A stretch of 60,456 nucleotides of DNA from Candidatus Thorarchaeota archaeon (GTDB lineage: Archaea; Asgardarchaeota; Thorarchaeia; Thorarchaeales; Thorarchaeaceae): the NCBI GenBank assembly GCA_021498125.1, contig JAIZWL010000003.1:1-60456 (forward strand), written 5' to 3'. Below the pieces are notes generated by a model. The model was given only the letters and a program-made list of their open reading frames with translations, did not search any database and was not told where the DNA came from. Positions 1 through 60,456 of this stretch are shown here, one piece after another. A program made the translations under genes and the position numbers. How positions within the stretch are numbered: position 1 is the first letter of the stretch; every line of letters begins with the position of its first letter.

Positions 1-1
1 A

Positions 2-646
2 TTTAACAAGTTATCTACAATAGACCTGAGACCCTTGGCCGCCTGTTCGCAGCTCACATATCTTCATCTGAACAGTAACCAGTTGCGCTCGATCGACCTG
101 AGTCCGCTGGCCGCCTGTTCGCAGCTTATGCAGCTTGCTCTGGGATTTAACAAGTTATCTACAATAGACCTGAGACCCTTGGCCGCCTGTTCGCAGCTCA
201 CATATCTTCATCTGAACAGTAACCAGTTGCGCTCGATCGACCTGAGTCCGCTGGCCGCCTGTTCGCAGCTTGCTAAACTTAATCTCGACGGGAATCATCT
301 GCGGGAACTTGATCTGACCCCTATAGGTCGCATCTGTTCGCAACAGTCCGACGCGCATGCTAAATGGCTCGCCATCGATATAAACAACAATCGATTACAC
401 GAGCTTGACCTGAGTCCCTTGGCGGGGTGTCCTCAACTCACTGGATTGTATCTTAAAGGTAATCCCTTGGAGCGTCTTGATCTGACTCCTCTTTTAACTT
501 GCAAAAAGCTATCACTCTTAGAGAGTGATATCGATATCTTTCTAGAGGCCGACAAGGGTGCAGATGTTCCACCCCCGCCACCTGACGATCTTCCCCAAGG
601 CGTGGCACGCTATTACGACTTCATACACTGGTATCGGTACATATAA
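2..646 (+). CDS. Leucine-rich-repeat protein, 3' part (cut by window edge)
   Basis: The reading frame is open to the left edge, so the start lies outside the window. It encodes 24-residue LRR units with the core LxxLxLxxNxLxxIDLxPLAxCSQ. About seven units are visible, followed by a C-terminal cap ending in YYDFIHWYRYI. The cap is the same as in the LRR proteins at 2779-4071 and 7028-8182, so this is a third member of that subfamily. Two repeat pairs are almost identical at the DNA level, which suggests recent repeat duplication. No signal peptide or membrane segment is seen in the visible part, so it is probably cytosolic. LRR solenoids usually bind proteins; the partner is unknown. Confidence 0.85.
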   Translation, partial: FNKLSTIDLRPLAACSQLTYLHLNSNQLRSIDLSPLAACSQLMQLALGFNKLSTIDLRPLAACSQLTYLHLNSNQLRSIDLSPLAACSQLAKLNLDGNHLRELDLTPIGRICSQQSDAHAKWLAIDINNNRLHELDLSPLAGCPQLTGLYLKGNPLERLDLTPLLTCKKLSLLESDIDIFLEADKGADVPPPPPDDLPQGVARYYDFIHWYRYI

Positions 647-880
647 TCTAAACAATCTTCTCTCAGTCTCTCCAATGCCCTCATTCTCCCAAGCAGACTC
701 TCTCTTTTTACAGGCAGTCTTTTTGTTCACCAGATGATCGTTCTCACAATTTCCACACACCTCTCGAAAGATATATATTTCACTGAGACCTAGCCAAGCC
801 TGCTACTACTTTTTCGCCCGAGAGAGGTAATGCTATACGATGATATGGGGAAGGGAGTATAGAGGACGCGGGCTCCTCCT

Positions 881-1348
881 ATGTCAGAGAGTATGCTCTC
901 TCGCACACCCAAAGATCTCACGTTCTATTGTCATAGAGAGGAGGAGTGGCGATTGCGAATTGACTCGAAGCTCTTTGTTAGAATAGTGTTGTTAGTATTA
1001 GTCCTACTGACCAGTTCTGTAGTGACCACTGTTGTGGCGCGCAATACTGAAGAAGTATCACAACCTCTGCCCCTGTCGGAGTATGTGGCGACCTGCTATG
1101 ATCCGACCGGAACAGGGTTTGGTCCTCGACCTGGGGAATCATCGACGCTAGAGTCCACATTGGAGGCAGTCCGGCTGCTGGTGCATGATACGGATTCCAC
1201 CACGTGGACCGGAGAGTTGAGAGCCATGCTGGACCAGATCGTTGATGCTTATGTCTCGATGCAGGTTGCCGGCCGTGGTGGTTTTAGGGCAATGTGTGAG
1301 GGGTATGCTGGATGTGGTGCTGTTGCTAATATTGATGCGCTTGAGTAG
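881..1348 (+). CDS. Predicted single-pass membrane protein, unknown function
   Basis: This 155-residue protein has one hydrophobic segment at about residues 31-53 (rich in V, L and I). An N-terminal charged cytosolic part precedes it and a mostly polar exterior part follows. Two Cys pairs are possible in the exterior part (CYDPTGTG and CEGYAGCG). A TATA-like GAGTATAGAG lies about 25 bases before the ATG, so the transcript may be leaderless. The stop is 15 bases from the next gene, which also encodes a membrane-anchored exterior protein, so the two probably form an operon. I do not recognise the family. Confidence 0.6.
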   Translation: MSESMLSRTPKDLTFYCHREEEWRLRIDSKLFVRIVLLVLVLLTSSVVTTVVARNTEEVSQPLPLSEYVATCYDPTGTGFGPRPGESSTLESTLEAVRLLVHDTDSTTWTGELRAMLDQIVDAYVSMQVAGRGGFRAMCEGYAGCGAVANIDALE

Positions 1349-1363
1349 TGAGGTGGACGAGTA

Positions 1364-2137
1364 ATGATCGAGTTGACCCGAAGACGACTGTACGCGCTGG
1401 TGATCATTGCCGTAGTGGTGGGTGGGCTGTTCTATGTGTTCAATCCGTTCCGGACGCACCTCGTCTATGAGTCGCGTTTCTCTGACCCAAATGATAAGCT
1501 TCCAGTCTATGTTGATGTACTGCACTTTGTAGATGCGAACGTGACGGTACGGTTCGTCAACGAGCCGGGGTTGATGTGTCGCATGGAGGTGGAGTTGTAC
1601 GGGTGGCAGATGCAGTACACGAGTCCGGTCTGGCAGGTGTACCTGTACAAGGCGTCGCCTGACTGGTATCACGCTAAGCTAGAGATGCAGCGAGGGACTG
1701 CTGCGATGAGACGAGCCCGTGCCGTACACATCACCCTGGGCGTGAATCACAGTTATTCTCTTCTCTTAGACGGCGAAAACCTGAACGTGAGCATCGTGTA
1801 CGATCATGGTGCTCTGCTGGATGATAATGAGGTCGATCTCTCCTATACAGGGACTGTGGATTTTACGTTCACGGAGGATGTAGTCGTGCAGGGTGGTCTA
1901 ACGGTAGGCGCAGGGGGTCATTTGAAGACGACCCATGTTGATGTACTCCTCCCCGAGAATCTGGATGGCAGGGTTATGGTTGGGACTCATGATAATCTGT
2001 ATATATCTGGTCGCTGGGCGCTCAAGTCTGTTACTCCCTATGACACTACGTATGCCACACCAGATCGTAAAGACGCCCCCCTGTTTAATTTAGAACTTCC
2101 TGGAGGTGACTATGCCACTGGGTCGCTGCGAGGATGA
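1364..2137 (+). CDS. Membrane-anchored beta-rich exterior protein, paralogue of 10289-10828
   Basis: The 257-residue product has an N-terminal transmembrane anchor at about residues 9-28 and then a beta-rich exterior region with N-glycosylation sequons (NVT, NHS, NVS). From codon 108 onward it is closely similar to the gene at 10289-10828 in both protein and DNA. That similarity continues past the stop codon into a 23S rRNA-like fragment. The N-terminal 107 residues have no counterpart in the paralogue. A cell-surface role is likely, but no family is recognised. It probably shares a transcript with the preceding gene. Confidence 0.65.
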   Translation: MIELTRRRLYALVIIAVVVGGLFYVFNPFRTHLVYESRFSDPNDKLPVYVDVLHFVDANVTVRFVNEPGLMCRMEVELYGWQMQYTSPVWQVYLYKASPDWYHAKLEMQRGTAAMRRARAVHITLGVNHSYSLLLDGENLNVSIVYDHGALLDDNEVDLSYTGTVDFTFTEDVVVQGGLTVGAGGHLKTTHVDVLLPENLDGRVMVGTHDNLYISGRWALKSVTPYDTTYATPDRKDAPLFNLELPGGDYATGSLRG

Positions 2138-2557
2138 GGGCTGGCGGAGCCTCTGATCTACCACATCTGGTTGTGTTGTTAGACCTCAGCAAGTGAGATG
2201 AAGCCGGACCCAAAAATAGATACCCACTTTGCAGGCGCTCCCACCGAGGGACGATGGGGGTGGCGACGCCAACATTGAGTCTGCGAACGAGGGATCTGGT
2301 AGAAGACCAGGTAAATAGGGCAGGGGTGTAAGCACCAAGCTTCGGCGAGGTGTTCAGCTCACTGCTACTAATTCCCGAGGCGTGCAGGGCCAAAGTGTGG
2401 CTCGCGCAGTACCTAGAGTTGTGAAGGACTTTGGGTTGTTGAAGAGTTGTTGAAGAAGTAGAAGGGTTGTTGGATCTGGTGAATGTGCAATAATCTACCT
2501 ATTGCGAGATTACAGGTAGATCACGAAGGAAGAGTCTTCATCCTCTGCGGACCATCT
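1685..2557 (+). repeat. Segmental duplication, copy 1 (gene tail plus 23S fragment plus trailer)
   Basis: This segment matches 10358-11226 in the same orientation. It runs from codon 108 of the membrane-protein gene, through the 23S rRNA-like fragment, to a trailing stretch ending in GAGTCTTCATCCTCTGCGG. The match is strongest in the 23S part and interrupted in the trailer. The rest of the gap to 2778 is T-rich, with no gene seen. Confidence 0.8.
2200..2392 (+). pseudogene. 23S rRNA 3'-end fragment, copy 1
   Basis: The sequence follows the 3' end of archaeal 23S rRNA. GAAGCC..CCC..AGATACCC comes first, then GTAGAAGACCAGGTAAATAGG, then GGGGTGTAAGC, a short hairpin loop, a TCAGCTCACTG-type segment and CTACTAATTCCCGAGG. 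In E. coli 23S the same order ends ..GAAGACGACGTTGATAGG, GTGTGTAAGCGC.., GAGCTAACCGGTACTAAT. Nothing of the upstream 23S is present, so this is a fragment and not an rRNA gene. A hairpin with the arms GGCG-CTC-CCACC and GGTGG-CGA-CGCC is visible inside it. Confidence 0.8.
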
Positions 2558-2750
2558 GCTCTCCACCTTTTTGTGAGTCACTGGGGTTTTTTTCTAATGA
2601 TTTTATTTAATGAGTCTCTTGTTCCTATGTGAGTGTTTTCTTAGGATGTGAGTTACCTGCGTCATCTCATCTACGCGGCGAGATCACTAGAGAGTTTACA
2701 CCTAAGAGTGTCTTTTTTTATTCTTGTTCTAGGGTTCGCTGTGGAATAAA

Positions 2751-2772
2751 TGTCCAACTTACAATCAACGGT
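2751..2772 (+). repeat. 22-base dispersed repeat, copy 1
   Basis: The 22 bases beginning TGTCCAACTTACAATC are repeated exactly but inverted at 14441-14462. They also occur with three mismatches, in direct orientation, at 15310-15331. All three copies lie within a few hundred bases after a 23S rRNA fragment. The function is unknown. Confidence 0.6.
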
Positions 2773-2778
2773 AGGGGA

Positions 2779-4071
2779 TCAATCCCAGCGATACCAGTTT
2801 ATGAGATGGTAGTAGCGCGCTACACCGACTGGCAGAGGGGACAAGCGTTCCGAATCCATGTCCGCATCTAAAAAGATATCGTCATCAATGGACAGACGCG
2901 CCAATTTTTTGCAGGTCATGAGAGGCGTCAGGTCAAGCCTCTTTAGCGGATTACCTCTGAGATACAACGAAACAAGATAGGGGCACCCCGCCAGAGGACT
3001 TAGATCGATCGACCGCAGCCGATTGTCATTCACTGAGACTGAGAGATACATGGTGCGCTGGTCAGCCCGTTGCGAACATATCGTGTATAGAGGACTCAGA
3101 TCAAGTTCTCGCAAGAGATTCTCATCAAGATTAAGTGTAGCAACCTGCGAACAGGAGGCCAGGGGACTCAGGTCGATCGAGCGCAACTGGTTCCTGTACA
3201 GATAAAGCTTCGTGAGCTGCGAACAAGAGGCCAGGGGACTCAGGTCGATCGAGCGCAACTGATTCCTGCCCAGATAAAGAGTGGTAAGCTGCGAACAGGA
3301 GGCCAGGGGACTCAGGTCGATCGAGCGCAACTGGTTCCCGTACAGATAAAGCTCCGCAAGCTGCGAACAGGAGGCCAGGGGACTCAGGTCGATCGAGCGC
3401 AACTGGTTCTCGTTCAGATAAAGAGTGGTAAGCTGCGAACAGGAGGCCAGGGGACTCAGGTCGATCGAGCGCAATTGATTCCTGCCCAGATAAAGCTTCG
3501 TGAGCTGCGAACAGGAGGCCAGGGGACTCAGGTCGATCGAGCGCAACTGGTTCTCGTTCAAATAAAGTTCCGCAAGCTGCGAACAGGAGGCCAGGGGACT
3601 CAGGTCGATCGTTCCTAATTGGTTCCCCCTCAGATAAAGGGTGGTGAGCTGGGGACAAGAGACCAAGGGCCTCAGGTCAACCGCCTCCAACTGGTTATTG
3701 CTCAGTTCAAGCGTCTGTAAATGGGGACAGGAGGCTAGGGGACTCAGGTCGATCGAGCGCAACTGGTTACTGGCCAGATCAAGCGTCTGCAACTGGGGAC
3801 AGGCGGCCAAGGGACTCAGGTCAAGACCTTCTAGGTGACTGCAATATATATTCAGGCGGACAAGTTGCGAGCACGCCGAGAGTGGGGTGAGATCAATATC
3901 TACGATGTGCCTGTCAAAATATACGATCAGGACCTCACGTGCCGTCTTCTCAACCTCGATGTACCCATGCACCCGCTTATCCTTAACGGTCGCCTCGTAA
4001 GGCAGATGCACCTTGTCGTCACTCACGTCGTCTTCCGTCTGCCTCTTCTGCACATCTGCAAGATCATTCAT
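2779..4071 (-). CDS. Leucine-rich-repeat protein, subfamily A
   Basis: This 430-residue protein has no signal peptide. A charged N-terminal cap of about 60 residues (VQKRQTEDDVSDDKV, then a beta-hairpin region) leads into about eleven 24-residue LRR units with the consensus LxxLYLxxNQLRSIDLSPLASCSQ. A C-terminal cap ends in YYHLINWYRWD. The central units are nearly identical 72-bp DNA repeats, which points to expansion by slippage or gene conversion. GGAGGT lies about 10 bases before the chosen ATG. The nearest paralogue is 7028-8182; the caps match and the repeat number differs. It is probably a cytosolic protein-binding scaffold with an unknown ligand. Confidence 0.9.
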   Translation of the reverse strand: MNDLADVQKRQTEDDVSDDKVHLPYEATVKDKRVHGYIEVEKTAREVLIVYFDRHIVDIDLTPLSACSQLVRLNIYCSHLEGLDLSPLAACPQLQTLDLASNQLRSIDLSPLASCPHLQTLELSNNQLEAVDLRPLVSCPQLTTLYLRGNQLGTIDLSPLASCSQLAELYLNENQLRSIDLSPLASCSQLTKLYLGRNQLRSIDLSPLASCSQLTTLYLNENQLRSIDLSPLASCSQLAELYLYGNQLRSIDLSPLASCSQLTTLYLGRNQLRSIDLSPLASCSQLTKLYLYRNQLRSIDLSPLASCSQVATLNLDENLLRELDLSPLYTICSQRADQRTMYLSVSVNDNRLRSIDLSPLAGCPYLVSLYLRGNPLKRLDLTPLMTCKKLARLSIDDDIFLDADMDSERLSPLPVGVARYYHLINWYRWD

Positions 4072-4223
4072 CCATTGCCACCTCCATCACTCGGATTCAA
4101 CCAGTAAGGCCGTACGAGAAAGAGCGGCACGAACTACATACAATCAGCACGACAACGACATGCGTGGATGCATGCAACTCGGTGGGCCTCCGGTCTCATA
4201 CAGAATGTATATCCGAACCTCAC
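4072..4223 (-). promoter_or_regulatory. Conserved 5' leader of the subfamily A LRR gene
   Basis: The roughly 150 bases before the start at 4071 are also found upstream of the paralogue at 7028-8182. They share a block around GAGTTGCATGCAT and GGATAT, although the paralogue carries an extra segment of about 80 bases. The transcript would therefore have an unusually long leader for an archaeon. No known riboswitch fold is recognised. Confidence 0.45.
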
Positions 4224-4238
4224 CATTTAAGCTCATAC
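4224..4238 (-). promoter_or_regulatory. Shared LRR promoter element (GAGCTTAAATGG)
   Basis: On the minus strand this reads GAGCTTAAATGG, a TATA-like core. The same core with small changes occurs before the other three LRR genes of this cluster (5741-5755, 8426-8440, 8546-8563) and before the acetyltransferase at 14580. It would drive the LRR gene at 2779-4071 through the conserved leader. Confidence 0.5.
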
Positions 4239-4284
4239 ATCGATTGGACAGGGACTCTCTCCTATATGATGAGAGGATCACAAA

Positions 4285-5643
4285 TTATTCATTGGAGAAC
4301 GTGAGGCGCCCCCGTTCGTGCAACTGGCGAAGCGCATACGGCAGGCTCTCGGCGCTCATGGACGCCTCAAATCTCTCACGGGAGACATGGAGAACGACCG
4401 AGGGGTCGACTTTCAAGTACCACAAGGAGGGACAGGTGAGCAATGGGTCAAGGTCCAGCTCGCGCAGGGGGTTTGCGGTGAGTTCGATTGTTTCCAAACG
4501 GGGGAGTCCCGCGAGCGGTGAGAGATCAATCTGGGAAAATTGATTGTTTTGGAGATACAGACACTTTAGATACTGATGCTCAGAAAGAGGGGAGAGATCT
4601 ACGCGCGACAAGAGGTTACCGTCCATTGCCACATCAGTTAGATAGGGAAGGTCTGTAAGAGGTGTCAAGTCAAGTGAGGTCAGACGATTATTGTGTACAA
4701 ACAGAATCTGAAGGGATCGATGCGTTTTGAGCGCGGTCAGATCGATGTGGGTCAGGCCCTGGTCTGAGAGGCGTATGTCCCGTAGTTCCGTGAGACCCGC
4801 GAGCGGACTCAGATCGATGTGGGTCAGGCCCAGACCTGAGAGGCGTAGTTCCCATAGTTCCGCGAGGCCCCCGAGGGGCGTCAGGTCCACTTCCTTCAGG
4901 GTATTACCGGTCAGACTTAACCGCCTGAGATGCGGGATGGTACGCAGAGGCTCCAAATCTACCATGCTCAACCGATTCCGACCGATGTACAGGACCTCGA
5001 GCGTGGGATGGCCCTGCAGCGGTCGCAGGTCAACGGCCTCCAGCCGATTGGACGAGAGAGCCATCTCTTTTAGAGCAGAGGCCTCGCGCAGTGGCGTGAG
5101 GTCGATCGTCACCAGTCGGTTTTGTGTCAAATCCAACTTTTGGAGCGAGGGGTGTCCACGCAGCGGCTCAAGGTCGATGTAGTCAAGTTGGTTTTGCCAG
5201 AGGACCAGTTCTTGGAGAGCTGGCACCTCACGCAGCGGACGCAGGTCGACCGTCACCAGTCGGTTTTGTGTAAAATCCAACGTTTGGAGCGAGGGATGCC
5301 CGCGCAGCGGCTCAAGGTCGATGCGTTCGAGATGGTTACGCATGAGGACCAGTTCTTGTAGAACAGGCACCTCACGCAGCGGCGTGAGGTCGATCTCCTT
5401 TAGCCAATTGTATGTCAGATTGATGCGGCGGAGCGTGGGATGGCCCTGCAGCGGTCGCAGGTCGATGTGGTCAAGATAATTACTGCTCAGATCGAGCGCT
5501 TCCAGTCGTGGCAGGTGCTGTACACCCGTCAGGTCGACCTCCGTCAGTTCATAGCCGGACATGAAGAGCTCGGTACAGTTAGAGGGGTACTCCTCCTCGA
5601 AGGAGAACTCGTCCCGGTGATACTTGATAATAATGTACTTCAT
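4285..5643 (-). CDS. Leucine-rich-repeat protein, subfamily B
   Basis: The 452-residue product starts with a short beta-rich cap (about residues 1-35). About sixteen LRR units of roughly 24 residues follow, with the consensus LxxLxLxxNxLxxIDLxPLRxxPx, and then a helical C-terminal cap ending in LRQLHERGRLTFSNE. There is no signal peptide or membrane span. It is very similar along its whole length to 8660-10018, which lies on the opposite strand, so the pair arose by inverted duplication. The DNA match extends into the upstream leader and promoter. The function is not known beyond likely protein binding. Confidence 0.9.
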   Translation of the reverse strand: MKYIIIKYHRDEFSFEEEYPSNCTELFMSGYELTEVDLTGVQHLPRLEALDLSSNYLDHIDLRPLQGHPTLRRINLTYNWLKEIDLTPLREVPVLQELVLMRNHLERIDLEPLRGHPSLQTLDFTQNRLVTVDLRPLREVPALQELVLWQNQLDYIDLEPLRGHPSLQKLDLTQNRLVTIDLTPLREASALKEMALSSNRLEAVDLRPLQGHPTLEVLYIGRNRLSMVDLEPLRTIPHLRRLSLTGNTLKEVDLTPLGGLAELWELRLSGLGLTHIDLSPLAGLTELRDIRLSDQGLTHIDLTALKTHRSLQILFVHNNRLTSLDLTPLTDLPYLTDVAMDGNLLSRVDLSPLSEHQYLKCLYLQNNQFSQIDLSPLAGLPRLETIELTANPLRELDLDPLLTCPSLWYLKVDPSVVLHVSRERFEASMSAESLPYALRQLHERGRLTFSNE

Positions 5644-5740
5644 CGCTCAGTGGCCCCCAAGACATCGGTCCTTTATGCTTTGAGGAAGTCTGTACAAACG
5701 GAGACATATACAGCCCTCTACTCTCTAGAGGAGATACTAT

Positions 5741-5755
5741 CATTTAAGCTCATGC
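5741..5755 (-). promoter_or_regulatory. Shared LRR promoter element
   Basis: On the minus strand this reads CATGAGCTTAAATG, about 100 bases before the LRR start at 5643. The stretch between (with CTCTAGAGAGTAGAG) is conserved before the inverted paralogue at 8660. The remaining bases to 5980 are A/T-rich and would hold the promoter of the truncated methyltransferase gene. No gene is seen there. Confidence 0.5.
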
Positions 5756-5980
5756 ACGGATGAGGCTCTGTGAAAAGTCAGTAACATAGAGGTTATGAAA
5801 AAAGGGTCCTATTTTGTGTCCGAATCCAAGACTCTTCAGGACTCGTTTTATATTGTTTGATGTCATTTTGCACAACTTTTTGTCACTCACCATAAGAATG
5901 CACAATACAATGAAGTTCTTAGATAAAACCCCATAACCTTTTAGAGTGTGAACTGATTAGAAAAGTGTACTAACAAACAT

Positions 5981-7120
5981 TTGAGGGATCGTATTTTGGG
6001 CAAGAAAAAGAGCAGGCGAAATGGAACAGATGATTCCTCCGCATTCAATTATGGAACAACCAACTTCAGTGAGAAAGTTTCATTTATCTGGAACATCGCT
6101 GATTTGCTACGCGGTACGTATAAGAGATCAGATTACGGTAAGATAATACTGCCATTCACGGTCCTTCGAAGACTTGATCAAGTTCTTGAAGATAGTAGAA
6201 CAAAAGTTCAGGACGCATACAAGAAATACAAGAGCCGACTGAAGAGCGTAGCATTGGACATGAAACTGCAGAAGGTCGCAGGACATTCATTTTACAATAC
6301 AAGTTACTTCAATTTTGAGAAGCTACTAGGAGATCCGGATAATCTTGCGGCTAACTTACTCAATTACGTTGACGGGTTCTCTCCGAATGCAAGGGATATC
6401 ATGTATAAATTCGATATCAAGACACATATCACTAAGTTAGCAGAGAAGGATTTGCTCTATGTGGTTTTCAAAGAATTCTGCAATCCAGAGAAGATTGACC
6501 TTCATCCAGATCGAGTGTCAAATATCGAGATGGGATATATCTTTGAAGAATTAATCCGCAGATTCTCAGAGCAATCAAATGAAACTGCTGGGGAGCATTT
6601 TACTCCAAGAGAAGTCATCAAACTCATGGTCAATCTCTTATTTATTGAAGACAAAGATGTGTTGCAAAAAGAAGGATTGGTTCGTACTCTTTATGATCCA
6701 GCTTGTGGGACAGGAGGGATGCTATCTGTGGCAGAAGAATACCTACAGAGGTTACATCCCACTGTGCAATTAGTACTATATGGCCAAGAACTTAATGATG
6801 AGGCATTCGCAATATGCAAATCCGACATGCTAATCAAAGGACATAATCCTGAAAACATTGCTCGTCAAAATACTTTTACGCACGACCTTTTTCCGGATAA
6901 AACTTTTGACTACATGTTGTGTAATCCCCCATTTGGAGTGGATTGGCGGGCTGTTGAAAAAGAAGTGAAAAAGGAGCATGATGATAAGAATATAGGAATT
7001 GAACGAGAGTGGGAAGAGGGAAGTGGATTAGTCCCGGCGATACCAGTTTATGAGATAGCTGTAGGTCTCCACGCCTTCTGGCAGAGGGGACAAGCGCTCC
7101 GAATCTATGTCGGCATCTAA
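5981..7120 (+). pseudogene. hsdM: Truncated type I restriction methyltransferase (HsdM)
   Basis: Residues 15 to about 340 read as the N6-adenine methyltransferase subunit of a type I system. The helical N-terminal domain has FIWNIADLLRGTYK and ILPFTVLRRLD. It is followed by the SAM-binding motif DPACGTGGML and the catalytic motif NPPFGVDW. At about 7000-7025 the homology stops. The frame then runs antisense through the 3' end of the LRR gene at 7028, adding about 30 unrelated residues. The family is normally about 500 residues, so the target-recognition-proximal C-terminus is lost. No hsdS or hsdR is present in the window. The first possible start is TTG at 5981. The gene is probably inactive. 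Confidence 0.85.
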
Positions 7121-8182
7121 AAAGATATCGTCATCAATGGTTAGACGCACGAATTCCTTACAGGTCATGAGAGGCGTCAGGTCAAGCCTCTTTAGAGGAT
7201 TACCTGTGAGATACAACGCAATAAGATAAGGACACCCAGCCAGAGGACTTAGATCTATCGCCCGCAGCCGATTGTTGTTCACCGCGACCGAGAGATACTT
7301 GTATTTGATGCGCTGGTCGGTTCGTTGCGAACATATCGTATGGAGAGGGGTCAGATCGAGCTCCCGTAAGTGATTCCCACCAAGATTAAGTTTAGCAAAC
7401 TGGGGGCAGGATGCCAAGGGACTCAGGTCTATTGATCGCAATCGGTTACTGCTCAGATAAAGATGTGTGAGTTGTGTACAGGTGGCCAGGGGATTTAGGT
7501 CTATTGTCGATAACTTGTTAAAGCTTAGAATAAGCTGCATAAGCTGCGAACAGGTGGCCAAGGGACTCAGATCTATTGTCGATAACTTGTTAGATCCTAA
7601 ATTAATCTCCATGAGCTGTGTACAGGAGGCCAGGGGACTCAGGTCTATCGATCGCAACTGGTTCTCATTCAGATGAAGAGTGGTGAGCTGTGTACAGGAG
7701 GCCAGGGGACTCAGGTCTATCACCTCTAGCTGGTTCCTGCTTAGATAGAGAGCTGTGAGCTGTGTACAGGAGGCCAGGGGACTCAGGTCTATTGAGCGCA
7801 ATCGGTTACTGCTCAGGTCGAGCGTCTGTAACTGCGAACAGGCGGCCAAAGGACTCAGGTCTATCGCCTCCAACCAGTTCCCGCTCAGGTTGAGCGTCTG
7901 TAACTGTGGACAGGAGGTCAGCGGACTCAGGTCAAGACCTTCTAGGGCTCTGCAATATAGTTTCAGACTGACTAGTTGTGTGCATGCCGAGAGAGGCGCG
8001 AGATCAATATCTACGATGTCCCCGTTAAAATATACAACCCGGACCTCACGCGCCGTCCTCTCAACCTCGATGTACCCATGCACCCGTTCATACCCATTGG
8101 TCGCCTCGTAAGGCAGACGTACCTTGTCGTCACTCACGCCGTCTTCCGTCCGCCTCTTCTGCACATCTGCGGGAACATTCAT
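7028..8182 (-). CDS. Leucine-rich-repeat protein, subfamily A
   Basis: This 384-residue paralogue of 2779-4071 has the same N-terminal cap (VQKRRTEDGVSDDKV) and C-terminal cap (INWYRRD) but fewer LRR units, about nine. It includes FNKLSTIDL-type units that it shares with the partial gene at the left window edge. The stop codon lies within a few bases of the breakpoint that truncates the hsdM-like gene. GGAGGT precedes the ATG. It is probably cytosolic and protein-binding; the ligand is unknown. Confidence 0.9.
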   Translation of the reverse strand: MNVPADVQKRRTEDGVSDDKVRLPYEATNGYERVHGYIEVERTAREVRVVYFNGDIVDIDLAPLSACTQLVSLKLYCRALEGLDLSPLTSCPQLQTLNLSGNWLEAIDLSPLAACSQLQTLDLSSNRLRSIDLSPLASCTQLTALYLSRNQLEVIDLSPLASCTQLTTLHLNENQLRSIDLSPLASCTQLMEINLGSNKLSTIDLSPLATCSQLMQLILSFNKLSTIDLNPLATCTQLTHLYLSSNRLRSIDLSPLASCPQFAKLNLGGNHLRELDLTPLHTICSQRTDQRIKYKYLSVAVNNNRLRAIDLSPLAGCPYLIALYLTGNPLKRLDLTPLMTCKEFVRLTIDDDIFLDADIDSERLSPLPEGVETYSYLINWYRRD

Positions 8183-8425
8183 TCATTGCTACCTCCATCA
8201 CTCGGTACCAATCAGTGGGATTGCACGAAGAAGAGAGACACGAGCCACATACATCCGTACGACAACGACTGCACCACCACCACCACTACTACAACAACTA
8301 CAATCTTGCAATACCTGCAAGGGCCGTTTCCAGCCAAGCGGGACTCTACGCAGACGCCATCATGCATGTATGCATGCAACTCGGTGGGTCTCCAGTCTCA
8401 TACGGAATGGATATCCGAGCCTCAC
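8183..8425 (-). promoter_or_regulatory. Conserved leader of the LRR gene, with an inserted simple repeat
   Basis: This leader aligns with 4072-4223. It also carries an extra segment at about 8265-8345 with a run of CAC, CTA and CAA triplets, which is absent from the other copy. The palindromic ATGCATACATGCAT is at about 8361-8377. No gene is seen here. Confidence 0.4.
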
Positions 8426-8440
8426 TATTTAAGCTAATAC
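8426..8440 (-). promoter_or_regulatory. Shared LRR promoter element
   Basis: On the minus strand this reads GTATTAGCTTAAATA, the TATA-like core also seen at 4224 and 5741. It lies about 245 bases before the LRR start at 8182. Confidence 0.45.
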
Positions 8441-8545
8441 ATCAATTGCCCCACCTCCGAGAGTCGAGAACAGGCTGCGATTTGATGACTGGCATTGAGG
8501 GGGAACACCCTAGAATGGATGACAAGTCATCTTTGTAATTCATCC

Positions 8546-8563
8546 GTGCATGAGCTTAAATGA
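8546..8563 (+). promoter_or_regulatory. Shared LRR promoter element
   Basis: The sequence GTGCATGAGCTTAAATGA is the mirror copy of the element at 5741-5755. It lies about 100 bases before the ATG at 8660. The intervening leader, with CTCTAGAGAGTAGAG, is conserved between the inverted paralogues. Confidence 0.5.
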
Positions 8564-8659
8564 TAGTATCTCCTCTAGAGAGTAGAGGGCTGTACATGAC
8601 TTCGTCTGTATTATCTTTTTCAAGGCCTGAAAGACTGGTATTGTGGGAGTCACTGAGAG

Positions 8660-10018
8660 ATGAAGTACATTATTATTGAGTATCGCCGGGACGAGTTCTC
8701 CTTCGAGGAGGAGTACCCCTCTAACTGTACGCAGTTTATCATGGAGGATTTTGATATGACGGAGGTCGACCTGTCGGGAGTGCAGCATATGCCACGAGTG
8801 GAGCTCCTTGATCTGAGCTATAACCACCTCAGACATATCGACCTGAGTCCCCTGCGCGGTCACCCCACGCTCCGCTGCATCGATCTGAAGTCCAATTGGC
8901 TAAAGGAGATCGACCTTGAGCCGCTACGTGAGGTACCTGCTCTCCAAGAAGTGGTCCTCAGGCGTAACAAACTTGACCACATTGACCTTGAGCCGCTGCG
9001 CGGGCATCCCACGCTCCAGACGTTGGATTTGACACAAAACCGACTGGTGACGATCGACCTTGAGCCGCTGCGTGAGGTGCCCGCTCTCCAAAAATTGGTT
9101 CTTCGGTATAACCAACTTGACCACATCGACCTTGAGCCACTGCGTGGGCACCCCTCGCTTCAGATGCTAGATCTTATGCATAATCGTCTGTCAACGATCG
9201 ACCTGAGTCCGCTGCGCGAGGCCTCTGCTCTGAAATTTCTGGTTCTCTCTTTCAATCAGCTGGAGGCCGTTGACCTGCGGCAGCTACAGGGTCATCCCAC
9301 GCTCGAGGTCCTGTTCATTGGTCAAAATCGGTTGAGCACGGTTGATTTGGAGCCTCTGCGTACCATCCCGCATCTCCGGCGGTTAAGTCTGTCCGGTAAT
9401 ACCCTGAAGGAGGTGGACCTGACGCCCCTCGGGGGCCTCGCGGAACTACGGGACTTGTACCTCTCAGGTCTGGCCCTGACCCACATCGACCTGAGGCCGC
9501 TTGCGGGCCTCACGGAACTACGGGAACTATGCCTCTCGGACCAGGGTCTGACCCACATCGACCTGACCGCGCTCAAAACGCATCGATCCCTTCAGTTCCT
9601 GTTTGTACACAATAATCGTCTGGCCTCACTTGACTTGACTCCTCTTACAGACCTTCCCTATCTAACTGATGTGGCAATTGACAGTAACCTCTTATCGCGC
9701 GTAGACCTCTCCCCTCTTTCTGAGCATCAGTATCTAAAGCGGTTGCATCTCGAAAACAATCAATTTTCCCAGATTGATCTCTCGCCGCTCGCGGGACTCC
9801 CCCGTCTGGAAGATATCGAACTCACCGCAAACCCCCTGCGCGAGCTGGACCTTGATCCATTGCTCACCTGTCCCTCCTTGTGGTACTTGAAAGTCGACCC
9901 CTCGGTCGTTCTCCATGTTTCCCGTGGCCGCTTCGAGGAGGCCAAGAACTCCGAAAGCCTGCCGTACGCGCTTCGCCAGTTGCACGAGCGGGGGCGCCTC
10001 ACGTTCTCCGATGCTTGA
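8660..10018 (+). CDS. Leucine-rich-repeat protein, subfamily B
   Basis: This 452-residue protein is the same length as 4285-5643 and aligns with it from end to end. It has an N-terminal beta cap, about sixteen 24-residue LRR units (LREVPALQxLVLxxNxLDHIDLEPLRGHPS and variants), and a C-terminal cap ending in LRQLHERGRLTFSDA. Most differences lie in the first half, on the exposed positions of the LRR strands. That pattern could reflect changed ligand choice. No export signal is visible. Confidence 0.9.
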   Translation: MKYIIIEYRRDEFSFEEEYPSNCTQFIMEDFDMTEVDLSGVQHMPRVELLDLSYNHLRHIDLSPLRGHPTLRCIDLKSNWLKEIDLEPLREVPALQEVVLRRNKLDHIDLEPLRGHPTLQTLDLTQNRLVTIDLEPLREVPALQKLVLRYNQLDHIDLEPLRGHPSLQMLDLMHNRLSTIDLSPLREASALKFLVLSFNQLEAVDLRQLQGHPTLEVLFIGQNRLSTVDLEPLRTIPHLRRLSLSGNTLKEVDLTPLGGLAELRDLYLSGLALTHIDLRPLAGLTELRELCLSDQGLTHIDLTALKTHRSLQFLFVHNNRLASLDLTPLTDLPYLTDVAIDSNLLSRVDLSPLSEHQYLKRLHLENNQFSQIDLSPLAGLPRLEDIELTANPLRELDLDPLLTCPSLWYLKVDPSVVLHVSRGRFEEAKNSESLPYALRQLHERGRLTFSDA

Positions 10019-10218
10019 TCCTTGTCCCTCCTCCTCTCATAGAGAGTCCCTGTCGCGGTGCCGCTCTGGCAGCAGACATAAATAGCCGAATGATATCCGC
10101 GTAATACAGGGATGGTCTTCCCTGATTGATACTTGTGCTGCTGCCGAGAGGGGGCACGCTACCATGGTGGAGCTATAGCCCGTCGTGAAGGGGCTGGCCA
10201 CCAACTAAAATTGGGGGA

Positions 10219-10228
10219 GTATAAATCC
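10219..10228 (+). promoter_or_regulatory. TATA box for 10289-10828
   Basis: GTATAAATCC is a good archaeal TATA box. The start at 10289 lies about 65 bases downstream, leaving a short leader. The rest of 10019-10288 shows no gene. Confidence 0.5.
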
Positions 10229-10288
10229 TGAGAGGGAGCATACACTCTCGATACGCCAATCAACCTATCGACGATCGAGGTCACCGAT

Positions 10289-10828
10289 ATGAGAGAGAGG
10301 GGCAGATTAGTACGGGTCTTTTGTGCAGTGTTTATCATCATCAGTGTGCTGAGCATGATGCAGCGTGGGACTGCTGCAATGAGGCGAGCCCGATCTGTTC
10401 ATATCACCCTTGGCGTGAACCACAGTTATTCTCTCATGTTAGATGGTGAAAACCTGAACGTGAGCATCGTGTACGATCACGGTGCCCTGATCAATGATAA
10501 TGAGGTCACGCTGGATTACTATGAGGGTCATGTGTACTTCACATTCACAAAAAATGTTACAGTCCAAGGTGGGCTTCGCGTGCACACGCCGACATACCTC
10601 ATGCGAGACAGCACCTGTTTTGTCGATGTGGATCTCCCCGATGCTCTAGATGGGCAGCTGACCCTTACTAACCCTCATGATATAACGATTGCGGGACGGT
10701 GGCGTCTTAAGAGCGTACCTCCCTATTCGATAGGGACTGTCTATGCAACGCCTGACCGGTCAGACTATCCCCTGCTCGATATACTCTTGAACGGTGGAGG
10801 TTATGTGACCGGTTCCCTTCGTAGTTGA
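10289..10828 (+). CDS. Membrane-anchored beta-rich exterior protein, shortened paralogue
   Basis: The 179-residue product has an N-terminal hydrophobic anchor (VFCAVFIIISVLS) joined directly to the sequence that begins at residue 108 of the 1364-2137 product (MQRGTAAMRRAR). The following beta-rich domain with NHS, NVS and NVT sequons is the same in both, up to the shared C-terminus (GGxYxTGSLR). The intervening region of the longer paralogue is missing, so one copy has been rearranged. The function is unknown; it is predicted to sit on the cell exterior. Confidence 0.6.
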   Translation: MRERGRLVRVFCAVFIIISVLSMMQRGTAAMRRARSVHITLGVNHSYSLMLDGENLNVSIVYDHGALINDNEVTLDYYEGHVYFTFTKNVTVQGGLRVHTPTYLMRDSTCFVDVDLPDALDGQLTLTNPHDITIAGRWRLKSVPPYSIGTVYATPDRSDYPLLDILLNGGGYVTGSLRS

Positions 10829-11226
10829 CATATGTTTCATATCGGGGCATCTAAGCGTCAATGAAGCCAGACCCAAAAATAGATACCCACTTTGCAGGTG
10901 CTCCCACCGAAGAGCGGCGGGGGTGGCGACGTCAACGCTGAGTCTGCGAACGAGGGATCTGGTAGAAGACCAGGTAAATAGGGCAGGGGTGTAAGCACCA
11001 AGCTTCGGTGAGGCGAGGTGTTCAGCTCACTGCTACTAATTCCCGAGGCGTGCAGGGCCAAAGTGTGGCTTGCGCAGTACCTACCTAGAGTTGTGAAGGA
11101 CTTTGGGTTGTTATACAATTTGTAGACGAGTTGTTGGTTCTGGTGAATGTGCAAAGCCGTAGTAGACCGATCGAGCAAACGCTATATCTATTGAGTAAAA
11201 GAGTCTTCATCCTCTGCGGGCCATCT
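10358..11226 (+). repeat. Segmental duplication, copy 2
   Basis: This copy matches 1685-2557 in the same orientation: the gene tail, the 23S rRNA-like fragment, and a trailer ending in GAGTCTTCATCCTCTGCGG. It continues until just before the gene at 11269-11748. Confidence 0.8.
10845..11060 (+). pseudogene. 23S rRNA 3'-end fragment, copy 2 (longest)
   Basis: This copy starts further upstream than copy 1, at GGGGCATCTAAGCG, matching the universal 23S GCATCTAAG segment. It then continues GAAGCC, ATAGATACCC, GTAGAAGACCAGG, GTAAATAGGG, GGGTGTAAGC and CTACTAATTCCCGAGG. It covers roughly the last 215 bases of 23S rRNA. Compared with copy 1, the hairpin arms change from GGCG/CGCC to GGTG/CGTC, so pairing is kept through G-U pairs. 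The rest of 23S is absent. Confidence 0.82.
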
Positions 11227-11268
11227 AATCTTATTGAATTGTAATTTAGTTTGGGCTTTTGTTTAATG

Positions 11269-11748
11269 TTACAGTTCAGCTGAAAGATCCAAATACATTG
11301 TATGCTGATTGCGCCCAGCAATTTTTCGGACCTCTATAAAACCCATTTTTTTGTAATACTCTACCAATGTATCTAATGCGTCGACACAAACAATTCTGCA
11401 GGCTATTGTTTTTCCCACGTTAATTGACAAAGATATACAATGTTCAATTAGTACTTTTGAAATGCCTTTTCCTTGGTACTGCTTGTCGATACCAATCATA
11501 CCTAATAGTATACTTGGCACTTTGAATTCTTTAAGCATATCTGGTAATTTCACTCTTATGGATGAGCAAGCAATTGCGTAATACCCTATAACCCGATCTT
11601 CATGACAGATCACATATATCTTTGTCAATTGTCGGAATTGCTGATCAACTGCTTTCTCTTTAAGAAATCCATTTACAAGATCGTTTCCACAATCAAATTC
11701 GTCTATGGCCATCCTCCGTTCAAGTTTTCTAATTATGGGCCTGACCAA
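11269..11748 (-). CDS. GNAT acetyltransferase of the TacT/AtaT toxin type
   Basis: The 159-residue protein has the layout of GNAT toxins that acetylate aminoacyl-tRNA. An early FDCGNDLVNGFL motif (compare F-x-CG-x-x-x-L-x-x-x-L) is followed by VIGYYAIA, the acetyl-CoA-binding loop QYQGKG, and YYKKMGF near the end. The start is TTG, preceded by GAGAGG about 9 bases upstream. It is the last gene of a three-gene operon and lies 13 bases after its upstream neighbour. In known systems the antitoxin is a ribbon-helix-helix protein, and none is seen here. The toxin role is inferred from the motif pattern. Confidence 0.7.
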   Translation of the reverse strand: MVRPIIRKLERRMAIDEFDCGNDLVNGFLKEKAVDQQFRQLTKIYVICHEDRVIGYYAIACSSIRVKLPDMLKEFKVPSILLGMIGIDKQYQGKGISKVLIEHCISLSINVGKTIACRIVCVDALDTLVEYYKKMGFIEVRKIAGRNQHTMYLDLSAEL

Positions 11749-11761
11749 ACAGTTCAGCCTC

Positions 11762-12175
11762 TCAAAGATCGATATCTACTTCTGTTGGTTGTTCAGGATT
11801 TGGAAATTTTCGGAGTGCGTCTTCAATTATTTTTTCCCGTAATGGATTCTCTGGTGGACTCATAATAAGAGAGTAAAATCTAATTGCCTCCTTTCCAGTA
11901 ATCACGTCTTCTGACGGTTCCACCTCTACTGATTCACTGAGTGTATCTTCCTCTAATGTAAGGATGTTAATATGCTCTTCAGAGTGTCCTTTGTAATCTA
12001 TTATTTGTTCGAATGTGAACTTTTCATGTCTTTGTTCGAAATATCCGAATGGGATAAACAATACAAATTTTCGTGGGGGAATAAACGAACTTGGCGAGTC
12101 TACATCTATTCTCTCTCTTTTCTCGAAAGTAGTGTGATCTTTTTTGAAATCCTTCTTGGACAGGCATTGTTGCAT
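11762..12175 (-). CDS. Unknown acidic protein in GNAT-toxin operon, candidate antitoxin
   Basis: This 137-residue protein matches no family I recognise. It has a basic start, a central hydrophobic PRKFVLFIPFGYF strand and a strongly acidic C-terminal half (LTLEEDTLSESVEVEPSED). It has no signal peptide. It starts 2 bases after the stop of the upstream gene and ends 13 bases before the GNAT gene. By position it could neutralise the GNAT protein, but there is no sequence proof. Confidence 0.6.
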   Translation of the reverse strand: MQQCLSKKDFKKDHTTFEKRERIDVDSPSSFIPPRKFVLFIPFGYFEQRHEKFTFEQIIDYKGHSEEHINILTLEEDTLSESVEVEPSEDVITGKEAIRFYSLIMSPPENPLREKIIEDALRKFPNPEQPTEVDIDL

Positions 12176-12177
12176 TT

Positions 12178-12771
12178 TTATTCACTCTCAAGTAAATTCG
12201 TTAATGCCGTAATTAGGTTCTCAAGTTCAATCTTATCTATTTCTAGTCTGAGATTAATTTCCTCACCTTGACCATCTATAAATGGAATGGTGATATCGTA
12301 CGCTTGAACAAGAGCGGGTTGTTCTTCAACGAACTTTATATATTTCATATGGGCTTCCATTGGGCCTATTATGTAGTTTGTTCTACGGAGGCTTCTGAAA
12401 ATTAGATGTTCCGCATTTTTATTAACTTTTAAAATCTCGATGAGCTGGCTTACTCTCTCTTTCTCTTCATCATTAAAACTTGCATAAAATTCGTCTATGC
12501 TGTGACTAGTAACATAGTGAGTATAGGTAGATACAAACTCGACAACTTGACCAAGATCGTGAGCCAAAATGTGTGGAAACTTTGTTTCTAAAATGGTCCT
12601 GTTGATCTCTAATTTTAATCCTCGGGGTATTACTTGTATATATACTATATTTTGTGATAGTATTTGCGGTAATGTGTCTAAAATCTGTTTGAATCTATCC
12701 TCATCAAGAAGTCTATTTCTGACCAATTTGGCAGTTTTTTGTTTATCTGCCCCTTTTTCATCCTTTGCCAT
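12178..12771 (-). CDS. Unknown protein, first gene of GNAT-toxin operon
   Basis: The 197-residue protein has no recognised domain. A Lys-rich N-terminus is followed by a mixed alpha/beta region (VYIQVIPRGLKLEINRTILETKF) and a helical tail that begins at LRLEIDKIELENLITALTNL. It is predicted to be cytosolic. The next gene follows within 2 bases, so the three genes are very likely cotranscribed. The bases before it, up to 12998, are A/T-rich and show no other gene. Confidence 0.6.
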   Translation of the reverse strand: MAKDEKGADKQKTAKLVRNRLLDEDRFKQILDTLPQILSQNIVYIQVIPRGLKLEINRTILETKFPHILAHDLGQVVEFVSTYTHYVTSHSIDEFYASFNDEEKERVSQLIEILKVNKNAEHLIFRSLRRTNYIIGPMEAHMKYIKFVEEQPALVQAYDITIPFIDGQGEEINLRLEIDKIELENLITALTNLLESE

Positions 12772-12998
12772 CCAGCTCTAATTCCCCTATCTTATTTTGA
12801 TCAGTTGTTCATATTATAATTATCGCGTGACTTTTAACCATCTCTACTATTAATGATCCACATTGTATTATGTGTATTTGATTGTAGATTTCCCTAAAAA
12901 GTCTATGATGTACTAAAATCTTCTCGTGTTATCAATAATTTTTAGGCGGTTTCGACTTCTCTATTCATATCGATACGAACCGATGGTGGTTACAAAAG

Positions 12999-13325
12999 AT
13001 GTTCCTCATCATGACGATGATCGTGAGATATTTTCCACTCTTCACTTACATCATTTTCCTCCTATGTATCATGTATTTTCTCTTCAGGAAAGACTGGTTA
13101 GAAGACAGAAGGGGCTTTCGGATGAAATCGTTAGCCATTCTCAGCAGCAGCATCTTGTGTTCGCTCCTCAATGTGATCTTACTGACATTCCCAGTTCTTC
13201 ATGGAATTGTTTTCGTCAACAGCTTACCTGAGCTCATGATGTGGATATGGCCTGATCTTCTTATGATAGTAATCGTGGTAGTGGATATCATAAGGACAAG
13301 AGGTTTCCGTAATTCAAGGGAGTGA
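12999..13325 (+). CDS. Possible small membrane protein
   Basis: This 108-residue frame would encode three hydrophobic segments (about residues 4-27, 44-68 and 82-98) separated by short charged loops (FRKDWLEDRRGFRMK). The alternation of hydrophobic segments with a positively charged loop looks like a genuine membrane protein. No clear ribosome-binding site precedes it and no family is recognised. An overlapping frame at 12926-13231 is less protein-like. Confidence 0.35.
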   Translation: MFLIMTMIVRYFPLFTYIIFLLCIMYFLFRKDWLEDRRGFRMKSLAILSSSILCSLLNVILLTFPVLHGIVFVNSLPELMMWIWPDLLMIVIVVVDIIRTRGFRNSRE

Positions 13326-13591
13326 TGGTTCTACGACCGCCTCTGCGATCTCGTCCTCACCGAATGCCTCAAGCTCGTCCGGGTCTAGTTAGTTGTATCA
13401 TACGATCTCAGTAGATGAAATAGAATCGGTCTAGCCTATCTTTCCTCTCGCAAGTGGCAACGAAGACCGATCATTACTGCTGGTGTCAACAGCGAGTAGC
13501 GATTGAGTTTTCTAGAGTCTATCTCGTAGAAAACGGTCCATACCTTACTTAGTCAGATGACGCTTATAGCGGCGAACCGAATGTGTTAGGT

Positions 13592-13828
13592 TCACATTTT
13601 AACTTCAATGCATGTTGTAGTCTTTTCTGTGGATGAGATCACAGGCATATATTCATCCATGATCCCTAGAGCACGTGCATTCACGAGCCACAATTCAGCA
13701 GCCTCTCTCAGATTTTCAAGTGCCTCTTCAGGAGTATCGCCTGCTGATGCAACCTCTATCTCTGGGCACTTGGACACATACGTGTCATCCTCTCTCCATA
13801 CGATTGCTGTTAATCTGATTGTTGTCAT
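13592..13828 (-). CDS. HicB-like antitoxin-type protein, orphan
   Basis: This 78-residue protein has the HicB N-terminal fold: a beta strand with VWREDDTYVSKCPEIEVASAGDTPEEALENLREAAELWL. The pattern of Y/V-A-x-CPE, then G-x-T-x-EEAL, then a helix is typical. HicB binds and neutralises the HicA ribonuclease, but no HicA reading frame is found beside it. The 265 bases downstream hold no gene. It may be a stand-alone relative. Confidence 0.7.
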   Translation of the reverse strand: MTTIRLTAIVWREDDTYVSKCPEIEVASAGDTPEEALENLREAAELWLVNARALGIMDEYMPVISSTEKTTTCIEVKM

Positions 13829-13914
13829 CTCACATTTGCACTATACGTGAATCAAGTTAAACCAATCTGAAGAACGATTCCGTACCTTGGACCGTACGAT
13901 CATACTGGTGACTA

Positions 13915-14223
13915 TCAGTGTCCTGCAACATACTGGACCTCCGCCATTTCGAGGACTTCCTGTCTAAAGTACTTGCTAAGATCCGCGGGCGTTCTCAGAT
14001 CGACCTTCCGTCGGAACAGATGTGAGAGTTCCTCCTCCATTCTGATGAACGCGAAGAATCCCGGAGCGTGGCCCTCTTCGAACTCGACAAGAACATCCAC
14101 ATCACTATCCGGACCAAAATCCTCTCTGAGGGCCGAGCCAAAGATGGATAGTCTGCGAATATGATGGCGCCTGCAGAAGTCCGAGATCTTTTCCTTTGAT
14201 GGCGGTCGAATTCGAAGTGTCAT
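13915..14223 (-). CDS. MNT-type minimal nucleotidyltransferase, orphan
   Basis: The 102-residue protein carries the nucleotidyltransferase signature GSALREDFGPDSDVDVLVEF. The GS, DVDV and later VDL acidic positions are intact, so it could be active. MNT proteins usually pair with a HEPN ribonuclease and modify it as an antitoxin. No HEPN gene is adjacent. It is followed 86 bases later by the orphan HicB-like gene on the same strand. Confidence 0.8.
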   Translation of the reverse strand: MTLRIRPPSKEKISDFCRRHHIRRLSIFGSALREDFGPDSDVDVLVEFEEGHAPGFFAFIRMEEELSHLFRRKVDLRTPADLSKYFRQEVLEMAEVQYVAGH

Positions 14224-14311
14224 TGTGTTTTCCCGCTGTCTTTAATGAACTAATCCTCTTCAATCTTATGAATGTGTGATGGCAACACTGATTTGTGTTA
14301 TGATTTATTCG

Positions 14312-14354
14312 CTACTACTAATTCCCGAGGCGTGCAGGGCCAAAGCGTGGCTCA
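14312..14354 (+). pseudogene. 23S rRNA 3'-end fragment, copy 3 (terminal part only)
   Basis: CTACTAATTCCCGAGGCGTG and the following bases to GTGGCTC match copy 1 at 38 of 39 positions. Only the last stretch of 23S plus the start of the trailer is kept. The surrounding 14224-14579 stretch holds no gene; the reading frames there are not protein-like. Confidence 0.75.
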
Positions 14355-14440
14355 CTTCCCTCACACAGTTGCTTGGCATAACCCAGAGCAAAAAGTTGTT
14401 AGGCGGTATCGCTAGTAGGACAGTTGTGCATCACGATGAT

Positions 14441-14462
14441 ACCGTTGATTGTAAGTTGGACA
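14441..14462 (-). repeat. 22-base dispersed repeat, inverted copy
   Basis: This is the exact reverse complement of 2751-2772. It lies about 90 bases after 23S fragment copy 3. Confidence 0.6.
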
Positions 14463-14559
14463 ATATTGGACAGTATATCCAGAGTCCGCCCACCAACGGC
14501 AGTGGGCAACAACTACCTCACCATCATGGTGAAGGTCATACTTGAATTATGGTTGGGAG

Positions 14560-14570
14560 TATTTAAGCTC
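14560..14570 (+). promoter_or_regulatory. TATA box for the acetyltransferase at 14580
   Basis: TATTTAAGCTC resembles the shared LRR promoter core. It lies 10-20 bases before the two candidate ATG codons, so the message is probably leaderless. Confidence 0.5.
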
Positions 14571-14579
14571 CTATCCATA

Positions 14580-15077
14580 ATGTCCATGAATGTCCAAGTT
14601 CTCTGCTGCTATTGTCAACTCGATCCTGAAGACCGAGCCGAGCTCGTAACTGTAGGCAACGAGCATCCAGAAGCAGTAGAAGTATTTCTCAATATTTCAA
14701 AGGATTATTTCTCAGATATTCCTGCTGATAAGAGAGAAAGGTTCGTTCAGAGCATAATAGATCGTCAGGGGGAAGCCAACCGTTGGTTACTTCTCTTACA
14801 GTATGAGGGCGAATACATCGGTTTTGTGCACATAAAAATCGGTGGCGAACGTCCAGGTTGGGGGGTCATCTTGGAATTCTTTATAGTCCCCAATAAACGC
14901 AGACACGGTTGGGGTCGATGGCTGTTCAACCGCGTTGTCCACATTCTCCAGACTCATGGTGTAGATAATATCTGGTTATGGAGTGCTCCGGATGCTGAGC
15001 CGTTCTGGTATTCGCTTGGATTCAAAGAAACTGGTGAAATAGAAAATGGTATGAAGACCATGGTGAAATCGGTGTGA
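14580..15077 (+). CDS. GNAT family N-acetyltransferase
   Basis: The 165-residue protein has the GNAT core: a strand ILEFFIVPNKRRHGWGRWLF with the acetyl-CoA-binding R/K-x-x-G-x-G-like loop, then WLWSAPDAEPFWYSLGFKETG at the C-terminus. The start was moved from 14424 to the ATG at 14580. The upstream part is not protein-like, and a TATA box lies just before this ATG. The first residues (MSMNVQVLCCYCQ) are repeated in a fragment just after the gene. The substrate is unknown. Confidence 0.75.
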   Translation: MSMNVQVLCCYCQLDPEDRAELVTVGNEHPEAVEVFLNISKDYFSDIPADKRERFVQSIIDRQGEANRWLLLLQYEGEYIGFVHIKIGGERPGWGVILEFFIVPNKRRHGWGRWLFNRVVHILQTHGVDNIWLWSAPDAEPFWYSLGFKETGEIENGMKTMVKSV

Positions 15078-15088
15078 CACCATGCTCT

Positions 15089-15148
15089 ATGTCTATGAAT
15101 GTCCAAGTCTTCTGTGGCTGTTGTCAACCCTATGCTCTTAGGTTTTAG
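15089..15148 (+). pseudogene. Duplicated 5' end of the preceding acetyltransferase gene
   Basis: The bases encode MSMNVQVFCGCCQ and then a stop, which repeats the start of the gene at 14580 with about 7 changes in 42 bases. It is a remnant of a second copy. Confidence 0.65.
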
Positions 15149-15213
15149 GCAATTGCTGTAGGTGGGGTATCAAACGGTTTGTGCTCCCATCTCCCTTCTA
15201 TTACTCAATTTGC

Positions 15214-15290
15214 GAGGTAAATAGGGCTGGGGTGTAGGCACCAATCTTCGATTAGATGTTCTACTCACTGCTACTAATTTCCGAAGAGTG
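15214..15290 (+). pseudogene. 23S rRNA 3'-end fragment, copy 4 (diverged)
   Basis: GAGGTAAATAGGGCTGGGGT, TAGGCACC, then CTACTCACTGCTACTAATTT follow the same order as copies 1 and 2, with more substitutions. The rest of 15149-15592 holds no gene; it contains a C-run and A/T-rich DNA before the restriction-modification operon. Confidence 0.75.
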
Positions 15291-15309
15291 TATGATCTCG
15301 TGACTGGCC

Positions 15310-15331
15310 TGCCCAATTTACAATTAACGGT
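15310..15331 (+). repeat. 22-base dispersed repeat, third copy
   Basis: TGCCCAATTTACAATTAACG and the next two bases match 2751-2772 at 19 of 22 positions. They lie 20 bases after 23S fragment copy 4. Confidence 0.5.
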
Positions 15332-15592
15332 TCATTTTCTGTTTTAGCATTTGCACGATGTCACCTAAATCCCATAGTGGTTTGCATAAGTTACTCGCTG
15401 GTATGAGATTAAATTGCATCTCTCTAACAGATAGGTACGGGCCTCATATTTTCAAAATAGGCTCCTGCTTTAAGAATCGAGAATATTTTAATCCACAACT
15501 GTTTCACAGGCCTCCCCCCCCTTTACCTTAGACTTATAGGTTAACGAAGAGGAACTCTAGAACGAATTGATACTCTCGGCTGGTGATTACGC

Positions 15593-17200
15593 TTGGACTC
15601 CATAAACGGGATACTTGAGGGTCAAGGACTGGTGCAGTCCATTCCCGCCCCCAATTATGAAGAGAGTCCGGTAGCGTATGCGTATCGTCTTGCACTATGG
15701 TACTCTTCGAGAGCCACTAATGCGGATGGGCAGATCTTCACTCCGCCCTCAATTGCCAAGTTCATGGCTCAACATATTCCTATGAGCGCCAAATCCTCCT
15801 TATCCGTTCTGGATCCCGGAATAGGTACTGGTATCCTCTCCTGTGCAACTGTTGAGCAATTCGTTCAGCAGCAGCAACAGCAGGATGGTGGCAACATCAG
15901 CCTAGATGGGTTCGACATTGACCCTCACGTTCTCGAAGTGGCCGCGGCTTCACTTACTTATGCAAAGAAATGGGCTGAGCGTAGCAATGTCCGTGTCACC
16001 TTTACGTTTCACAATGAGGACTTTGTATTTGCAGGGCTTGGAAAAATCGCAGGAAGTCTTGCTGTTCAGGCCTCGTCCTCCAGTATTTACGATGCAGTCA
16101 TTATGAATCCTCCTTACTTCAAAGTGAGCGCTTCCGATCCTCGGGTCAAGGCCGTGGCCAAGTTTGCTGGCAAACAGACCAATATCTACACACTCTTTCT
16201 CTCTGTGGCCTCGCAGCTCCTGTCTTCAGACGGGATCCTCGTGTCCATAACACCGCGTAGTTTTGCTTCGGGTATGTACTTTCAGGCCTTTCGCAGGAGC
16301 TTTTTACAAGATATGCGTCCTATTGCCCTTCATCTATTTGATTCCAGAAAGGATGTCTTTCCCCATATGGATGTTCTTCAAGAGGCCATTATTATGGTGG
16401 CCCGTCCTCGTCTCTGTGCGGATGATTCCCAAGTGATTATCACGACGAGCAACGGTTCAGAGGACATAGATCGTCCAAGGAGAATCACTGTTCGGCTATC
16501 GCAGATTCTTCTGTCAGGTTCAAAGTTTCGACTGGCGATTCCGACGACTGAGGCTGAAAGCCAGTTGCTTGAGTCTGTGCACGCATGGCCTAACACTCTC
16601 TCGGACCTTGGTCTTGAGGTCTCCACAGGCCCAGTAGTTCCTTTTAGAGCCACTGAGTTCTTAGTACACGATCCCTCCTCCGAAAAGGGGCGGGTGGTCC
16701 CCCTGCTCTGGATGAACAATATCACCGGAATGTCTGTGAGATGGCCCTTGAGAAATCATAAACCAGAGTATATTCTCGATGCGCCCGCAAATCAATATAT
16801 GCTCGTACCGAATGAACGCTACGTTCTCATCAGACGATTCAGCACAAAAGAAGAACAGCGTCGCCTAGTTGCTGCTGTAGTGCCGGAGTCACTCATGAAC
16901 ACAGACCATCTCGGGCTCGAGAACCATCTCAATTTTATTCATTGCAATATGAGGGGACTTGAGCGCAATGTTGCATATGGGCTTGCAGTGCTGCTCAATT
17001 CCTCCTTAATGGACCGATACTTTCGTATCCTAAATGGAAACACACAGGTCAATGCATACGATCTCCGGCAGATGCCACTTCCCCCACTTGAAAAAATAGA
17101 ACTGCTTGGTGAGCATTACCTCGGACACGCAGTTGACCTGAAGTCATCTCAAGACTTAATTGATGGTCTCGTTGAGCAAGTGTTGTCTGATGCTTTGTAG
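15593..17200 (+). CDS. Type II N6-adenine DNA methyltransferase (PstI/BsuBI class)
   Basis: The 535-residue protein has the SAM-binding motif LDPGIGTGILS, an acidic FDIDPHVLEVAAASL motif and the catalytic NPPYFKV. A large C-terminal target-recognition region follows. The next gene, 25 bases away, is a BsuBI/PstI-family endonuclease. This enzyme is therefore predicted to methylate adenine in the same site, CTGCAG in characterised members, and to protect the genome. The first codon after an in-frame stop is TTG at 15593; no strong ribosome-binding site is seen. A GTG thirteen codons later is another possible start. Confidence 0.85.
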   Translation: MDSINGILEGQGLVQSIPAPNYEESPVAYAYRLALWYSSRATNADGQIFTPPSIAKFMAQHIPMSAKSSLSVLDPGIGTGILSCATVEQFVQQQQQQDGGNISLDGFDIDPHVLEVAAASLTYAKKWAERSNVRVTFTFHNEDFVFAGLGKIAGSLAVQASSSSIYDAVIMNPPYFKVSASDPRVKAVAKFAGKQTNIYTLFLSVASQLLSSDGILVSITPRSFASGMYFQAFRRSFLQDMRPIALHLFDSRKDVFPHMDVLQEAIIMVARPRLCADDSQVIITTSNGSEDIDRPRRITVRLSQILLSGSKFRLAIPTTEAESQLLESVHAWPNTLSDLGLEVSTGPVVPFRATEFLVHDPSSEKGRVVPLLWMNNITGMSVRWPLRNHKPEYILDAPANQYMLVPNERYVLIRRFSTKEEQRRLVAAVVPESLMNTDHLGLENHLNFIHCNMRGLERNVAYGLAVLLNSSLMDRYFRILNGNTQVNAYDLRQMPLPPLEKIELLGEHYLGHAVDLKSSQDLIDGLVEQVLSDAL

Positions 17201-17225
17201 TTGTCTGAGAGAGGGATTCTGAAGA

Positions 17226-18161
17226 ATGGCAGATATTAAAGAAGCAGAACGTATTCTCAGAGATATCGGGTTGCCTGAAGCACAACAACGTGATATTGCC
17301 TGTTTGACGTTATTGGCATTGGCCCATCTTAGACTCAGTGACACATGGAATAAGACAGACCCACAGCCAATCAGAATTCATGATATGATTGAATTCATCG
17401 GCAAAGAATATGGACGTAAATACGCAGAGAATAGCCGTGAAACGTTCAGAAGACAGGTGTTGCATCAGTTTATTCAAGGCGGCCTCGTTATTATGAATCC
17501 TGACGATCCCACTCGCCCAACAAATTCGCCCAACACATGCTACCAATTGACACCTGAAGCAGTAGCGGTCCTCAAGGCATTCATGACAAAAAATTACACC
17601 CAGCGGTGTGCCGAGTTCAAAAAACGTAGAGGCAGTCTTGTTGAGAGATACAGTGAGGCCAGAGCAAGCCATCGCGTTCCAGTGAGGCTTCCGAATGGGA
17701 CCGAATTCACTTTTAGTCCTGGAAAACATAACAGGCTCCAAGCTGTTGTGATTACGGACTTTGCGGCTCGTTTTGTCCCCGGTGCAGATGTCCTGTATGC
17801 GGGGGACACAGAAAATAAGATGCTTCATGTTGCAACCGATGTTCTCGATGAACTAGGTATCCCTGTGGCCAAACATAACAAGTTACCGGACATCTTATTT
17901 TTTGCAAGATCAAAGAATCTTTTGGTGCTTGTCGAAGTTGTCACAAGCCACGGGCCTGTTACACCCAAACGGCAAATGGAACTTGAGGATGTCCTTAGGA
18001 ATTGTGAGCTCCAACGAATCTATGTAACTGCATTTCCAGACTTTAAGGAGTTCAAAAAGCATCTCTCTGATATTGCATGGGGGACCGAGGTCTGGATTCA
18101 TGAGACCCCCGATCACATAATTCATTTCAATGGCCCCACACTTTTCAGAGAACTTGGTTGA
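17226..18161 (+). CDS. BsuBI/PstI-family type II restriction endonuclease
   Basis: The 311-residue protein begins with a winged-helix-like N-terminal domain (about residues 1-150). A C-terminal nuclease domain contains PDILFF, then VEVVTSHGPVTPKRQMELEDVL. The latter is the conserved core of the BsuBI/PstI endonucleases, with the PD...ExV catalytic residues present. Members cut CTGCAG. It probably shares a transcript with the methyltransferase. Both genes appear full length, so the system may be active. CTGCAG sites do occur in this window (for example near 5011 and 14170), so protection by methylation would be needed. Confidence 0.87.
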   Translation: MADIKEAERILRDIGLPEAQQRDIACLTLLALAHLRLSDTWNKTDPQPIRIHDMIEFIGKEYGRKYAENSRETFRRQVLHQFIQGGLVIMNPDDPTRPTNSPNTCYQLTPEAVAVLKAFMTKNYTQRCAEFKKRRGSLVERYSEARASHRVPVRLPNGTEFTFSPGKHNRLQAVVITDFAARFVPGADVLYAGDTENKMLHVATDVLDELGIPVAKHNKLPDILFFARSKNLLVLVEVVTSHGPVTPKRQMELEDVLRNCELQRIYVTAFPDFKEFKKHLSDIAWGTEVWIHETPDHIIHFNGPTLFRELG

Positions 18162-18253
18162 ACGAGTACTGAAGTGATGAGATCAACAAAATCCTTCCCG
18201 CAGGCCGTTATCCCACACAGACGGAGTATTGAATCGTCTAATGTAGATCTCAG

Positions 18254-18841
18254 TTAAGACCTGAGATCATACTCCATTATATCTGCGCTTGAAAACTTGA
18301 ATATTCGTTTCCAAGGATATGGAATGGCCTCCACCTTTTTGACGGCAAACCCGATTCTCTCATAAAATGCCTTGGCTCGTGGATTTGTATCAACTACTGC
18401 GAGTTTCACTCGACTGAAACCTTTCTCCTGAGCAATAGCAAAAACTGACTCGACAATTTGCTTGCCAATACCTTTACCGCGCCAGTCATCAGCGACTGCA
18501 ATGGTGTCCAAATACAACTCATCATCTGCAACCTTTGATTCAAGGAGCCAACCGTTGAATATTATACGAAAAATGCCACGACCACATCTTCGTGCGAGCG
18601 ACCAGAAGCCTGCGTCCATATATCCCCGGCCATGAAATTGAAGACCTGCAAAGCCGACTATTGTGTCGTCTACCGTTGCTATCATCACTCTGTCTTCCTG
18701 TAGTATCTCTGCTACAATTGGTAGGCCTCTGTCCATCGGGCCGAACACTGGGATGATCTTTGTTCCAAGTGCCTCGTAAAGGAGCTTGGCGATCTCGTGT
18801 CGTGCCTCTTGTGTCATGTCAAATTGTATGTTAAGGCTCAT
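18254..18841 (-). CDS. GNAT family N-acetyltransferase
   Basis: This 195-residue protein has the full GNAT core: YLDTIAVADDWRGKGIGKQI with the RGKGIG acetyl-CoA-binding loop, then VDTNPRAKAFYERIGF. It converges on the restriction endonuclease gene. The substrate is unknown; protein or small-molecule amines are possible. Confidence 0.85.
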   Translation of the reverse strand: MSLNIQFDMTQEARHEIAKLLYEALGTKIIPVFGPMDRGLPIVAEILQEDRVMIATVDDTIVGFAGLQFHGRGYMDAGFWSLARRCGRGIFRIIFNGWLLESKVADDELYLDTIAVADDWRGKGIGKQIVESVFAIAQEKGFSRVKLAVVDTNPRAKAFYERIGFAVKKVEAIPYPWKRIFKFSSADIMEYDLRS

Positions 18842-19010
18842 ATCTCCAAAAAGTTGGATATTTCAATTATCAGTCTGTTTGTCGGAGCTGCAACACACAT
18901 ATTGAAAGCAAAATTCGGTGTAATAATGAAAAATCGATTTTTGGGGCGAAAAAAGTGAGTGGACCACCGGAGAGATTACTCCGTGGTCACCTTTATTATT
19001 ATTTTATTAC

Positions 19011-19166
19011 CATGGGGTGTCAGGCTCGGGTCTACCAGGCATGAACTGCCATGGGGTGTCAGGCTCGGGTCTACCAGGCATGAACTGCCATGGGGTGTCA
19101 GGCTCGGGTCTACCAGGCATGAACTGCCATGGGGTGTCAGGCTCGGGTCTACCAGGCATGAACTGC
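19011..19166. repeat. Four perfect 39-bp tandem repeats
   Basis: The unit starts at CATGGGGTGTCAGGCTCGGG and is repeated exactly four times without spacers. Because 39 is a multiple of 3, reading frames stay open on both strands across the array; these are artefacts. The flanks are A/T-rich (TTATTATT on the left, GTTGTTGTTG on the right). No gene is seen in 18842-19489 and no function is known. Confidence 0.9.
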
Positions 19167-19489
19167 CGCGAAATGTTGTTGTTGCTGTGCATTTTAATTC
19201 ACGAATATTTATGCATCATATTGCGTCATTCCTCCCCCTCCGATTCTTTGAGCAATGAGTCCAATCAGATTTGTAATAATAGTCAATATTTGCAGACTTG
19301 TGATGGCGATTAGTCTTGGGCTTTATTAAGGTCGAGTTATGACTAGATATGGCCTGAATCTGTTGTATACATTCTACAGGCGTGTCTTACCGATGTAACA
19401 ATGGTCACTATCAGTTTCAGACGATAATGGTCTCTACAGATCGTTGCGAAAGAGATGCATTCCGATTTGGCTTGACGCGGTTATTGTGA

Positions 19490-20563
19490 TCAGGTCTTTT
19501 CTATATCATGTAAATTGAGGTGGCCATTACGTAGCATTCGACGGAGTGCCCATGGAAAATGGTCGGCCATCTTTTTAGAGCAATAGGCTACTACTTCGGT
19601 ATCTCTATCAGTTCTTAGAATATCTAGGTGGTTGCAAGTGGCGAGTGGCGTCACATTCAGTGTGTCGATCTTATTCTGGGCGACATTTAGTACTGATAGG
19701 TCTCTACAAGTAGCAAGTGGGCTCAAGTCTAGGCTCTGTAGTTGGTCATTAAACAGGTGTAGAGTCTCAAGTTTGGGCATGTTCGTAAGCGGTGAGAGAT
19801 CGATTGTTTCTAATTGGTTTCCGGAAAGACTCAATTCCCGCAGGCTCGTGAGCGATCTCAATGGTGCGAGATCTATTTCTGTGAGTCTATTTCCTGACAA
19901 ATCTAAGATCTCAAGTTTGTGCAGATTACTTATGGGCGTGAGGTCGATATCCGCAAGTTGATTGTCGGCAATGCTCAGTTCTCTTAGTTCTGTGCATGTT
20001 TCGAGTGGCGAGAGATCTATGGTTGTGATACTATTCTCTGCAATTCCAAAGAATTGAAGGTGTGGGAATGAAGAGAGTATGGAGAGATCAATGGTCCGTA
20101 GCTTGTTCTGTGTGAGATTGAGCGATTCAAGCTCGGTACACTCTGTCAGAGGTGATAGATCAATGGTCTTGATCAGATTTCGGGCGAGCGAGACCCCACG
20201 GAGCAGGTGACAGTGTGCCAGTGGTACGAGGTCGATCTCCACTATCCGGTTCTCTGAGAGGTCAATTGTTTGCAGGTACGGGCAAGACCTCAGAGGTGCG
20301 AGATCGATAGATTGAAGGTAATTATTGGAGAGCGATATCTTCTGTAGGTCGGAGCAGGCGTGAAGAGCATCGAGATCAATTCTTCTTAGTCTGTTTCGAT
20401 AGATGATGAGTTCATGCAGGCTGGTGCAGCTGTTGAGTGGTGAGAGGTCGATTCTCTCAATCTGGCGTCGTTGGACATGAAAGAGCTTTGCATCTAATGG
20501 CACTTTCCATACAATTCTATCTCCAGTGGCTGTAACGGACTCTATCTCAACAGATTGGATTAT
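19490..20563 (-). CDS. Leucine-rich-repeat protein with unusual start
   Basis: About twelve LRR units (LxxLxLxxNxLxxIDLxPLxxCxx) are followed by a C-terminal cap (HFPWALRRMLRNGHLNL). The first ordinary start is GTG at 20503. However, the frame stays open upstream and encodes a beta-hairpin cap (VEIESVTATGDRIVWKV) like that of the LRR protein at 30870-31529. A GGAGG sits 5 bases before an in-frame ATA at 20563, with a TATA-like CTTAAAAATG further upstream. I therefore extend the gene to the ATA, an unusual start codon. The protein is cytosolic and the ligand is unknown. Confidence 0.7.
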   Translation of the reverse strand: MIQSVEIESVTATGDRIVWKVPLDAKLFHVQRRQIERIDLSPLNSCTSLHELIIYRNRLRRIDLDALHACSDLQKISLSNNYLQSIDLAPLRSCPYLQTIDLSENRIVEIDLVPLAHCHLLRGVSLARNLIKTIDLSPLTECTELESLNLTQNKLRTIDLSILSSFPHLQFFGIAENSITTIDLSPLETCTELRELSIADNQLADIDLTPISNLHKLEILDLSGNRLTEIDLAPLRSLTSLRELSLSGNQLETIDLSPLTNMPKLETLHLFNDQLQSLDLSPLATCRDLSVLNVAQNKIDTLNVTPLATCNHLDILRTDRDTEVVAYCSKKMADHFPWALRRMLRNGHLNLHDIEKT

Positions 20564-20756
20564 TGATGCCTCCAGATGCTATCAACAAGATGTTCGATAG
20601 TAGTTCATTTTTAAGAGCTGGGGACTGACTGATGTGCAACTGCCCTCTTATGGTTCTTGCAGTCATTCGAGGTCAGTATTTCATCTCCCATCAATCATAT
20701 AATCGGTGTTCAAAATTTAGAACAATCTGTTTAATGATTAGAACTATCTATTTTTA

Positions 20757-21458
20757 ATGCGTAGATTAGTCGAGGTATTAATGATGCACGTTGGTGACCA
20801 TAGAGTTACAACAAGAATTGCACTATACTTCTTGGTCACTATGGCGCTGTTCTCTCTATCTCTTGCGCTTACAGACAGTACTATCATTGAAACGGCACAA
20901 AACTATCAGTCGTCGGATCTGTTTCTCTCCTCTGCTGCGCCACTGGTCCCATTCGCACGTAAGTCTATAGTACTGTCAGACTCCTCAGGGCCCGTATTTC
21001 ATGAAGTTCCTGCTCCTGATGAGCAGAACGGTGTCATTTCCGATCTTGTGATTTACGGGCCCACTATTATCACATTGAATCTGACAGTCAGAGTCACAGA
21101 TCAAGATGGTGTGAGTGTCGTGATTGGTAGCTTCAAGAACGCATCTTTAGGAACTTGGAAAAACGTCACGTTGTCCACAACTGGAAGTAATGATTACTAT
21201 TCTGCTGTTGCGACCTCGTTCATCTTAGACGCTGATCATCGAGGTGCGCAATGGGATGTCCGCTATTTTGCCTGTGACTCTACGGGCAATTGGACCAAGA
21301 CTGGGATCATCACGTATTTTTATCATGCGTTTCTCTTCACGAATTCCTCATCACCGGAGGACTCAAACGAGTTGATGGGATTTTCGGTCGCAAGTTTATT
21401 GGTTGTAGGCGCGACGATCGTTGCAATAGTCTTGATTGTCTTAGCACGGCGAAGATAG
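20757..21458 (+). CDS. Exported protein with N- and C-terminal membrane segments
   Basis: The 233-residue product has a hydrophobic N-terminal segment (about residues 22-40) and a beta-rich exterior part with several N-glycosylation sequons. A C-terminal transmembrane helix (VASLLVVGATIVAIVLIVL) ends in ARRR. The layout is that of an archaeal surface protein anchored at its C-terminus. No family is recognised. Confidence 0.6.
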   Translation: MRRLVEVLMMHVGDHRVTTRIALYFLVTMALFSLSLALTDSTIIETAQNYQSSDLFLSSAAPLVPFARKSIVLSDSSGPVFHEVPAPDEQNGVISDLVIYGPTIITLNLTVRVTDQDGVSVVIGSFKNASLGTWKNVTLSTTGSNDYYSAVATSFILDADHRGAQWDVRYFACDSTGNWTKTGIITYFYHAFLFTNSSSPEDSNELMGFSVASLLVVGATIVAIVLIVLARRR

Positions 21459-21501
21459 ATGGCACATTTGTATTCCCCACCTACTATCACCGTTGTTCCG
21501 T

Positions 21502-22713
21502 TCATAGAAGAGATATTGCATCACGCGGACGAGTCCTCATCATGTGCATGGTCAATTTTCTCTTGACCGTACCCATTGGCAGAAATCCTGCAATGGAGGC
21601 TGCGATCAAATACGCTGCATACTTGTCATCATGGAAAAACTGGCATAGGGTTTCCATGTTCTTTTCGCTCTTGTAAAACATCTTTGCCATCGATTGCGAG
21701 ACCTTGAGTTCAGAGAGTATCGGACTCTTGCAGAGCTTCTTGTATTTGATAAGATCCTTGGGCGCACCACTGTGAATGGTATAGTTCATGGCCTCCGCAG
21801 CCAGAATCCCCGATTTGATCGCATACAGAATTCCCTCTCCAGTAAACGCATCGACAAACCCGGCCGCATCCCCTACAAGGAGTGAACGGCCCTTGACCAA
21901 TGTTGGAGCAATCCGTACTGGGAAGCGGGCTGAGGTTTCGGAGATGATTCGAGGCGTGATTCCATGCTCTGTAATGAATTGCTTGTACCATTTGTCGTAC
22001 GCTTGGCGAAGATTCTTGGTGAGGTCCTGCCGGCAACAGATTCCTATGCTCAGATGGTTCTTCTTTGGAAATACCCATGTGTATCCGTACGGGACTGAAC
22101 CAAAATAGAGGAAAAAGAGATCAGCATCATATCCTGTAGGGTCTGCACAGATTCTGTGGACTGACTCCTCACCTATCTCTGCTTCAACCTCAATAGCAAC
22201 ACAGGCACTATCATCGGGCCATCCCTTGTAAAAACCCAGTTGACGGGCAACCGTGCTATTGATCCCATCTGCACCAATCAGATAGTTAGCAGTGATTCTT
22301 TCTCCGCTCTTATCGATGACCTCTACACCATCCGAGTCCTGTGAGACCTGCATAACATGATAGCCCTCCCTTACCTCAGCGCCCGCCTCTCTTGCCTTGT
22401 TCAGAAGTAATGTGTCGAACTCATCGCGCATGACCATATATCCCGGTTTGGAACGGTCGTCCGGAATCGCATTAACACGTACGCCTGATGGTGATATAAT
22501 CGATAGACCGGATATCTTTCTATGAATCACCTCTGAGATATCAAAATCAAGTAGCTCTGCAACCTCGAATCTGATTCCCCCCGCGCATGGTTTGTAACGT
22601 GGGAATTTCTCTTTATCAAGGACTACCACCTGTGATCCTGCCAGTGCGAGTCGCCTTGCAGCTGTGGCTCCTGCTGGTCCAGCACCTACGACAATCACGT
22701 CAACGTGTTCCAA
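21502..22713 (-). CDS. Geranylgeranyl reductase family FAD-dependent oxidoreductase
   Basis: The 403-residue flavoprotein has an N-terminal FAD dinucleotide-binding motif (VVGAGPAGATAARRLA) and the PCAGG segment typical of geranylgeranyl reductases. It also has YGYTWVFPKKNHLSIGI and the second FAD motif GDAAGFVDAFTGEGI. Archaeal members saturate the isoprenoid chains of membrane lipids at the inner membrane surface. ATGGAGGAAG precedes the ATG, and a TATATAATG box lies about 40 bases upstream (22750-22762). Confidence 0.85.
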   Translation of the reverse strand: MEHVDVIVVGAGPAGATAARRLALAGSQVVVLDKEKFPRYKPCAGGIRFEVAELLDFDISEVIHRKISGLSIISPSGVRVNAIPDDRSKPGYMVMRDEFDTLLLNKAREAGAEVREGYHVMQVSQDSDGVEVIDKSGERITANYLIGADGINSTVARQLGFYKGWPDDSACVAIEVEAEIGEESVHRICADPTGYDADLFFLYFGSVPYGYTWVFPKKNHLSIGICCRQDLTKNLRQAYDKWYKQFITEHGITPRIISETSARFPVRIAPTLVKGRSLLVGDAAGFVDAFTGEGILYAIKSGILAAEAMNYTIHSGAPKDLIKYKKLCKSPILSELKVSQSMAKMFYKSEKNMETLCQFFHDDKYAAYLIAASIAGFLPMGTVKRKLTMHMMRTRPRDAISLL

Positions 22714-22926
22714 GTGACTTCCTCCATATCTGTAGTATTTATCTCATGGTACATTATATATCATGAGCCTCGCCCAACAATCAATAGATGATATAGTAAT
22801 ACGCGAAATTTACGCCTTTTCTATTCGTCATTGGACTGATAGGGATCGCTCGCAGGAGCGCTTTGAACAGATAGATATAGGTGGCTCGGGCCTCGATTTG
22901 AGGTCTTCACGCCTTCTCTCTGTGAG

Positions 22927-23898
22927 TCATCTCTTGTAGAATGGAGATGTTGCTAGCATCTTTCTTCTGATGAACCATCTGGCTACTGGAATGAAATAGC
23001 GTTTAATTCCCAACTGTTTCTTGACATCCTCGAGATAATCGTCTAGATCCCTCGTCTGAAATTGTAGAAACGCCTGCGACTCTGATGTATCCATGAAATC
23101 TGTATGAAAATAGTCTTCCTCCTTTTGAGGGACTATAAATGCCGATTCGGGGAGCATTCCTATTCCCATAGACTCCAAGGTCTTTGCGATAAAGTCCCTA
23201 TAGGTCATGCGGCATCTCTCTCCACCACCAATTAGGAGAATCTTCCCAATGGTGTCAGCCTCCAAGGCATTGGTGATCGCCAGTCCCACATCATTTGGAT
23301 GCACAAACTCCATCTTTTGCTCAAGCGGGATCATGAAGATCTCGGTGTCGGTCGAACGTGATATCCATCTATAATCTGGCGACGGCCCCGCTCCCAGTCT
23401 GAAGACGGTCCATGGAAGACCACTCTCCCGTACTCTCTTCTCCGCTTCGATTTTCGTCTTGGAATAGGTGTCATAAGCAATCTGTGGGTCGTCAGCTGTC
23501 TTTGGTGGTCCTCTTCCGGTGCTATGGCCATACGTTGCTATTGAACTGGTATAGATGATCTTTCTAATCCCTATCTCCTTTGCTGCATTGATGACATTTG
23601 TCGTGCCCTCCACATTCACACTCCATGTCAGGTCTGGGTTTACCTCAGACATCGGTGGAATGATTGCTGCGAGATGCACAACAATATCTACTCCTTCAAG
23701 AGCCTCTCTGACAGCATCGTACGATCTGATGTCCCCCCAGAACGTTTCGAACTCACCATATTTTGCCAATCTCTTGCGGGTCTTCTCATTCTTTTTTGTC
23801 TTCACATCGAAACATCTGAGTGTGTAGCCTCGGCCGAGCATTTGCCAAACGGTGCACTCGCCTATATTGCCAAAGGCTCCTGTGATCAGTATTTTCAT
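22927..23898 (-). CDS. NAD-dependent epimerase/dehydratase (extended SDR)
   Basis: The 323-residue protein starts MKILITGAFGNIGECTVWQ, with the nucleotide-binding GxxGxxG motif. It contains the active-site region TSSIATYG and YDTYSKTKIEAEK (YxxxK). Its sugar-nucleotide or other substrate cannot be told from sequence. The start is the second ATG, because GGAGGGGG lies just before it. The gene diverges from a MarR regulator across a 30-bp palindrome, so MarR control is likely. Confidence 0.85.
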   Translation of the reverse strand: MKILITGAFGNIGECTVWQMLGRGYTLRCFDVKTKKNEKTRKRLAKYGEFETFWGDIRSYDAVREALEGVDIVVHLAAIIPPMSEVNPDLTWSVNVEGTTNVINAAKEIGIRKIIYTSSIATYGHSTGRGPPKTADDPQIAYDTYSKTKIEAEKRVRESGLPWTVFRLGAGPSPDYRWISRSTDTEIFMIPLEQKMEFVHPNDVGLAITNALEADTIGKILLIGGGERCRMTYRDFIAKTLESMGIGMLPESAFIVPQKEEDYFHTDFMDTSESQAFLQFQTRDLDDYLEDVKKQLGIKRYFIPVARWFIRRKMLATSPFYKR

Positions 23899-23921
23899 AC
23901 CCCCTCCTATCATAATTCGGT

Positions 23922-23951
23922 GATAAATATTTCGTATACGAACTATTTATC
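23922..23951. promoter_or_regulatory. Operator-like 30-bp palindrome between epimerase and MarR genes
   Basis: The centre is the perfect palindrome TTCGTATACGAA. Its arms, GATAAATA on one side and TATTTATC on the other, extend it to 28 of 30 paired positions. The arms are also the TATA boxes of the two divergent genes. Binding here would block both promoters, as expected for an autoregulating MarR protein. Confidence 0.7.
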
Positions 23952-23997
23952 ATTGGGAACTGTTATTAATTGTAACTTGTACTGATTTGGTAGATAT

Positions 23998-24432
23998 GTG
24001 AGGTCATCTATTTTGACTCGCGAGGAACTTGTCTATAATTTCATAGAAGCACTGAGAGATATTAGTCGAACCACCTCGTATCTGGCAAATGATGATCTTG
24101 GGTTAGAAGAGTTCATGATTCTTGACATCGTTTCCGAAACAGACGATTGCAGTATGAAGGACATTATTGATGGTCTCTCGATTGCTGCCAGCACTGCGAC
24201 GGGAATTGTTGATCGGCTAGTGAAACGCGGTTTTGTAAAACGGAAGCATTCCGAGTCGGACCGACGGAAAGTGTTGCTCCACCTCACCTCTATGGGCCAA
24301 GACGCACATACGCGATTTCGAACAGAGGCTCTGAACTCAGTAGAGACCGCACTAAACCATTTGACCGATGAAGAGATTCAGACACTGCTAACGATCATCA
24401 ACAAGTTTCTTCCCCACGTGGCTAAGCGATAG
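23998..24432 (+). CDS. MarR family transcriptional regulator
   Basis: The 144-residue protein has the winged-helix DNA-binding core (SMKDIIDGLSIAASTATGIVDRLVKRGFVKRKHSESDRRKVLLHLT) including the DxRxxxL wing, flanked by dimerisation helices. The start is GTG. It diverges from the epimerase gene and probably binds the palindrome between them. The inducing ligand is unknown. Confidence 0.85.
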   Translation: MRSSILTREELVYNFIEALRDISRTTSYLANDDLGLEEFMILDIVSETDDCSMKDIIDGLSIAASTATGIVDRLVKRGFVKRKHSESDRRKVLLHLTSMGQDAHTRFRTEALNSVETALNHLTDEEIQTLLTIINKFLPHVAKR

Positions 24433-24443
24433 AGGTTCTCTGC

Positions 24444-25556
24444 CTACTTGTTCAAAGCGGCCTCTATCACGTCATCAATCATGAATTTCCTATCGGTCCG
24501 CCATTTGCGGGTTTCTTCATCAAAGGTTTCAGGCCAGAGATAGTAGATCATACTATTAGTATAGTCCACAAGGCATACAGACATCTCATCAAGCTGTGAG
24601 TAGAGGTTTGTCAAGAGCGGCGAGAGTTGAGTGGGTTGAAGCCTGACAAACCAGAAGAGATCCCCTTTGACAGTTCGCATTGTTGACTCGAACGGGATCG
24701 GTCTTGTCTTTAATCTGGACCTTAGTGTTGTAAGACTGTTCTCCTCGCCTTTACCGAAGATGACAACGTTTGAATAGATATCAAAGACCTCTGGGTCAAA
24801 TGTGACTCTGTAACCCTCGATACACTCCTCTCGGATCATCCGGTATCGTCTACTAAATGTCTGTGGTGTGAACTTTACCCCAGATGCTGCAAGCGCCTTA
24901 ATGATTCTGATATTTTTTCTACGGGCGCCCATCATCAGTTCATGAATGATGTTGAGGTCTCGGCGTGTAAGCCACTTGAGAGCACTCCCCATCTCTCCCG
25001 CCTTCTTGTCCAGTTTGGATGACTTTACTGTTAATTTGAACCATTTCTCCCAGTCAAAGTTCCAGCTCAGCGTATCTGGACTCCACCCATCAATTCTTAA
25101 CGAGGTGTAGATGGTAGGTTCTTGACTGGTGGCCAGAAACTTGTATTTTTTTATAATCCCCTCTTTCTTAAGAACACGAATGAGTTCCTTGATCTTTGGA
25201 CTTGATTTGTACGGCGTTCTGAATTGTAGAAAGACTCCATTCGCAGCCCCATAGGTTCGGCAGCGATATGCAGTATACGGATGGTGATAGGCTATTTGTT
25301 CAATGATCTTCATATCATCAAGATTGTTGGTTTCAAGTAGTACATCGGCCGACTCAAGTCCCATGTTATAATAGTTCAGAAGTGGGCTCACTGTGAAATA
25401 CTTCTTTCCCCCGCCAGCCCCCTGAAGTATTCTGAGGCGTTTTGCAGCAGTAGGTTTCGAAATCTTTGCACGTTCAGCCAATTCTTCAATAGTTCCGAAT
25501 GGTTTTTCTTGAATGGCTATTAACATTGATAGATACTGTCCTGATAGACCGACCAG
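24444..25556 (-). CDS. Winged-helix (Lrp-like) regulator, cassette copy 1
   Basis: The product has an N-terminal helix-turn-helix (GTIEELAERAKISKPTAAKRLRIL) and a second helix-turn-helix region near residue 210. The rest resembles the regulator at 46716-47906 along its whole length (HPYTAYR, then DLNIIHELM, PFES and YYLWPE). The first ATG (25526) would cut off the first helix. A perfect AAGGAGGTG lies 5 bases before an in-frame CTG at 25556, which I take as the start. It lies 51 bases after a secreted-protein gene on the same strand, an arrangement repeated at 46716-48469. Confidence 0.7.
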   Translation of the reverse strand: MVGLSGQYLSMLIAIQEKPFGTIEELAERAKISKPTAAKRLRILQGAGGGKKYFTVSPLLNYYNMGLESADVLLETNNLDDMKIIEQIAYHHPYTAYRCRTYGAANGVFLQFRTPYKSSPKIKELIRVLKKEGIIKKYKFLATSQEPTIYTSLRIDGWSPDTLSWNFDWEKWFKLTVKSSKLDKKAGEMGSALKWLTRRDLNIIHELMMGARRKNIRIIKALAASGVKFTPQTFSRRYRMIREECIEGYRVTFDPEVFDIYSNVVIFGKGEENSLTTLRSRLKTRPIPFESTMRTVKGDLFWFVRLQPTQLSPLLTNLYSQLDEMSVCLVDYTNSMIYYLWPETFDEETRKWRTDRKFMIDDVIEAALNK

Positions 25557-25607
25557 AGTCCCACCTCCTTGTTCCTCTCACTTCTAATTGCTTTTTTTCT
25601 CCTGTAC

Positions 25608-26117
25608 TTATCCTGTCCCTGTGACGTTTGTGGAAACTATCTCGACTAGTGGAGGCCCCGGTTCGCCTCCCGCGGGTGGATCAAATGTGATGCCGTCCAG
25701 CGAATAATAGGTGAAGCCGTTCACCGGAATCTCGACATAGACAATGAATGTGTACCATCCGCTCTCTGTGACAGTGTTATACCATGCCATTGTGATAGAC
25801 AGGTACGTATATTGGCCAATGCCCCGAATGACCACCATATAGCCATCTCCTGATGGAAGATATAGATAGCAGTACATGTATGTGATCATAAATGAGATAT
25901 CTGTATTTGTGATCGTGATGTCAAAGACCGTAATGATATCGTCAGCAAATCCATCATTATCCGCATCGCAATATTCTGCATGTGTTGCTGCTACTTTAAA
26001 CCAAGTCGCCTCGTTGGGATCATCAGTTGTCAGTGCTCTTGCTGGAGTAATGATGATTAAAATGACGATAATGAATCCCAACACTAAGGTTCGTACTGGT
26101 GTTTTCAAAGGGGTCAC
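25608..26117 (-). CDS. Small secreted protein with Asp-rich motif, cassette copy 1
   Basis: The 169-residue protein has a clear signal peptide (VLGFIIVILIIITPARA). It is beta-rich with an EYCDADNDGFADDI segment, which looks like a calcium-binding loop, and a late FDPPAGG motif. The product of 47981-48469 has the same plan (TYCDLDGNYRNDD and FDPPGG). Each gene is followed by a related winged-helix regulator. It is secreted or surface-held; the function is unknown. Confidence 0.7.
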   Translation of the reverse strand: MTPLKTPVRTLVLGFIIVILIIITPARALTTDDPNEATWFKVAATHAEYCDADNDGFADDIITVFDITITNTDISFMITYMYCYLYLPSGDGYMVVIRGIGQYTYLSITMAWYNTVTESGWYTFIVYVEIPVNGFTYYSLDGITFDPPAGGEPGPPLVEIVSTNVTGTG

Positions 26118-26243
26118 TCCCTACAATAGATGTCTAACCTTACTTTTATTTCTTTTCTCGTTTATCCCATAATGGGTAATAATACAAACGTCAAAGAACT
26201 TATAAGTTCTTGCCTCTTTATACCATATAGAGGTAGCCCATCA

Positions 26244-26600
26244 GTGACCATTCATGCGACCGCACATGTTGCGCTCTTGCCACGACATGCAACAATGCAT
26301 GTTGAATCAATAGATATCGTGAGAGAGTACAGCCACGATCGTACCTCGATACGAATCATTGTGCAGATTGTAGATGGCCGAGGGACTTTTGTCGTGAATG
26401 GGCGAGTACGTCTGATGTTCAGTTATGATGATACTTTACAGATTTATCGTGAGGCAACTACCGACTTCAATGGTCTTGCTGAATTCTATCTCTTTGATGT
26501 CCGGCGAGGGCCATGGTCGGTCTATGTTGCAGAACTTCACCACTCTTTTTACAAGCCTGATGAAGACTACAAGATGATAATTCGGCGAGTACTATTGTAA
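26244..26600 (+). CDS. Small beta-rich protein, unknown
   Basis: The frame is open from 26130, but the likely start is GTG at 26244, with GAGGT 11 bases before it and a CTTATAAG TATA box near 26196. The roughly 118-residue product has the features of an Ig-like or carboxypeptidase-regulatory-like domain (DGRGTFVVNGRVRLMFSY, then TTDFNGLAEFYL). There is no signal peptide. It overlaps the convergent acetyltransferase gene by 9 bases. Confidence 0.5.
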   Translation: MTIHATAHVALLPRHATMHVESIDIVREYSHDRTSIRIIVQIVDGRGTFVVNGRVRLMFSYDDTLQIYREATTDFNGLAEFYLFDVRRGPWSVYVAELHHSFYKPDEDYKMIIRRVLL

Positions 26601-27104
26601 ATTAAGTAGATCCTTAATTGGCTGCATCATCAGTATCTGTGTCGAGTATTTCTCATTAAATTTGAGGCCTCTTGGTAACTCCCCATATTCAACAAAACCA
26701 ATCCTCTTGTATGCTGTACGAGCAACTGAATTTTCGTCCTCGACATTGACTGTCAGTAGTTCGGCACCACGCTGCGCAACGTGATGTGCAACTTCCTTGA
26801 TCATGGCTTTTGCAACACATTGTTCTCGGTAGTCCTCATGAACCACGATTTGGAGTAGGTCCACTCTATGACGTTCCCCGTACCATCTGCCTCGAATTCC
26901 AATGCAGATCCCTATTGCACGCTCTCCATCCAAGGCCGTGATACTAATGACCTCCTCCTCTCCAGCTGCAAGCAATTCCTCACGTTGTTGCCGGACCACA
27001 TCTACTGGTATATTATCAAAGAGACTATTTGCAATTGATGCTGCATGTTCTGGTCTATAAGGGGCAATACGAATCTGCGTTCCGTTGCGAACGGTGATGT
27101 TCAC
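26592..27104 (-). CDS. GNAT family N-acetyltransferase
   Basis: The roughly 170-residue protein has LLQIVVHEDYREQCVAKAMI and VEDENSVARTAYKRIGF, the GNAT beta4/alpha3 and C-terminal motifs. The acetyl-CoA loop (YREQCVA) is atypical because it lacks the usual GxG. The start is GTG at 27104, with GGGAGGTAA 6 bases upstream, and not the ATG at 27131. The substrate is unknown. Confidence 0.75.
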   Translation of the reverse strand: MNITVRNGTQIRIAPYRPEHAASIANSLFDNIPVDVVRQQREELLAAGEEEVISITALDGERAIGICIGIRGRWYGERHRVDLLQIVVHEDYREQCVAKAMIKEVAHHVAQRGAELLTVNVEDENSVARTAYKRIGFVEYGELPRGLKFNEKYSTQILMMQPIKDLLNLQ

Positions 27105-27185
27105 TGATATTACCTCCCTGATCGCATGCATCCTGACAGTTTAATACATAAAAAGAGCGGTCCTCAGTTGGACCGCATTCGGCTA

Positions 27186-27923
27186 TCAGGTTGCTATAGT
27201 CTTCAAGAGATCTCTAATCTCTCGAAGCACGATCAAGATCTCATCTTGAAGCGAGTCCGCCATATTCGGTACTGGTGCTTCCTGAACCATGACTGGTTCA
27301 GTGGCAGTGCTGTAAGGCGTTCGGATCTTACGCAGTTCTTGTAAGATGAAGTCACGCAGTTCCTCAAAGAACACTATTCCCTCTAACTTTTCCTCAGGGC
27401 CCATTTGACTTGTCCCGGAATAGCCTGCGGTCTCAATTTCGACATTCCCAATCCCAAAGATGCGATCGAATGGTCCTGCTCTACTGGAGATGTTCGTGAT
27501 GGTCCTGAATGGGACATGCTTCCGTGTAATGTTAATGATGCCTTTCTTGACATAGATCTCAGGCATTGCATCTCCCGATTCAGAGATGACCGAATACTCG
27601 ATTGACCTGACATAAACTGGAATGAGTAACGCCGCGGGAATCATCCAGAACGCCATGATGACCCAGAACCAGAATGTGGTTGGGGGTAGATATGTGGCAA
27701 TCACATCAATAAACTGTTGCATGGTCAGGCCCTCATCTAATATGATGACTATGTAACCGATGCCGATCCAGCCCAGCATTACTATGGCATAGAGACCAAG
27801 CGCCGCGGAGATTATGGTGAAATAGAGTTTGTATATCAGACGCCGATCAGGTCTGAACACTTTTCCGCTAGATATCTTTTCAATTGGTGGTCTAATGATT
27901 ATCCCGTCCACTTCCCTTCCCAT
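27186..27923 (-). CDS. PH-domain (bPH2-type) membrane protein
   Basis: The 245-residue protein has two transmembrane helices (about residues 32-58 and 77-100). A YdbS/bPH2-type domain follows (IEYSVISESGDAMPEIYVKKGIINITRKHVPFRTITNISSRAGPFDRIFGIGNVEIETAG). The latter is the usual R-x-x-P-x-x-x-I and FGIGxVxIxTAG pattern. Such proteins sit in the membrane with a PH-like domain in the cytoplasm. It starts 1 base after the upstream gene, in an operon. AAGGAG precedes the start. Confidence 0.8.
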   Translation of the reverse strand: MGREVDGIIIRPPIEKISSGKVFRPDRRLIYKLYFTIISAALGLYAIVMLGWIGIGYIVIILDEGLTMQQFIDVIATYLPPTTFWFWVIMAFWMIPAALLIPVYVRSIEYSVISESGDAMPEIYVKKGIINITRKHVPFRTITNISSRAGPFDRIFGIGNVEIETAGYSGTSQMGPEEKLEGIVFFEELRDFILQELRKIRTPYSTATEPVMVQEAPVPNMADSLQDEILIVLREIRDLLKTIAT

Positions 27924-27924
27924 G

Positions 27925-28581
27925 TTAATCAGACTCCTTTCTTTTATATCGAGGTACCTCTTTTGCCGCCAGCTTGTGAAAGATCACAATGGATCGTTTG
28001 GTCATCGGGAGACTCATTTCATCATCACGAAGACCAAGATTGTACTCTTTGATGATCACATCTAGAGTTTCTTGGCATGCACTCTCCTTTGGGCACTCGT
28101 GACAGAGTTTGCCCGCGTACGAGTCATGCTTGTACCAGATAATGATGCCATGACTCAACGTAAAGACGATGAAGACCTGTGTGTTTGCCTGATAGTCAAA
28201 CCCGATGAGAAGTCCCTTATAGTCAAGAACACTCTCCACATCAAGACGATGACTTGCAGCGTGCTCTCGTAAAGTCTTCTTGATCTTTTTACGAGCTCGG
28301 GACAAGACGCGAGAGACATATGCCGGGGACCATGCCCATTCATGAACAAGACGTTCCCGTCTGCGCTCATACTGTCGCTTCTCAGAGCTATTCCTTGCCC
28401 GAGTCAGACGATCTTCTATCTCCTTGATGGCATCAATCGCTTTCGTTTTCTCAATGTCATTCATGAGACCATGCTCATAGAGCCAGTACGGATCTTGGCT
28501 CGCCTCCGCGATTGCTCCTGTGCTCAGTCCATGGTGAAATTCTCGCCAGACGATGGCCTCATGAGTCGAAAGCAATCCCAT
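27925..28581 (-). CDS. Unknown protein with helix-turn-helix-like region and Cys cluster
   Basis: The 218-residue protein has an N-terminal segment resembling sigma-type helix-turn-helix regions (WREFHHGLSTGAIAEA, and WSPAYVSRVLSRARKKIKKTL). The second half contains a CHECPKESAC cluster that could bind zinc or an iron-sulfur cluster. It is the first gene of an operon with the PH-domain membrane protein. A DNA-binding or regulatory role is possible but not shown. Confidence 0.55.
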   Translation of the reverse strand: MGLLSTHEAIVWREFHHGLSTGAIAEASQDPYWLYEHGLMNDIEKTKAIDAIKEIEDRLTRARNSSEKRQYERRRERLVHEWAWSPAYVSRVLSRARKKIKKTLREHAASHRLDVESVLDYKGLLIGFDYQANTQVFIVFTLSHGIIIWYKHDSYAGKLCHECPKESACQETLDVIIKEYNLGLRDDEMSLPMTKRSIVIFHKLAAKEVPRYKRKESD

Positions 28582-28701
28582 TCTTGATCACCAGTATAGT
28601 CAACCGACGACAAATTTTGGTAATTCTCAACCAAAATATGGTAAAAGTTTATTGATAAATGTTTGCGCCGCAGACTGAGAAAATATCTTCTGAGACTTGT
28701 T

Positions 28702-29463
28702 TCATTTACTTGCCACAGCAACAATGTTTCTGTTGGCGTGTGGATCGAAGGGTTTCCGGTTGTAACCACTGAATAGTTCAATTGTCTGGAAGCCCTCCCC
28801 TAGAAGGATTCGTTGTAGGATCCCCTTGTCTAGATTGACGACTTGTTGTGTTGCAACTGTGGCGTCCCATTCCCCGTTTTGTTCAATCAATGAAGACATG
28901 ACAAGTGTAGAGCGGGCAAGGTTGCTATCATGATCAAAAAAGCGACCAAAGACAACACGTCTTCCATCTCTGAGATGCCCTTCTTTTAGTGGAAAAAACC
29001 TGAAACCCGTTTCACGAATCTCCTCGAAATTGAGGACTTGGATGATTAATTTACCTTGCTCAGTGAGGAGCTCTCTAACAGCTCTCACAGTTTCGGCAAT
29101 GATGTCATGCCCCGGAAGAAGTGCAAGTGAATTTCCAACACAGAGCACAAGATCAAATGGCCCCTCGACCATCTGCGAGACTTCCTGAATGTCGCCGAAT
29201 AGAAACTGTACATTAGCATGTTTCTCCTCAGCGAGCTCCCGGGCGATTTGTATCATAGCCATCGAGTTATCCACGCCTATTCCCGTGCAACCGTGAGATG
29301 CTAGAGCGATGAGATGTTGTCCACTGCCACATGCAAGGTCAAGAATGCGCCGTGGTCGTGTTTTGGAAAGATGTGAGAGAATGAATGGGATCTCTCGGTC
29401 AAGTCTCTGTGTCCAATTGATTGCTCGATCATACGCTATTGCAAGCTCATCAAAAGAAGTCAT
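28702..29463 (-). CDS. Class I SAM-dependent methyltransferase
   Basis: The 253-residue protein carries the SAM-binding motif ILDLACGSGQHLIALASHG, an acidic motif GVDNSMAMIQIARELA and FDLVLCVGNSLALL. It is cytosolic and the substrate is unknown. Its start overlaps the stop of the upstream SDR gene (ATGA), so the two are translationally coupled. Confidence 0.85.
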   Translation of the reverse strand: MTSFDELAIAYDRAINWTQRLDREIPFILSHLSKTRPRRILDLACGSGQHLIALASHGCTGIGVDNSMAMIQIARELAEEKHANVQFLFGDIQEVSQMVEGPFDLVLCVGNSLALLPGHDIIAETVRAVRELLTEQGKLIIQVLNFEEIRETGFRFFPLKEGHLRDGRRVVFGRFFDHDSNLARSTLVMSSLIEQNGEWDATVATQQVVNLDKGILQRILLGEGFQTIELFSGYNRKPFDPHANRNIVAVASK

Positions 29464-30269
29464 CTGTCATCTCTCCACGAGAGTGCCTCGTGAGGCGTAT
29501 AGAGTGCACGACCTTCCATCCCTCCAGCAACCACAATACTCTGGCCGCTGATGTGTCCCGCGAGTTGGTCAGAAGCGAGGAAGACGATAGCATTGGCAAT
29601 ATCCTTCGGCGTGGCCGTCTTCTTCATTGGAATTGTCTGATGTATTCTACGTACCATATCAAAATCTTCGAGTGCAGCCTCCGCCATTGGTGTCTTGGTC
29701 CAACCGGGGTTGACGATATTGACTCGGCCCCGATGAGCCAGATACACAATCTCGTTTTTTAGACTCATCATCAGACCATGCATTCCCGCCTTGGAGGTCG
29801 CATAATCACTGTACCACGCTTCACCAAAGACCGCTGCTGTGGAACCGACAAGAATCAGTGCTGCCAGTTCTCCCGGGAACTCTTGAAGGTTTTTGAAAAA
29901 GTACTTGGAGCAGAGAAATGCACCTGTGAGATTGACCTCCAGAGTCTTTTTCCATTGCTCTAATGTCATCTCATGAACACCTACTCCCTCCATGTTCGCA
30001 ATTCCCGCATTTGAAACAAGGACATCCACCCTTCCGAAGGTTTCGTTTGCGCTGCGAAATGCGGCTTCAACTTCTTTTTCGTGACGAACATCAGTCTTTA
30101 CAAGGAGCAATCGATCGTCATTTGTAATAGTAGGTAGCGCTCCCTCATTATGATGGAATACCGCTGTGACTCTAGCACCCTCGCTGAGAAATGCTCTAAC
30201 AGTTTCGATGCCAATACCTCCAGCGGCACCCGTGATCAGGATATGCGCGTCCTGTAGTCCTGTGTCCAT
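29460..30269 (-). CDS. Short-chain dehydrogenase/reductase
   Basis: The roughly 269-residue protein has the Rossmann motif ITGAAGGIGIETV, the NNAG-like SNAGIAN motif and catalytic YSDYATSKAG (YxxxK). It is related to 3-oxoacyl reductases and other SDR alcohol dehydrogenases; the substrate is unknown. The start was set at ATG 30269 because GGGTGA precedes it. It is cotranscribed with the downstream methyltransferase. Confidence 0.85.
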   Translation of the reverse strand: MDTGLQDAHILITGAAGGIGIETVRAFLSEGARVTAVFHHNEGALPTITNDDRLLLVKTDVRHEKEVEAAFRSANETFGRVDVLVSNAGIANMEGVGVHEMTLEQWKKTLEVNLTGAFLCSKYFFKNLQEFPGELAALILVGSTAAVFGEAWYSDYATSKAGMHGLMMSLKNEIVYLAHRGRVNIVNPGWTKTPMAEAALEDFDMVRRIHQTIPMKKTATPKDIANAIVFLASDQLAGHISGQSIVVAGGMEGRALYTPHEALSWRDDR

Positions 30270-30284
30270 TATTCTCACCCTAAC

Positions 30285-30818
30285 TCATGTGCGTGGAGAA
30301 CTATCTCCATGCACCCAGAGGATTCTGTGATACTCGTCCATAAGCACATCAGGCCAGCTGCCCACAGATCTTAGAAAGATACTAGCAGTCATGCTGACAA
30401 AGTCGTCCTTTCTAAAGACTGAGAGATTAGGGCACTCGAAGAGCGGTGATACGTCGATCTTTCGTAAATTGTTCTTTTCCAATCGAAGTTCTCTGAGGTG
30501 TGAAAGGCCCACAAGTGGACTGAGATCGATCTCTCTGAGTCTGTTGTGACTGAGGTTGATCTCCTCCAGTGTGGTGCATTTTGTAAGGGGTGAGAGATCT
30601 ATTGACTCAATGCGGTTGTATTGGAGGCTAAGGCGTTCAAGGTCTGTGCACCAGATCAGAGGAAGCAGGTCGATGGACGCGATGTCCTTTAATGAGAGAT
30701 TGAGATGGTTCTCCGTTCGATCAACGTGAATCGTCTCGATAAAGCCTCCAGTTGTAGTATAACGTAAAATGATCTCATCCACCAGGGTCTCTCCTTGTTG
30801 CCTCCGCATTGTACTCAA
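30285..30818 (-). CDS. Short leucine-rich-repeat protein
   Basis: The 177-residue protein has an N-terminal beta cap (about residues 13-45) and about four LRR units (LERLSLQYNRIESIDLSPL and similar). The C-terminal cap resembles those of the longer LRR proteins. A GTG at codon 13, preceded by AAGGAG, is an alternative start. It lies close to another LRR gene on the same strand. It is cytosolic and the ligand is unknown. Confidence 0.8.
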   Translation of the reverse strand: MSTMRRQQGETLVDEIILRYTTTGGFIETIHVDRTENHLNLSLKDIASIDLLPLIWCTDLERLSLQYNRIESIDLSPLTKCTTLEEINLSHNRLREIDLSPLVGLSHLRELRLEKNNLRKIDVSPLFECPNLSVFRKDDFVSMTASIFLRSVGSWPDVLMDEYHRILWVHGDSSPRT

Positions 30819-30869
30819 AATATCTCTTAGTGATACTGCCTCTTAAAGGCTACCTCGTCAAGGTGGCAA

Positions 30870-31529
30870 TCAAATCGAAGGCCCACCGCTCTGAAGATAC
30901 TCAAGGCCTCTCTCAAGGAGGAACAGGGTCTTAAAGTCGCCATCTTTTTCTGCTGTTGCGATCTTCTTCTGAATCTTCTTCTTGACCTCATCCACAATAT
31001 TGAATTTCAAGGTCTCATCGACTAAGGGTTCAGTATCAGGCCCCTTGTAGGTGTCTGCCAACTCTGTATAGATCTCGTTCTTAATCCGCTCAATTGCCTT
31101 TAGGGGGTCCAAGCTCTCGTCGTCATACATCCATTTTACCATTCTCCGACGACGTAAGCCGTCAAGAGGTCGTGGTCTTCTGACGCTCTTGCCAATCTCG
31201 TAGTTTGCATGGATCTCTACAACCGGGTCCACCTCTATCGTCGCAAGGTGTGGACATGCAAACAATGGTGTAACATCTATTCTTTCTAGTGGATTGTCTT
31301 TCAGCGAGAGTCGTACCAGTTGGGTGCATCTCATGAGCGGCCAGAGATCGATTTCTTTCAGGTGATTGTTTGAGAGGTCTATCGCCTGTAACTTAGAGCA
31401 GTGTATCAATGGTCTCAGATCGATTGCTGTTATTCTCCTGTATGAGAGATCTATCTGAGTGACTTCTGTTTCGAGACGGATTGATGCCTCACCCTGTTTA
31501 GTTGTGAATGTGAGTACTGGTTCATCCAT
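30870..31529 (-). CDS. Short LRR protein with charged helical tail
   Basis: An N-terminal beta cap (LTFTTKQGEASIRLE) is followed by about three LRR units and then a charged, helical C-terminal region of about 100 residues (VKKKIQKKIATAEKDGDF). The tail is unlike the other LRR proteins here and could mediate coiled-coil or protein contacts. The start was placed at the second ATG (31529) because GAGGTAA lies 9 bases before it. Confidence 0.8.
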   Translation of the reverse strand: MDEPVLTFTTKQGEASIRLETEVTQIDLSYRRITAIDLRPLIHCSKLQAIDLSNNHLKEIDLWPLMRCTQLVRLSLKDNPLERIDVTPLFACPHLATIEVDPVVEIHANYEIGKSVRRPRPLDGLRRRRMVKWMYDDESLDPLKAIERIKNEIYTELADTYKGPDTEPLVDETLKFNIVDEVKKKIQKKIATAEKDGDFKTLFLLERGLEYLQSGGPSI

Positions 31530-31831
31530 CTGAACATTACCTCTTTTGCTCATTTGACCACGTTCTAAAAGATTGAAGTGGCAGCTTATAGATTAGCTCC
31601 GTCTCATAATAATTTATGCCTCTGTATATTTTTGCTCATTTTGGCTGTTTTAATGACTATTGTACACTTTTGTGAGCACATTTTGCTAGAACTCTTTGGT
31701 TCGCCTGTGATCTGCTGAATAATCTATGCAAATTGCGGTTGAAGTCATCATATTCTATAGGGCTATTCGCGTCATTGTTAGTACACAATAGTTAAATCCC
31801 TTCACACTCATAACTTACAAAGTGAAACATT

Positions 31832-31999
31832 ATGGCGAAATTATTGTGTGAGACCTGTGGACATGAGACCCCAGTGCCAATGCACTGCGGAAAAGAAATG
31901 CATGTGGAAGATTCACAGCTGGTCTGTTGGATGGGCGCAAGCTGTGGTCATCAAGGCATTCCCATTCATTGTGGTAGACCGATGACGCTGCAAGAGTGA
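31832..31999 (+). CDS. 55-residue double Cys/His metal-binding protein
   Basis: This small frame encodes two similar halves: CETCGHETPVPMHCGKEM and CWMGASCGHQGIPIHCGRPM. Each has C..C..HCG.xM ligands, suggesting two zinc or iron sites. A TAGTTAAAT TATA-like box lies about 35-45 bases upstream (31788-31798). The nitroreductase gene follows 12 bases later with GGTGAG before it, so the two are likely cotranscribed. It could be an electron carrier or metal-binding partner; this is inference. Confidence 0.7.
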   Translation: MAKLLCETCGHETPVPMHCGKEMHVEDSQLVCWMGASCGHQGIPIHCGRPMTLQE

Positions 32000-32011
32000 A
32001 GGTGAGATGTA

Positions 32012-32560
32012 ATGAGTGAATTACTACGTGAGATCACTGAGCGGCGCAGTGGCCGTGCCTTTGAGAAGAGGCCTCTGGATGATGAGTTCATCCAACTCAT
32101 CTTGGAGGCTGGAAGATTAGCACCATCCTGTGCGAATACGCAGGCGTGGAACTTTGTCGTTCTAAAAGATCTAACAGTTCTGACTGAGGCACATGTGGCA
32201 TTGAGCCGTGGGAATGCTTGGGGAAAAGAGGCCCCATTGATGATTATTGTGACCGCTAAAGAGGATGGAGGTTGCTCTGCACATGGCCTCCCGTATTTCA
32301 TGATGGATGTCGGTCTTGCAGTTGAAAATATGCTCCTACAGGCGGTTCATCTCGGAATCATGGGGCACCCAACAGCAGGTTGGGACGAGGCTAAGCTGAA
32401 GACCCAGCTCAAGATTCCTGAGGACCATCGAATTGTCACCGTGATCTTCTTTGGCTATCCGCTGAGCCGAGAAGAAGTACCTCCTGAACAACGCGAGAAA
32501 GAGTTCCATCCTAAAGAGCGGCGCCCTCTATCAGAGATAGTACATTGGGATATGTGGTGA
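32012..32560 (+). CDS. Nitroreductase family protein
   Basis: The 182-residue FMN-binding protein begins with REITERRSGRAFEKRPLDDEFIQLILEAGRLAPSCANTQAW, the standard RRSxRxF and AP/S-NxQ/Pw FMN motifs. Later it has MMDVGLAVENMLLQAVHLGIMGHPTAGW. It is cytosolic and reduces an unknown electron acceptor. It probably shares a transcript with the 55-residue Cys/His-rich protein. Confidence 0.9.
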   Translation: MSELLREITERRSGRAFEKRPLDDEFIQLILEAGRLAPSCANTQAWNFVVLKDLTVLTEAHVALSRGNAWGKEAPLMIIVTAKEDGGCSAHGLPYFMMDVGLAVENMLLQAVHLGIMGHPTAGWDEAKLKTQLKIPEDHRIVTVIFFGYPLSREEVPPEQREKEFHPKERRPLSEIVHWDMW

Positions 32561-32628
32561 TCTTCTACTTCCACCGACTGATATATGAGCGTCCATGAGT
32601 ACAGACTCGTTCATGGAGATGAAATCTC

Positions 32629-33003
32629 GTGCAATTGATTCCCTATGAGACGCTCATTATCTATTCGATTCCTTCGATTCTGCTTGGTCTCGGTGCTGGT
32701 TACGTTCTTGGTAAACAGAGTGATTTCAGTGGTAAGAGTCGCGTAGCCCTCAGTATTGTGATTGGTTTTATTGGCGGCCTGATGGTGGCACTGTTCACCT
32801 CTGTTCTTCGTGAGGGGGATCCCTCCCTCTATCTTCTCAGTACGCTCTCCATGCTTGGTGGTATTTTCTTTGGTCTTGTGGTTGGTTGGATCCCCACTCC
32901 CCACCGCTATGTTCATCATATCATATACGAGGACGATGATGACGAGGCCTTTGATCGTGAGATTGAGGCGGCCCTACGTGGTTCCTCTGAGGACGAGATC
33001 TGA
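32629..33003 (+). CDS. Small three-helix membrane protein
   Basis: The 124-residue protein has three hydrophobic segments (about residues 8-28, 37-58 and 69-87) and an acidic cytosolic tail (EDDDDEAFDREIEAAL). The start is GTG, with GGAG 12 bases upstream. The TCCATGA...TCATGGA inverted repeat (about 32593-32618) overlaps that ribosome-binding site. No family is recognised. Confidence 0.6.
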   Translation: MQLIPYETLIIYSIPSILLGLGAGYVLGKQSDFSGKSRVALSIVIGFIGGLMVALFTSVLREGDPSLYLLSTLSMLGGIFFGLVVGWIPTPHRYVHHIIYEDDDDEAFDREIEAALRGSSEDEI

Positions 33004-33079
33004 TGGCCTCTGTACATCGCCCAAGTCTTTATTGGTGGCGATGTGTATGAACAAAGGAACTTCTTGAGAGGAATTCATA

Positions 33080-34318
33080 ATGCGAACTATTCGTGCCCCC
33101 CACTTAGTCCCGCTCATATTGATGTTATCTCTTATCTGTTCGTTGTCAATGCCATCCGTGCAGGCTCAACCTGCTGGATGGAGTGGTGATGATACTCTTG
33201 CATTTCAACTTCGGATAAATGGAATCTCTGCCGCGGCATCGGATGCCTCCCATCCTATCACGGTGCTTCTCTCCGAAGATCCCACCATGAATCTGACAAT
33301 ATTCACAGGTGATGATATCATTTTGAGGTCGGGTCTCTTTGTCATGATGTATATGGCCGTGCCCCTCTTTAATCAACCACTGGAGTTCAATATTCCTGTG
33401 CCTGCTGGGACCAATGCTTCTCTGGTAAACACAACAATCCCTCTTGGTGCAGCTCTAGGCGGGGGCGGGCTGGAACTTGTCTCAGGGACGATTAGCGGAT
33501 CCTTCTCTTTCGTCTATTCACTAGTCACATCTCCCGGTACAAATGTCACGGTTTCTGAGGACTTCTATCTGCACATAGGCCCCACTGGTGCAGCAGCACT
33601 GATGTCCGTATCAGGACTGATCACTGTCGGTTTTACTTTGATGTCCATCTTTGGCCTCCTATTGGCTCTTGATGATTTCCAACAAGGTATTCTTTGGGCC
33701 AGTAAAGTTCGAAGAGCGGTCAGAGAGCAGAGACCCATGATTTTCCCACGTGGAGTTGTCCTTCGTCGCAGACCGCGAAAGCGTGACGAGGCTCAACCAA
33801 CCGCAGAGGAACTCGCCCCGAAGGTAGAACGGATCGCACAGGGTCTCTGGGATGGCAAACGGTGTCCAAAGTGCCGAAAGCGATGGAAGTCCCATGCAGA
33901 CTCCTGTACGAAATGCAACATCACTCGGCAAGAGGCTCAGACGCTCTTTACAAAGCAGGTTGCTGAGACCGTCCCCCGTGCACTGAAGGTGATGAAGCCG
34001 AAGTCGAAGATGCCTGTCGGTACATTCGCCAAGGCCCTCAAGGTAAAACCTGATGTTGGAGGTGCGGTCGCAGCCGCCCTAACAGAACTCCATGTCTTTC
34101 AGACGCGCTCGGTAAAAGTGCCACTCAAAAAGGTCACCTTTTCAGGAATGACTATTGCTGGTACTTACTGGAGTTGGATGCAGATGTTAGGTGGTGCCAC
34201 ACCTGCATGGAGTGATGTGCTTCTCTCAATTGCAGCAGGTCTTGTAGTATCGGTCATCATTGGATACTTTCTGAACTGGTTGGCTCGAATGCCCCGGCTG
34301 GGATACGATGAGTCATAG
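33080..34318 (+). CDS. Exported multi-domain membrane protein with cytosolic zinc ribbon
   Basis: The 412-residue protein has a signal peptide (about residues 1-29) and a beta-rich exterior domain with several NxS/T sequons. A transmembrane helix (about residues 178-198) leads to a charged cytosolic part with a zinc ribbon (CPKCRKRWKSHADSCTKC). Two further hydrophobic segments lie near the end (about 348-365 and 377-402). Such a layout could relay an external signal to the cytoplasm. The family is not recognised. Confidence 0.7.
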   Translation: MRTIRAPHLVPLILMLSLICSLSMPSVQAQPAGWSGDDTLAFQLRINGISAAASDASHPITVLLSEDPTMNLTIFTGDDIILRSGLFVMMYMAVPLFNQPLEFNIPVPAGTNASLVNTTIPLGAALGGGGLELVSGTISGSFSFVYSLVTSPGTNVTVSEDFYLHIGPTGAAALMSVSGLITVGFTLMSIFGLLLALDDFQQGILWASKVRRAVREQRPMIFPRGVVLRRRPRKRDEAQPTAEELAPKVERIAQGLWDGKRCPKCRKRWKSHADSCTKCNITRQEAQTLFTKQVAETVPRALKVMKPKSKMPVGTFAKALKVKPDVGGAVAAALTELHVFQTRSVKVPLKKVTFSGMTIAGTYWSWMQMLGGATPAWSDVLLSIAAGLVVSVIIGYFLNWLARMPRLGYDES

Positions 34319-34349
34319 TGCGCCGTAATAGGCCTGAGCATTCAGTTGG

Positions 34350-34387
34350 CTTGCACAGCAACCGTGCAAGTCTTCTCTCTCTTTTTT
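34350..34387 (+). terminator. Terminator-like hairpin with T-run
   Basis: CTTGCAC, a 7-base loop and GTGCAAG form a perfect 7-bp stem. It is followed by a pyrimidine-rich stretch ending in TTTTTT, and it lies 32 bases after the stop of 33080-34318. Confidence 0.7.
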
Positions 34388-34529
34388 AGAATGACTATTG
34401 ATCACAAGAATGAATGCTTTTTTGCTCGAATTTGTTTGCATTTAACTAGGCAGCCGTGATCATATCGTCCAAGTCACTCTAATGGCAAGCGTTTTATCGG
34501 TGAACTTGTCAGTCATAGATTGATTCTCT

Positions 34530-35291
34530 ATGAATGACGACTCAACTAGTACATCATACAACTGGGAAAATGACGAGGTCAAGGTAGTGGTGCCATATAG
34601 TGTGGCTGGTGTCAGTACGTCAATCGTCCTCACTTCCAAGTTCACAGGCAAGATCATCCTTCTTGATGCTGGTGATGGTGTTCTTCGTGATCTGATCTCC
34701 ACCTATAACTCAGAGTTTCTACACGACCTAGACATAATTGCGATCACGCATGGTCATTTCGATCATATTGGTGGTCTCTATGCTCTGCTGGGCTTCTTAC
34801 GAATGCTTGAACGAAAAGAACCGTTGAGCATCCTTGTACCTGCCGGCTGTGTAGAGGTGCCTCTTGTTATCCAAGCTTTCCGCCACTCTTATCCCACCTC
34901 AATCCCCTTCCGGATCTTTATTCAAGAGGTGGGAAATCATACCGGTTTTGACACGGACTTTTTCAAAGTGAAGGCCTTTGAGGTAGAACACTTTGGTATG
35001 GAGAACACCTCAAATGAAGAGCGTCTGATGCCAGCTCTTGGCTACCGTGTGCATATTGGCTCCACAGTCGTGAGTTACACTGGCGATACCCGTTACTGTT
35101 CCAGTGCAGAAGACATCGTCCGTGATGCCGATTTAGCAATTATCGAGGCGACACGTAGAAAGACTCCCCTTAAGGGACATCGTGTACACCTGACATTAGA
35201 AGAGGCCAACAAACTGGCCACGCTCGCAAAGGATGCGATCCTAGTACACAAGATTCCTGACTTTGTAGTCTCTGAGGATATTGATCGATAG
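34530..35291 (+). CDS. Metallo-beta-lactamase-fold hydrolase
   Basis: The 253-residue protein carries the metal-binding HxHxDH motif (THGHFDHIGGL). Further metal ligands are at VEHFGM, YTGDTRY and LVHKIPDF, as in RNase Z-like and related hydrolases. It is cytosolic. The substrate could be an RNA, nucleotide or small ester and cannot be set from sequence. Confidence 0.85.
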   Translation: MNDDSTSTSYNWENDEVKVVVPYSVAGVSTSIVLTSKFTGKIILLDAGDGVLRDLISTYNSEFLHDLDIIAITHGHFDHIGGLYALLGFLRMLERKEPLSILVPAGCVEVPLVIQAFRHSYPTSIPFRIFIQEVGNHTGFDTDFFKVKAFEVEHFGMENTSNEERLMPALGYRVHIGSTVVSYTGDTRYCSSAEDIVRDADLAIIEATRRKTPLKGHRVHLTLEEANKLATLAKDAILVHKIPDFVVSEDIDR

Positions 35292-35297
35292 TTGGTT

Positions 35298-35328
35298 CCT
35301 CCTCTCCTATCTTGGAGATAGGCGAGGT
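35298..35328. terminator. Hairpin between convergent genes
   Basis: CCTC..CCTATC, a 5-base loop and GATAGG..GAGG form a stem between the convergent MBL-fold and alaS genes. It could stop transcription from either side, although no T-run is present. Confidence 0.4.
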
Positions 35329-35348
35329 GGGGAGTAGGGCGCAGAGGC

Positions 35349-37121
35349 TCATTCCAAGATCGCCTTAATTCGTATCAGTCCTGCTCCGATCTTCTTTTGC
35401 TTGATTATTTTGAAGTGCCCTAGTTCTCCTGTTCTCTGGACATGTGGTCCTCCACAGACCTCTTTGCTAAAGTCGCCCATGGAATAGACCGAAACCTCGT
35501 CACCATAGGTCTCCTTGAAAAAGGCAAGAGCTCCACTGGCAATCGCGTCTTCATATTTCATGAACTCTCGCTTGACCTCAAGGTCTTGTTTAATCGCGTC
35601 ATTGACCAGGTCTTCAACCTGTTGCACCTCTTCTGGTGTCAACTTACGTGGGAAGGTGAAGTCGAACCTGAGCCGTTCCTTTGTGATATTGCTTCCCATC
35701 TGTCTGACGCTCTCTCCTAGAACTCTTCGCAGGGCCTCCTGTAAGAGATGCGTCGCCGAGTGAAGCTTGGTGATCTCTTCGCTATGGTCTGCAAGGCCTC
35801 CCTTGAACTTGCCCTGTGTGGCAGTCCGTGATTTCTCACGATGATGCTCGAACTCTTGTCGAAACTCCTCCATGTCTATCTTGATGCCCTTCTCCTCGGC
35901 CATCTCCCGAGTGATCTCAAGAGGGAGACCATAACTGGTGAAGAGAAGAAATGCATCCTTGCCTGTGACGGTGCTGGTCTCATCTATGACTCGTTGTAGT
36001 TTCCTCATGGCCTTTTTCAGAGAGTTGCGGAACTTGCGTTCCTCGTCGGCGAGGTTCTTCATGATGAACTCGCGGTTGCGTTCGGTCTCCTCATAGACAT
36101 CTTTGTACATCTGAATGACAACTTCGGCCAGTTCTTGCAGAACGCCGCTCGTGATATTTAATTTCTCGGCACTGAGAATTGCCTTGCGCAGGAGTCTTCG
36201 TACAACATACCCCTGTTCGACATTCGATGGTGAGATTCTTCGATCATCGGCCATGATCATGACTGCCGATTTGACATGGTCTGCGATCACTCTGCATCGG
36301 ATGTTGTCCTCCTCACTGAACTGTTCTATTGGAGAGAGGCTCTTGATCTTCTTGATAAGAGGAATAAAGCTCTCAGTATCATAGACCGTTGAGACCCCCT
36401 GCAACATCGCGGCTGTCCGTTCGACCCCCATTCCTGTGTCCACATTTCTCTGTTTGAGTGGTTCGTACTTGCCGTCCTCTCGTTTATTGTATTCCATGAA
36501 CACGTCATTCCATACCTCTACATAGTGCCCACAACTGCATCCGGGTCTACAGTCTGGTCCACACTTGGGAATATCATCCACTTCAATGAACATCTCGGTA
36601 CATGGGCCACATGGTCCTGTCGTGCCAGCAGGCCCCCACCAGTTGTCTTCTTTTGGGAGGTAATAGATGCGTTCCTTTGGGATACCCACACTCTCCCAGA
36701 TCTCTGCGGATTCGGTGTCTCGCGGAGCATCATCATCACCCGTAAAGACCGTGACGGAGAGTTTCTTTGCATCAAGACCCAACCATTCTTTTGAGGTGAG
36801 GAACTCAAAGCTCCAACTGATCGCCTCTTTTTTCCAGTAATCGCCAAGGCTCCAGTTACCAAGCATCTCAAAGAATGTCAGGTGCGTGGTATCACCCACG
36901 CTATCGATGTCGGTTGTCCGAATGCACTTCTGGCAATTTGCAAGACGTTTCCCCTTTGGGTGAGGTTCTCCCAGAAGAAATGGGACCAGCGGATGCATTC
37001 CCGCAGTGGTAAAGAGAACGGTCGGATCATTCTCAGGAAGAAGCGACGCGGAGGGAATGATTGCATGGCCTCGCTGTTTGAAGAACTCGAGGTATTTCTT
37101 GCGTAGTTCATTGATCTTCAT
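35349..37121 (-). CDS. alaS: Alanyl-tRNA synthetase, short bacterial-type form
   Basis: The 590-residue protein has the class II catalytic core (FTTAGMHPLVPFLLG, then NCQKCIRTTDIDSVGDTTHLTFFEMLGNWS). The tRNA-binding helices and an editing domain follow, with the zinc/editing motifs HSATHLL and CGGPHV. It ends soon after the editing domain, so the C-terminal C-Ala oligomerisation domain is missing. Typical AlaRS is about 870-900 residues. The N-terminus is bacterial-like and lacks the N-terminal region usual in archaeal AlaRS. It resembles compact forms known from candidate-phyla bacteria, so transfer is likely. It charges tRNA-Ala in the cytoplasm. Confidence 0.88.
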   Translation of the reverse strand: MKINELRKKYLEFFKQRGHAIIPSASLLPENDPTVLFTTAGMHPLVPFLLGEPHPKGKRLANCQKCIRTTDIDSVGDTTHLTFFEMLGNWSLGDYWKKEAISWSFEFLTSKEWLGLDAKKLSVTVFTGDDDAPRDTESAEIWESVGIPKERIYYLPKEDNWWGPAGTTGPCGPCTEMFIEVDDIPKCGPDCRPGCSCGHYVEVWNDVFMEYNKREDGKYEPLKQRNVDTGMGVERTAAMLQGVSTVYDTESFIPLIKKIKSLSPIEQFSEEDNIRCRVIADHVKSAVMIMADDRRISPSNVEQGYVVRRLLRKAILSAEKLNITSGVLQELAEVVIQMYKDVYEETERNREFIMKNLADEERKFRNSLKKAMRKLQRVIDETSTVTGKDAFLLFTSYGLPLEITREMAEEKGIKIDMEEFRQEFEHHREKSRTATQGKFKGGLADHSEEITKLHSATHLLQEALRRVLGESVRQMGSNITKERLRFDFTFPRKLTPEEVQQVEDLVNDAIKQDLEVKREFMKYEDAIASGALAFFKETYGDEVSVYSMGDFSKEVCGGPHVQRTGELGHFKIIKQKKIGAGLIRIKAILE

Positions 37122-37205
37122 CAGGTATCACCAGAAGTTGCAACTTGACGGTCACAATCTGTTATCTGATTTTAACGGTTTCGAAGAGGCGTGTCACTGA
37201 TGAGC

Positions 37206-37703
37206 CTATTCAAGTAAGAGGCCCGTCGGTGTCAGTCGGTACCGTACTAATACCTCCCCCAACCATGGAAATCTCTCTCGCCAATCAAGAAACCTGTCAT
37301 TCGTGAGAATCGCAGATCCTCGTTTTCGTGCGAGCTGAATGATGACCAGATCGTCATTCTGACCTCTAGCGGTTTCGATGATCTCTCCTGTGTCGATCAT
37401 CTCTCTCAGAGTGTCCGGTCTGTCAATCTTGTGTTTTAATGCCGCAGAGACGACTATTATCGGAGTGTACCCACTGTTCTGGAGGCTCCGTCGGGCATTG
37501 ATTAGATTTCGAAGCCGGGGCTTGCCTCCCGCGGTCAGGTAGAATGCAATATTGTTGCCATCGACAATTAGTTCTTTGAAACGCTTTCGTACTGCTTGTT
37601 GTTTCTGAGGCCTCCCACGAGCACGGCATCTTCTGACATGCTCATCTATCTCATCACGACTGAACAGTCGATCGCAATATGGGCAATGGACTCTTTTCGG
37701 CAA
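37206..37703 (-). CDS. Zinc-finger and PIN-like (NYN) ribonuclease
   Basis: The 165-residue protein starts with a C2HC zinc finger (CPYCDRLFSRDEIDEHVRRC). A PIN/NYN nuclease-like domain follows, with IVDGNNIA, a middle acidic region and DDLVIIQLARKRGSAILTNDRFLDW. The acidic residues expected of a metal-dependent nuclease are present. The layout recalls Regnase-type RNases, but the family assignment is by motif only. It is a likely cytosolic RNA-degrading or regulatory enzyme. Confidence 0.75.
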   Translation of the reverse strand: MPKRVHCPYCDRLFSRDEIDEHVRRCRARGRPQKQQAVRKRFKELIVDGNNIAFYLTAGGKPRLRNLINARRSLQNSGYTPIIVVSAALKHKIDRPDTLREMIDTGEIIETARGQNDDLVIIQLARKRGSAILTNDRFLDWRERFPWLGEVLVRYRLTPTGLLLE

Positions 37704-37906
37704 GACACTAATTCCTTCTCATAGAGGTTACTTGGCCCGTGTACATATTACATAAGAAGGCTCGTAATTTTAATTATTCTATCAATCGAAAGATAAAATA
37801 AGATATGATTACACTATGTAACTGGCGTCACCGGATTCCATGTCACCTCCTCCCGGCGGTATTGGATCTTTCTTCGGAGGCGCCACTTGTGTTCGTCCTT
37901 CTTTTC

Positions 37907-39205
37907 TTACACAAAGAACGAGATGAATAGCAGCCATGCTGTTCCGATGGCCAGATGGATGATGGCCAGAGTCGTAGCGATCTTTGCAAAGCTGGCCAGT
38001 GTGATCGGTCTGTGTTCCACCTCTGCAAGTGCAATGACAAGAAGGTTGGCGGGGGCACCAATCGGTAAGAGATAGCCTCCCACATTTACTGCAAGAATTA
38101 ACACTGCTGGCAGGACTGGTGTGACTGTTGCGAACTGAACTGCGAGTGGAGCCAGTACTACTGAGACCGGAATGTTATCGATCACGGCCGAGAGTCCTGC
38201 TGGAATCCAGATCAGAAAGAGGATTGCTGTTGTCACATCGCCCCCGATGATAGTCCCGACCGCAGCCCCAATATCGTCAATGACTCCCGTAATGTCAAGT
38301 GCTGCTACCAGTCCAAAGATGCCGACGAGGAAAAAGACCGTCCCCCAGCCTACTCTTCTCAGAATGTTGTCCACGTATTCTCGTGAGACCAGTAGCATGA
38401 AGAATGCAATAATGATGGCGATCATGGCTGGTTCTGCGCCCATACTGGTCCCGACCGTGAATCCAAATACTAAGACCAGTATTGCAACTATTGACATGTA
38501 GAAATCATTGCGCGAACGGATCATGTACTCGGGGTCAATGAGAAGCATCTGGTTGATGAGGTCATCAGGTCCCGGTACTAACTGGTTTTCAAAGACCTTG
38601 AGTAAGATCGGAATGGTCACTAACAGCAGAATGATCGCAAGTGGCATGAGCAGTAGAAAGAGGAAGGATGCACTGAGACCCGTCTTGTCTGCAATGACAA
38701 GGTTGGGCACAGCACCAACGATAGAGGGAATCGAGGCAAAGTTGCAGACGATTGCCTCACTTATGAGAAATGGTCTAAAGTCCAGTTCAAGCGCATTGCA
38801 CACCTCGATCGTTAGTGGTGCAATGATGAGAATGGTCGAGACCGTGTCGAAAAAGAGCGATATGGCAAAGACAAAGACGTTGAATATCACAAAGAGCCTA
38901 CGCGGGTTTCCCTCTGTCGGTTTAGAAATCGATATTGCAATGTACTGAAACATCCCAGAAGAGCTGGCGACAGCAACGATGATCATCATGGCTGTGATGA
39001 ATAAGATGGTGTGCCACTCGATGTGTTCGACAAGCTGTTCAAAGGGGGCCCCCTGTGTGGGATCCGCTGTATTTGCAATCCAAAGGATGAGTCCCACAAC
39101 GCCCATGCCTGTCATAGCCATTGCAGTCCTATTGACCTTCTCACTTGAGATCAGAAGGTACGTCCCTACGAATACGAGAAGAATTGGTCCCGCAATTGGC
39201 TCCAA
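37907..39205 (-). CDS. ArsB/NhaD-superfamily ion transporter
   Basis: The 432-residue protein has about eleven membrane helices and the ArsB/NhaD superfamily signatures (FFDTVSTILIIAPLTIEVC, SIPSIVGAVPNLVIA, AVIDNIPVSVVLAPLA). It is 46% or so identical by eye to the next gene, so the two are tandem duplicates. The transported ion (Na+, arsenite or an organic anion) cannot be told from sequence. Confidence 0.85.
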   Translation of the reverse strand: MEPIAGPILLVFVGTYLLISSEKVNRTAMAMTGMGVVGLILWIANTADPTQGAPFEQLVEHIEWHTILFITAMMIIVAVASSSGMFQYIAISISKPTEGNPRRLFVIFNVFVFAISLFFDTVSTILIIAPLTIEVCNALELDFRPFLISEAIVCNFASIPSIVGAVPNLVIADKTGLSASFLFLLLMPLAIILLLVTIPILLKVFENQLVPGPDDLINQMLLIDPEYMIRSRNDFYMSIVAILVLVFGFTVGTSMGAEPAMIAIIIAFFMLLVSREYVDNILRRVGWGTVFFLVGIFGLVAALDITGVIDDIGAAVGTIIGGDVTTAILFLIWIPAGLSAVIDNIPVSVVLAPLAVQFATVTPVLPAVLILAVNVGGYLLPIGAPANLLVIALAEVEHRPITLASFAKIATTLAIIHLAIGTAWLLFISFFV

Positions 39206-39303
39206 AGTGGCCTCCTCCTAGATATGATGGCATATTCTAGTGTGTATGAGATACTGCTAATTTATGATATTAATCTCTCTCTTCCGTCATACCTAGTTCG
39301 TCG

Positions 39304-40608
39304 CTAGCCCATTAATACCATAATTCCCAAGAGCCATACAGTTCCGATAGCAAGATGGATCAGTCCCAATGCAGTACCGATCTTGGCGAAATCGCTGAAT
39401 GGTATGTGTTCGTGTTCTTTTTCGGCGAATCCCATTGCGACCATGTTTGCAGGAGAACCAAGAGGTGTGAACAGGTACCCCCCAATATTGACTGCAAAGA
39501 CAAGGGCAAGAGGAAGAACGGGGCTCAACACAGAGAAGTCTCTGGCAATGGGTGCAAGAACGGCCGAGACCGGTAGATTGTCGAGGAATGCGGATAACAT
39601 CGCAGGGATCCAGATGAGAAAGACCGTTGCAAAGATTGCATTGTCACCGATAATGGTGCCAATTGCCGCGCCAAGATCATTGATGAGACCTGTAACCTCA
39701 AGGGCAACCACAAGGCCGAAGAGGCCTACAAGAAAGAACACGGTGTCCCAGCCAACATCTCTGAGAAACTCGTTGGCTCTCTCATGTGCCATCAGCAGGA
39801 GAATTGAGGCGACCAGTAATGCCACTAAGGGCGGCTCAATATGTAATGTCGGTCCAAGTGCGAACCCGATTACCAGACCCGCAATCGCTGCGATTGCCGC
39901 ATAGAAATCACGCTCAGACCGAATCATGTGGGTTGGATCGATATCGAAGACCGCTTCTACTCGATATGCCTCAGTAGTACCAAAAGACTTGGCGTACCAA
40001 CGAGTCATGATCGGCAGGCTGACAGCAAGGAGAATGATTGCAAGAGGCATGAATACAATGAACAGAAACCCCGGATCGAGCCCTGTTTCCCCGGCAATGA
40101 CCAGATTGGGCACAGCACCTACAATCGAGGGAATCGAGGCAAAGTTGCAGGTCAAGGACTCGGAAACAAGAAATGGTTTGAAATCTATCTCTAATGCCTT
40201 ACACACCTCGATGGTGAGAGGGGCCATGATCAGCATGGTCGAGGTTGTATCAAAGAAGAGCGAGATGCCAAATGTGAATATGATAAACGTCTGAAAGAGT
40301 GCCTTATGATCCCCACCACTAGGTTTAGAGAGTTGGAGTGCAATATACTGAAACATCCCCGACGCTCCGGCAACACCCACGATAATCATCATGGCCATGA
40401 CGAACAGAATTGTTGACCACGAAACATGAACTGCCAGTTCATCGAAGGCGATGCCGCCCTCGATGCCCATCTCGTAACCGGCCCAGAGGACCATTCCTAC
40501 AATGGCCATTCCTAATAGCGACATGGCAGTCCTATTGACTTTTTCAGTGGATATGATTGCATACGTGCTGATGAAGATAATGAGGACGGCTATTCCAAGT
40601 TCATTCAT
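39304..40608 (-). CDS. ArsB/NhaD-superfamily ion transporter, paralogue
   Basis: The 434-residue membrane protein has the same motifs as its neighbour (SLFFDTTSTMLIMAPLTIEVC, SIPSIVGAVPNLVIAGETG, AFLDNLPVSAVLAPIA). The two genes run in the same direction with a 98-base gap. Different copies may serve different ions or affinities; this is inference. Confidence 0.85.
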   Translation of the reverse strand: MNELGIAVLIIFISTYAIISTEKVNRTAMSLLGMAIVGMVLWAGYEMGIEGGIAFDELAVHVSWSTILFVMAMMIIVGVAGASGMFQYIALQLSKPSGGDHKALFQTFIIFTFGISLFFDTTSTMLIMAPLTIEVCKALEIDFKPFLVSESLTCNFASIPSIVGAVPNLVIAGETGLDPGFLFIVFMPLAIILLAVSLPIMTRWYAKSFGTTEAYRVEAVFDIDPTHMIRSERDFYAAIAAIAGLVIGFALGPTLHIEPPLVALLVASILLLMAHERANEFLRDVGWDTVFFLVGLFGLVVALEVTGLINDLGAAIGTIIGDNAIFATVFLIWIPAMLSAFLDNLPVSAVLAPIARDFSVLSPVLPLALVFAVNIGGYLFTPLGSPANMVAMGFAEKEHEHIPFSDFAKIGTALGLIHLAIGTVWLLGIMVLMG

Positions 40609-40731
40609 GTTGGCACCAACGGTTTCCTCTATCTATTAATTCCTCAACATTGTCGCTATAGATGAGTTGTTATTGTCGTCTAAAAATTCCCTGCTTCATT
40701 AATCTGTCGAAAATTATTAATTTAACCGCAC

Positions 40732-41649
40732 CTATCGTGCTGTGCGATATGGTATCCCCTCACAGATGTCTCCCTTTACGAAGTCTCTGATGTTGACGGC
40801 CCCGTCTTGGACCTCGATGTCTGCAACAGCCTTTTTGACGAATGCCTCAAGCTCGTCACCAGTTGGTCTACAGTAGCCTATTGGCACGGTTATTGCAGTG
40901 ATGGGGCCTTTCCGGATCATATTTCTGACATGGCTGTGCCCCGAGATTGTGAGGATGACCCGTTCATCCTGTAGGAGGATCTCTCCGGTGGTGACCGATC
41001 CCATATACGCACTAAAGAAGTCCCATGGCAATCTGTACTTGTATATGGTCAATTCCCTGAATGGCAAGTGATGTGATACATAGACTACCTGCTTGACGGA
41101 GTTTGAGAGTATTGAGAGGTCGTACTTTATTTTTTTATTGAATAGGTCCGTGATCTCTTTGTCTGACAATTCCCAGTCCAAGTTGAAGACATCAAACCAA
41201 GTGGCCCCATTATACTCTTTGCGCTGATAGGTCTCTTCTGGGATTGCGAGTTCCGGACGTGCAAATGAATAATCCGACCACCCCATGCTCCCCACAAATC
41301 CAATACTGTCGAGCTCATAGGGCTCGTCCGGCAGATACTGGAAGCCTCTCTTTCTGCAAATTGCTCCGATCGCCTTTGCATATTTCTCCATGGAACTTAT
41401 TGCAGGGTCTTTTTCGAACCAGACATCGTGATTGCCGGGAACATAGAGGTTGGGGATGCCCTCGATCCGTAATTTTGTCAGCGAATCTTCAAGTATGGAC
41501 AAATGATGGCTTAGATCGCCAGCTATGATAAAGACATCAGGTTCCAAGCTCATGACACGATGTCGTATTGCATTCAGTAATGGATCATCAGCCCCATCTG
41601 ATAGAACATGAATATCTGAGACCGCGGCAATTCTCACTATCCTCACCAA
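40732..41649 (-). CDS. Calcineurin-like metallophosphoesterase
   Basis: The 305-residue protein has the metal-binding motifs of the family in order: VSDIHVLSDG, IIAGDLSHHL, YVPGNHDVWF, YVSHHLPF and ISGHSHVRN. It is cytosolic. It may act on nucleotides, cyclic nucleotides or phosphoproteins; the sequence does not say which. Confidence 0.88.
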   Translation of the reverse strand: MVRIVRIAAVSDIHVLSDGADDPLLNAIRHRVMSLEPDVFIIAGDLSHHLSILEDSLTKLRIEGIPNLYVPGNHDVWFEKDPAISSMEKYAKAIGAICRKRGFQYLPDEPYELDSIGFVGSMGWSDYSFARPELAIPEETYQRKEYNGATWFDVFNLDWELSDKEITDLFNKKIKYDLSILSNSVKQVVYVSHHLPFRELTIYKYRLPWDFFSAYMGSVTTGEILLQDERVILTISGHSHVRNMIRKGPITAITVPIGYCRPTGDELEAFVKKAVADIEVQDGAVNIRDFVKGDICEGIPYRTAR

Positions 41650-41807
41650 GAGTTCCGTGTACTGGCCTTGACTTATAGCTGATATTAAGGTAGCGTGTTA
41701 TCGACGTCTATTATTGCACCGCCTCTCAAAGAGGCTGATGTTTGCGACCCGAAACTTGATATTTGAGCTGGCCTTCGATTTTTCTGTTATACTGCGGTGA
41801 TGTACCT

Positions 41808-43454
41808 ATGACGAATAATATTCAGGCGGAGGCTTCTCCTGAAGCTGATCTCTCTGAAGTCAAGACCGTGACTAATTCTGCAGAGATCACTGACACTTAT
41901 GCATTATATCTTGATGACGAATCGCATTCTTTTGATGGCAAGGCTGACGCACTCATGTTCCCTGTGTCCGAGGTCGAGGTCGCCACCATTCTCAGGAATG
42001 CTCATGCCAAAGGTCAACCAGTTACTATCCAAGGTAACCGTACTGGTCTGACTGGTGGTGCAGTTCCACTGAGTGGAATCGCCATCAATCTTGAGAAGAT
42101 GAATGATCTTCTCTATATGGACTATGACTCAGAACGCAACATCTATACGATTGCTGCGGAGCCTGGTGTTCTCCTTGAGGATCTGGTCAAGGCTGTAAAC
42201 ACCAAGAGTCTAAACGTGCTCCGTGGTAAAGGGACTCCACAGCAACAGGAAGTGCTAGAGCGTTTCTTGAACGAGCCAGCAGAGTATACCTTCCCGGTGG
42301 ATCCCACGGAGACCAGCGCCTTCATAGGTGGTATCACTGCCTGTAATGCCTCTGGTGCACGGACTTTCAAGTATGGCGCAGTTCGTGACTGGGTGACTCG
42401 TATTCGTGTTGTGTTGATGAACGGTGATGTTCTTGATATTGAACGAGGAAAGGTCTTTGCGAAGGATGGTGCCTTCTCAATAACTCTCAGTGATGGTACT
42501 GCACTTGACCTGAAGATCCCCTCCTACAATATGCCTTCAACCAAGAATGCAGCTGGTCTCTTTGCAAGACCTGACATGGACCTGATTGACCTCTTTATCG
42601 GGTCTGAGGGGATTCTTGGTGTGATCACTCTTGTTGAACTTGGGCTCATGACCTTGCCTGAAAATATAATGACCGTCATGGCCTTCTTCCCGAGTGAAGA
42701 TGATGCCGTCGGTTTTGTCTACGACATCCGCGGAAAAGACTCTCCCATCCAGATGGAGTTTCTTGAATACTTTGGACCAAACGCATTGAAGATTATCCGT
42801 GAAAAGGCAAGCAGTGCTGGGATCACAGTTCCTGCGCTCACGGATTCTACGCAGGCCATCGTCTTCTTCGAGTTCGCCTACACCGAGGCCGACATGGAAG
42901 AAAAGGTCATGGCTCTCGAGGAAGTTCTCAACGTTCATAACTCGTCATCCGAGTCTAGCTGGGCTGGACTTGATCGGACCGAACTTGAGAAGATGAAGAC
43001 TGTTCGTCACTTTATTCCTGAGACCATTAATGGTATCATTGCTCAACGGAAGCAGGAGTATCATCAAGTTCACAAGATCGGTACAGACATGGCGGTTCCT
43101 GATGAGGCGCTTCGTGATTATCTCAAGTTCTATAGACAGGTTCTTGAGGAACAGGGTATGGAGTATGTGGTCTTCGGGCATATTGGTAACAACCACCTTC
43201 ATGTCAACATGCTCCCACGGAATAATGAAGAGGTGGAGCAGGGTATGGAGAACTATCGTATCTTTGCAAAGAAGGCCGTGGAGCTTGGTGGCACAGTTGC
43301 TGCTGAGCATGGTATTGGTAAGCTAAAACGCGAGTTTCTCGTCATCATGTATGGTGAGGCTGGGATTAAAGAGATGCAGAATGTGAAACGTGTGCTTGAT
43401 CCCAAATGGCTTCTTAACCGTGGTAACGTGGTTGATATTCCTACTGACCTGTAA
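41808..43454 (+). CDS. FAD-linked oxidase (GlcD/D-lactate dehydrogenase type)
   Basis: The roughly 548-residue flavoprotein has the PCMH-type FAD-binding domain (VTIQGNRTGLTGGAVPLSG, SAFIGGITACNASGARTFKYGAVRDWV, FIGSEGILGVITLVELGL). The C-terminal domain of 2-hydroxyacid oxidases ends in FGHIGNNHLHVNM and AEHGIGKLK. It would oxidise a D-2-hydroxyacid such as glycolate or D-lactate. The start was moved to the ATG at 41808, which follows a GTTATACT TATA-like box by about 20 bases. Confidence 0.87.
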   Translation: MTNNIQAEASPEADLSEVKTVTNSAEITDTYALYLDDESHSFDGKADALMFPVSEVEVATILRNAHAKGQPVTIQGNRTGLTGGAVPLSGIAINLEKMNDLLYMDYDSERNIYTIAAEPGVLLEDLVKAVNTKSLNVLRGKGTPQQQEVLERFLNEPAEYTFPVDPTETSAFIGGITACNASGARTFKYGAVRDWVTRIRVVLMNGDVLDIERGKVFAKDGAFSITLSDGTALDLKIPSYNMPSTKNAAGLFARPDMDLIDLFIGSEGILGVITLVELGLMTLPENIMTVMAFFPSEDDAVGFVYDIRGKDSPIQMEFLEYFGPNALKIIREKASSAGITVPALTDSTQAIVFFEFAYTEADMEEKVMALEEVLNVHNSSSESSWAGLDRTELEKMKTVRHFIPETINGIIAQRKQEYHQVHKIGTDMAVPDEALRDYLKFYRQVLEEQGMEYVVFGHIGNNHLHVNMLPRNNEEVEQGMENYRIFAKKAVELGGTVAAEHGIGKLKREFLVIMYGEAGIKEMQNVKRVLDPKWLLNRGNVVDIPTDL

Positions 43455-43764
43455 GCTCCGACTTGGTGGTTTCGCCCGAGTCCACCACCCCTCTCTTTTT
43501 TACTTCTTCTTTGACCTGTTTCATCTTTTCGCAGAGGTCTGGTTCCTCCTTGCATAAAAGTGGCATGTCTTTGACGCCAAACGATTTCCAGAACTCCTCG
43601 ATGGCCTGTTCGAACGGGAGTCCTCCGCCCTCTGGCTTGGGCTGCAAGAACTCCGCCATCAATGATGCGAGGGACTCGACACTCCTCTTGCGTATCTTTA
43701 CACGAGTCCAAAAATCACATTTTCTTCCTCTGCAAGGTCCCTTGACCATTACACACCAAGCCAT
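43441..43764 (-). CDS. Small Cys-containing protein, unknown
   Basis: The 107-residue protein has an N-terminal Cys pattern (CVMVKGPCRGRKCDFW) and a later CKEEPDLCEKM, so a metal site is possible. It overlaps the 3' end of the flavoprotein gene by 14 bases. The amino-acid composition is protein-like, unlike the overlapping 43253-43711 frame. The function is unknown. Confidence 0.55.
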   Translation of the reverse strand: MAWCVMVKGPCRGRKCDFWTRVKIRKRSVESLASLMAEFLQPKPEGGGLPFEQAIEEFWKSFGVKDMPLLCKEEPDLCEKMKQVKEEVKKRGVVDSGETTKSELTGQ

Positions 43765-43946
43765 TGGTCACCACCAAGCTATCATTGCCCCGATTTGAAC
43801 TCTGGTCTTAAGCGTTCCTCTCTGGTACCATTTCCCTCTGTTGGTGGTGCTATTGCTAAGGTCGTATATCAGCAGGCAAACTATATATCCCGTTGTAGAT
43901 AGGTGCTATGATACCTCAATATCCGATTTAATCCCCCTTCTACCGC

Positions 43947-44297
43947 ATGCAGGAGAAAAGATTAGTGACCCCCATAGATGCAATGAGAGAGGCCTGTCGT
44001 TACCTTAGGGACCTCATCGAACAAGATGCTGATTGCGAGAGCATCGGCCGAGCACAGAAAGCATTCCTCGCGACTGTTAGGGAGGCAATGGTGGCCTACA
44101 AGAATGGTGAGATAAAGGTGGATCTACGGAGTCTCCCCGAGGTCATGTACGATTTTGTCATGAACGACCTGCCAGACCTCTGCGTCGCTAACCGGGAGAC
44201 CCTTCTTCGATCACTACAGAAGATTAAGCTCTTTCTAAATACCATGGACCTTGTGATCAAACCTACTGAGGTGGCAAGTTTGGGAACCGAGGTATGA
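43947..44297 (+). CDS. Small helical protein, unknown
   Basis: The 116-residue protein is mostly predicted helices (PIDAMREACRYLRDLIEQD, FLATVREAMVAYKNGEI) with no membrane segment. A GTG at 43965, with AGGAGA just before it, is an alternative start and may be the real one. The family is not recognised. Confidence 0.55.
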   Translation: MQEKRLVTPIDAMREACRYLRDLIEQDADCESIGRAQKAFLATVREAMVAYKNGEIKVDLRSLPEVMYDFVMNDLPDLCVANRETLLRSLQKIKLFLNTMDLVIKPTEVASLGTEV

Positions 44298-44368
44298 TAC
44301 CTGCTTGTGAGCGAGTCATGAGCAATGATCTCATGAACAGGCGAAGGTTGTTTCTTTGCTCTGTTAAA

Positions 44369-44413
44369 ACTCCGGTTCTGAGGAAAGAAAAAGAGAAGTA
44401 CAGAGACCGGAGT
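44369..44413. terminator. Inverted repeat between convergent genes
   Basis: ACTCCGGT and ACCGGAGT form a perfect 8-bp stem separated by a purine-rich loop of about 29 bases. It lies between the convergent small-protein and protease genes and may act as a terminator. Confidence 0.35.
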
Positions 44414-44447
44414 GAATCACCGGCCTCTGTGAGGCAAGAGACTACTA

Positions 44448-46541
44448 CTATGGGACCGACAATGTCTCTGAAGTCTCTGCATTATCACCTGAGCTGTATG
44501 TGTATCCGGACTTGACAAGATTCGTGACAGTCGAGGTGTAGGTTCCTGCATCTCCGTACTGATAGACGAACGTGACCGCCCCATCAGTTCCTGTGTCCGC
44601 GTTGCCTGTGGAATGGGAACTATCCGGTAATGTCATGTCCAGATATACGGTGACACCTGATAGTGCACTGCCAGCGGAGTCATGGACTGTGACCTTTGTG
44701 TAGACATCATACCATGTCCAGATCCAGAAGCCCTTCTTCTCGTACCACATGTCAATTGCAGCCACATGCATGGTATTCTCGCCGAGTGTTGTGGCACTGG
44801 CCGGGTCGGACTTCTCACCCTCATTGCTTGAGGTGTCAACTGCTGAGACCTCGTAGGTATAGGTGGTCTCTGGGGACAGGCCCGTATCGGTGTAGGTCGT
44901 ACTGGTGGTCTCTGCAATCTTGACGCCATCACGATAGACATTGTAGTGGTCAAGGTCGGACTCGGAGTTGGCGTTCCATGTCAGTTTGATCTCCGTCTGG
45001 GAGAGCGGGTCTGCATTTAGACCAGTGACTTTGGCTGGTGGGGTCGTGTCAGGCGGGGCCTCATCTGTTGTGGCACTGGCCGGGTCGGACTTCTCGCCCT
45101 CATTGTTTGAGGTGTCAACTGCTGAGACCTCATAGGTATAGGTGGTCTCTGGGGACAGGCCTGTGTCGGTGTAGGTCGTACTGGTGGTCTCCGCGATCTT
45201 AGTGCCATCACGGTAGACATTGTAGTGGTCAAGGTCGGACTCGGAGTTGGCATTCCATGTCAGTTTGATCTCTGTATGGGAAAGGGTCTCAGTGGTCAGT
45301 CCAGTCACCTTAGCTGGTGGTGTCGTATCGGGGGGCGTACCACCTGCATTATCAACTGCTGCTTTTGCATTGACCTCGCCATATCCGAAATACTTGTCCC
45401 AACCGGAACTGCCTAGATCTATAGAAGTGGTGTGGAGAATGTCTCGTACTTCAGCCGGCGTGAGATCCGGATTGGCACTGAGAATGAGTGCAACGACTCC
45501 TGCAACCATTGGTGTTGCCATTGAGGTGCCGCTCATCGTGTCATAGTTCTTGCTGTGACCACCGTACCACCAGTAGTTTAGAGTGACAGTGTACGTAGGC
45601 ATTGTGCTATAGATGTCAACACCAGGGGCGACTACTTCCTGTTCTGGACCGTAGTTGCTAAAGTCTGCAAGGTTGTGACTGGAGTCAATAGCGCCTACTG
45701 CAATTGCATTATCGTATGCTGCCGGATAAGAGATTGACTCTTTGCCATCATTACCTGAGGCGGCAACAACAACAATGCCTGCATCGTATGCACGATTTAT
45801 TGCATCATTAAATGCCGAATCAAAGCCGCCTCCACCGAGGCTCATTGAAATGACATCCATGTTATGATCGATAGCCCAATCAATTCCAGCAATGATATCA
45901 CTTGTAGATCCTGAACCATATGCGTCTAGGACTCTCACGGCGTAGATGGATGCCTTTGGTGCAACACCAATTACACCATCACCATTGTCCTCGGCAGCAA
46001 CAATCCCTGCACAGTGAGTGCCATGGCCATTTTGGTCCTTCGGATCCGAATCGTCATCCACAAAGTCGTACCCACCTTTGTAGACCGCATCAAGATCGGG
46101 ATGTGTGTAATCAATACCTGTGTCAAGAATGGCTACGTTCACGCCTGTGCCTGCCACATTTCCTGGGACGACATCCACAGCGTCTTCAGCGCCACCCCAG
46201 ACCTGTTCGGCATCCACATCATCCACACCCCAGTCTAGAGTGTCTTGATACATGGTCACCTCATGATCAAGTTGGATCGACGAGACAAACCATGCAGCTT
46301 TTAACATATTATAAACTGCGATTGGCATTCGTCCCGCAATACCATTCAGGTGCTTGTATTCATGAATGATGTTTATCCCTTGGAGATTGACATCCACTCC
46401 TGGTCTGAACATCACTATTGCGTTCACAACTCTCTGGTCTTGAATGCCGCCATTTCTCATAGTGAAAACGGCCGCATTTGATAGAAGTAGTATCGAAACC
46501 AGCACGATTGTGGACAGTACTGCTCTCTCTCGTATTCTCAT
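44448..46541 (-). CDS. Secreted subtilisin-like serine protease with two FN3 domains
   Basis: The roughly 697-residue protein has a signal peptide, an inhibitor-like propeptide and then the S8 catalytic triad: VAILDTGIDYTHPDLD (Asp), GHGTHCAGIVAAEDNGDG (His) and MSGTSMATPMVAGVVAL (Ser). Two fibronectin type III domains follow, almost identical to each other with a DNA period of 279 bp. An Ig-like domain follows at the end. It is an extracellular protease. The start was set at the ninth codon of the longest frame (46541) because GGTGA precedes that ATG. Confidence 0.9.
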   Translation of the reverse strand: MRIRERAVLSTIVLVSILLLSNAAVFTMRNGGIQDQRVVNAIVMFRPGVDVNLQGINIIHEYKHLNGIAGRMPIAVYNMLKAAWFVSSIQLDHEVTMYQDTLDWGVDDVDAEQVWGGAEDAVDVVPGNVAGTGVNVAILDTGIDYTHPDLDAVYKGGYDFVDDDSDPKDQNGHGTHCAGIVAAEDNGDGVIGVAPKASIYAVRVLDAYGSGSTSDIIAGIDWAIDHNMDVISMSLGGGGFDSAFNDAINRAYDAGIVVVAASGNDGKESISYPAAYDNAIAVGAIDSSHNLADFSNYGPEQEVVAPGVDIYSTMPTYTVTLNYWWYGGHSKNYDTMSGTSMATPMVAGVVALILSANPDLTPAEVRDILHTTSIDLGSSGWDKYFGYGEVNAKAAVDNAGGTPPDTTPPAKVTGLTTETLSHTEIKLTWNANSESDLDHYNVYRDGTKIAETTSTTYTDTGLSPETTYTYEVSAVDTSNNEGEKSDPASATTDEAPPDTTPPAKVTGLNADPLSQTEIKLTWNANSESDLDHYNVYRDGVKIAETTSTTYTDTGLSPETTYTYEVSAVDTSSNEGEKSDPASATTLGENTMHVAAIDMWYEKKGFWIWTWYDVYTKVTVHDSAGSALSGVTVYLDMTLPDSSHSTGNADTGTDGAVTFVYQYGDAGTYTSTVTNLVKSGYTYSSGDNAETSETLSVP

Positions 46542-46715
46542 ATGCTCATCACCATTGTCCTGCATTACTGCAAGACTGCAACTCTAGAACTCACTTGTCC
46601 TAGAGCAACGCTGGTGCATAATTCACAAACTGGTATTTAAGTAGATTGGGAAAATCTGCAAAATCGGTGAGATCCTCTTCTCTTGTTTGCCAACTTTGAG
46701 TTTTTTCCCAGTTCA

Positions 46716-47906
46716 TTAGTCCAGCACGGTCATTGGATCATGAAGTACGTATTGCTCATCTGCGCGCCAGCCCGTCTGAGGACTCCAGTTCTCGTGATAG
46801 AAGAAGTATGTAAATGACGCATCCAGTTGTAGTTGGAATATCTGGATGTTATTGGCATGCTCCCAGAAGAATTCAGAGAGTTCAGGTGCGAACGATGGTG
46901 GCGTTGTGGTAAACAATACAAACTTGTGGCCATCGGAGGTGCCCTTTGACTCGAAGGGCATGTACTCTGATTGAAGGAACCAGTGGAAGGTCTTTGGATT
47001 CAGTTCATCATTGTCTTTGAACTCACCGACCATCAATTGTGGATATGTGAGGTCGAAGACCGATCGGTCATAGTAGAGAATGTCTATCGGTGCAAAGTGT
47101 TCTCTGATTCTGTCAACCCTTCGTGAGATCGTTGTAGGATCCTTGTCGTATACTTTTCCTAAAAGTTTGAAGCTCGGTCGGGCATTGACTGTCAATTCAC
47201 GAAGCAGCATTAGGTCAAGTTCATCGAATTTGGCCTTGGTAGAGATTTTGATCTCGGGCGGGTCCTCGGGCGGGCAGTTCTTGACGAACTCAGCCCACAT
47301 CGTTTCGAGTCTACTGAGCCTATTTCCAATACCCGATTTCTTGCCGTACTCGATCTCCCACCGGTTGGTTTCGGCATTCCACCTCTGGAGGTCTGCTCCT
47401 CCTTCTGATGTGTACTTTGATTCCACAAGAAGATAATCTGTACACAGACCTTTGTGTTTGATCTCGGCATACAATTTTCTGATCAGAGGATTTGCTGCTG
47501 GGGGAACATCAAATTGTGTATAGAGAGCTGCCCCATCCCCAAATGCGACTACTCGATAGTGTGTGTGGGGGTGTGCATCACAGAGTTTCTTCAGCTTGTC
47601 CAGTTCTTGGCATGAGTTAATCCCAGTGAAAATAACATGATGGCGTATCAGTCCAAGTTTACTTGGAAGATATGCACTTTCGGCCTCAGATTGTCCTCTC
47701 TCTCCCAAGAGGGGGATTTTCACCTTTCGATCAGGTCTGAGAACGCCTTTTTCTTTGAGTGTTTGAAGTCGTAGACGAACAGTTTCCGGTGCAACCCCGA
47801 CCTTTTCTGCTATCTTTGCATTACTGAGAGATGGGTTCTGATCTAGTATAAGAATTATTTTATAATCCTTGGAGTCCAGACTGCCAGTTGTTCTCATCGA
47901 GGCCAT
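46716..47906 (-). CDS. Winged-helix (Lrp-like) regulator, cassette copy 2
   Basis: The 396-residue protein has an N-terminal helix-turn-helix (LSNAKIAEKVGVAPETVRLRLQTLKEKGVL) and a second one near residue 260 (KLLGKVYDKDPTTISRRVDRI). It is clearly related to 24444-25556. Shared segments include HPHTHYR, DLMLLRELT, PFES and a C-terminal FYHENWSPQTGW. It lies 74 bases after a secreted-protein gene of the same kind as in the first cassette. It probably regulates genes for surface components; the signal is unknown. Confidence 0.75.
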   Translation of the reverse strand: MASMRTTGSLDSKDYKIILILDQNPSLSNAKIAEKVGVAPETVRLRLQTLKEKGVLRPDRKVKIPLLGERGQSEAESAYLPSKLGLIRHHVIFTGINSCQELDKLKKLCDAHPHTHYRVVAFGDGAALYTQFDVPPAANPLIRKLYAEIKHKGLCTDYLLVESKYTSEGGADLQRWNAETNRWEIEYGKKSGIGNRLSRLETMWAEFVKNCPPEDPPEIKISTKAKFDELDLMLLRELTVNARPSFKLLGKVYDKDPTTISRRVDRIREHFAPIDILYYDRSVFDLTYPQLMVGEFKDNDELNPKTFHWFLQSEYMPFESKGTSDGHKFVLFTTTPPSFAPELSEFFWEHANNIQIFQLQLDASFTYFFYHENWSPQTGWRADEQYVLHDPMTVLD

Positions 47907-47980
47907 TGGTTTGCTTCTCTCCCCTATTTTGTTAGCACCTCTGAGTATTGCTGTTAAAGATGTTCTTTACAACAATAGAC

Positions 47981-48469
47981 TCAATATACTCCAAACGTTG
48001 GTTTTCCGCCTTCGCTTCCACCCGGCGGATCGAATGTATATTGTGCAGAGTCAGTTGCTTGATAAGGGGTATACAGGAGTGCTGATACATACACTGTGTA
48101 ATCTCCGGATTCGGTCGCATGATCAAAGAATAGATTATGCGTAACTACTTCATCCGTAATGGCTACCATATACACGAGGTATGAATAATTAGTTCCTGAA
48201 GGGAGTTGCAATGTTATTAAATAATATACTTCATAGTAGGGATTGTTTCCCAGTTCGAAGTAAAGAACCACATAGACATCATCATTACGATAGTTCCCAT
48301 CCAGATCGCAGTATGTTGCAAACGAGATTGTCACATTTATTGATGGTCCATTTGTGGGTGCAGCTTTCACGGGAGGTGTCATTGACATCATCGCCATGAG
48401 GGCTAAAACCAAGATTCCCGCCATCGCCCGGGTCTTGAGGCTAGGCGTCTTGAACATTCTCTCTCTCAT
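47981..48469 (-). CDS. Small secreted protein with Asp-rich motif, cassette copy 2
   Basis: The 162-residue protein has a signal peptide (AGILVLALMAMMSMTPPVKA) followed by a beta-rich domain with FATYCDLDGNYRNDDVYV and a late FDPPGG segment. This plan matches 25608-26117. It is probably exported and may bind calcium. The function is unknown. It lies before a related winged-helix regulator on the same strand. Confidence 0.7.
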   Translation of the reverse strand: MRERMFKTPSLKTRAMAGILVLALMAMMSMTPPVKAAPTNGPSINVTISFATYCDLDGNYRNDDVYVVLYFELGNNPYYEVYYLITLQLPSGTNYSYLVYMVAITDEVVTHNLFFDHATESGDYTVYVSALLYTPYQATDSAQYTFDPPGGSEGGKPTFGVY

Positions 48470-48556
48470 CTTAAAACAAGACCTCTCTATTTAGATGATG
48501 CCTATTATAACAAGCTTGCTATATATTGGTTTTGGCTAAATCTGCACTGCCACTTT

Positions 48557-48586
48557 TCAAAAAAAATGTAGGCCGAGGCCACTCGG
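48557..48586 (-). terminator. Terminator after ahcY
   Basis: On the minus strand CCGAG, a TGGC loop and CTCGG form a 5-bp stem. A T-run of about eight bases follows shortly after. It lies about 45-75 bases past the stop of the adenosylhomocysteinase gene. Confidence 0.7.
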
Positions 48587-48632
48587 TATTTGGCCCGGCT
48601 GATACAATTAGCTCCAAGTGTGCTATATTGTC

Positions 48633-49889
48633 TTAGGTACCTTCGGCATAGGCATGAGCGTACGCCTCTTGTTCCTTTGTCCATTTGTCAATGTTGATGC
48701 CCATAGTCTCAAGTTTCATGAGGGCGGTCTCTTTGTCAAGTTCCTCTGGAAACTCGTAGACTGCTGGCTTGAGATCCTTTCCATGTTTTGCGAGCCAGAG
48801 CATTGCATTGAGCTGGCCTGCAAAGCTAAGATCCATGACCTCACTCGGGTGACCGCTTGCCGCAACAAGGTTTACGAGCCTACCTTCTGCAAGGAGATAC
48901 AATATACGCCCATCTTTGAGAGTGAACTCTTCAAGCGCATGGCGAACTCGTCGTCGGTTAGTGCTTAGCTCGATAAGATCTTGTTCATTGATCTCAACGT
49001 TATAATGGCCCGAATTACCAAGGATTGCACCATTCTTCATGACTTCCATGTGTTCTCTTGTGATGACATCTTTCATACCTGTGGCTGTGATGAAGAGATC
49101 TCCTTCTTTTGCAGCCTCGGACATAGGCATGACCCTGTAACCATCCATTCTCGCCTGAAGTGCACGCACTGGGTTCACCTCTGTGACGACCACGTCAGCA
49201 CCAAGACCTTTTGCGCGCATGGCGAGACCTCGACCGCAGTAGCCATAGCCCCCAATGACCACAGTCTTTCCAGCAATGAGGATCTCTGAGGCCCTCAAGA
49301 CTCCGTCAAAAGAACTCTGTCCTGTCCCATAGACGTTATCGAACATGTGTTTCGTGTCGGCATCATTGACTGCCATGATCGGGTACTTTAGTACTCCATC
49401 CTCTGCCATTGCTCTGATTCTGACGACGCCAGTAGTGGTCTCTTCTGAGCCACCATAGAGGTTGGGGATCAGCTCTGTGTGCTTGTTGTGCAGTGTGAAG
49501 ATCAGGTCTGCACCATCGTCCAGTGTCAGATTGGGTTCCATTTTGAGGGTCTGATCTATACACCAGTAGTATTCTTCCGTGTTCAGGCCATTCCATGCAA
49601 AGACGGGAACATCATTTGCGGCCAGTGCTGCTGCTACCTTGTCGTTTGTTGAGAGCGGATTACATCCTGACCAGGCCACCTCCGCTCCTAATGCGCGAAG
49701 TGATTCCACAAGTACGGCGGTCTCCTTTGTCACATGAAGGCACCCTGCGACTCGGAATCCCTTGAGAGGCTTCTTGTCAGCATATTTCTTTCGTAGATGC
49801 ATCAAGACGGGCATATGCTTCTCGGCATAGTCGATTAGCATCCTGCCTTCTTCTGCAAGTCCAATATCTTTGACCTTGTATTCTACCAT
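48633..49889 (-). CDS. ahcY: S-adenosylhomocysteine hydrolase
   Basis: The 418-residue enzyme has the NAD-binding motif VVIGGYGYCGRGLAMRAKGLGADVVVTEV and the other conserved blocks of the family (VAGCLHVTKETAVLVESL, NDVYGTGQSSFDG-like NVYGTGQSSFDGVLRAS, and the C-terminal LNAMLWLAKHG). It hydrolyses S-adenosylhomocysteine to adenosine and homocysteine, which recycles the product of methyltransferases. It is cytosolic. GAGGT lies upstream of the ATG, and a CATATAAG TATA box lies about 40 bases before it. It diverges from an Lrp-like regulator. Confidence 0.95.
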   Translation of the reverse strand: MVEYKVKDIGLAEEGRMLIDYAEKHMPVLMHLRKKYADKKPLKGFRVAGCLHVTKETAVLVESLRALGAEVAWSGCNPLSTNDKVAAALAANDVPVFAWNGLNTEEYYWCIDQTLKMEPNLTLDDGADLIFTLHNKHTELIPNLYGGSEETTTGVVRIRAMAEDGVLKYPIMAVNDADTKHMFDNVYGTGQSSFDGVLRASEILIAGKTVVIGGYGYCGRGLAMRAKGLGADVVVTEVNPVRALQARMDGYRVMPMSEAAKEGDLFITATGMKDVITREHMEVMKNGAILGNSGHYNVEINEQDLIELSTNRRRVRHALEEFTLKDGRILYLLAEGRLVNLVAASGHPSEVMDLSFAGQLNAMLWLAKHGKDLKPAVYEFPEELDKETALMKLETMGINIDKWTKEQEAYAHAYAEGT

Positions 49890-49965
49890 GAGTCTACACC
49901 ACGACCTCTCTAAGGGAGCACTTATATGAATCCTTCATCACAGAGCGGAATCAATTGCACAAATA

Positions 49966-50910
49966 ATGGTGAAATCTGTGCATGTTATTACAACGACGGA
50001 ACAACGACTCTTGCTGCTGCTTTTGCATAATTCACGGGCAGGGGCAGTTGCTCTTGCACGGGATCTCTCAAAGAGTAGAAACTGGGTCACTCGTACTCTT
50101 CGTCAATTGACCAAGGACAATGTTGTCCGTGCATACACAACCGTGCTTGACCCATTACAGGCATATTCTGAACGAAGCACGATTCTTCTGATCAAGACCA
50201 ATCCGCGAGAGCTCGGGGTGAGTCGGGCACTTCTTGAGATGCCTGGGCTTGAGTCATTAGATGGGGTCTCTGGAGAGTATTCACTCCTCGGACTGTTCAG
50301 GTTCCGGAGTGCTGATGCATTTGAGACCTTTCTCAATATGGTTGACAGTACAATTGCGCAGTCCGGATCCAAGACGTACGAGTTAGTGCAGGTCCTTACA
50401 ACATACAAGACCAAGGGCTTTATTGTTCACACCCACAAGGCCTCAGAAGTACATCTCACTCCGAAGGACTGGGCGCTACTTGATATCATTCGGCGCCACG
50501 TGCCCTCTGAGTCCAATCCCTTTCCGATGTCGCAGCTGGAGATTGGGCGACGAATGGCTCCACCATTGAGCCAACCCGCAGTATCAAAGGCAATGACACG
50601 ACTTGAGGAATCGGGCATTATTCTCGGATATTCGATAGACCTGCTATTCATCCATATTGGTCTGCCTATCAAGTTCTTTCTAGAGATCAAGCCTGCTCCC
50701 GGTAGCATAGCAGAGACCGCCCATGTAGTTGCTGAGATGAATGAGGTATGGGATCTCCACCGGACAAGTGAGTCGTTCAGCCTGTTTGCCACAGTGCGCT
50801 GTAGCAGCATACTGCACTATAATCAATTTCTCCGTCGGCTCTATGAGAACTCGAACATCATTGATACGCGCTCGCAGATCTCACTGGAGGAGTGGTTCAT
50901 TCCTGTCTGA
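49966..50910 (+). CDS. Lrp/AsnC-like regulator with two helix-turn-helix regions
   Basis: The 314-residue protein has an N-terminal helix-turn-helix (AVALARDLSKSRNWVTRTLRQLTKDNVVRAYTTVLD) and a second one in the C-terminal half (EIGRRMAPPLSQPAVSKAMTRLEESGIILGYSID). Each is followed by an Lrp-like ligand-binding region. It is divergent from ahcY across about 75 bases with a TATA box for each side. It could control ahcY, but no operator is visible. Confidence 0.75.
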   Translation: MVKSVHVITTTEQRLLLLLLHNSRAGAVALARDLSKSRNWVTRTLRQLTKDNVVRAYTTVLDPLQAYSERSTILLIKTNPRELGVSRALLEMPGLESLDGVSGEYSLLGLFRFRSADAFETFLNMVDSTIAQSGSKTYELVQVLTTYKTKGFIVHTHKASEVHLTPKDWALLDIIRRHVPSESNPFPMSQLEIGRRMAPPLSQPAVSKAMTRLEESGIILGYSIDLLFIHIGLPIKFFLEIKPAPGSIAETAHVVAEMNEVWDLHRTSESFSLFATVRCSSILHYNQFLRRLYENSNIIDTRSQISLEEWFIPV

Positions 50911-50923
50911 GGTTCTTGTCTGA

Positions 50924-51487
50924 TTATTCGAGATTCGCCCAGATTCTGGTCCATAGTTTCTCTCTGCGATGAACGTACAGAATGATGAGCCACATGGGGA
51001 TGAGGATCATATCGTATAGCAGAGCTGCGTACCTGTAACCTGCTGAAAGATCCCCCTGTCCAAAGAAGACCAATAGTGGTCCCGGGAGAGCATATGGACT
51101 TATCCACGGCCAGAACAGGGGATTGAATGGATGCATTGGGAAATCAAGAAGCAAGTGTGATAGTATTCCAAGGGCACATGCGAGGACCAGTAGTGGTGTG
51201 ATCCTGCATTGCTCCGAGAGGTCGTTCCTGTCAACCTTGAATATCGTTGTGATGATTGGTGTGTACAGGTATCGTGTCACAATGACTGCTAGAAGCAAAC
51301 CGATGGTGAACGCACCTATGAGACTGTGCAAGAGCAGATGATCGGGAAGGCTCGGAAAGAAGATGACAAGAATTGGGACTTCAACATCTGGGATCACCGC
51401 TCCCACGACAAGTGCTGGAAGGGGGAGTCGTCTGAAGGCTCTCTTCATGATATACGCAGCCGGATAATGAAGTGGAGTGAGCGGCAT
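50924..51487 (-). CDS. Membrane protein of the DUF457/YdjM-like type
   Basis: The roughly 188-residue protein starts MPLTPLHYPAAYIMKRAFRRLPLPALVVGAVIPDVE. The early PLHY and PD motifs and the later HLLLDFPMHPFNPLFWPW follow the pattern of YdjM-like proteins, which may bind metal. Four to five membrane helices are predicted. The start was moved to ATG 51487 because GAGGTG lies 8 bases before it. The longer frame would overlap the neighbouring promoter region. Confidence 0.65.
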   Translation of the reverse strand: MPLTPLHYPAAYIMKRAFRRLPLPALVVGAVIPDVEVPILVIFFPSLPDHLLLHSLIGAFTIGLLLAVIVTRYLYTPIITTIFKVDRNDLSEQCRITPLLVLACALGILSHLLLDFPMHPFNPLFWPWISPYALPGPLLVFFGQGDLSAGYRYAALLYDMILIPMWLIILYVHRREKLWTRIWANLE

Positions 51488-51562
51488 GTGATTACACCTC
51501 TGAGTTGGTTGTGGCAATAACCTTAAGGCCTGTAAGATGGCTTTTTTGGTCGGTGTTGAGAT

Positions 51563-52081
51563 TTGGGACTCTACCGTTTTAGAGACAAGTTTCCGAAAGT
51601 CCATTCTGATGCATATATCTCGCCTCGTGCCTCATTGATCGGTGATGTCGAGGTTGATGCTGAATCGTCCATCTGGGAATTTGCTGTTCTTCGAGGTGAC
51701 ATGAACGAGATACGCATTGGGAAAGGCACCTCTATTCAGGACAATGCTTCCGTCCATACGACCTTTGATAATGGGGCTTATGTTGGTGACTACGTGACGG
51801 CAGGTCACAATTGTGTGATTCATGCCTGTGAGATCGGCGATAATTGTCTAATCGGGATTGGCTCCATCATACTGACAGGCGCCAAGATCGGTGAAGGTAG
51901 CGTTATTGGTGCAGGTGCCGTTGTCACAGAGGGGACTGTGATCCCACCACACTCACTAGTGTTGGGTATCCCCGGGAAGGTCGTGAAAGAAGTTCCCGAG
52001 AATATGATGGCCGAGTTTCTGCTCGGTGCCAAGTCCTACATCGAGCTAGGCAAGATCTACCGTTCTCAGGAAGACATGTGA
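51563..52081 (+). CDS. Gamma carbonic anhydrase-like hexapeptide protein
   Basis: The 172-residue protein is a left-handed beta-helix of hexapeptide repeats (IGDVEV, IGDNCLIGIGSIILTGAKIGEGSVIGAGAVV). The three zinc-binding His positions of gamma carbonic anhydrases are kept (SVHTT, AGHNCVIHAC). It would interconvert CO2 and bicarbonate, although some relatives lack this activity. The start is TTG at 51563. It lies upstream of the hydrogenase operon. Confidence 0.8.
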   Translation: MGLYRFRDKFPKVHSDAYISPRASLIGDVEVDAESSIWEFAVLRGDMNEIRIGKGTSIQDNASVHTTFDNGAYVGDYVTAGHNCVIHACEIGDNCLIGIGSIILTGAKIGEGSVIGAGAVVTEGTVIPPHSLVLGIPGKVVKEVPENMMAEFLLGAKSYIELGKIYRSQEDM

Positions 52082-52168
52082 GAGCGGTTGTGCAAGCAGT
52101 CCTCAACCAGCAAGCATATTAGGGCTATCTGATGGCGCTCGCTCGTATTCAGCAGGACGTGGATTGGT

Positions 52169-52498
52169 ATGACCCTCATACTCGGTTTCATATTGGTGCT
52201 CGGATTGAGTTTTCTCTTTGCAGGCCTACTTCTACTGCTGGGGCGCTCGGTCGCTCCACCTGCACGACAGACAGGTGCAGCAGTGGAGGCATATGCCTGT
52301 GGAGAACCAAGTTTTCTGGGTGGAAAGGTGCAATTTCACCTTCAACTCTTCAACTACGCCCTATACTTCATGCTCTTTGACATTATTGGGTTCATGTTGT
52401 TTCTCTCGTGGTCAAACCCAGGTATCGTGGTGATCGCATATCTACTGATCGCACTGGTCGCGGCCGCGTATGTGTCACTGACCCCAACTAACGAATAA
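52169..52498 (+). CDS. Complex I subunit A-like membrane protein
   Basis: The 109-residue protein has three membrane helices and the NuoA pattern (EAYACGEPSF.., then FNYALYFMLFDIIGFMLFLSW). In NuoA the matching loop is FDVEAL; here the Asp is kept but the Glu is replaced, giving FDIIG. It is the first gene of a six-gene operon for a hydrogenase/complex I-like enzyme. It sits in the membrane near the H-type subunit. Confidence 0.8.
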   Translation: MTLILGFILVLGLSFLFAGLLLLLGRSVAPPARQTGAAVEAYACGEPSFLGGKVQFHLQLFNYALYFMLFDIIGFMLFLSWSNPGIVVIAYLLIALVAAAYVSLTPTNE

Positions 52499-52511
52499 GG
52501 AGGAATCACGA

Positions 52512-53039
52512 GTGGGATTTTTCAAACGACTGGCTGATAAGGCCAAAGTCAAATCGCCATGGGTCTTTCACTTCAATAGTGGAAGCTGTAATGGTTGTGA
52601 CATCGAGATTATTGCAGCTCTGATGCCTCGTCTGGATCTCGAACGGTTTGGTGTGAAACTGGTGGGTAGTCCGCGGCATGCAGACATCATGCTGGCTACT
52701 GGTCCGGTCACAGAACAGATCAAGCCTCGCCTCCAGCGCATCTACGAACAAATGCCAGAGCCGAAATATGTTGTGGCCATCGGTTCCTGTGCATGTAGTG
52801 GTGGTGTCTTCAGAGGCGGCTACAATGTTCTTGGTGGTATCGATCAAGCCATCCCCGTGACAGCCTATGTCCCCGGGTGTCCACCAAAACCATCTGCTAT
52901 CATGTATGGTGCTTACCAGCTTCTTCAGGTTCTTGCAGAATTAATGGGGGTTGCCCCCAAAGAATTAGCTCCTGATTTTGAAGAGCCAGCTCCCCCAACG
53001 GAGAGTACTACTGAGAATACGGAGGCTGTTCATGCATGA
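52512..53039 (+). CDS. Hydrogenase small subunit/NuoB-like subunit
   Basis: The 175-residue protein carries the four Cys ligands of the proximal [4Fe-4S] cluster: SCNGCDIEI, then GSCACSGGVF and PGCPPKP. It would pass electrons to the NiFe site of the D-type subunit. The start is GTG with an ideal AAGGAGGAAT 5 bases upstream. Its stop overlaps the next start (ATGA). Confidence 0.9.
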   Translation: MGFFKRLADKAKVKSPWVFHFNSGSCNGCDIEIIAALMPRLDLERFGVKLVGSPRHADIMLATGPVTEQIKPRLQRIYEQMPEPKYVVAIGSCACSGGVFRGGYNVLGGIDQAIPVTAYVPGCPPKPSAIMYGAYQLLQVLAELMGVAPKELAPDFEEPAPPTESTTENTEAVHA

Positions 53040-53605
53040 GTGGTACTGAATCAGCAATTCCTGAATACAGACCAGCAGAACGTGACGAGTCGCACAAGAA
53101 GGAGTATGCACTACTTGACACGATCCTACGAGATCAACCTGATGCGGTTGTAGCCGAAGAGTGTTATGTACACGTACAGCCTCGTCGGGTCTTCATTAGG
53201 GTGCACCCCGAGAAGCTACGTGATTTTATTGTGTATATGCAGAATACGCATGATATGTGGCAGTTTAGCACACTCTCAGGTCGTGATCTTGGGGACGACC
53301 TTCAAGCGAACTATCACTTTTTCTTGAACGCACAACGGATAGCCGTCACTATCCGACTTAATGTACCACGGGACCATCCGGAGTATCCGTCTATCACGGA
53401 TCTTGTACCGGGTGCGGAATTTGTTGAGAACGAGCTTCGGGAACTATTTGGCATCTTCCCAGTTGGACATCCGAATGTGCGGCGATGCGAGTTACCCGAG
53501 AACTGGCCCTCAGAAGAGTATCCGCTTCGTAAGGACTGGGCCGACCCACGAGGATTGATGAAGCGGTCAAAGACCGTCGGCCCCAAGCCAAAGGAGGAAC
53601 TGTAA
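53036..53605 (+). CDS. 30 kDa (NuoC-like) subunit
   Basis: The 189-residue protein has the C-subunit signature VENELRELFGIFPVGHPNVRRCELPENWPSEEYPLRKDW near its end. It is a cytosolic peripheral-arm subunit that holds the B and D subunits together. It starts inside the end of the B gene (ATGA overlap) and is followed 1 base later by the D gene. Confidence 0.9.
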   Translation: MSGTESAIPEYRPAERDESHKKEYALLDTILRDQPDAVVAEECYVHVQPRRVFIRVHPEKLRDFIVYMQNTHDMWQFSTLSGRDLGDDLQANYHFFLNAQRIAVTIRLNVPRDHPEYPSITDLVPGAEFVENELRELFGIFPVGHPNVRRCELPENWPSEEYPLRKDWADPRGLMKRSKTVGPKPKEEL

Positions 53606-53606
53606 C

Positions 53607-54836
53607 ATGACCAGTGCCGATGAAAAACGGATTGTTATCCCCCCACGTGTCACGATTCCTATTGGCCCCCAGCATCCCGCGCTCAAGGAGCCTGGAATGT
53701 TCAAGCTCACCGTTGAGGGTGAGTACATTGTGGATGCCGAGGTCAATATCGGTTACAACCATCGTGGTATTGAGAAACTTGCAGAAACAAATTCCCATAT
53801 ACAAAATCTGTATCTTCTGGCTCGAATCTGTGGGATCTGTTCAGCCACCCATAATGGTAACTACGCCCAAGCAGTCGAGGCTGCTGCGGAGATTGAGATT
53901 CCCGAACGCGCAAAGTTCATTCGCACTCTCGTCTGGGAACTGGAGCGAATTCACTCTCATACGCTCTGGCTCGGTGTAGCGTTCCACGAGGTTGGTTTTG
54001 ATACGGCCTTCATGTATACGTGGCGAGATCGTGAGGTCGTCATGGATATGTTGGAGGACATCTCTGGCAACCGGGTCAATTATGACATGAATACTCCTGG
54101 TGGTGTTCGTCGTGATATCCCTGATGAGCTCGTTCCAAAGTTGCTCCGTGGTCTTGACAAGCTTGAGGAACGAATGATATACTACCGTGATGTGGCCATT
54201 CACGAGAAGACGTTCTGGGATCGGGCTGCTGATGTTGGGCTTCTTGAGACCGACATTGCCAAGAAGACTGGGGCTGTTGGTCCTACTGCAAGGGGGAGCA
54301 ATGTGCCAGTCGATGTTCGCTTTAATGATCCCACTCAGGCATATCCCTATCTACTTGATACGGGCGACTTTGAGATCGTCCTCAACGATCGTTGTGATGT
54401 GGCTGGGCGTACGATAGTTCGTATCGTCGAGACTATCGAATCGATTAAAATGAGCCGGTGGCTTCTCGAGAACCTACCCGGCGGGTCAATCCGTGAGCGG
54501 GTTCGCCCCAGGATTCAACCAAATGAGGTCCTCTCTCGCTATGAGGCGCCACGTGGTGAGGTTATCCACTTCCTAGTGACCAATGGAACCGATAAGCCTG
54601 AGCGGATTAAGGTGCGCGCACCCACCCACGCTAACTGGGTTTCAATGGCACATACCCTGCGCGGGAACTATCTTGCGGATGCGCCGATCATCTTGGCCGC
54701 GATTGACCCATGTTACAGTTGTACGGATAGAGTAGCGGTCATCGACGCAAGTGACGAATCAATAGAGCTTGTACCACTGGATGTGCTTCGCGTCCGCTCG
54801 AACAAATGGTACAATGAGCATTCGAGGAGCGAGTGA
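53607..54836 (+). CDS. [NiFe] hydrogenase large subunit (group 4, NuoD-like)
   Basis: The 409-residue protein has both nickel-binding motifs of active [NiFe] hydrogenases: ARICGICSATH (RxCGxCxxxH) near residue 75 and AIDPCYSCTDR (DPCxxC) near the end. In true complex I NuoD these cysteines are lost, so this is a hydrogenase. AGGAGG precedes the ATG. There is no long C-terminal extension after DPCYSC to be removed by a protease. It lies in the cytosolic arm and acts on H+ or H2. Confidence 0.93.
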   Translation: MTSADEKRIVIPPRVTIPIGPQHPALKEPGMFKLTVEGEYIVDAEVNIGYNHRGIEKLAETNSHIQNLYLLARICGICSATHNGNYAQAVEAAAEIEIPERAKFIRTLVWELERIHSHTLWLGVAFHEVGFDTAFMYTWRDREVVMDMLEDISGNRVNYDMNTPGGVRRDIPDELVPKLLRGLDKLEERMIYYRDVAIHEKTFWDRAADVGLLETDIAKKTGAVGPTARGSNVPVDVRFNDPTQAYPYLLDTGDFEIVLNDRCDVAGRTIVRIVETIESIKMSRWLLENLPGGSIRERVRPRIQPNEVLSRYEAPRGEVIHFLVTNGTDKPERIKVRAPTHANWVSMAHTLRGNYLADAPIILAAIDPCYSCTDRVAVIDASDESIELVPLDVLRVRSNKWYNEHSRSE

Positions 54837-54840
54837 TAAA

Positions 54841-55932
54841 ATGCAGACAATAGTAGATCAGTTCATAGGCCTGCTCGTCCAAGGTCTTTGGATTCTTATC
54901 TTCCCAGGTATCTTCTTCATCACCTTCTTGGCCCTCTTATGGGAATGGATCGATCGTAAGGTGTACGCGCGTTTGCAGAACCGTGTTGGGCCACTCCATA
55001 CTGGCTGGAAGGGTATCCTTCAACCATTGATGGACTTCTTCAAGCTACTTGGAAAAGAAGACCTGACCCCTGAAAAGGCCGACAGAAGAGGATTTGCAGC
55101 AGTTCCAGTTGTCATGTTGGTCTTGTCACTAGTGCTGTGCATGTTCCTCCCCATCGTTGACATGAACCCCTCTGTTCCGGGTGTCCAAGGGATTCTCAGT
55201 TTTGAGGGCGACCTGATCATTATCCTGTTCATCAGCACCCTGATGGCATTTGTCATCATTCTTGCAGGGTACTTCAGCTCAAATCCCTATGGTCAGACTG
55301 GTGCTGCTCGTACAGGTATGCTCTTGGTCAGCTTCGAGATCCCCCTCATTCTTGCACTCATTGTTCCGGCATTTTTGACGGGGAGTCTTGCGCTGAGCAC
55401 GATCCTATACAGGATTACTCAGTTGAGCCCTGCATATGCTTGGCTACTCGTTCTGCCATTTGTCATCTATCTGATCGCAGCTCAGGCAGAACTGGAACGC
55501 ATCCCCTTTGATGTGAGTCATGCTGAGGTCGAGATCGTTCACGGGTGGCAGGTTGAGTTCAGCGGCAAGAAGCTTGCATTCATCCATCTTGCAGAGGATG
55601 TCCTGCTTGTCTTCAGTGCTGGACTGGCAACCACGCTCTTTCTTGGAGGGCCATACCTGTTGGAGTTCATCCCCCTGAGTATGTTCTCGGTTGACTTTGC
55701 CACCTTGGCTGCAACCACTTGGGTGGGCTGGCTCTACTATCCATTGGTCTTTATGTTCAAGTCGGCAATAATCGTCATTATTCTCTCCAACATGCGAACG
55801 GTCTTTGCACGATGGAGAATCGATCAGATTGTCCGGTATGGCTGGAAGGTCATGGTACCACTTGCACTCGTTTCTCTCATGGTAGTTCAGGTGGCTATAG
55901 TATACGTGTTTCCGTTATTGGGAGTGATCTAA
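54841..55932 (+). CDS. Complex I subunit H-like membrane protein
   Basis: The 363-residue protein has about eight membrane helices. It has the H-subunit signatures WIDRKVYARLQNRVGP and LQPLMDFFKLLGKEDLTPEKADR near the start, and ELERIPFDVSHAEVEIVHGWQVEFSG in the middle. It links the electron-carrying arm to ion movement. The start was moved to the ATG at 54841, directly after the D stop. The longer frame overlaps the D gene. Confidence 0.92.
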   Translation: MQTIVDQFIGLLVQGLWILIFPGIFFITFLALLWEWIDRKVYARLQNRVGPLHTGWKGILQPLMDFFKLLGKEDLTPEKADRRGFAAVPVVMLVLSLVLCMFLPIVDMNPSVPGVQGILSFEGDLIIILFISTLMAFVIILAGYFSSNPYGQTGAARTGMLLVSFEIPLILALIVPAFLTGSLALSTILYRITQLSPAYAWLLVLPFVIYLIAAQAELERIPFDVSHAEVEIVHGWQVEFSGKKLAFIHLAEDVLLVFSAGLATTLFLGGPYLLEFIPLSMFSVDFATLAATTWVGWLYYPLVFMFKSAIIVIILSNMRTVFARWRIDQIVRYGWKVMVPLALVSLMVVQVAIVYVFPLLGVI

Positions 55933-55933
55933 G

Positions 55934-56305
55934 ATGCCTCGACTAGGTAAAATGCAAAAAGAGCTGATGAAGAGCGCTCACTCGAAGGCTGCAACAGTCA
56001 TCTATCCCTTTACTAAAGAGGGTCTCAATATTCCTAAGGGCCTCCGAGGAAAGTGGTCTTATGCGGAGCCGGAGAAATGTACGGGCTGCAAGATCTGTGA
56101 ACGAGTCTGTCCATCAGGAGCTATCGAGATGATTGAGTGTCGTCCTGATGATTTCAAGACCAAGACTGGTGTCCGACCAATCTGTCACTTTGACCGTTGC
56201 ATCCTATGTGCGCAGTGTGTCGAGTCTTGTCCCCGAAATGTTCTCAGGCTCGATGAAGAGTATGAGATGGCATTTCTGAGTCGTAGTGATATGGTCATCT
56301 ACTAA
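55934..56305 (+). CDS. Two-cluster ferredoxin-type (NuoI-like) subunit
   Basis: The 123-residue protein has two CxxCxxCxxxCP motifs (CTGCKICERVCPSGA and CILCAQCVESCPRNV). It would carry electrons from ferredoxin to the B-subunit cluster. It starts 1 base after the stop of the H gene and is the last gene of the operon. Confidence 0.92.
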   Translation: MPRLGKMQKELMKSAHSKAATVIYPFTKEGLNIPKGLRGKWSYAEPEKCTGCKICERVCPSGAIEMIECRPDDFKTKTGVRPICHFDRCILCAQCVESCPRNVLRLDEEYEMAFLSRSDMVIY

Positions 56306-56326
56306 TCATACACGTAGAAACCGATG

Positions 56327-56362
56327 GGCCGCTACATGCGGCCTCACTCTTCTTTTTCTTTT
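56327..56362 (+). terminator. Terminator after the hydrogenase operon
   Basis: GGCCGC, a 5-base loop and GCGGCC form a perfect 6-bp stem, followed by a T-rich run. It lies about 20 bases after the last hydrogenase gene, before the convergent kor operon. Confidence 0.75.
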
Positions 56363-56429
56363 CACAATCACTCGTTCAAGAGATCTCTGTAAATACAACT
56401 CTATCATCACGTGCTGATTGCTTTGGTGT

Positions 56430-56993
56430 CTATTTGCCACCGCTGGTGAGTGCAGCCTCTCCTGCCTTCATTCCAAGATCAAGAGCAAGAAGGTTCGTCT
56501 TGACGAAACGTGGCCAGCGTTCCTCGATTCGTTTTCTGAGTCCTTCAACGGAGATCGCCTTTGTTATCACAGCAAACGCACCCAGCATGACAACGTTTGT
56601 GGCCTGTTTGGTTCCTATCTCTTTCTCTGCAATTCGGGTGGCCGGAATCTTGTAGGTCTTTACTCCCTCTGGCAAGTCCCCTTCGATCTCGACAAGATCC
56701 TCATCTATTATGAGAACCCCATTCTCCTTGAGACCATCCTTGTATGAGAGATAGGCTGCCCTGCTCATTGCGATGAAGACATCGGGATTTTGTACTTTGG
56801 GATAATCAATCTCAGCTTCTCCATCCATGACCACCTCGCTCTTGCTTGCACCGCCACGAGCCTCTGGGCCATATGACTGGGTCTGTACCACATACTTTCC
56901 ATCGAACAGTGCGGCGGTTTCGCCCATCACAACGGCCATGGTCACAACACCCTGCCCTCCAAAACCGCCAATACGGATCTCATATCTTGTCAT
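56430..56993 (-). CDS. korC: 2-oxoglutarate:ferredoxin oxidoreductase, gamma subunit
   Basis: The 187-residue protein starts MTRYEIRIGGFGGQGVVTMAVVMGE and has QSYGPEARGGASKSEVV, the signature of gamma subunits of 2-oxoacid oxidoreductases. It completes a KorDABC complex. The start at 56993 was chosen because GAGG lies before the ATG; the longer frame (GTG at 57002) overlaps the beta gene. Confidence 0.88.
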   Translation of the reverse strand: MTRYEIRIGGFGGQGVVTMAVVMGETAALFDGKYVVQTQSYGPEARGGASKSEVVMDGEAEIDYPKVQNPDVFIAMSRAAYLSYKDGLKENGVLIIDEDLVEIEGDLPEGVKTYKIPATRIAEKEIGTKQATNVVMLGAFAVITKAISVEGLRKRIEERWPRFVKTNLLALDLGMKAGEAALTSGGK

Positions 56994-56998
56994 CCACT

Positions 56999-57853
56999 TC
57001 ACTTCCTCTTCTGCTGCTGCATCTTTGCCTGTGCTTCCCGAAGAACTTCTGTATATTCCGGTTTCTCGATATCCACGAACTCACCGCATACGATACGTGA
57101 GTTGTATTCCAATTCAGCCTCATGAGGTGGTAGGCCGTTCTGAATATCTGCAACTTCCAATAGGTGCCTGTGCATAGCAACACCATCTCCGAGCTGATTG
57201 CTGCGGCCGTACGAAGTTGGGCAGGCCCCAACGATCTCGATGAACGAGAATCCCTTGTGGGCAATGCCTCGTTCAATGGATCTTGTGGCCCGTCTTACTT
57301 GGACCGCGGTCCATCGTGCGACAAAGGTCGCTCCTGAAGATGCTGCAAGCTTGACGAGATTAAATGGCCACTCAATATCTCCAAGTGGGCGTGGGCTTGT
57401 CTGTGTGTATCTACCGTGTTCGGTTGTTGGTCCAAACTGGCCCCCTGTCATTCCATAGTTGAAATTGTTCACACAGACGACTGTGATGTCGATGTTTCTT
57501 CTGCAGGCATGGATGAGGTGATTGCCACCGATTGCTGCAATATCTCCATCGCCTGACACAACAATGACCTCAAGTTCGGGATTGGCGATCTTGAGGCCCT
57601 CTGCAAAAGCGATTGACCTGCCATGGGTGGTGTGGAATGTGCCTGTCTTGAAATAACCTGACACTCTTCCGGTGCAACCGATACCTGATACGATGGCGAT
57701 CTTTTCAAAGTCAATATCGAGCTTCTCAATAGCTCTGGCGATCATGTTGGTCACAATACCAATAGAACATCCCGGGCAATAGATCCATGGAAGCCTATCG
57801 GTTCTCATGTACTTGGCCATTGGATGGGTCAGAACTTTCTCAGCAGCAGTCAT
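56999..57853 (-). CDS. korB: 2-oxoglutarate:ferredoxin oxidoreductase, beta subunit
   Basis: The 284-residue protein holds the thiamine pyrophosphate-binding motif VVSGDGDIAAIGGNHLIHACRRNIDITVVCVNNFNYGMTGGQ. It also has Cys residues (YCPGCSIG and GIGCTGR) for an iron-sulfur cluster. It carries out the TPP-dependent oxidative decarboxylation step. It overlaps the alpha gene by one base. Confidence 0.92.
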   Translation of the reverse strand: MTAAEKVLTHPMAKYMRTDRLPWIYCPGCSIGIVTNMIARAIEKLDIDFEKIAIVSGIGCTGRVSGYFKTGTFHTTHGRSIAFAEGLKIANPELEVIVVSGDGDIAAIGGNHLIHACRRNIDITVVCVNNFNYGMTGGQFGPTTEHGRYTQTSPRPLGDIEWPFNLVKLAASSGATFVARWTAVQVRRATRSIERGIAHKGFSFIEIVGACPTSYGRSNQLGDGVAMHRHLLEVADIQNGLPPHEAELEYNSRIVCGEFVDIEKPEYTEVLREAQAKMQQQKRK

Positions 57854-58983
57854 TACGCAACCTCCTTTATCACATCAAAGATCTCGTGTGGCAGTTGTGG
57901 CATCCCCGCAGGTTTTGCCATTAAGCGTACGGGTGTAGTACCAGTATACGCTCGCACCATATGATACACCTGACCGAGATTCTGTTCAGCAACAATGATC
58001 TGTTTGACCTCACCAGCCAAGTCCATGATGGTCTTCTCTGGGAACGGCCAGACGGTCTTAAGACGGAGCAACCCTACTTTGATTCCTTCCTCACGTGCCA
58101 TTCGGATAGCTCTCTTTGCACTTCTTGATGGTGTACCATATGCGATGACTGCAATGTCTGCATCATCAAGTTGGAATCGTTCTAAGTCAATAATCTTGTC
58201 AGAATTCTTACGGATCTTATCACTCAGTCTTGTGATTAATTCGATCTGAATGTGTTCCTTGTCTGAGGGATATCCTCTCTCATCATGGGTCAGGCCTGTT
58301 GCATAGAATTGATAGCCCGACCCGAATGTTGCCATTGGGGGGACGAGATCCTCATCTGCCTTGAATGGGAGGTACTCCTCCGGGCTGACCGTAGGCTTCT
58401 TTCGTGAGACTATCTTCAAGTCTTTCTCATCAGGAATGACGAGGCGTTCTCGCATATGCCCTACAGTCTCATCTGCTAAGACGAAGACCGGGACCCGATA
58501 TTGTTCGGCCAAATTAAAGGCCTGTACGGTCTGATCGAACATCTCCTGCACAGAGGCTGGGGTCAGGGCTATGATCTGGTAGTCCCCATGACTACCCCAT
58601 TTGGCTTGCATGACATCACCCTGTTGGCCACGTGTTGGCTGACCTGTACTTGGCCCGCCTCGCATGATATTCACGATTACAAGTGGGGTCTCGGTCATTA
58701 CTGCAAGACCGACGGCCTCCTGCATGAGGCTGATCCCCGGTCCTGATGTGGCCGTCATGGCCTTCGTTCCGGTCCATGATGCTCCAATCACACTGGTTAT
58801 GGAGGCAATCTCATCCTCATATTGAACATAAGCACCCCCCAGCTCGGGCATTCTTCGAGACATCCATTCTGCTATCTCTGTTGCAGGGGTGATTGGGTAT
58901 CCCCCAAAATATCTGCATCCCGCACTGAGGGCTCCCTCTGCGCAGGCTACATCGCCCATGGTGAACATGATACGTTCTGGCAT
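57853..58983 (-). CDS. korA: 2-oxoglutarate:ferredoxin oxidoreductase, alpha subunit
   Basis: The 376-residue protein has GGYPITPATEIAEWMSRRMPELGGAYVQYEDEIASITSVIGASWTGTKAMTATSGPG, typical of alpha subunits, and a later transketolase C-terminal-like domain. With the beta subunit it oxidises a 2-oxoacid and CoA to acyl-CoA, CO2 and reduced ferredoxin. The assignment to 2-oxoglutarate rests on the four-gene order and the sequence pattern. Confidence 0.92.
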   Translation of the reverse strand: MPERIMFTMGDVACAEGALSAGCRYFGGYPITPATEIAEWMSRRMPELGGAYVQYEDEIASITSVIGASWTGTKAMTATSGPGISLMQEAVGLAVMTETPLVIVNIMRGGPSTGQPTRGQQGDVMQAKWGSHGDYQIIALTPASVQEMFDQTVQAFNLAEQYRVPVFVLADETVGHMRERLVIPDEKDLKIVSRKKPTVSPEEYLPFKADEDLVPPMATFGSGYQFYATGLTHDERGYPSDKEHIQIELITRLSDKIRKNSDKIIDLERFQLDDADIAVIAYGTPSRSAKRAIRMAREEGIKVGLLRLKTVWPFPEKTIMDLAGEVKQIIVAEQNLGQVYHMVRAYTGTTPVRLMAKPAGMPQLPHEIFDVIKEVA

Positions 58984-59327
58984 TATTTTGCCTCCTTTTT
59001 CTCAGCCTCGAACTCTGGTATTATTGTCCCTTCTTCAAGCGCGCCCTTCTCATAGGCCTCCCTTGCCTCATCCCGGTCGGCAAGGAATATTGCCATGTCT
59101 GGGCAAATTCGCTCGCAGAATTCACAATTTACACATGCCTCAATATCACATGCATCAACAGGATGGTATCCCTTTCTGTTGTATTTTGTCATGTCGAGAC
59201 AGAGTACATTCTTCGGGCAGAACTCAACGCAGAGTCCACATTGTTTGCATTGTTCCTGTAAGATCACTAGGACCTTCTCTCTTTGTCTGGGCGGTTTTGG
59301 CGTTATTGGCTTGCGCACAGATGACAT
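58983..59327 (-). CDS. korD: 2-oxoglutarate:ferredoxin oxidoreductase, delta (ferredoxin) subunit
   Basis: The 114-residue protein has two ferredoxin motifs (CKQCGLCVEFCPKNVL and CVNCEFCERICPDMA). It shuttles electrons to ferredoxin within the Kor complex. It is the first gene of the operon; CAAGGAG lies before its ATG. A CTTATAGC TATA-like box lies about 100 bases upstream, leaving a leader of about 75 bases. Confidence 0.9.
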   Translation of the reverse strand: MSSVRKPITPKPPRQREKVLVILQEQCKQCGLCVEFCPKNVLCLDMTKYNRKGYHPVDACDIEACVNCEFCERICPDMAIFLADRDEAREAYEKGALEEGTIIPEFEAEKKEAK

Positions 59328-59539
59328 CGCTAATTACTCCTTGCCCACCACGACGGTCGGCTGCCGTGTCGGAGTGTGGGAGCAGTTATGCGGCGGCTGC
59401 GCCACCGGCACCCATCGCAGAATCCCACCGCTATAAGAGCGTTACTTTGGTGGCTTGCTCCTGACTCAGTTAGTAACAGCGAGAGTTAAGTATATCTTCC
59501 GTTCTAGGACATTATGGCGTTCACAGTGGAGTGATCATC

Positions 59540-60010
59540 TTGTCTGACGAGGCATCCCTAGAGGACTTGGCAAAGGCACTCAAAGGCAAGACCCTCCAAG
59601 TCTACTGGTACATGTTACGCCATCCTGTCCCGATGACTGCTCGGGAGATTCAACGTGGGACACGCCTCTCAAGCCCTTCCCTCTCAATGCACCATCTAGA
59701 ACGCCTCAAGAATCTTGGTCTTGTTGATAAGGACGTTCATGGGCAGTACACTATTCGACGAGATGTCCGGGTCGGAGTATTGAATCTCTTTGTAGGCCGG
59801 GGTCGTCTGATGGTCCCCCGTTATCTCTTCTATGCCACCTTTTATACTTCCATCACCGCCTCTCTGCTCACAGTGGCAATTTTGACGAACAGTATTACCA
59901 ATTGGCTCTCGGTCACGCTCATAATTATTCTTCTCTCACTTGATGTTCTTCTCTGGACCGAGACACTGAGAATATGGCGCGAACAACCATTTCCGGAGGG
60001 TGAGGAATGA
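59540..60010 (+). CDS. Membrane-anchored winged-helix regulator
   Basis: The roughly 156-residue protein has an ArsR-like winged helix (YWYMLRHPVPMTAREIQRGTRLSSPSLSMHHLERLKNLGLVDKD) followed by two membrane helices (about residues 92-110 and 118-140). The start is TTG at 59540, with GGAGTGA upstream; a GTG at 59531 is the alternative. A TAAGTATAT box lies near 59488. It overlaps the next gene (ATGA). A membrane-bound transcription factor is a plausible role. Confidence 0.65.
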   Translation: MSDEASLEDLAKALKGKTLQVYWYMLRHPVPMTAREIQRGTRLSSPSLSMHHLERLKNLGLVDKDVHGQYTIRRDVRVGVLNLFVGRGRLMVPRYLFYATFYTSITASLLTVAILTNSITNWLSVTLIIILLSLDVLLWTETLRIWREQPFPEGEE

Positions 60011-60456
60011 GTTCTAAAAATAGAACTATCAAGAGACATGGTATTATCCGACTTTGCAAGAATAATGACATATTCGAGGCAAGATCGATGAAACATGTCT
60101 TGCTCTTGACAGCAATTGCCCTTCTTCTCATAATGCACCCACTAGTTGTGACTCCGCATCTCACCTCGGTCGCTCTTGCCCCCGCCTCTCCACATAGTGT
60201 GCCACTTGAGACCTCAGCTGGCAACCCGAATGTGTCGCTCACCTTCACATCGTTATGGAACTCCACTCCGACTGTTGTCCATGCTGGTGACAGAATATCC
60301 GGGGATCATATTGTCTTGCACTCACGCTGGGTTCCTAATACAACCATCAGCATGAGCATAATCTCGGTCAATGCCACAGTTGTCCCCAAGGCGATATCCG
60401 CACAGAATAACTCGGCCGAGGTCTCCATTGATACTCGGCTGTTGGGGAACAATTTC
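60007..60456 (+). CDS. Exported protein, N-terminal part (cut by window edge)
   Basis: The frame starts with an ATG overlapping the stop of the membrane-anchored regulator and is open to the right edge (150 codons visible). A charged N-terminus is followed by a signal-like hydrophobic segment (about residues 32-50) and an exterior region with several NxS/T sequons. Its start overlaps the regulator, so the two are cotranscribed. The function is unknown. Confidence 0.7.
   Translation, partial: MSSKNRTIKRHGIIRLCKNNDIFEARSMKHVLLLTAIALLLIMHPLVVTPHLTSVALAPASPHSVPLETSAGNPNVSLTFTSLWNSTPTVVHAGDRISGDHIVLHSRWVPNTTISMSIISVNATVVPKAISAQNNSAEVSIDTRLLGNNF

Follow-up and report, generated by a model that had tools for sequence, protein, structure and literature searches.

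Introduction

The closest described counterparts of the genes analyzed here fall into receptors with a variable LRR surface and elements that carry LRR genes. Lamprey VLRs combine fixed caps with a variable concave face and a variable number of units, and are assembled somatically from an incomplete gene and flanking donor LRR cassettes; their ends are formed by cysteine-capped LRRNT/LRRCT, they are exported or GPI-anchored, and the product is displayed or secreted. Internalins are exported, surface-anchored proteins built of 22-residue units. Among eukaryotic receptors for immunity and recognition, diversification of the concave face between LRR paralogues is a hallmark, and the Asgard archaea are the closest prokaryotic relatives of eukaryotes. 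In brown algae, the 72-bp units of ROCO LRR genes are shuffled and their concave sites are positively selected (PMC11378527). Within the Asgard archaea, the Heimdallarchaeum element HeimM2, located between the 16S and tRNA-Arg genes, encodes both an LRR protein and a homing endonuclease; the site is also occupied by HeimV2, which is akin to the giant-gene aloposons (PMC8813620). No description of concave-face diversification of LRR paralogues in Asgard archaea was found in the open-access library of papers searched.

The window, by which we mean the whole stretch of DNA under analysis, comprises 60,456 nt (contig C3:1-60456) of a genome of Candidatus Thorarchaeota (3.1 Mb, 14 contigs, 98% complete), and was studied in detail up to about 32 kb. 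The source genome is probably metagenome-derived, as are its named relatives, and the comparisons used one genome per species. Loci of relatives were found with an alignment of a conserved LRR orthologue, B2 alone as query having matched nothing.

Results and Discussion

LRR genes of the window and their described counterparts

The LRR genes considered in the window are the following.

1..646, plus strand: A3, third A-type LRR gene, N-terminus missing at the contig edge (self-BLAST)
2779..4071, minus strand: A1, LRR gene, 430 aa, probably a cytosolic solenoid of 24-residue LRRs (ORF list, Pfam, AlphaFold pLDDT 87.8)
3145..3576, minus strand: six homogenised 72-bp units of A1 (residues 166-309)
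4285..5643, minus strand: B1, LRR gene, 452 aa (ORF list, self-BLAST, Pfam)
7028..8182, minus strand: A2, LRR gene, 384 aa, two units fewer than A1 (ORF list, self-BLAST)
8660..10018, plus strand: B2, LRR gene, 452 aa, inverted with respect to B1 (ORF list, self-BLAST)
19490..20503, minus strand: LRR gene C, kept in the congener G003, used as orthologue control

A1, B1, A2 and B2 are LRR paralogues, all matching the Pfam families LRR_8/LRR_4 above the curated cut-off (E-values of 1e-31 to 1e-56). A sequence-only reading of this DNA had described them as two subfamily pairs, the B copies inverted and the A copies direct, and self-BLAST agrees on both counts: B1 (4247-5763) aligns in inverted orientation with B2 (10054-8540) at 86% DNA identity over 1517 bp, and A1 and A2 are about 77% identical in direct orientation. 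The B proteins have the same length and the same number of units and align without gaps. The difference in length between A1 and A2 equals two 24-aa units less a 2-aa insert, so that unit number does vary within subfamily A, as had been claimed. The 72-bp tandem array of A1 amounts to 9.4 copies, and as its longest exact internal repeat (60 bp) is shorter than the 77-bp overlap with the end of contig C2, the order of its units is resolved if the assembly used k=77. In A3, where an exact repeat of 127 bp falls at the contig end, the repeat region is not resolved in the assembly.

With VLRs these genes have in common fixed caps, a variable concave face and, between A1 and A2, a variable number of units; unlike VLR genes they are complete, with no apparent signal peptide and no donors found. 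No LRRNT/LRRCT cap family appears among the Pfam matches of the window LRR proteins, and the hydrophobic N-terminus expected for export or GPI anchoring is absent by 19-residue hydropathy. Listeria internalin A is similar in its LRR solenoid with a concave ligand face and is among the best PDB fold matches, whereas the units of the window proteins comprise 24 residues and an export signal is not apparent. The brown-algal ROCO genes resemble A1 in the way its units evolve, and a Chlorobium Roco LRR is the top PDB match; on the other hand, the algal genes carry their units as exons attached to a Roc-COR GTPase, whereas the archaeal gene is one uninterrupted ORF in which no domain other than LRR was found. 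The closest precedent is HeimM2, likewise from an Asgard archaeon, in which an LRR gene belongs to an island next to an rRNA gene, and the likeness extends to HeimV2 and the aloposons, in that genes for giant proteins integrate at the same kind of place. Unlike HeimM2, the locus analyzed here most likely lies at the 23S 3' end rather than at the 16S/tRNA-Arg site, no homing endonuclease was found in the island ORFs scanned, and the LRR genes are multiplied. An LRR gene next to an rRNA gene is present in G002, a congener, and is likely in the window genome, whose locus is a candidate for the HeimM2 type. Finally, a Thorarchaeota-wide LRR family (the orthologues of C, Q and M) has the same 24-residue IDLxPLxxC unit and similar caps, but, unlike A and B, keeps its concave residues relatively conserved and its units are not homogenised.

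Duplication of promoter+gene modules

The sequence-only reading also placed one TATA-like core in front of all four genes.

4225..4234, minus strand: TATA-like core GAGCTTAAAT of A1
5742..5751, minus strand: TATA-like core GAGCTTAAAT of B1
8427..8435, minus strand: TATA-like core AGCTTAAAT of A2, one mismatch to the 10-mer
8552..8561, plus strand: TATA-like core GAGCTTAAAT of B2

The core is exact 5' of A1, B1 and B2, but in A2 it takes the form TAGCTTAAAT, with one mismatch, and a fourth exact copy at 14570 (minus strand) has no LRR gene downstream. The leaders are indeed long, with core-to-ATG distances of about 98 nt in B1 and B2, 153 nt in A1 and 244 nt in A2. According to self-BLAST, homology between copies spans the promoter region and stops within about 10-40 bp of the stop codons, which identifies the duplicated piece as a promoter+gene module; the LRR genes have a common core partly because whole modules were duplicated. 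A small inverted repeat found at the 3' boundaries of the A modules (2766-2785, GGGATCAATCCC, at A1, and 7015-7030) may be a terminator or a recombination end.

An island probably downstream of the 23S rRNA gene

The surroundings of the LRR genes contain copies of the 23S rRNA 3' end, parts of restriction-modification systems and genes for secreted proteins.

881..1348, plus strand: LPEY..CYD-type gene, truncated; in relatives a secreted homologue comes after LRR genes (58% over 119 aa to that of G002)
1364..2137, plus strand: membrane-anchored or secreted protein, C-terminal part common with 10289-10828 (65% over 155 aa)
2199..2440, plus strand: duplicated 23S rRNA 3' end and trailer, sharing its first 77 nt, without mismatch, with the C2 contig end
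5981..7030, plus strand: 5' part of hsdM (type I methyltransferase), cut at the A2 module boundary (about 7019)
10289..10828, plus strand: short secreted relative of 1364-2137, downstream of B2
10847..11112, plus strand: second duplicated 23S 3' end and trailer (Rfam LSU_rRNA_archaea, 10950-11044)
14309..14353, plus strand: short 23S 3'-end remnant
15215..15290, plus strand: short 23S 3'-end remnant
15593..18161, plus strand: methyltransferase and BsuBI/PstI restriction endonuclease pair, same island

A full, single 23S gene is located at the C2 contig end; this contig breaks off after the first 77 nt of the 23S-end repeat, which are 100% identical to the C3 copy, the pattern expected of an assembly break at a repeat. 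Synteny and this 77-bp overlap indicate that the first position of contig C3 most likely lies downstream of the single 23S gene. In G002 an LRR gene lies about 0.8 kb beyond the 23S gene, with A1 as its best match in the window genome (53%), and the secreted LPEY..CYD gene comes next. The G003 contig starts within 23S, after which come the GNAT, LRR-C and reductase genes that the window has at 14-22 kb, and G001 has another 15-kb set between 23S and the reductase, including AbiE-like, PIN and Nmad3 genes. Judged by this gene order, the interval after 23S appears to be a variable hot spot. An LRR gene after 23S as a family-wide rule was rejected, since other genera have no LRR-rich gene directly after 23S, in a check where several contigs end soon after that gene.

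The scattered direct copies of the 23S 3' end may represent a novel type of scar left by integration or duplication. One precise att core at the end of 23S was discarded because the starts of the two long copies fall at different positions of 23S, and no report of 23S attachment sites in archaea was found in the open-access library of papers searched. Integrases, transposases and homing endonucleases were absent from the island ORFs scanned, a set that covers part of the short ORFs and the island sequence from C3:1 onward. A viral origin of the LRR genes was rejected, as none of their relatives was found among viral contigs, and so was their identity as known anti-phage defence proteins, A1 and B2 matching none of the PADLOC defence families. 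A nucleotidyltransferase of the island (13915-14223) matches the PADLOC candidate defence model PDC-S09. Between the BsuBI-type system and LRR gene C, at 19010-19167, there is a perfect 39-bp tandem repeat of 4.1 copies.

Amino acid change concentrates on the concave face

The sequence-only reading had suggested a test for excess amino acid change at the exposed positions of the repeats, and the comparison of B1 with B2, taking unit positions 2, 3, 5, 7 and 8 as concave, shows such an excess. Differing codons make up 40% of concave, 9% of back, 5% of core and 22% of cap positions (Fisher tests; concave vs back, p-value 2e-6; concave vs caps, p-value 0.01). The concave dN/dS is 0.7-0.9, which is below 1, so relaxed constraint may account for it, and the bias alone does not prove positive selection. 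Within the six homogenised units of A1, every amino acid difference sits at concave codons 2, 3, 7 and 8, with a concave pN of 0.363, a pS of 0.168 and a pN of 0 elsewhere, counts that are small (14 variable nucleotide columns); in 2000 random draws of five codon columns, the concave pN value was never reached. In the AlphaFold model of A1, a confident LRR solenoid, strands occupy unit positions 3-5 and the variable codons map on and beside these inner strands.

The orthologue controls C, Q and M, compared between species of the genus, showed the reverse of B1/B2, with ratios of concave to back change of 0.22-0.90. The window genome contains a second pair of paralogues:

L016:5255-6895 and 7844-9403, contig C1: D1/D2, adjacent LRR paralogue pair with concave-biased divergence

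The D1/D2 ratio is 2.7, in the same sense as B1/B2. As the orthologues show the reverse, the concave bias belongs to the duplicated LRR genes here and not to LRRs generally.

The units of A1 are also mosaics. Its six homogenised units combine left alleles AE, TK or TT with right alleles NE, GR, YG or YR in six different combinations, which indicates exchange within units. The near-identity of 72-bp units that had been attributed to subfamily A as a whole applies to this block of A1, but not to A2, where, as in B, units are much more diverged.

We give an even chance to the reading that A1, A2, A3, B1 and B2 encode a diversified set of intracellular LRR proteins, acting in recognition or as adaptors, within a mobile-looking, conflict-prone, defence-like island. 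The LRR genes multiplied by duplication of promoter+gene modules; unequal crossing-over and gene conversion of the ordinary kind would copy and exchange units within a gene; and substitutions that change the concave face, which presumably binds the ligand, would be kept, with framework, caps and promoter held constant. The likely outcome would be several receptors of one build with different partners. In this reading the proteins would be cytosolic, their ligands would be proteins, and the driver would be selection in conflicts with mobile elements or viruses. Were selection behind the bias, the locus would serve as a testable case, in archaea, of recognition proteins that evolve through the shuffling of units.

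The main rival on cause is neutral drift of redundant copies, a birth-and-death process in a decaying island in which an unconstrained concave face drifts, folding preserves the core and conversion homogenises the units. The near-neutral dN/dS of the B concave face is what it predicts, and broken genes are plentiful nearby (the hsdM remnant, the 881-1348 remnant and the 23S fragments). Drift does not predict, on the other hand, that the exposed back-face positions of B should be conserved (0.09), and in A1 the concave pN is 2.2 times the pS while amino acids elsewhere do not change; moreover, the complete LRR ORFs are all intact and their promoters are retained. We hold drift to be somewhat unlikely.

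LRR genes beside genes for secreted LPEY proteins

In the window, A3 is followed by the truncated LPEY..CYD homologue, the same order of an LRR gene and an LPEY..CYD gene as in G002, and such pairs occur in several genera:

L148:3969-6920: LRR gene and LPEY..CYD gene
L154:3262-5365: LRR gene and LPEY..CYD gene
L077:6907-9531: LRR gene and LPEY..CYD gene

An LRR gene lies within about 400 bp at 6 of the 11 LPEY loci; since the association was counted after being noticed, and on non-independent loci, it is only a lead. Some of the LPEY-type ORFs are giant, with an N-terminus weakly like a prenyltransferase alpha-alpha toroid: beside LRR genes, the secreted-protein frame in G003 (contig C81; L155:1028 onward and L156) runs on for 10,134 codons until the contig ends, and that in G020 (contig C28; L152/L157) for at least 8,358 codons.

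The LRR genes might accordingly be read as cargo, or the working part, of one 23S-targeting mobile element that also encodes the secreted LPEY or giant protein, comparable to HeimM2 and the aloposons. Besides the count of neighbors, the 23S-LRR-LPEY order in G002, the 23S 3'-end copies that bound modules in the window and the HeimM2 precedent (PMC8813620) speak for such an element; the absence of any integrase, transposase or homing endonuclease from those island ORFs that were scanned, the different starting points of the 23S copies, unlike one att core, and the lack of relatives in viral contigs speak against it. We regard it as rather unlikely, and it is compatible with the favored reading of diversified recognition proteins. 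A link of 23S rRNA, LRR gene and very large secreted protein, echoing HeimM2 and the aloposons, would suggest a wider class of Asgard mobile elements. Quite speculative is the fuller proposal of a type of 23S-linked mobile element in Thorarchaeota with a cargo LRR receptor whose binding face is varied through the shuffling of units and which is accompanied by a secreted protein of giant size; this would be an archaeal counterpart of the eukaryotic LRR immune receptors.

Fold and localization

The best PDB fold matches of A1 are the Chlorobium Roco LRR, internalin A and SHOC2, and no signal peptide or membrane segment is apparent in the LRR proteins (maximum 19-residue hydropathy of about 1). 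Both results would suit signaling adaptors whose partners do not change, for example small GTPases or phosphatases, in the manner of SHOC2 or Roco, that subfunctionalised after duplication with no arms race. Nevertheless, LRR folds match one another whatever their function, and both the location in a variable island and the reshuffling of units would be unusual for housekeeping adaptors. This explanation seems to us unlikely.

Origin of the units

The sequence-only reading had compared the locus to a system for varying a recognition surface, as in variable LRR receptors; the likeness stands as far as the concave face varies and caps and promoter are fixed, but no dedicated machinery was found, neither reverse transcriptase nor donors, and the B units are equal in number. 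A diversity-generating retroelement was rejected on a search for RVT_1 (PF00078) that gave no match in the 98%-complete genome. All LRR matches of the genome fall in long ORFs, except for the edge-cut A3, so that no donor cassettes were found, and the unit substitutions of A1 are shared blocks, not adenine-targeted. A programmed system like those of lamprey VLRs or diversity-generating retroelements, rewriting unit number and concave codons within a cell lineage, is therefore very improbable on all these grounds, including the constant unit number of B, even though fixed caps and promoter, modular 72-bp units and an allele combination that differs in all six A1 units would fit it. Ordinary duplication, unequal crossing-over and conversion are enough to explain the units.

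Near-identical units are also found outside A1. Among 76 distinct LRR ORFs with five or more units, taken from the loci of the source genome and its relatives, five contain a pair of units with framework identity of at least 0.9, namely A1, A3, the gene just after 23S in G002, one ORF of G003 at a contig edge and one of G010.
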